DNA from: a virus | Reading direction: 5' to 3' (one strand) | DNA length: 21,208 nt | IMG/VR virus record: IMGVR_UViG_3300010354_011591 | Span: 1-21,208 of that record | Part shown: piece after piece, positions 1 through 21,208 of the stretch | How positions within the stretch are numbered: position 1 is the stretch's first letter | Layout of the letters: each line of letters opens with the position of its first letter | Notes under the pieces: generated by a model | Seen by the model: only the letters and a program-made list of their open reading frames with translations | Database searches by the model: none | Told to the model about the DNA's origin: nothing | Translations under genes and position numbers: made by a program

Positions 1-267
1 CGTAGCAGCATCATCATTCTGTACTATGTTGCCGGCGCTGGTACCCGAGCTGTTGATCTGAGAAATCTGTATGGTCAAGGTGTCTATCTGTGTGGCCACT
101 TCTTTGCGTGCCAAACTATTAGCCACCACGCTGTCATACAACGCTCCGCCTGTGGGATAACCTGCTGCCGCATACTGTGCGGCCAAGGCGGTGGCTTGGT
201 CGTTGAGACGTCGCAGTTCTAGCTGCGCTACTTCAAGCTGTCTTTGCAGTTCTACTAGCGTGGCCAT
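1..267 (-). CDS. Coiled-coil tail/baseplate-region protein, 3' end off window
   Basis: An open frame of 89 codons starts with ATG at 267 on the minus strand and runs off the left edge without a stop. It begins MATLVELQRQLEVAQLELRR, an amphipathic coiled-coil-like helix rich in Leu, Gln and Arg, followed by Ala-rich segments and a second helix with IDTLTIQISQINS. An AGGA about ten bases upstream can serve as ribosome binding site, and the start lies three bases after the stop of the preceding gene, so it belongs to the leftward baseplate operon. I do not recognise the family. The position suggests a tail or baseplate-associated structural protein, but this is inference from neighbours only. 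Confidence 0.7.
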   Translation of the reverse strand, partial: MATLVELQRQLEVAQLELRRLNDQATALAAQYAAAGYPTGGALYDSVVANSLARKEVATQIDTLTIQISQINSSGTSAGNIVQNDDAAT

Positions 268-270
268 GAA

Positions 271-570
271 TTAGAATCCTAACACTGAGCGCAGTGTGGT
301 TATTTTGGGCAAGTAGATACGAGTGCCAATCTTGAAATCCAAAGGAGGTGCCTGCAAGGCGTTGGGATTGCGCTGATAGAACACCCACCACAGGGTAGGG
401 GTCTCATACAAGTCAAACGCCAGCATGTCAGGACGATACTGATAGGTCTGATTGATTTCAAACTGTAGATCGTCTGGGTACTTGGGGATGGGCCTGTTGA
501 CCATGGTATCAAGATAGAACTGTGTGATACCGGTAGCGAAATAAGGACTGGTTGGGTCGTATTGGGCCAT
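271..570 (-). CDS. Small LysM/gp53-like baseplate wedge protein
   Basis: The product has 99 residues. Its C-terminal half (about residues 50-95) carries FDLYETPTLWWVFYQRNPN followed by DFKIGTRIYLPK. This pattern of a Trp-Trp helix, an Asn-Pro turn and a G-x-x-IYLP strand is typical of short LysM-like tail proteins and of the gp53-like baseplate wedge proteins of T4-type phages. The start is well supported: AAGGAGG lies eight bases upstream, and the ATG overlaps the stop of the upstream gene as TAATG, so the two are translationally coupled. It probably packs into the baseplate next to the product of the preceding gene. The gp53 assignment is moderate because the protein is only half as long as T4 gp53; an LysM-type tail protein is the alternative. 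Confidence 0.7.
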   Translation of the reverse strand: MAQYDPTSPYFATGITQFYLDTMVNRPIPKYPDDLQFEINQTYQYRPDMLAFDLYETPTLWWVFYQRNPNALQAPPLDFKIGTRIYLPKITTLRSVLGF

Positions 571-2891
571 TACCAGAAACCTCCTTTGAGTAAGTTGCCA
601 TTGGCAAAGTTTTGCAGGCTAAACTGTTTGCTGACCTGACTACGGCTTTGTACAGGAATCAAGGTTAGAGAGATGTCCATCTTAGTAGGCACATAGTTGG
701 GATTGTTCACACCCAAGGTAGGCGGAGGTATGCGATTATCCAGGGCACCTTTGGTCAGGCCCACTGATGCCAATCTCTGCAGAGCATAACTCAAAGGGTT
801 GCTGGCTGTGCCTTGGAATCGATCTCGTTGCACTAGCAGATTGGTACCATTGGGAAAGGCGCTGTAGGCGCGGATATAATCCACACCATCAGGTAGATTG
901 TACTGGAACGAAGTGATCACACAAGGATGTTCATTGTACTGATATTCACCTAGACCTGACAGGAATACCAAGGGCGGTGGAGCACCGCGCAGGGCGTCCT
1001 GACCATAGAACATCTTGGTGGCGCTGCGGAAGAAATGTATCACAGCCAACAAGTAGTTGGCTTCTGTGGTATCCTGTGCAGTGAATGTGCCATCAATGGT
1101 GACATCTCCTGCATAACTGCTTTTGTAAAATAAGCCACGATAGTTGCTGTGAATCAAGTTATAGGCTTCGTAGTCTGCTCTGTAAACGGTGTTGATTCTG
1201 GGCGTGTATGGGAATATCACACCATCTGTGAGCTTGAGTGGTTGCAAGATGCCAGGGGCTGGAGCATTGTACAAGTAGTTGCTCTGGGGTGCCAAGCGCA
1301 AACGCACACGCCAGTCCCCGCTTTGTGCAGGATTCTGTGTTTGTTGTCGCAGAGTGGCCACGTTTCTGGCCTGATCCAGCAAGGCTTGATCTATACCGCC
1401 CTGTGCGGTGCGCAGTGCAGCCAGTATGTCGGGTGATACTCCTTGTGTGGCCAGTTGATTGGCCACTGCCTGTATCAAACCTGCGTAGGCATCGCTGTTG
1501 GGACTAACACCGGTAGCCGAAGAAATAATGTTACCAATCTGAGCAGCTACCGCGCTAGGTATACCGGCCACGTTGCCAACCACGTTCTGAGCTGTGCGTA
1601 TCAACTGATTAACAGCTTGCGCCGGACTAGTACCTAGTCCTGCTAGAGCAGCATTAACTGCCTGATTCACATTGAATGGACCAATCTGATTGGTTCCTGT
1701 AGCAGTGACTGGGTTGGTGTTAACCGAAGGATCTTGATTTGGACTCAGTGGTTGTGCTAGAGCAGTCTCTGTGGCCTGCTGATATTGTGCATTGGCTGTG
1801 TACAGCTGACCTTGTGCTGATTCAAGATCCTGCTGAGACACTTGTACCTGATATGTGGCTTCTTGCACCTGTGCTGCTGCTGCCTCGCGCTGGGCTGTGA
1901 GGCTGGCTATTTCTTGATCGCTAAGTCCTGGTTCAGCCAACAACTGATCATATGCCTCAACTGATGCAGAAGCCTGGGTCAATGATTCTTGAGCAGCTTG
2001 GTAGGTACGCTGTTGGCTGTCTACATTGTCCTGGGCTTGGTTGACTCCTGCTAGTGCATCACCAAGTTCTTGCTGTTGTATGCTGAAGTTGATGGCATTG
2101 AACTCGGCTTGACTGCCTCCGCCGTAGCTGTTGTCAAACACCGTGGTGCCTTGTCGCACGGGCAGTTGTGGTCCAGCGTTGGGTCCCAGGACTTGAGGAT
2201 TAACAGCACCGCTGACCAAACCGGCACCGGTTCTGAATACTTGTGCTGCCAGCTGACCTGTGGTGCCACCTCCAAACAATGCATTGACTGCTTGAGGTCC
2301 CACTGATGTGGCCACTTTGAGCACTGTGCCAAGATCGAATGTCTGGTTGCTGACCAAACCACTCAGCACAGAATTGACAGGGTTGGCACTGCCCACAGTT
2401 GATCCAACGAAGTTACCCAAGGAAGCATAATTTCCCAGGCCTGCATCTAATGCACTGATTGGATTGGTGCCCAGTATCTGTTGTGTGAGTCCTATACCTG
2501 CATTGGGACTGAGGAAATCAGTCACGGTGGTATAGGCATTGCCAAGCAAACTGCCTATACTGGTGCCCGGGGTCTGACCAGCAAACTGTTGGGTCAAGGC
2601 TAGGCCTTCATTGGGATTGAAAAAATCTGTGATACTGCCCACCACATTGTCATAAATGCTGCCAGGATTGAATGTGTCCCAGAAACTGCCGCTACCAGCT
2701 TCGGTACCCACTTGCACTAGACCTTGATCAAATAAGTTTTGGCCCGCCAACTGGTCGGCGTAGTCTGCTCCTGTGAGCGCGATATCTCCAAAAGAAAAGC
2801 TGTCCGCAGCCACATCTACCACGGATGACACAGCTTCCGCTGCCGTGGATGCAACTTCAGTACCAAATTCTATCAAGCTATCAAGACTCAT
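570..2891 (-). CDS. Large baseplate / tail-tube junction protein (gp48/gp54-like C-terminus)
   Basis: The product has 773 residues in three parts. The N-terminal 260 residues are Gly/Ala/Asn-rich and contain a tandem repeat (about residues 82-106 and 118-142, both with TDF-x2-PN-x-G-x2-LTQQ). Residues of about 270-380 form a Gln/Ala-rich coiled coil. The C-terminal 250 residues contain DGVIFPYTPRINTVYRADYE, then HSNYRGLFYKSSYAG and HFFRSATKMFYGQD, then a GAPPP turn; I associate this pattern with T4-like tube cap/initiator proteins (gp48/gp54). The protein is about twice the length of T4 gp48, so the N-terminal part looks like an added region. It would sit where the tail tube starts on the baseplate. 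The start follows the cupin gene by 13 bases with only a weak ribosome binding site. Confidence 0.72.
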   Translation of the reverse strand: MSLDSLIEFGTEVASTAAEAVSSVVDVAADSFSFGDIALTGADYADQLAGQNLFDQGLVQVGTEAGSGSFWDTFNPGSIYDNVVGSITDFFNPNEGLALTQQFAGQTPGTSIGSLLGNAYTTVTDFLSPNAGIGLTQQILGTNPISALDAGLGNYASLGNFVGSTVGSANPVNSVLSGLVSNQTFDLGTVLKVATSVGPQAVNALFGGGTTGQLAAQVFRTGAGLVSGAVNPQVLGPNAGPQLPVRQGTTVFDNSYGGGSQAEFNAINFSIQQQELGDALAGVNQAQDNVDSQQRTYQAAQESLTQASASVEAYDQLLAEPGLSDQEIASLTAQREAAAAQVQEATYQVQVSQQDLESAQGQLYTANAQYQQATETALAQPLSPNQDPSVNTNPVTATGTNQIGPFNVNQAVNAALAGLGTSPAQAVNQLIRTAQNVVGNVAGIPSAVAAQIGNIISSATGVSPNSDAYAGLIQAVANQLATQGVSPDILAALRTAQGGIDQALLDQARNVATLRQQTQNPAQSGDWRVRLRLAPQSNYLYNAPAPGILQPLKLTDGVIFPYTPRINTVYRADYEAYNLIHSNYRGLFYKSSYAGDVTIDGTFTAQDTTEANYLLAVIHFFRSATKMFYGQDALRGAPPPLVFLSGLGEYQYNEHPCVITSFQYNLPDGVDYIRAYSAFPNGTNLLVQRDRFQGTASNPLSYALQRLASVGLTKGALDNRIPPPTLGVNNPNYVPTKMDISLTLIPVQSRSQVSKQFSLQNFANGNLLKGGFW

Positions 2892-2904
2892 GGTTCAATC
2901 CAGG

Positions 2905-3291
2905 TTAGAACAGCTCTTTGAGCCGTTCGATATCGGTCTCTGCGGTAGGGTGCAAACAGTACCATACCGAATCTTCCAACAAACTCACTCGGACCCGGGT
3001 GTTTGCCGGAATCACACAATGCACAGGTGCTACCAGCCTTACTCCTTGTCCTTCTGCTTCTAGTACAGCGGTGCCACGTGCCAATATGGTCATGTGATTG
3101 GTAGCAAACTGTTTGGTATACATGCGTGTACCAGCAGGTGCCTGATAGGCTTTGACGTACAAGCCATCCGTGTGCAGGTGTTTGACCTGCACTATTTCAT
3201 CAAAATTGGGGCGGCGTTCAGCAGTTTGCACCTGAGCAGGTGGCCCAAATACTGGTGGTTGATCTTGAACTTGTGAGGTGACGGTATCCAT
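2905..3291 (-). CDS. Small cupin-like phage protein
   Basis: The product has 128 residues from the ATG at 3291; an upstream in-frame start at 3321 would add ten residues but would lie upstream of the late promoter box. The core, about residues 45-115, reads as a single cupin barrel: an AGTRMYTKQFATNHMTIL strand pair, a GTAVLEAEGQGVRLV hairpin, IPANTRVRVSLLEDSVWYC, and a final LHPT. Typical metal-binding histidines are sparse, so a structural rather than enzymatic role is possible. It is the first gene of the leftward baseplate operon and has its own late-type promoter, with TAAATA five bases before the ATG and no ribosome binding site between. I infer a tail-associated or assembly role from context; the biochemical function is unknown. 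Confidence 0.72.
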   Translation of the reverse strand: MDTVTSQVQDQPPVFGPPAQVQTAERRPNFDEIVQVKHLHTDGLYVKAYQAPAGTRMYTKQFATNHMTILARGTAVLEAEGQGVRLVAPVHCVIPANTRVRVSLLEDSVWYCLHPTAETDIERLKELF

Positions 3292-3303
3292 ATGTGTATT
3301 TAC
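3292..3303 (-). promoter_or_regulatory. T4-type late promoter, leaderless configuration (cupin gene)
   Basis: On the minus strand GTAAATACACAT directly precedes the ATG at 3291. TAAATA (3302-3297) matches the core of the T4 late promoter TATAAATA. Five bases separate it from the ATG, which therefore sits at the expected transcription start. Confidence 0.6.
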
Positions 3304-3335
3304 CCAGATCAAAAACCACACAGTTTAAGATCAGG

Positions 3336-3363
3336 TTGACAATGCCAGGATCTGTGTTACAAT
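3336..3363 (+). promoter_or_regulatory. Sigma70-like promoter of the gp55-gp47-gp46 operon
   Basis: A perfect TTGACA at 3336-3341 and TACAAT at 3358-3363 are separated by 16 bases. Transcription would begin near 3370, just before the ribosome binding site AGGAG (3375-3379) of the gp55 gene. It is unlike the late boxes elsewhere in the window and fits early or middle expression by host-type RNA polymerase holoenzyme. Confidence 0.6.
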
Positions 3364-3386
3364 AAGTAACTAACAGGAGATTGCAG

Positions 3387-4286
3387 GTGTCCCAACCCCA
3401 AACAAGAACCCCAGCCAAAGTAAACTACCTCAACAATCGCGACATACTGAAAGAAATACATCTCAGCAAGAACAGCTACTGCTCCTATCGGGATCCTGTA
3501 GCAGATCATCAGTATGACATCATCCTGCCCACAGTGGGCAGGATCAATCAAAAAACCGTGGCCGAAGCACGCCGCAATCGCGCAGATCGCATACGCAGGG
3601 AAACCGGCGTGGATCAGGATCCCCGAAAAATCCCCAACACGGACTTGGTTTTCCGCATCATGACCTGGGAACACATACCCATGGCACCCAAGAAAGTGCC
3701 CAAGGCACAGGCCAAAAAACGCAAGATCGAAGATATCCTGGACTTGGACATGCCCGAAGAAGATCCACTAGCAGATTTAGTAGAAGAACCTGTGCTGGAT
3801 CCCACCCACATGCGGGTGAACTTTCCCCCGTTCTGGCACTATCGCATAGACCAAAACAAGGAGCCGTATCTGGTGGGCAAAAGCCACTGGCGCGGCGATC
3901 TTGACACCGGAGAGTTCTCCAAGGATCATGGCAAGATGACCAACAAGCTGGCCTTGATGTTTATGAAACTGTGTGAACGCTATGCCACACGATCCAACTG
4001 GCGCGGCTATACCTACAACGAAGAAATGCGTGGCCAAGCCTTGCTACAGCTCAGCCAGATTGGTCTACAGTTCGACGAGAGCAAGAGCCAGAACCCATTT
4101 GCTTACTACACAGCAGCCATCACCAACAGTTTCACACGCATCTTGAATCTAGAGAAAAAGAATCAAAACATACGTGATGACATCTTGGAAATGAATGGCC
4201 TTAATCCCAGCTGGACACGACAGAACTCAGGCAAGAGCTCACCAGGCATGATCACCATACCGGTCGCAAGCAGCTACGAAGAATAG
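3387..4286 (+). CDS. 55: Late-transcription sigma factor gp55-like, with N-terminal extension
   Basis: I chose GTG at 3387 (299 residues), seven bases after AGGAG; a TTG at 3381 abuts the AGGAG too closely. The C-terminal half is gp55-like, a reduced sigma factor that directs RNA polymerase to late promoters. It shows NWRGYTYNEEMRGQALLQLS, then FDESKSQNPFAYYTAAITNS and FTRILNLEKKNQNIRDD, matching the region-2-type segment of T4 gp55. The first 115 or so residues contain VNYLNNRDILKEIH, which resembles the extreme N-terminus of T4 gp55, followed by a segment ending in VFRIMTWEHIP and a Lys/Asp-rich linker that T4 gp55 (185 residues) lacks. It heads the operon with the recombination nuclease, as gp55/47/46 cluster in T4-like phages. 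The late boxes throughout this window are its expected targets. Confidence 0.85.
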   Translation: MSQPQTRTPAKVNYLNNRDILKEIHLSKNSYCSYRDPVADHQYDIILPTVGRINQKTVAEARRNRADRIRRETGVDQDPRKIPNTDLVFRIMTWEHIPMAPKKVPKAQAKKRKIEDILDLDMPEEDPLADLVEEPVLDPTHMRVNFPPFWHYRIDQNKEPYLVGKSHWRGDLDTGEFSKDHGKMTNKLALMFMKLCERYATRSNWRGYTYNEEMRGQALLQLSQIGLQFDESKSQNPFAYYTAAITNSFTRILNLEKKNQNIRDDILEMNGLNPSWTRQNSGKSSPGMITIPVASSYEE

Positions 4287-4298
4287 TACACTGACGAG

Positions 4299-5315
4299 AT
4301 GACTAATCTATTCCGCAAGGCCGCCATATTCACGGATATCCACTTTGGCCTCAAAAGCAACAGCCAGCTACATAATGAAGACTGCTTGTCTTTTGTGAAG
4401 TGGGCCACTGCCAAGGCCCAGGAACAGGGTTGCGAAACCTGCTTGTTCTTGGGAGATTGGCACAACAATCGTGCCAGTCTCAACATTGTGACATTGAACT
4501 ACAGCCTGCGAGCCTTGGAGCATCTCAATGAGCATTTTGAACATGTTTATTTTATTCCTGGAAACCACGATCTGTATTATCGTGACAAACGGGATATCCA
4601 AAGTGTTGAATGGGCTAGACACCTCCCTAACGTTGAGATATGTAATGACTGGTTCAGTAGTGGTGATGTGGTTATCGCTCCTTGGCTCGTGGCTGATGAT
4701 CACAAGCGGATACCACGACTGAAAGGCAAGTACATGTTTGGGCACTTTGAGCTGCCCGGTTATCTCATGAACGCCATGGTAGAGATGCCGGATCATGGCG
4801 AAGTGCAGCGCGATGACTTCCAGAACTTTGAACATGTGTTCACTGGTCACTTTCACAAGCGCCAGACCAAAAAGAACATCACCTACATAGGCAACGCTTT
4901 CCCCCATAACTATGCTGACGCTGGCGATGATGAGCGTGGACTCACCATCCTGGAATGGGGCCGGGAACCTGAATATCATGCTTGGCCGGACCAGCCCAGA
5001 TATCGTGTGCTGGGCTTGGCCAACCTCATAGACAATGCTGCCGCTTTGCTACAGCCTCGCATGCATGTTCGTGTACAATTAGACATTGAGATCAGCTACG
5101 AAGAAGCCAACTTCATCAAAGAGACATTCATACGAGATTACAATCTCCGCGAGATGGCTCTCATACCCAACAAAACAGCATCGGTGGACACAGACATGGC
5201 TCCTGGCGAGATCAAGTTTGAAAGTGTGGATCAGATCGTGACAGATCAGATCACCAACATTGAAAGCGAATTCTACGACAGCAAACTACTGTTGAAAATA
5301 TATCAAAACCTATGA
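4299..5315 (+). CDS. 47: Recombination endonuclease subunit gp47 (Mre11/SbcD-like)
   Basis: A 338-residue calcineurin-like metallophosphoesterase, the nuclease subunit of the gp46/gp47 complex that resects DNA ends for recombination-dependent phage replication and helps degrade host DNA. All metal-site motifs are present in order: TDIHFG (D13, H15), GDWHNNR (D53), GNHD (N89, H90, D91), GHFE (H149) and GHFHKRQ (H184, H186). The length matches T4 gp47 (339 residues). It starts 12 bases after gp55 and ends with an ATGA overlap into gp46, so the two subunits are translationally coupled. The C-terminal region after about residue 240 should contact the gp46 coiled coil. Confidence 0.95.
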   Translation: MTNLFRKAAIFTDIHFGLKSNSQLHNEDCLSFVKWATAKAQEQGCETCLFLGDWHNNRASLNIVTLNYSLRALEHLNEHFEHVYFIPGNHDLYYRDKRDIQSVEWARHLPNVEICNDWFSSGDVVIAPWLVADDHKRIPRLKGKYMFGHFELPGYLMNAMVEMPDHGEVQRDDFQNFEHVFTGHFHKRQTKKNITYIGNAFPHNYADAGDDERGLTILEWGREPEYHAWPDQPRYRVLGLANLIDNAAALLQPRMHVRVQLDIEISYEEANFIKETFIRDYNLREMALIPNKTASVDTDMAPGEIKFESVDQIVTDQITNIESEFYDSKLLLKIYQNL

Positions 5316-7075
5316 TCCACATACGTGATCTCACAGTAAAGAACTTCATGAGCGTGGGCAATGCCACGCAGGCCATCAACTTTGATAGATCCGATCTTAC
5401 CCTTGTGCTAGGCGAAAACCTGGACCTGGGCGGTGATGGTTCCAGAAATGGCACAGGCAAGACCACCATAATCAATGCTCTTAGCTATGCCTTGTATGGT
5501 CAAGCTCTCAGCAACATCCGCAAGGACAATCTGGTCAACAAGACCAATGCCAAGAACATGCTGGTCAGCCTGGACTTTGCTGTGAGTGGTATCAACTATA
5601 GAATCGAGCGCGGACGTAAACCCAATGTGTTGCGATTCTATGTGAACGATGAGCAAAAAGCCGCTGAGGATGAAGCACAGGGCGACAGCCGCGAAACACA
5701 GGAAGCCATAGAGCGTATCCTGGGCATGAGCCACGACATGTTCAAACACATCCTGGCCCTGAACACCTACACAGAACCATTTCTCAATCTCAAAGCCAAC
5801 GATCAGCGTACCATAATCGAGCAGCTCTTGGGTATAACCCTGTTGAGCGAACGTGCTGACCGCATCAAAGAACTCAACAAGGCCACCAAGGACGGTATCA
5901 GCCAAGAGGAGTTTCGCATCCGGGCTGTGCAAGAAGCCAACACACGCATCGAGCAGCAGATCGTGAGCCTGCAACGTAGACAGACCATGTGGGTGACCAA
6001 ACATGCAGAAGAACTAGGACAGCTACAAACTGCCTTGGATCAGCTGACCAAGATAGACATCGACGCAGAGATCCTGGCACATCAGGCCTTGGAAGAACAC
6101 AATCGCGTGGCTACCCAACGCAACACCTTGACAGCTCGTCAGAAACGACTGGATCTAGATCTAGCCCGAGAGAACAAGAGCATAGACCGCATACGCAGTG
6201 AGATCACCAGCCTAGAAGATCACAAGTGCCACGCCTGTGGTCAAGACCTGCATGACACCAAACATCAAGAAGTGTTAGACAGCAAGAACGAGGCCCTGCG
6301 TGAAGCCCTAGAGACCGTGAACGAGCTGGAAGATCAGCTGGAGGATGTGGAATCAGAGTTGACCCAGTTGGGCGAACCTGGTGCTGTACCCACAGTGTTC
6401 TATGACAACAAGGACCTGGCCATTGATCATCGCAGTACACTGGCTGCCTTGCAAGGTCAGATTCTAGCCAAACAGGCCGAAACTGATCCCTATGGTGAAC
6501 AGATACTCGAGATGCAGGGGCAAGCTCTCCAGACAGTGACTTATGATGCATTGAATGATCTGACCCGACTGCAAGAGCATCAAGAGTTCTTGCTCAAGCT
6601 ACTGACCAGCAAGGATTCTTTTGTTCGCAAAAAGATCATTGATCAGAACTTGAGCTATCTCAATCAACGCCTCACACACTATCTGGATCGTATTGGCTTG
6701 CCGCACACTGTGAAGTTCCAGAATGATCTCACTGTGATGATCGAAGAGCTGGGTCGTGAGCTGGACTTTGACAACCTCAGTCGCGGTGAACGAGGCAGAC
6801 TGATCCTGAGCATGAGCTGGGCCTTCCGCGATGTGTGGGAGAGCCTGTATCAGCCCATCAACCTGTTGTTCATAGACGAGATGATCGACAACGGCCTTGA
6901 CACACAGGGTGTGGAGAATGCACTGGCCCTGCTCAAACGCATGAGCCGCGAGCGTCACAAGAGCATCTGGTTGGTGAGCCACAGAGATGAACTGGCAGGA
7001 CGTGTGGAAAACATCTTGAAAGTGATCAAAGAAAATGGTTTCACTTCCTACAGCACGGACGTGGACCTAGCATGA
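5312..7075 (+). CDS. 46: Recombination endonuclease subunit gp46 (Rad50/SbcC-like ATPase)
   Basis: A 587-residue SMC-type ATPase that partners gp47. The P-loop is SRNGTGKTT near residues 44-52, with Ser where the classical motif has Gly. Long coiled coils (about 180-300 and 315-450) flank a zinc hook, CHAC (C306, C309). The ABC signature LSRGERGRLILS starts near residue 489, Walker B is LLFIDE (D522, E523), and the switch histidine is in LVSHRDE (H557). Length is close to T4 gp46 (560). Its start overlaps the gp47 stop (ATGA) and its stop overlaps the next start in the same way, so at least four genes are coupled. The first continuation is not a replication gene but an SDR. Confidence 0.95.
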   Translation: MIHIRDLTVKNFMSVGNATQAINFDRSDLTLVLGENLDLGGDGSRNGTGKTTIINALSYALYGQALSNIRKDNLVNKTNAKNMLVSLDFAVSGINYRIERGRKPNVLRFYVNDEQKAAEDEAQGDSRETQEAIERILGMSHDMFKHILALNTYTEPFLNLKANDQRTIIEQLLGITLLSERADRIKELNKATKDGISQEEFRIRAVQEANTRIEQQIVSLQRRQTMWVTKHAEELGQLQTALDQLTKIDIDAEILAHQALEEHNRVATQRNTLTARQKRLDLDLARENKSIDRIRSEITSLEDHKCHACGQDLHDTKHQEVLDSKNEALREALETVNELEDQLEDVESELTQLGEPGAVPTVFYDNKDLAIDHRSTLAALQGQILAKQAETDPYGEQILEMQGQALQTVTYDALNDLTRLQEHQEFLLKLLTSKDSFVRKKIIDQNLSYLNQRLTHYLDRIGLPHTVKFQNDLTVMIEELGRELDFDNLSRGERGRLILSMSWAFRDVWESLYQPINLLFIDEMIDNGLDTQGVENALALLKRMSRERHKSIWLVSHRDELAGRVENILKVIKENGFTSYSTDVDLA

Positions 7076-7677
7076 GAATCGTGATCACCGGAGCCAATAG
7101 CGGCATCGGTCAAGGTCTTGTTGATAGATTGCAAAATCATTCAATCGTTGCGCTCACACGAAATCAGTTGGACCTATCCAACATCGATGAGGTATCGCGA
7201 TATGAATTGGCTCCGGCTGACATGTTAATCAATTGTGCTGGTACTGGCGTTGGGGGTAAAATTGATTTCGTTAATCATGTGGACCGGAATGTGGTTGACA
7301 TCTTGAATGTCAATTTGATCTCTCCTGTGTTGCTGACCAAGAAAGTATTGTGCAGCAACCCCGATTGCAAAATCGTGAATATCACCAGCACCAATAACAA
7401 TCGATATTGGCCAAATGATCTAGCCTATAGCCTGAGCAAATCGGCCTTGTCCGGCTTTGGTGAAATGTTGCGCGTTGAATATCCTAACGTACATTATCTA
7501 GAGATACGATTAGGTTTGGTCCAGACCAACTTCAATCACAATAGATATCGTGATCACAACCATAGATATTCTGACATATATTCCGGCAGGCCGTGTTTGA
7601 CAGTGGACCATGTGATTGATCGTATAACATCAGTGCTGTTTGATGCTACAATAAAATTTGTAGAGATCTCCCCATGA
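7072..7677 (+). CDS. Short-chain dehydrogenase/reductase (SDR)
   Basis: The product has 201 residues with a complete classical SDR layout: nucleotide-binding TGANSGIG at residues 6-13, NCAG at 54-57, a catalytic Ser near 106 (NITSTN), and YSLSK with Tyr119 and Lys123. It should be an NAD(P)-dependent oxidoreductase; the substrate cannot be read from sequence. It is shorter than the usual 240-260 residues, mainly through short loops and a reduced substrate-binding end. It overlaps gp46 upstream and the radical SAM gene downstream by ATGA, so it is expressed with the recombination operon and probably acts with the radical SAM protein. Base composition is visibly more AT-rich than gp46, which suggests later acquisition. 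Confidence 0.85.
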   Translation: MRIVITGANSGIGQGLVDRLQNHSIVALTRNQLDLSNIDEVSRYELAPADMLINCAGTGVGGKIDFVNHVDRNVVDILNVNLISPVLLTKKVLCSNPDCKIVNITSTNNNRYWPNDLAYSLSKSALSGFGEMLRVEYPNVHYLEIRLGLVQTNFNHNRYRDHNHRYSDIYSGRPCLTVDHVIDRITSVLFDATIKFVEISP

Positions 7678-8771
7678 AATATCCTTGGCAGTTATACCAT
7701 TGGCATTTTGAAGTCAGCGGCAAATGCACATTGAAATGTCCAAGATGTCCGCGTAACGACACTGCATCGGTGCCGTGGATGAACAAGGAATTAGATCTTG
7801 ACTTTTTTCAACGCACTTTGAGTCCTGACTTATTGAAAACCCAAGTCCGACGCATCACCATGTGTGGTGACATAGGTGATCCTATATATGCCAGTGAATA
7901 CATCGACATCATACGCTATATCAAACAACACAATCCCAAGATACATGTATACACCATCACCAATGGCAGCTACAGGAAAGAATCTTGGTGGAGAGAATTA
8001 GCCACAGTATCAAACGAGTACGACACCATCAATTTCAGCGTAGATGGGTATGACGCTGCCAGCAACAATCTATATCGTGTGGGCAGCGATTGGGATTCTA
8101 TCATGTCTGGCATGAAGATTATGTGTAAAGAAAGTTCTGCACATGTTTACTGGGCCATGATATTGTTTTCATTCAATCAGGATCATGTAGATCAGATCAA
8201 ACAACAGGCCCAGGAAATGGGCTGCGACGGTCTACAGATGACCTACAGCACAAAGTTTGGCAGCAAATATGGAGAGTCTTATGGCGGTTCAGATGATGTA
8301 CTTGAACCGCGGAAGGAATTTATCAGCAGCACACACCGGTACGAAAGATATTTTGTGCCCTTAGGCAACCGGCAACAACTCAATCACTCATATCTTGAAC
8401 ACAATCTCAATCAATACATCAAGATCAAACAAACCCATAACAAATTTATAACCCCCATGTGTTCCATTGGAAATCGCGGTTTGTATGTCAGCGCCGACGG
8501 AATATTGCACCCGTGCAGTTGGGTGAGCTATCCATACCAATCAATCGGTACTCCAAGGAAAACTATCAAATTCCACAACAGTTTCCATCAGAACTACAGA
8601 GAACAGCTGAATTTAAAAACACATTCTTTACAACAAGTATTAGATAATCCAGTGTGGGCAAAACTATTTGACACGTTTGATGATCCAGAAAAAGCCTGGG
8701 TAGAATGTGAGCAAAAATGTAATTGTGGATTAGTAGACGAGAATTATGCAGTTGGGTACCTTACCAACTAA
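7674..8771 (+). CDS. Radical SAM protein with C-terminal SPASM/Twitch-like cysteines
   Basis: The product has 365 residues. C18-x3-C22-x2-C25 (CTLKCPRC) is the radical SAM [4Fe-4S] motif. MCGDIGDP near residues 63-70 takes the place of the GGEP strand, and INFSVDG near 120 fits a barrel strand. A second cysteine set, C263 and C281 spanning a GNRG turn, then C345, C349 and C351, looks like an auxiliary cluster domain of the SPASM/Twitch type. Such enzymes modify peptides, sugars or other small molecules by radical chemistry; the substrate here is unknown. Coupling to the SDR by ATGA overlap suggests a two-step modification or biosynthesis. Composition is AT-richer than the core genes. The last residues lie inside an inverted repeat (8754-8792), so the natural C-terminus deserves checking. 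Confidence 0.88.
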   Translation: MKYPWQLYHWHFEVSGKCTLKCPRCPRNDTASVPWMNKELDLDFFQRTLSPDLLKTQVRRITMCGDIGDPIYASEYIDIIRYIKQHNPKIHVYTITNGSYRKESWWRELATVSNEYDTINFSVDGYDAASNNLYRVGSDWDSIMSGMKIMCKESSAHVYWAMILFSFNQDHVDQIKQQAQEMGCDGLQMTYSTKFGSKYGESYGGSDDVLEPRKEFISSTHRYERYFVPLGNRQQLNHSYLEHNLNQYIKIKQTHNKFITPMCSIGNRGLYVSADGILHPCSWVSYPYQSIGTPRKTIKFHNSFHQNYREQLNLKTHSLQQVLDNPVWAKLFDTFDDPEKAWVECEQKCNCGLVDENYAVGYLTN

Positions 8772-8792
8772 GTAATAGTCCGAAAGGTACCC
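8754..8792 (+). repeat. Inverted repeat at radical SAM 3' end, abutting a late box
   Basis: GGGTACC (8754-8760) is perfectly complementary to GGTACCC (8786-8792), enclosing 25 bases that include the radical SAM stop. An alternative hairpin, AGTTGG (8750-8755) with CCAACT (8764-8769), overlaps the first arm, so the two folds exclude each other. There is no U tract, so it is not a standard terminator. The right arm touches the TAAATC box of the GIY-YIG gene. Confidence 0.5.
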
Positions 8793-8802
8793 TAAATCGT
8801 AC
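8793..8802 (+). promoter_or_regulatory. Variant late promoter, leaderless configuration (GIY-YIG gene)
   Basis: CTAAATCGTAC immediately precedes the ATG at 8803. It is a one-base variant (TAAATC) of the TAAATA box and keeps the 4-5 base spacing seen at four other genes. It is weaker than the others because the final A is replaced. Confidence 0.4.
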
Positions 8803-9231
8803 ATGACTTGGCAATATCAAAACACCCCAGTTGAGACTTTGCCCGAAGACTGTATCGGTTTCGTTTATCTCATCACAAATAATCTCACTGGGCGCAAGTA
8901 CATAGGCAAAAAACTAGGCAAATTTTCCCGAACTAGATATCAAACAGTCACACTCAAGAACGGCAAAAAACGGCGGAAAAAGATTCGCAGCAAAGTAGAT
9001 TCAGACTGGCGCGAATACTATGGATCAAGTCCAGAATTGACCGCAGATATACAACGACTAGGCATTGAAAACTTCTCCAGAGAAATACTCTACTATTGCG
9101 CATCAAAGGCAGCGTGTTCATACATTGAAGCTAGAGAACAGTTCAGCAGACGAGTATTAGAATCAACTGATTATTACAATGGCCATATACAGGTTAGAGT
9201 GCATGGCTCACACATCCTAAACAAAATCTAG
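8803..9231 (+). CDS. GIY-YIG endonuclease (homing-type)
   Basis: The product has 142 residues. The GIY-YIG core is clear: GFVYLITN near residues 19-26 and KYIGKK about ten residues later, then a basic Lys/Arg-rich insert (KNGKKRRKKIRSK), YYGSS, and the conserved glutamate helix in YIEAREQF. Free-standing or intron-borne GIY-YIG nucleases are common mobile genes in T4-like phages. No DNA-binding module such as NUMOD is visible after the catalytic domain. The gene sits between the radical SAM gene and about 400 nt without a confident gene, which would be natural for a mobile intron or an intronless homing insertion. There is no clear ribosome binding site; the ATG lies four bases after a late-like box. 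Confidence 0.85.
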   Translation: MTWQYQNTPVETLPEDCIGFVYLITNNLTGRKYIGKKLGKFSRTRYQTVTLKNGKKRRKKIRSKVDSDWREYYGSSPELTADIQRLGIENFSREILYYCASKAACSYIEAREQFSRRVLESTDYYNGHIQVRVHGSHILNKI

Positions 9232-9640
9232 ATAGGCAGCAACAGACTCTGTGCCAGTCGTGGACTGGTCCCATTGAGGAACGGTGAGATACCCGGTCCG
9301 GATCTTGGGCGTCAAAGGTAATTGCTAACTACAGGCAACAAAGGATCAGGGCGCTGTGAAAAAGATACAACCCTGGCTCATAGGATTTGGGTCTATTCCG
9401 GATCACTAGGGTTCCGTTGATATGTGAAGCTTGGGTAGGGGGTACCGGTCAACCGCCTCCGCGAGGAAACTCAATCCCATTAGAATAGATGACTGGAGTC
9501 ACTCGGATGATGCCATTCAAATTCACCGTGCATACGGTGAATATTGACCAAAGTATCTGGATGATAGCCTTAGAAACAACGTTGATGAACGAAGTGAAAT
9601 CAACAGACTTGCGCAGCAAGTCTTTGGGAAGTCAGAGTAA
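9232..9640 (+). ncRNA. Apparently structured non-coding region behind the GIY-YIG gene (unidentified)
   Basis: About 400 nt with no confident gene, in an otherwise gene-packed window. Several perfect local hairpins are visible: CCAGTC/GACTGG (9254-9268, loop GTG), CAGGG with CCCTG around 9347-9375, GAG-GAAA-CTC near 9463-9472 (a GNRA-type loop), ATTCACCGT/ACGGTGAAT (9521-9542, loop GCAT) and AGACTTGC/GCAAGTCT (about 9605-9623). Position after a GIY-YIG gene makes a self-splicing intron core or its remnant the leading idea, with the 9521-9542 hairpin as a possible terminal P9-like element. I could not identify the paired conserved P7 or P3 segments, so the class is open. I do not see tRNA, tmRNA, RNase P or a known riboswitch signature. 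Confidence 0.35.
9548..9640 (+). pseudogene. Possible 3' exon or gene remnant
   Basis: From 9548 the frame reads PKYLDDSLRNNVDERSEINR and ends LAQQVFGKSE with a TAA at 9638-9640. This is charged, helix-like and protein-like in composition. The same frame is also open upstream from 9428 but interrupted by TGA at 9545-9547. Its stop overlaps the late box of the next gene; the stop of gp20 at 15302-15304 similarly abuts a late box. It has no start codon of its own, so it could be the last exon of an intron-split gene, the tail of a gene broken by insertion, or chance. Confidence 0.25.
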
Positions 9641-9648
9641 ATACTGTC
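9638..9648 (+). promoter_or_regulatory. T4-type late promoter, leaderless configuration (methyltransferase gene)
   Basis: GTAAATACTGTC runs straight into the ATG at 9649. TAAATA is at 9638-9643 and five bases separate it from the ATG. No ribosome binding site fits between them. Confidence 0.6.
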
Positions 9649-10221
9649 ATGCGAGCACAAGAAATCACAGAAGATAGTCCACTCACAGTACAAGGAAGTT
9701 TTACTCCTGACTTGCTGATCAGCAAGCTATGGCTATGGGAAGAACTTTCTCGAGTGCTTGATCAGTTAGATATCAATCATGTGAACGCCGTGTATGTGTT
9801 AGGCAGCTGGACTGGCGGCGTAAGCATGGTGTTAGCTGCCAAGCGATTCCCTGCTGATACTGTGATCAATGTGGATCGTGATCCTGATTGGATACGAGTC
9901 AGCCAAGACATAGCCAATCGCATGAACATTGATGATCGTACACAGCACATGATAGCCGATGTAAATGATCTAGATTATCGTCAAGCTGATCAACCTAGCG
10001 TGGTCATAAACACCAGTACCAATGACATTCGGGGAGATCAGTGGTTCCGAAACATACCCGCTGGCACCATAGTGGTTTTGCAAGGCCGTGATGCGATGAA
10101 TCCTAGCTTACAGGAGTTTGTGGCTGATTACCCCATGGATCAGATCATGTATAAAGGCCAGTTGGCGTTACAGGATCCCGAAACCCAGTATCATCGTTAC
10201 ATGGTCATAGGTATAGTTTAG
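9649..10221 (+). CDS. Putative SAM-dependent methyltransferase-like protein
   Basis: The product has 190 residues with a Rossmann-like pattern. A VYVLGSWTGGVSMVLA segment (about residues 48-63) takes the place of motif I. INVDRDPDWIRVSQDIAN follows, with acidic residues at the end of strand 2 that could bind the ribose of SAM. AELE-type later motifs are replaced by MIADVNDLDY, and VVINTSTND may be motif IV. The glycine loop is degenerate relative to classical GxGxG, so activity is not certain. It has its own late-type promoter, and its stop overlaps the convergent -1 frame ORF by four bases. Similar stand-alone Rossmann proteins are frequent in T4-like phages. The target (nucleic acid, protein or small molecule) is unknown. 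Confidence 0.62.
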   Translation: MRAQEITEDSPLTVQGSFTPDLLISKLWLWEELSRVLDQLDINHVNAVYVLGSWTGGVSMVLAAKRFPADTVINVDRDPDWIRVSQDIANRMNIDDRTQHMIADVNDLDYRQADQPSVVINTSTNDIRGDQWFRNIPAGTIVVLQGRDAMNPSLQEFVADYPMDQIMYKGQLALQDPETQYHRYMVIGIV

Positions 10222-10451
10222 AAGAAAGGCAGTCCAGTTTTCTTGGTGGTTTCCAAGTTATCTTTGACCAGATTGCTCACGGTGGTGCGTTCTGCGTAAC
10301 TCATCTGCATGGCTTCATCGTAAGTGACTCCACCACGCATGTACCAACACAGTTTTATGGTTTCAGTCCGGATGGTTTCTGCTTCCGCCTCCATGGCATC
10401 CACTAACTTGGTGATGCCCTCAGGGTCCAGGACTAGGAGGCGGTTTCGAAA
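10218..10451 (-). CDS. -1 frame extension of the gp26-like protein (frameshift product C-terminus)
   Basis: This reading frame gives 77 residues after the slip point: FRNRLLVLDPEGITKLVDAM, a glutamate-rich helix, CWYMRGGVTYDEAMQMSYAE, and an end in LETTKKTGLPFF. The strongly patterned CWYMRGG and MSYAER segments argue that it is a real protein part. It has no good start of its own: GTG at 10403 and ATG at 10394 lack well-placed ribosome binding sites, and the frame is open upstream through the slippery site. I therefore annotate it as the C-terminus of a 352-residue fusion with the first 275 residues of the gp26-like protein. Independent translation from GTG 10403 (61 residues) is the alternative. 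It converges on the methyltransferase gene with a four-base overlap. Confidence 0.72.
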   Translation of the reverse strand, partial: FRNRLLVLDPEGITKLVDAMEAEAETIRTETIKLCWYMRGGVTYDEAMQMSYAERTTVSNLVKDNLETTKKTGLPFF

Positions 10452-10457
10452 AAATTT
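10385..10457 (-). promoter_or_regulatory. Programmed -1 ribosomal frameshift signal
   Basis: On the minus strand the gp26-like frame reads TCA AAT TTT TTC, giving the canonical X XXY YYZ heptamer A-AAT-TTT at 10457-10451. Seven bases downstream, CCGCCTCC (10443-10436) pairs perfectly with GGAGGCGG (10392-10385). Within that hairpin, GGCATC (10418-10413) pairs with GATGCC (10400-10395). The slip moves ribosomes exactly into the frame of the 77-residue extension and past the zero-frame TAG at 10435-10433. Heptamer, 7 nt spacer, GC-rich stem and overlapping -1 ORF are all present. The arrangement next to a tape-measure gene parallels the lambda G/G-T tail assembly chaperones. Confidence 0.8.
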
Positions 10458-11275
10458 GACAGATCTAAAGTAAACGTCTGTTCATATTGATGTTGGCAGC
10501 TGGGGCAAGTGAGCTTGAGTGGTCGCACATCGGATTGTTCACGCAGCTCTACAGCACGATCACGTATGGCTTCAAACACTTCCTTGCGGCAGTTACGCAG
10601 GAACTCATCAATGAACTGGGGTTCGCTCACAATGGCATCTGCGGTTTTGATCATGGTGATGCTGTTGCGTATGCTGATCACTGTGAGCTCAGACACTTTT
10701 TTGTAGATTTCGGTCAGCAGACGCAGTTTTTCTTCTTCGTCTATTTCTGCGCTGTTCAAGCTCTGTATCATTTTCTGATCTTCAAACTGCACACGATTAT
10801 TTTCATTCAGCTGCTGATAGGTCATGGGTGTGAAGTAGATAGTGAGATCACCGCTCTGTAAAGGAGTCTCGTAGTCTCCAGATTTAAGACCATCCAGCAC
10901 TGTTCTTAGGTCCAAGCTGTACTCGTTTTCTTCGCTGCACTTGGGACATTTGGTTCCCATCTCCATGCTGTGACCGTAGCTGGCCAACCTGATGGCCACC
11001 AGCAAGGCTGTGATGTCTGATGCTGGTGTGGCCCAAGGATCATGTATGGCAGGCACGCAACTGCGTATGATATCTGTCACAGCCGATCCATTGAACAGAG
11101 CATCTGGGGTACGGCTGGTGATTTCGTCCACGGCGGTCATGGGGTAGATGGGTAGCTCGCCATTGGGTGGCATGCTGATTGCCTGGGCGGGCCAGTTACG
11201 TCCCCCGCTGGGCAAGCGTAAGTGGATCGCTGGCTGGCGGAAATACTTGCGCAAAGGATTGTCTAATGTGGCCAT
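10433..11275 (-). CDS. 26: gp26-like T4 baseplate protein (zero-frame product, zinc-finger-like)
   Basis: The zero-frame product has 280 residues. The N-terminal half, NPLRKYFRQPAIHLRLPSGG, then LPIYPMTAVDEITSRTPDAL and RSCVPAIHDPW, is the pattern I associate with T4-type baseplate (gp26-like) proteins. Two cysteine pairs, C110-x2-C113 (CPKC) and C257-x2-C260 (CPSC), could form one zinc site. A helical region lies between. It would act in baseplate hub formation or, given its frameshift and the neighbouring tape-measure gene, as a tail assembly chaperone. ATG at 11275 is preceded by GAGAGGT four bases away and by a minus-strand late-like box. The assignment to gp26 rather than another baseplate assembly protein such as gp51 is from memory of the family pattern. 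Confidence 0.78.
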   Translation of the reverse strand: MATLDNPLRKYFRQPAIHLRLPSGGRNWPAQAISMPPNGELPIYPMTAVDEITSRTPDALFNGSAVTDIIRSCVPAIHDPWATPASDITALLVAIRLASYGHSMEMGTKCPKCSEENEYSLDLRTVLDGLKSGDYETPLQSGDLTIYFTPMTYQQLNENNRVQFEDQKMIQSLNSAEIDEEEKLRLLTEIYKKVSELTVISIRNSITMIKTADAIVSEPQFIDEFLRNCRKEVFEAIRDRAVELREQSDVRPLKLTCPSCQHQYEQTFTLDLSNFFETAS

Positions 11276-11285
11276 TTTACCTCTC

Positions 11286-11293
11286 TATAAATA
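11286..11293 (+). promoter_or_regulatory. T4-type late promoter of the tape-measure-like gene
   Basis: TATAAATA is a perfect match to the T4 late consensus. It stands 26 bases before the ATG at 11320, with AGGA (11306-11309) as ribosome binding site. Unlike several other late genes here, this one has a normal leader. Confidence 0.7.
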
Positions 11294-11298
11294 TAAGG

Positions 11299-11306
11299 TA
11301 CTTATA
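11299..11306 (-). promoter_or_regulatory. Late-like promoter for the gp26-like gene
   Basis: The minus strand carries TATAAGTA (11306-11299), a one-base variant of TATAAATA, about 24 bases before the ATG at 11275, with GAGAGG in between. It lies back to back with the plus-strand late box at 11286-11293. Confidence 0.4.
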
Positions 11307-11319
11307 GGACAAAATCCCC

Positions 11320-13440
11320 ATGTCAGCAGAAACTGATCTACAATCCGCAGCCAACGCAGCCAGGAACTTTAGTGATGCAGCCAATGAAGCTGCTGACAAC
11401 ACCAAAAAGGCCGGCGACAAGCTAAAACAAACCCAAGACAACTTGTCCAACGAGCTGCGTTCGCAAGTGAGAGCGCTTGGCGCTCTAGGTGGCAGCCTGG
11501 CCCGGGGAACCAGCGATCTCCAGAGTTTCAACGGACAGCTAGAAATACTGAGCCTAGTGCTCAGCAAAGGTGCCACCGGACTGCAAAGATGGGGTCTGAG
11601 TCTCAGCGGCGTTGGTGGAAGGTTGGGAAGATTTGGTCAGGCTCTGGGTGTGGGCGGTCGAACACTTGATGTATTCAACAAAGCCACGCTGGCCAGCGCC
11701 AAGTATCTAACAGAACGTCTCAATGCCAGCTACAAGGTATTTCAACAGTTTGGCTCAGTTGGTGCATTGGGTGCGCAAGGCATTGAAGGTCTGATTGATC
11801 AGTCGTTGCAGAGCAAGCTGGGTCTGGAAGCATTTGGCAAAGTGGTCATGGACAACAGCCAGACTTTGGCTGCGTTTGGTGGTACTGCTTTCCAAGGCGC
11901 AGAACGATTCTCGCAGCTGGTATCAGATCTAACTGATCCAGCCAAGACAGCCGGTGATGAGCTGCGCAATCTTGGCCTCAAAGGCGAAGACATAGCCCAA
12001 TGGGCCGCTACCTACATAGCCAGCGAACAGCGCATGGGTCGGGCTCGAGCTACCACAGCAGAGCAACTCACAGCTGGTACCATAGCCTATGTCAAGCAGC
12101 TGGATGAACTGTCAAGGCTCACAGGCGAAAGCAAAGAAAACCTAGAAAAGCAGCGTCAAGCAGCAGAAACTGATCAGCAGTACAGGGCCACTCTGTACAA
12201 GTTGGAGATGCAAGGTCGCAAAGAAGACGCTGATAGATTGAGACAGACCATTGGTGCTATTGGCAAAGTGTATGGCCCTGAGATGCAGCAGGCCGCAATG
12301 GCAGCAGCCAGCGGCATGATCACCAATGAAAAAGCTGCCGCCGCTAGTGCTAGCACCATGGGCCAGTTCACAGGTATCATCACGGATGTGATCAACAATG
12401 GTCAAGGCATGACTTCCACTTTGCAGAGATTGCAAGGTGCCATTGAGCCCAGCATGGGAACCATAGCCGACTTCGCACAGGCCACTCATAATGCCAGCGG
12501 CACATTCATCAACTTTGCTGAGTTGGCCCAAGGTCAAGCACATGCTCTCAACCAGCTCACACCAGATGCTATACGATTTGAACAAGATGGCGCAGCAAAA
12601 ACTCAAAACAAGTTGACTTTACAGACTCAAGACGCTATCAAAGTCATGCAAGAAACCACTATCGAGTTGACCAAACTGACCAAGCAAGCACTGCCTGCTG
12701 CATCTACAGCAGTTTCACTGCTGGCTACTGCTAGCTTGGGTGCAGCCAAAGCCATGAATGCTGTGTTCAATGCAGTGTTTGGAGGTGGAGGTGGAGGTGC
12801 AGGTTCAGCCGGAGCTGCCAACGCACCTGGACCAAACACCACTCCTGGTGGTGCGGCCACGGGCATGGTTCCTGGTGGTGGGCAGCTTCAACCTAGACCC
12901 AGACTAGGACCCGATGCATTGCAACAACTGAATGTGCGCAGCCGAGGAGAACTTGGTCAGTATGATCCACGACTGATTGATTTGGCTAGAAAGTTACAGG
13001 ACATGTACCCAGGTGTTACATTCACTGGTATCAATGATAGATTTGAAGGGTCTCATGGACGAGGAGAGGCTCTGGATTTTACCCTGCCGGGCATGACAGT
13101 GGGTGATGTAGAACAAGGCAGAAGTATGGTGGAATCTCTAAGGAACATGGGATTTGGTTTTGCTTTGGATGAATACAACAATCCCAGTCCTAGAGCCACA
13201 GGACCGCATTTCCACGCACAACTGGCCACTGGTGGTGTGGTGAGTGGACCCAAAGGCGGCTATAACGCCATGCTGCATGGCACAGAAGCAGTGGTACCCT
13301 TACCAGATGGACGTAGCATTCCTGTGCAAAATGCTGATTCTGGCAACTTTGAACTGCAACTGGATCGCTTGGATACCATAATCAGTGTCATGCGCGATCA
13401 AGTGCAGGCCACACAAAAACTTCTGGCCTATGCTACCTAA
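11320..13440 (+). CDS. Tape-measure-like tail protein with M15-type peptidase motif
   Basis: The product has 706 residues. The N-terminal 450 are Ala/Gln/Lys-rich helices with coiled-coil character (for example ATTAEQLTAGTIAYVKQLDE), followed by hydrophobic Ala-rich helices near 460-480 and a Gly/Pro linker (about 485-530). Residues 545-640 contain SHGRGEALD (H579, D586) and GPHFH (H630, H632), the H-x2-G-x-A-x-D plus H-x-H zinc site of M15-like peptidoglycan peptidases. The C-terminus has TGGVVSGPKGGYNAMLHGTE and AVVPLPDGRS, a signature common at the end of tape measure proteins. Role: setting tail length and probably opening the cell wall at DNA entry. It lies immediately upstream of the portal gene and opposite the frameshifting gp26-like gene. 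It is short for a tape measure but close to T4 gp29 (590). Confidence 0.75.
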   Translation: MSAETDLQSAANAARNFSDAANEAADNTKKAGDKLKQTQDNLSNELRSQVRALGALGGSLARGTSDLQSFNGQLEILSLVLSKGATGLQRWGLSLSGVGGRLGRFGQALGVGGRTLDVFNKATLASAKYLTERLNASYKVFQQFGSVGALGAQGIEGLIDQSLQSKLGLEAFGKVVMDNSQTLAAFGGTAFQGAERFSQLVSDLTDPAKTAGDELRNLGLKGEDIAQWAATYIASEQRMGRARATTAEQLTAGTIAYVKQLDELSRLTGESKENLEKQRQAAETDQQYRATLYKLEMQGRKEDADRLRQTIGAIGKVYGPEMQQAAMAAASGMITNEKAAAASASTMGQFTGIITDVINNGQGMTSTLQRLQGAIEPSMGTIADFAQATHNASGTFINFAELAQGQAHALNQLTPDAIRFEQDGAAKTQNKLTLQTQDAIKVMQETTIELTKLTKQALPAASTAVSLLATASLGAAKAMNAVFNAVFGGGGGGAGSAGAANAPGPNTTPGGAATGMVPGGGQLQPRPRLGPDALQQLNVRSRGELGQYDPRLIDLARKLQDMYPGVTFTGINDRFEGSHGRGEALDFTLPGMTVGDVEQGRSMVESLRNMGFGFALDEYNNPSPRATGPHFHAQLATGGVVSGPKGGYNAMLHGTEAVVPLPDGRSIPVQNADSGNFELQLDRLDTIISVMRDQVQATQKLLAYAT

Positions 13441-13447
13441 CACACGG

Positions 13448-13453
13448 TAAATA
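13448..13453 (+). promoter_or_regulatory. T4-type late promoter of the portal gene
   Basis: GGTAAATACC lies just after the tape-measure stop. AAAGGAA at 13458-13464 then serves as ribosome binding site for the ATG at 13475. Confidence 0.6.
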
Positions 13454-13474
13454 CCCCAAAGGAACTCTATCCAA

Positions 13475-15304
13475 ATGGCAACAGAAAGTGGTCGCAACGG
13501 ACGCAATGGTGGTTGGCGCAAGTATTTCAAAGTAGCTGATGTGGGTGGCTCAATGAGCCCCATATCCGGCACCAATCAGTTTGGCCTGCCAGGCTATGGC
13601 AAAACAGGCAATGCCCAGCTCAACGGCGATCAGGTGTACTACAGTCAGGATTTTGCTTTCCGCAACTATGCCAGCCGCTTGCCTGAAGTGTACTCAGGCC
13701 ACCCCAACCGCATAGAACGCTACAATCAGTATGAACAGATGGATTGCGATAGCGAGATCAATGCCTGCCTTGACATCATTTCAGAGTTCAGCACTCAGAT
13801 GAATCAGGACAACGGCACCCCATTTGACATACATTTCGTGGACACACCCACCGATCACGAAGTTGAAATCATCAAGAAGCAGCTACAGCAGTGGGTCAAA
13901 CTAAACAAGCTGGATCAGCGCATATTCAAGCTGTTCCGTAACACCATCAAGTACGGCGATCAGGTATTCTTGCGTGATCCCGAAACCTTTGAGATGTTCT
14001 GGGTAGAGATGGTCAAGGTCAGCAGAGTGATCGTGAACGAATCAGAAGGCAAGCGCCCAGAGCAGTACGTGGTGCGCGATATCAATCCCAACTTTGAAAA
14101 TCTCACAGTGGCTCAGAAGACCGCGCAGGACTTTGTGGTCAACCCCAGTGTGGGCAGCATTACCAACCAAGGCAACTACACAGCACCATCGGGTGCGCAA
14201 GGTCTAGCAGGCAACAGCAGATTCAGTCGTGCGCTAAATGAAATGACCCTGGATGCCAAGCACGTGGTACACATCAGCCTCAGCGATGGCCTAGACTACT
14301 TCTGGCCTTTTGGACAGAGCATATTAGAAAATATCTTCAAGGTTTACAAACAAAAAGAACTGTTGGAAGATGCTGTGCTGATCTATCGTGTGCAGCGTGC
14401 TCCAGAACGCAGGATATTCAAGATTGACGTGGGCGGCATGCCCAGCCATATGGCCATGGCCTTTGTGGAACGTGTGAAAAACGAGATGCATCAGCGCAGG
14501 ATCCCCACGTTAAGCGGTGGTGGACAGAACATGATGGATGCCACCTACAACCCACTCAGCATCAACGAAGATTTCTTTTTCCCTATGACAGAAGGTGGCC
14601 GTGGCAGCACTGTAGACACCTTGCCCGGCGGACAGAATCTGGGTGAAATCGACGATTTGAAATACTTCAACAACAAGATGGCTCGAGGCCTTCGTGTGCC
14701 ATCCAGCTACTTGCCCACCGGACCGGATGATTCAGCTGTGCCACTTAACGATGGGCGTGTGGGCACTGCCTTGATACAGGAATATCGTTTCAATCAATAT
14801 TGTGAGCGTTTACAGAAACTGATCTGTCAGAAACTAGACGATGAGTTCAAGATGTTCATGCGCTGGCGCGGTTTCAATATTGACAACAGCATATTCAATC
14901 TTACGTTCTGCGCTCCACAAAACTTTGCCAGCTATCGCGAAGCAGAGCTGGATACCAGCCGCGTGAGCACGTTTACCAGCCTGGAACCGCTGCCTTATTT
15001 GAGCAAGCGATTCTTGCTCAAACGCTATCTAGGACTCAGCGAAGAAGAAATCTTGGAAAACGAGCAGATGTGGCGTGAAGAGCGCGAGCAGCCTGAGCTA
15101 CAACAAGCCACTGGTCAAGACCTGCGTGCCGTGGGTGTGAGCCCAGGTGCCATGGAAACTGACATAGAAACCGGCCAGCAGATGACCAATCTGCAACCTG
15201 CAGGTCCTGGTGGCGAACCTCCAGCGCCAGCTGTTGCTGGTCCAGGTGCTGCCGGCGCAAGTGCTGGAGCTCCTCCGGGTGCCCCGCCAATACCTACGCT
15301 GTGA
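13475..15304 (+). CDS. 20: Portal vertex protein gp20
   Basis: The 609-residue T4-type portal forms the dodecameric ring at one capsid vertex, nucleates prohead assembly, docks the terminase and later joins the neck. Recognisable stretches are YNQYEQMDCDSEINACLDII near residue 88, WVKLNKLDQRIFKLFRNTIK near 141 and GDQVFLRDPETFEMFWVEMV just after it. Further on come YRVQRAPERRIFKIDVGGMP, the MMDATYNPLSINEDFFFP loop and LPGGQNLGEIDDLKYF. It is longer than T4 gp20 (524), partly through a Pro/Ala/Gly-rich C-terminal tail of about 60 residues. It opens the conserved head gene order 20-67-21-22-23 and has a late box plus a good ribosome binding site. Its TGA directly abuts the late box of the next gene. 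Confidence 0.95.
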   Translation: MATESGRNGRNGGWRKYFKVADVGGSMSPISGTNQFGLPGYGKTGNAQLNGDQVYYSQDFAFRNYASRLPEVYSGHPNRIERYNQYEQMDCDSEINACLDIISEFSTQMNQDNGTPFDIHFVDTPTDHEVEIIKKQLQQWVKLNKLDQRIFKLFRNTIKYGDQVFLRDPETFEMFWVEMVKVSRVIVNESEGKRPEQYVVRDINPNFENLTVAQKTAQDFVVNPSVGSITNQGNYTAPSGAQGLAGNSRFSRALNEMTLDAKHVVHISLSDGLDYFWPFGQSILENIFKVYKQKELLEDAVLIYRVQRAPERRIFKIDVGGMPSHMAMAFVERVKNEMHQRRIPTLSGGGQNMMDATYNPLSINEDFFFPMTEGGRGSTVDTLPGGQNLGEIDDLKYFNNKMARGLRVPSSYLPTGPDDSAVPLNDGRVGTALIQEYRFNQYCERLQKLICQKLDDEFKMFMRWRGFNIDNSIFNLTFCAPQNFASYREAELDTSRVSTFTSLEPLPYLSKRFLLKRYLGLSEEEILENEQMWREEREQPELQQATGQDLRAVGVSPGAMETDIETGQQMTNLQPAGPGGEPPAPAVAGPGAAGASAGAPPGAPPIPTL

Positions 15305-15314
15305 TAAATACCTT
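15305..15314 (+). promoter_or_regulatory. T4-type late promoter, leaderless configuration (small head gene)
   Basis: TAAATA at 15305-15310 begins immediately after the portal stop TGA. Only four bases separate it from the ATG at 15315, leaving no room for a ribosome binding site. Confidence 0.6.
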
Positions 15315-15536
15315 ATGATCCTCAATGAAATCTACAGCAAGCAACCTGAAGCATATCAAGATCTTGGTCAAGACAATGCACAGATGCGCCTAGGTGACCT
15401 GCGCAAGACACGCTTGACCTTGCGCCAGCTGCACAAGCTGCGCCAGATGAATGACATCCGCACTGTGGAATACAAAGACAAGCTCAAGCTGATCCGACAG
15501 CAGTATGCACCACCACCTGCCGCTCCAGGCATGTGA
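15315..15536 (+). CDS. Small basic protein between portal and prohead core genes
   Basis: The product has 73 residues from ATG 15315: MILNEIYSKQPEAYQDLGQD, then MRLGDLRKTRLTLRQLHKLR, and an end in APPPAAPGM. The same frame is open farther upstream inside the portal gene, but the late box directly before 15315 and the protein-like sequence from there favour this start. The RKTRLTLRQLHKLRQMND helix is strongly basic and could bind DNA or the acidic prohead core. A short gene at this place between gp20 and the prohead core genes is usual in T4-like phages. I cannot assign it to gp67 or gp68 by sequence, since the next gene fits gp67 better. Confidence 0.75.
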   Translation: MILNEIYSKQPEAYQDLGQDNAQMRLGDLRKTRLTLRQLHKLRQMNDIRTVEYKDKLKLIRQQYAPPPAAPGM

Positions 15537-15589
15537 TCTAAAAACCTCCATATTTGACCCCCAAAAGCCCCTAGTTTTGTGGATATATG

Positions 15590-15595
15590 TAAATA
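15590..15595 (+). promoter_or_regulatory. T4-type late promoter of the gp67-like gene
   Basis: ATGTAAATATATTC carries TAAATA 31 bases before the ATG at 15627. TTGGAGG (15615-15621) is a strong ribosome binding site. The leader is conventional. Confidence 0.6.
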
Positions 15596-15626
15596 TATTC
15601 ACGAGCCATTTACTTTGGAGGGTCTC

Positions 15627-16445
15627 ATGAACAAATTCGAACAACTTATTGAATACGTCATCAACGATGACGAAGCCAAAGCCAAAGAGCTTTTCCATGA
15701 AATCGTTGTGGAAAAAAGCCGTGGTATCTGGGAAAACCTAATGACTGAGGAAAGCGAAGAAGAGCTTGACGAGGCCAAAGAGGAAGAAGAAGGTGAAGAA
15801 GAGCTGGATGAAGCAGAAGAAATGGATGAAGCCCAGGAAATGGATGAAACTGCCATGGGCGGAGATGCTGCCGACGACCTGATCGACGATGTTGAGATGG
15901 AAGAAGAAGGCATGGCCATGGAAGATGACAGCGAAGAACAAGACATGGCCGACGCTGAACTGGAAGACCGCGTGGTTGATCTGGAAGACAAGCTGGACGA
16001 ACTCATGGCTGAATTTGAAAGCATGATGGGCGGCGACAGCGACACCAGCGACATGGACAGCGACGAAATGGGCGATGGTGATGACTTTGGTCCAGAAGAA
16101 GGCGGCGACGCCATTGAGATGGACGACACCGAAGAAATGATGAGCGAGAACGTGGCACTGGACAAGGCGCCCGCTCCCAAGACATCAGAAGAAAGCTTCG
16201 TCAACAAGAAAAGCACAGTAGCAGCGAATTCCGGCAAAGCTGGCATGGAAGGTGCCCCAGTTAAAATGACTGGTGACACAGCCGAAGGCCGCCCCGCACC
16301 CAAGACACAGGATCTGCCAGAAGCTGGCAAGTTCCGTAATGTGCCTGGCAAGGGTGGTTCAAATGCCAAGCTGGATGCAGCACCCAAGCCAGTGACCACA
16401 CAGGCTGCGGGTGTTAATACCAAGACCCCGTTCCCCAAGGGTTAA
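15627..16445 (+). CDS. 67: Prohead core protein, gp67-like with long acidic extension
   Basis: I chose ATG 15627 (272 residues), six bases after GGAGG; an upstream in-frame ATG at 15579 lies before the late box. The N-terminus, FEQLIEYVINDDEAKAKELF, resembles T4 gp67, which also opens with a short helix of the type LIEAIKSNDLVAARKLF and then becomes extremely acidic. Here residues of about 38-175 are dominated by Glu and Asp with many Met, and a Lys/Pro/Ala-rich tail follows. T4 gp67 has only 80 residues, so this is a much expanded version. In T4 it is an internal scaffold protein cleaved by gp21 during maturation. The Glu-rich sequence likely provides many cleavage sites. Confidence 0.78.
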   Translation: MNKFEQLIEYVINDDEAKAKELFHEIVVEKSRGIWENLMTEESEEELDEAKEEEEGEEELDEAEEMDEAQEMDETAMGGDAADDLIDDVEMEEEGMAMEDDSEEQDMADAELEDRVVDLEDKLDELMAEFESMMGGDSDTSDMDSDEMGDGDDFGPEEGGDAIEMDDTEEMMSENVALDKAPAPKTSEESFVNKKSTVAANSGKAGMEGAPVKMTGDTAEGRPAPKTQDLPEAGKFRNVPGKGGSNAKLDAAPKPVTTQAAGVNTKTPFPKG

Positions 16446-16454
16446 TACAAAGAT

Positions 16455-17093
16455 ATGGCTCGATATCTAAGCGAACATCTCAGCTTCACTCAAGCAAGGG
16501 TTGAACTCTTGCGCGAGGAAGCTGAGGATGGTTCGGGCAAAACTCTCTACATGCAAGGTATCTGCATCGAAGGCGACAAGCGTAACGCCAACGAACGCAT
16601 CTATCCTGCGCACGAGATCCGCAAGGCCGTAGAGACCATCAATGAGCAAATCAAAACAGGTCATTCAGTGCTGGGCGAAGTAGATCACCCAGATGACCTC
16701 AAAATAAACCTAGACCGTGTGAGCCATACCATCGACAAGATGTGGTGTGATGGTGCTATCGGTTATGGTAAACTGAGAATTCTGCCCACACCCATGGGAC
16801 AGCTGGTCAAGACCATGCTGGATGCGGGTGTGAAGCTTGGCGTCAGCAGCCGTGGATCTGGCAACGTTGATGACCGCACAGGACATGTCAGTGACTTTGA
16901 AATCGTCACTGTTGATGTAGTTGCCCAACCCAGCGCACCCAATGCGTATCCCACAGCCATCTATGAAGGGCTCATGAACATGAAGTATGGTCATAGGCTC
17001 TTGGAAGTGGCCAAAGAAGCGGGGCAGGACAACAGGGTACAGAGATATTTGACCAGCGAAGTAAAAAAGCTGATCAAAAATCTCAAAATCTAA
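16455..17093 (+). CDS. 21: Prohead protease gp21
   Basis: A 212-residue T4-type prohead maturation protease, which cleaves scaffold and capsid precursors inside the prohead. Conserved blocks are GICIEGDKRNANERIYPAHE (about 35-54), GEVDHPDDL with catalytic-type His78, LGVSSRGSG (about 128-136) with the likely nucleophile Ser132, and SDFEIVTVDVVAQPSAPNAY, which includes the conserved Asp-Val-Val and Pro-Ser-Ala-Pro-Asn-Ala segment. Length matches T4 gp21 (212). It starts nine bases after the gp67-like stop with AAAG as a modest ribosome binding site and is followed closely by the scaffold gene, whose product is its main substrate. Confidence 0.94.
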   Translation: MARYLSEHLSFTQARVELLREEAEDGSGKTLYMQGICIEGDKRNANERIYPAHEIRKAVETINEQIKTGHSVLGEVDHPDDLKINLDRVSHTIDKMWCDGAIGYGKLRILPTPMGQLVKTMLDAGVKLGVSSRGSGNVDDRTGHVSDFEIVTVDVVAQPSAPNAYPTAIYEGLMNMKYGHRLLEVAKEAGQDNRVQRYLTSEVKKLIKNLKI

Positions 17094-17105
17094 GGAGAAA
17101 TAGGC

Positions 17106-18203
17106 ATGTTTGATGCTATTAAACCATTACTAGATAGCGACTTGATCACCGAGGAAACTCGTCAAGAGATCAACGAAGCCTGGGAAGCCAAGCTGGTTGA
17201 AGCTCGTGAACAAGCTCGTGCAGAGCTCCGCGAGGAGTTTGCACAACGCTATGAGCATGACAAAACAGTGATGGTGGAAGCCCTAGATAAGATGGTAACA
17301 GAAGGTCTGGCCGCAGAGATCCAGGCTGTTGCTGCTGAAAAGCAAGCACTGGCTGAAGATCGCGTCAAGTTTCAGAGCAAGATGAAAGAAAGTGCCACCA
17401 AGTTCAACAACTTCTTGGTCACAAAACTTGCTGAGGAAATTGGTGAACTGCGCAAAGATCGCAAGGCACACAACGAAGGTATCAACAAGCTGGAAAACTT
17501 CGTGGTGCATGCGTTGGCACGTGAAATCCGTGAATTCGCCACAGACAAACAAGACTTGGTCAACACCAAGGTGCGTTTGGTGGCAGAGGCACGCGCCAAA
17601 CTGGAAGGTCTCAAGGCACGCTTCGTCAAGGAGAGCGCCAACAAGATGAGCCAGGCTGTTAGCAAGCATCTAAAGGCTGAACTCAGCCAACTGCAAGAAG
17701 ACATCAAGGTTGCTCGTGAGAACAATTTTGGTCGTCGCATTTTTGAAGCATACGCAGCAGAATTCGGAGCCACTCACCTCAATGAGAAGGCAGAAGTCCG
17801 CAAACTGCATGACGTTATCCGCGCCAAAGATGAGAAGTTGGCCGAAGCCATCCGATTCGCACACAAGGCGAAAGTCTTGGTGGAATCAAAAGAACGTGAT
17901 TTGCGCATCATCAAAGAATCCAATCAGCGTCAAGCTGCCATGGATGAACTGCTGAGCCCTCTCAATGAGGAAAAGGCAGAGATCATGCGTAACTTGCTGG
18001 AAAGCGTCCAAACCCCACGGTTGAAGGCTGCTTTCGAAAAGTATCTGCCAGCAGTTTTGGAAAATCGTCCTGCGAAAGCCGCCAAGGTGATCACAGAGTC
18101 GGTATCTGAAGTCACTGGTGATAAATCTGTCCGCGCACAAGACGAACAACCTGAACTAGATCGCAGCAACGTGATCGACCTCAAGCGTCTGGCAGGTCTG
18201 TAA
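17106..18203 (+). CDS. 22: Prohead core scaffold protein gp22
   Basis: The 365-residue protein is almost wholly helical and charged, rich in Ala, Glu, Lys and Arg, with heptad-like segments throughout (for example EEFAQRYEHDKTVMVEALDK). It opens with FDAIKPLLDSDLITEETRQE and ends with NVIDLKRLAGL. This build, the place between protease and capsid genes and the ribosome binding site AAGGAG nine bases before ATG 17106 identify the T4-type scaffold that shapes the prohead and is degraded by gp21. It is longer than T4 gp22 (269 residues). The EEFAQRYEHDKT segment around residue 40-50 and the ending LKRLAGL are the parts I find most family-like. Confidence 0.9.
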   Translation: MFDAIKPLLDSDLITEETRQEINEAWEAKLVEAREQARAELREEFAQRYEHDKTVMVEALDKMVTEGLAAEIQAVAAEKQALAEDRVKFQSKMKESATKFNNFLVTKLAEEIGELRKDRKAHNEGINKLENFVVHALAREIREFATDKQDLVNTKVRLVAEARAKLEGLKARFVKESANKMSQAVSKHLKAELSQLQEDIKVARENNFGRRIFEAYAAEFGATHLNEKAEVRKLHDVIRAKDEKLAEAIRFAHKAKVLVESKERDLRIIKESNQRQAAMDELLSPLNEEKAEIMRNLLESVQTPRLKAAFEKYLPAVLENRPAKAAKVITESVSEVTGDKSVRAQDEQPELDRSNVIDLKRLAGL

Positions 18204-18222
18204 TAAGAAAAAGGAGACTCTA

Positions 18223-19419
18223 ATGTCACAAGAACTACTTGAAGGTCGCTGGAATGAGACCAAAGATGCGTTGATGGAAGGCCTTGCTGGCTCCAAGCGC
18301 ACATCGATGAGTGTCATTCTGGAAAACACCCGTCGCTACTTGAAAGAGAATGCTTCAGCGGGTTCAACCACTTCTGGCAACATTGCCACACTGAACCGTG
18401 TGATTTTGCCAGTGATTCGACGTGTAATGCCCACAGTGATCGCTAATGAGTTGGTTGGTGTTCAGCCAATGACTGGTCCTGTTGGTCAGATCCACACACT
18501 GCGCGTTCGTTATGCACAGAGCTTGACTGACACCTCAACTGCCGCTACTTCAGTGACAGCTGGTCAAGAAGCTTTGAGCCCATTCACGATCGCTACAGCT
18601 TACAGCACAGTGCCCCAGGCAACCACCAGCACCAACGCCTACACCGGTGGCAACACAGCTACCATGGAAGGCACAGGCGGTAAGCAGATCAGTGTTCAGA
18701 TCTTGAAGCAAGCTGTTGAAGCAAAGACACGCAAGCTGCAAGCTCGTTGGACATTTGAATCAGCACAAGACGCACAAGCCATGCATGGTATTGACGTTGA
18801 AGCTGAAATCATGGCAGCACTGGCCCAGGAAATCACAGCTGAAATCGATCAAGAGATCCTGTTGAGCCTGCGCACTTTGGCCGCTACTGAGTTCACATAC
18901 AACCAAGCTACCGTTTCAGGTACCGCTACATTCGTTGGTGACGAACACGCCGCTCTGGCAGTTCTGATCAACCGTGTTGCTAACCTGATCGCTCAGCGCA
19001 CACGTCGCGGCGCAGGTAACTGGGCTGTTGTTAGCTCGGCAGCACTCACTGTGCTTCAGTCAGCCACAACCTCAGCTTTTGCCCGTACCACCGAGGGCAC
19101 ATTTGAAGCACCTACCAACACCAAGTTCGTTGGTACACTGAACGGCGCTATGCGTGTGTTCGTTGACAGCTATGCCAGCGATACCACCCCTGTGCTGGTT
19201 GGTTACAAAGGTACTTCAGAAGCAGATGCAGCAGCTTTCTACTGCCCATACATCCCCTTGATGTCAAGCGGTGTTGTGCTGGATCCCACCACATTCGAAC
19301 CAGTCGTGAGCTTCATGACTCGTTACGGATACGTGGAACTCACCAACACAGCCAGCAGCTTCGGTAACGCAGCTGACTATCTGGGTGAGATCGCTGTATC
19401 AAACCTTTCATTCTCCTAA
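18223..19419 (+). CDS. 23: Major capsid protein gp23
   Basis: The product has 398 residues and is a T4-type HK97-fold major capsid protein. Recognisable segments are the N-terminal TSMSVILENTRRYLKENAS, then LNRVILPVIRRVMPTVIANE and LVGVQPMTGPVGQIHTLRVR (about 65-105). RGAGNWAVVSSAALTVLQSA lies in the middle, and PVLVGYKGTSEADAAAFYCP followed by YIPLM sits near the C-terminus, ending VSFMTRYGYVELT. Like T4 gp23 it should be trimmed by gp21. It is about 120 residues shorter than T4 gp23 (521). AAAAGGAG seven bases before the ATG is among the best ribosome binding sites in the window. No late box is obvious right before it, so it may depend on upstream late promoters; an intrinsic terminator follows 32 bases after the stop. 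Confidence 0.96.
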   Translation: MSQELLEGRWNETKDALMEGLAGSKRTSMSVILENTRRYLKENASAGSTTSGNIATLNRVILPVIRRVMPTVIANELVGVQPMTGPVGQIHTLRVRYAQSLTDTSTAATSVTAGQEALSPFTIATAYSTVPQATTSTNAYTGGNTATMEGTGGKQISVQILKQAVEAKTRKLQARWTFESAQDAQAMHGIDVEAEIMAALAQEITAEIDQEILLSLRTLAATEFTYNQATVSGTATFVGDEHAALAVLINRVANLIAQRTRRGAGNWAVVSSAALTVLQSATTSAFARTTEGTFEAPTNTKFVGTLNGAMRVFVDSYASDTTPVLVGYKGTSEADAAAFYCPYIPLMSSGVVLDPTTFEPVVSFMTRYGYVELTNTASSFGNAADYLGEIAVSNLSFS

Positions 19420-19450
19420 TCAGAGAATCCAACCCAGGGATGGGAAGGAC

Positions 19451-19475
19451 AAAAAGGGCCGCAAGGCCCTTTTTT
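19451..19475 (+). terminator. Intrinsic terminator of the head gene operon
   Basis: AAAAAGGGCC (19451-19460) pairs with GGCCCTTTTT (19465-19474) around a GCAA tetraloop, with a run of six T. This is a textbook rho-independent terminator. Its A-rich left arm makes it likely to work in both directions. Confidence 0.93.
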
Positions 19476-19506
19476 GTTGGCTACGCTACCAAAAATAAGT
19501 ATTTGA

Positions 19507-19785
19507 ATGCTGTACTACTACATCATGGTGGATCCAGACAAACCCAACAAGTGCAAGCTGGGCATCACTGGCGATCCCACAGGACGCATACGAGCCTACA
19601 AAACAGCCGCGCCCAATGTCTACTTCCTACAGGTATATCAAATACCAGATCGCGTGCATGAGCGCAGGATCCTGGAAACCATGAGGAAAGTAGCTCGAGT
19701 ACAGAGCGAGTATGTGCATTGCGATCCAGGTATAGTGCGCAACATAGTTGAAAGTTATTTCTTGGACAATGATATCAGTTACTAG
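19507..19785 (+). CDS. Small GIY-YIG-like (T5orf172/MUG113-type) protein
   Basis: The product has 92 residues. It opens LYYYIMVDPDKPNKCKLGIT, in which YYYI and KLGITGDPTGRIRAY take the places of the GIY and YIG motifs with the conserved Arg. HERRILETM supplies the glutamate/arginine helix. This is the compact GIY-YIG variant seen as T5orf172/MUG113-like domains in phages. It probably is a small nuclease or nuclease relative. It follows the head operon terminator; upstream is CAAAAATAAGTA, a poor version of the late box, and no clear ribosome binding site. The ATG at 19525 is an alternative start but would remove the first strand. Confidence 0.72.
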   Translation: MLYYYIMVDPDKPNKCKLGITGDPTGRIRAYKTAAPNVYFLQVYQIPDRVHERRILETMRKVARVQSEYVHCDPGIVRNIVESYFLDNDISY

Positions 19786-19800
19786 GCAAACGATATAGGT

Positions 19801-19811
19801 TAAATACCATT
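19801..19811 (+). promoter_or_regulatory. T4-type late promoter, leaderless configuration (desaturase gene)
   Basis: GTTAAATACCATT runs directly into the ATG at 19812, with TAAATA at 19801-19806 and five bases between. No ribosome binding site is present. Confidence 0.6.
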
Positions 19812-20681
19812 ATGAAAATTTTTCGCCATTCTCCCAAAGACATATATCCTGTGATGTACACTTTGATGGTAGGAATCCTACCATTTATCATAGTCATCAT
19901 GGATCTTGATTTGATAGCCTGGATTCTCATGCTGCCGTTGCACGCTTGGTTGATCGTGAATGCACAGAATTCTTCATTGCATCACAATGCTCATTGGAAA
20001 ACATTTACTAATCGTTGGGTAGGAATGATTTATGATCTGTGTGCAAGTGCAGCTTCTAACATTTGCAACGCTGCTTATAGACAGAGTCATTTGTTACATC
20101 ATATACATGTCAATGACAAACCAGTGAATGGAGTATGCAAAGATCCATTATCGGTGTTTGCTCAAAGCAAAAACGGCGAACCAGAAAATTTTTGGATACA
20201 TTGTACCACCCACGCCTGGAAAGCAGTAGTGACCACATTTTCAGCAATATTGTTACCTATTCATCAATGCAAGACTGTAGATGGGCCGCAACTTAGACGA
20301 GAGAGATGTACCATATTTCTGTATACGCTGGCCATAATATGCTGTGATGTATGGTATGGATTATGGTATTCTTTGGTTATACTCTATGTGGCCAATTTCA
20401 TGAACCGTGCTACCAGTTACGGCGAACATTGGCAGGTCTTGGATCGTCGTGGAGACACCACTCAAGACAGCATCGGAATCTACAGTCGTTGGTACAATAT
20501 CATTGGGTTTGGTGCAGGATATCACCAAGAACATCATCACAAACCTGGTGTGCATTGGACTAGATTACACGAAGTGACTCCGCTATTGCATCCAGATAGG
20601 AAAATACTAGGCGGTATGCACATGACCAACTGCCCGTTCTGGCAGCACTTCAAAGATTTATTTGTGGCTAAATCTAGCTAG
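19812..20681 (+). CDS. Fatty acid desaturase/hydroxylase-like membrane enzyme
   Basis: The product has 289 residues with the three histidine boxes of membrane di-iron desaturases/hydroxylases: HHNAH (H57-H61), SHLLHHIH (H93, H96, H97, H99) and HQEHHH (H238, H241, H242). Hydrophobic segments at about 13-30, 34-50, 140-165 and 170-200 fit a helical membrane core. It should introduce double bonds or hydroxyl groups into lipid acyl chains or a related substrate in the host membrane, using O2 and host electron carriers. A late-type promoter puts it under phage control during virion production. The gene is more AT-rich than the head genes, which suggests acquisition. Its last eight bases overlap the convergent glycosyltransferase gene. 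A beta-carotene hydroxylase-like activity cannot be excluded. Confidence 0.85.
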   Translation: MKIFRHSPKDIYPVMYTLMVGILPFIIVIMDLDLIAWILMLPLHAWLIVNAQNSSLHHNAHWKTFTNRWVGMIYDLCASAASNICNAAYRQSHLLHHIHVNDKPVNGVCKDPLSVFAQSKNGEPENFWIHCTTHAWKAVVTTFSAILLPIHQCKTVDGPQLRRERCTIFLYTLAIICCDVWYGLWYSLVILYVANFMNRATSYGEHWQVLDRRGDTTQDSIGIYSRWYNIIGFGAGYHQEHHHKPGVHWTRLHEVTPLLHPDRKILGGMHMTNCPFWQHFKDLFVAKSS

Positions 20682-21208
20682 GTAGCAATACTTGCTTCAC
20701 CCTGGGCAAGTCAAACAAGATTTGCGGTAGCTGGTCATGTGGGAATCGTACCAGCACTGAATCTTCGTCCCAGCTCAAGGGTTTTCCTTCTTCAAAATGA
20801 AAACCACGACGGGCATGCTCTTGATGACCTACGTTGTAGGCATGACCATAACTGGCGCTTTTTGTGAGCACACGATCTCGACCGCCCTGCCAAGAGAAGT
20901 GCCAACCAAACTCATCAAATATTTCACCATCTAGTGTGGGTTTGACGCATTCCAGTGGACAGGCATACTCGCAGCGTATACGGTGTGGAGTGGTTTGAGC
21001 TATCACTTTCTGTTGGCATAAGCTCATGGCAGTGCGCCAGATAAACGGTGTGCCATCTCGACGGTAAGGGCGCAGATCAGCACGACCATAGAGATTGATC
21101 AAGGGTAGTTTGATGATATGATTTGGCGTGTTACGGGCTACGTTGAGAGCAAAGTCAATGTGATTGGGATTGATGATTTCATCACAGTCACTGATGATGA
21201 CCCAGTCA
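20674..21208 (-). CDS. GT17-like glycosyltransferase, 5' end off window
   Basis: An open frame enters from the right edge and ends with TAG at 20676-20674; 177 complete codons are visible. The visible part begins DWVIISDCDEIINPNHIDFA, with the D-x-D-E of a nucleotide-sugar/metal site. It then has LPLINLYGRADLRPYRRDGT, and later FDEFGWHFSWQGGRDRVLTK and SASYGHAYN. The DxDE, the GWHFSW motif and the following K-SxxH helix match the pattern of family 17 N-acetylglucosaminyltransferase-like proteins, which occur in large phages. It may decorate virion proteins, DNA or host surface glycans; the acceptor is unknown. A TTG at 21102 is not the start, since the frame and the catalytic motif continue upstream. 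No terminator separates it from the desaturase. Confidence 0.78.
   Translation of the reverse strand, partial: DWVIISDCDEIINPNHIDFALNVARNTPNHIIKLPLINLYGRADLRPYRRDGTPFIWRTAMSLCQQKVIAQTTPHRIRCEYACPLECVKPTLDGEIFDEFGWHFSWQGGRDRVLTKSASYGHAYNVGHQEHARRGFHFEEGKPLSWDEDSVLVRFPHDQLPQILFDLPRVKQVLLPS

Follow-up and report, generated by a model that had tools for sequence, protein, structure and literature searches.

Frameshifted tail assembly chaperones were reportedly treated by Xu, Hendrix and Duda in 2004, and the tail assembly chaperones of T4-like phages were reportedly identified by Vladimirov, Gautam and Davidson in 2022. In lambda, gpG and gpG-T are made by −1 frameshifting, as are other tail assembly chaperones, and the tail-chaperone frameshift is described as conserved "except T4" (reviewed in PMC5009743). 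The T4 proteins gp26 and gp51 are listed as hub assembly chaperones (PMC3004832). According to the passage of the PRFect paper on the 2022 work, some T4-like phages have two chaperone genes, a short one and a long (fusion) one (PMC10885494), and the paper on phage Adele, where it cites the same work, credits it with poly-T slip sites in the chaperone genes of T4-like phages (PMC12846349), so part of the finding reported here may already be described. The Vandenendeviridae/Andersonviridae chaperone with its GTTTTT −1 site (phage Adele, PMC12846349) is like our locus in its T-rich slip and in an extension that was formerly annotated as a separate gene, but it belongs to another phage lineage. 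The original prediction for our locus knew of no described precedent at this gene in T4-like phages, and this did not survive the hub-chaperone listing just mentioned and the partial accounts of the 2022 work. As far as those accounts go, it is already published that gp26/gp51 are chaperones, and the locus analysed here adds a well-supported member.

The window is the entire 21,208-base IMG/VR virus record IMGVR_UViG_3300010354_011591 from an uncultured virus. Because it encodes a T4-type portal protein (PF07230), prohead protease (PF03420) and major capsid protein gp23 (PF07068), together with late sigma factor and SbcD-like genes, it was taken to be part of the genome of a myovirus of the T4 superfamily. 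Several close relatives (L114, L116, L135, L163 and L170) are carried by contigs of approximately 337–347 kb. The Rfam search of the window gave no matches, also none for about 400 bases without a convincing gene (9232–9648) that lie between SegE-type GIY-YIG endonuclease and methyltransferase-like genes, and no tRNAs were found in the window. Host-like metabolic genes for a short-chain dehydrogenase, a radical SAM/SPASM protein and a fatty acid desaturase are present at 7072–8771 and 19812–20681.

The gene under study is an open reading frame on the minus strand (10433–11275) that encodes a gp26-like protein of 280 residues (the short product, TAC-N) and is closed in the zero frame by a TAG stop at 10435–10433. 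The protein matched PF12322 (T4_baseplate) with an E-value of 2.6e-18 and 67 bits against a cut-off of 24.5, and phrog_150 ("baseplate hub") with an E-value of 3.2e-19, which bears out its earlier assignment to a T4-type gp26-like baseplate gene. The AlphaFold2 (AF2) model of the 280-residue form reached a pLDDT of 87.9, and its top match in BFVD, among predicted structures only, was "Baseplate hub assembly protein, bacteriophage T4-like" (E 1.8e-25, TM 0.90). The PDB gave no significant match by Foldseek with the TAC-N model or by sequence, solved tail assembly chaperones included, a result still compatible with a tail-chaperone fold. We propose, with a probability of roughly 92%, that this gene provides a RaK2-like jumbo phage of the T4 superfamily with its tail assembly chaperone and that a −1 slip on the heptamer T_TTT_TTC would yield a minor form of 352 residues.

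The trait that defines lambda G/G-T, a short and a long product with a common N-terminus, is found here at the sequence level. The window differs from lambda gpG/gpG-T in having a PF12322 protein with paired Cys motifs and the slip site T_TTT_TTC, and its neighbouring gene is divergent, not downstream. This neighbour (11320–13440, plus strand) encodes 706 residues and belongs to phrog_14121 (E 2.6e-5), the same family as the protein encoded next to the gp26-like gene in RaK2, 121Q and GAP32. Direct matches to tape-measure families were weak, with E-values of 0.5 for the window neighbour (phrog_1535) and 0.028 for the GAP32 homologue (phrog_167), so the divergent position of the supposed tape-measure-like gene stands but its identity as a probable tape-measure protein is only weakly suggested by sequence.

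The zero frame of the gp26-like gene ends in ...TCA AAT TTT TTC GAA ACC GCC TCC TAG. The −1 frame continues from the slip site (10218–10448, minus strand) for 76 codons plus a stop, beginning RNRLLVLDPEG..., and in-silico fusion of the two frames gives the putative long product of 352 residues (TAC-NC; 10218–11275, minus strand). A scan of IMG/VR with the window subfamily returned at least 80 loci, which together with the window and three earlier loci made up a family of 84 sequences. The original prediction had proposed that the heptamer site and the −1 frame be looked for in related phages, and both turned out to be conserved: among the matches listed, T_TTT_TTC was present in 84/84 loci, and the −1 ORF was exactly 76 codons long in all 82 complete members. 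Nucleotide diversity at −1 codon positions 1, 2 and 3 past the overlap was 0.338, 0.206 and 0.571, a pattern that, at the level of sequence, shows the −1 frame to be under purifying selection and agrees with the protein-like pattern seen in it before. A search with the fused protein gave similarity that continues across the change from zero to −1 frame in Phosso, Atu_ph07 and XacN1, and in Phosso and Atu_ph07 the alignment covered 99–100% of the fused protein's own length across the two frames.

The same arrangement, with a −1 ORF that opens right at the slip site and mostly reads FFR..LL, was found in all 16 named jumbo phages (Atu_ph07, Phosso, XacN1, 121Q, Munch, Hallingskeid, Paride, PA5oct, Vibrio 2.275.O, CBB, SCTP-2, RaK2, GAP32, XaC1, BF and CM1), while the distance from the slip site to the zero-frame stop varied from 3 to 33 nt. 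Fourteen of the 16 have T_TTT_TTC and two (XacN1 and CM1) have T_TTT_TTT. RaK2-like jumbo phages (RaK2, 121Q, GAP32, CBB, PA5oct and Atu_ph07) share the gene, the slip and the −1 ORF with the window, but their N-terminal part is 25–35% identical to that of the window, and their records give separate genes or only the first. The window comes from the record of an uncultured virus, for which an assembly error or a decayed gene could be thought of as the source of the frame break; the same frame relation in the 16 named phages and in more than 160 other loci makes this practically negligible, and both sequencing error and a pseudogene were rejected.

The slip site was also found in cyanophages (Kyanoviridae), e.g. 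S-IOM18, which have a gp26 gene followed by a short "gp51" ORF. A scan of IMG/VR with the S-IOM18 protein gave the identical T_TTT_TTC and the same architecture in 80/80 cyanophage-type loci; they differ in that the stop follows 3 nt past the heptamer and in that no conserved downstream stem was detected. The slip site is thus co-located in every jumbo phage and cyanophage relative examined, and the hosts of these phages are diverse (Agrobacterium, Klebsiella, Vibrio, Pseudomonas, Xanthomonas and cyanobacteria). T_TTT_TTY occurred in all 15 jumbo-isolate genes tested, for which the naive probability expected from codon usage, ignoring relatedness, is about 1e-7. The heptamer and the −1 ORF are clearly beyond chance.

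The window has two overlapping heptamers, T_TTT_TTC (10448–10454, minus strand) and A_AAT_TTT (10451–10457, minus strand), which are both canonical X_XXY_YYZ sites in the phase of the zero frame, and a slip on either would give the same junction residues, NFFRNR. The original prediction had named A_AAT_TTT, and this heptamer is indeed present and in phase, with the zero-frame stop 15 nt past it as described (12 nt past T_TTT_TTC) and with the expected 7-nt spacer to the downstream stem (4 nt from T_TTT_TTC). However, the codon ahead of TTT_TTC among the 84 family members listed was AGT in 43, AAT in 36, CGT in three and GAT in two, which means that A_AAT_TTT is possible in only 36 of them and is not the conserved element. 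We therefore consider it unlikely, in spite of its canonical form and good spacing, that the frameshift is real but takes place on A_AAT_TTT, since T_TTT_TTC is universal among the same sequences; both heptamers could contribute in the window.

The downstream ORF could also be read as an independent small protein that has a start codon of its own, or as the product of reinitiation at the stop of the gp26-like gene. Existing records do annotate a separate hypothetical protein, and in 121Q, Atu_ph07, Phosso and L002 an ATG lies one or two codons past the junction, overlapping or adjoining the stop, so reinitiation is conceivable in these four, but it is not general. In most relatives the conserved part already sets in at the slip site, before any start codon, and in RaK2, PA5oct and Paride no ATG, GTG or TTG was found in the −1 frame after its preceding stop up to and including the 30th codon beyond the junction. 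The first ATG, GTG or TTG after the upstream stop in the −1 frame of the window lies 15 codons past the junction, in agreement with the earlier claim that this frame has no good start of its own; this holds for the window and for most, not all, of its relatives. Initiation at the first available starts, GTG 10403 and ATG 10394, would lose the conserved first 15–18 residues, and a separate gene would leave the invariant slippery run unexplained. The separate-protein and reinitiation readings are thus highly improbable, and a fusion by −1 frameshifting is preferred. The records of the named phages contain two separate genes or only the first gene (CM1 is unannotated), none of them carries a frameshift annotation, and the literature checked on three of the named phages or groups contains no mention of a frameshift.

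A stem downstream of the slip site was the other part of the predicted signal. The minimum-energy fold of the window does contain the 8-bp GC-rich stem, formed by the 5' arm CCGCCTCC (10436–10443, minus strand) and the 3' arm GGAGGCGG (10385–10392, minus strand), together with an inner hairpin, but the 3' arm is not conserved in place and belongs to this sequence only, and the nearest relatives lack a stem. The stem of the window taken alone was marginal (P = 0.048 against synonymous-codon shuffles). When the exact stem columns were examined across the family, all eight pairs formed only in the window among the matches listed, and RNAalifold, run on the family alignment without gaps, gave no common structure, which is explained by the shifting 3' arm.

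When the 3' arm was allowed to move, a stem of at least 7 bp starting 3–9 nt past T_TTT_TTC was found in 75% of the unique family sequences among the matches listed. The 5' arm in the family is mostly GCCTCCT or GCCTCTT, and the 3' arm lies mainly at positions 67–73 or 88–94 relative to the heptamer, further downstream than in the window. The mean family stem score was 18.4 versus 10.8 for synonymous shuffles (among the matches listed), and a score of 18.3 compared with a maximum of 16.3 when the 5' arms were swapped between sequences. Only 17% of the sequences listed reached P ≤ 0.05 against their own synonymous shuffles with a wider loop range, so the evidence for the stem is collective. Covariation between the C/T of the 5' arm and the G/A of the 3' arm gave T-A 13, T-G 0, C-G 32 and C-A 7, counts whose P value ignores shared ancestry, and at least 12 changes of the 5'-arm C/T were placed on the tree; the 5' arm is also doubly constrained by coding (RLL) in two reading frames. 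The complementarity proposed as a check was therefore recovered as the same 5' arm with compensatory changes in most of the wider family, but not as the exact pairs of the window. The close relatives L107, L110 and L119 had no stem of at least 5 bp in the tested position, and none was conserved in the cyanophages, so on this comparison the stem is a probable but not universal stimulator of frameshifting. The arms CCTCCT and AGGAGG (L107–L186; heptamer-relative positions 13–19, and 67–73 or 88–94) resemble anti-Shine-Dalgarno and Shine-Dalgarno sequences, and the stem arms may contact the ribosome; the covariation seen in the CTCTT/AAGAG variants speaks for pairing of the arms with each other.

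The stem also bears on whether the slip is made by the ribosome or by RNA polymerase. Transcriptional slippage sites are usually longer than the run found here. If RNA polymerase added an extra U at the six-T run (seven in XacN1 and CM1), the one added base would give the same fusion, but T6 followed by C is codon-phased and is kept in nearly all relatives, and the recurrent covarying downstream stems fit a ribosomal signal better; transcriptional slippage is for these reasons very unlikely, and we keep to slippage by the ribosome.

T4 itself was connected to this gene family by both parts of the fusion. T4 gp26 and gp51 belong to the same family (PF12322/phrog_150). The PF12322 match ends at the junction in all four proteins: at residue 277 in the window protein and 206 of 208 in gp26, while it covers residues 1–201 of 249 in gp51 and 9–236 of 299 in the cyanophage fusion. 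In the alignment, T4 gp26 (208 residues) stops at the junction and gp51 runs on. The profile of the −1 ORF matched a profile of four gp51 C-termini with an E-value of 7.4e-6 over 30 columns (hhalign), and gp51 matched the cyanophage −1 ORF profile with an E-value of 3.4e-5, whereas the match of the −1 ORF to the single T4 gp51 C-terminus reached only 0.011 (hhalign) and the direct comparison of window-type and cyanophage −1 ORFs was not significant. Because gp26 ends at the junction and the C-terminal extension of gp51 matches the −1 ORF as a homologue, gp26 and gp51 correspond to the short and long products; judged from these alignments, the same pair is encoded in T4 by two paralogues, of which gp26 is the short and gp51 the long one. 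The two T4 genes are separate and divergently oriented, whereas the window has one gene with a frameshift signal. This two-gene correspondence agrees with the PRFect paper's summary of the 2022 work, as far as that summary goes.

Other arrangements of these genes were also seen. Klebsiella phage CP-p-KP-21068 (L188, 2501–3792) has gp51-like and gp26-like genes that follow one another on the same strand, whereas those of T4 diverge. The "baseplate hub assembly catalyst" (gp51) of S-IOM18 (L022, 3738–3875) is the −1 tail of gp26 and not a full-length gp51 gene. In distant PF12322 relatives from phages of Gram-positive hosts, SP-15 (L023, 2974–3913), SagM-GXN1 (L024, from 2980) and BRock (L026, 2788–3871), the downstream ORF lies in frame +1 (or −2) and not in frame −1, which suggests a different recoding event.

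The original prediction of a 280-residue protein and a 352-residue fusion as the T4-type equivalent of G/G-T fits all the comparative data, in which the sequence signals, their conservation, the selection on −1 coding and the homology of both parts to gp26/gp51 are direct observations. The mechanism that we infer from them comprises the slippage and its rate, the ribosome as its agent, the role of the stem and the function as a chaperone. Most ribosomes would stop at the TAG and release the short form. A minority would slip by −1 on T_TTT_TTC, where tRNA-Phe would re-pair from TTT-TTC to TTT-TTT; these ribosomes would pass the stop and extend the chain by 76 residues read in the −1 frame, and in the window ribosomal pausing may be assisted by the downstream stem. 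If lambda gpG/gpG-T is taken as the model, the tape-measure protein would be coated by many copies of the short form and few of the long one, whose C-terminal extension would recruit the tail-tube subunits. The CBB homologue (gp250) is annotated as a "structural protein", and if that annotation comes from virion mass spectrometry, it would not fit a pure chaperone. We suggest only tentatively, and with some doubt, that the T_TTT_TTC frameshifted chaperone gene is ancestral in much of the T4 superfamily, that T4 gp26/gp51 split later, and that the stem roved in the jumbo lineage, where the 5' arm would have stayed fixed right after the slip site and the 3' arm would have moved among at least three −1-coding positions.

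The natural variants of the slip site and of the stem form a set that can be easily assayed. The finding also provides a testable function for many small "hypothetical" or "gp51-like" ORFs that are now annotated as separate genes. T4 is the textbook exception to the tail-chaperone frameshift, and the −1 site in its jumbo phage and cyanophage relatives, together with the match to gp51, removes much of this exception.
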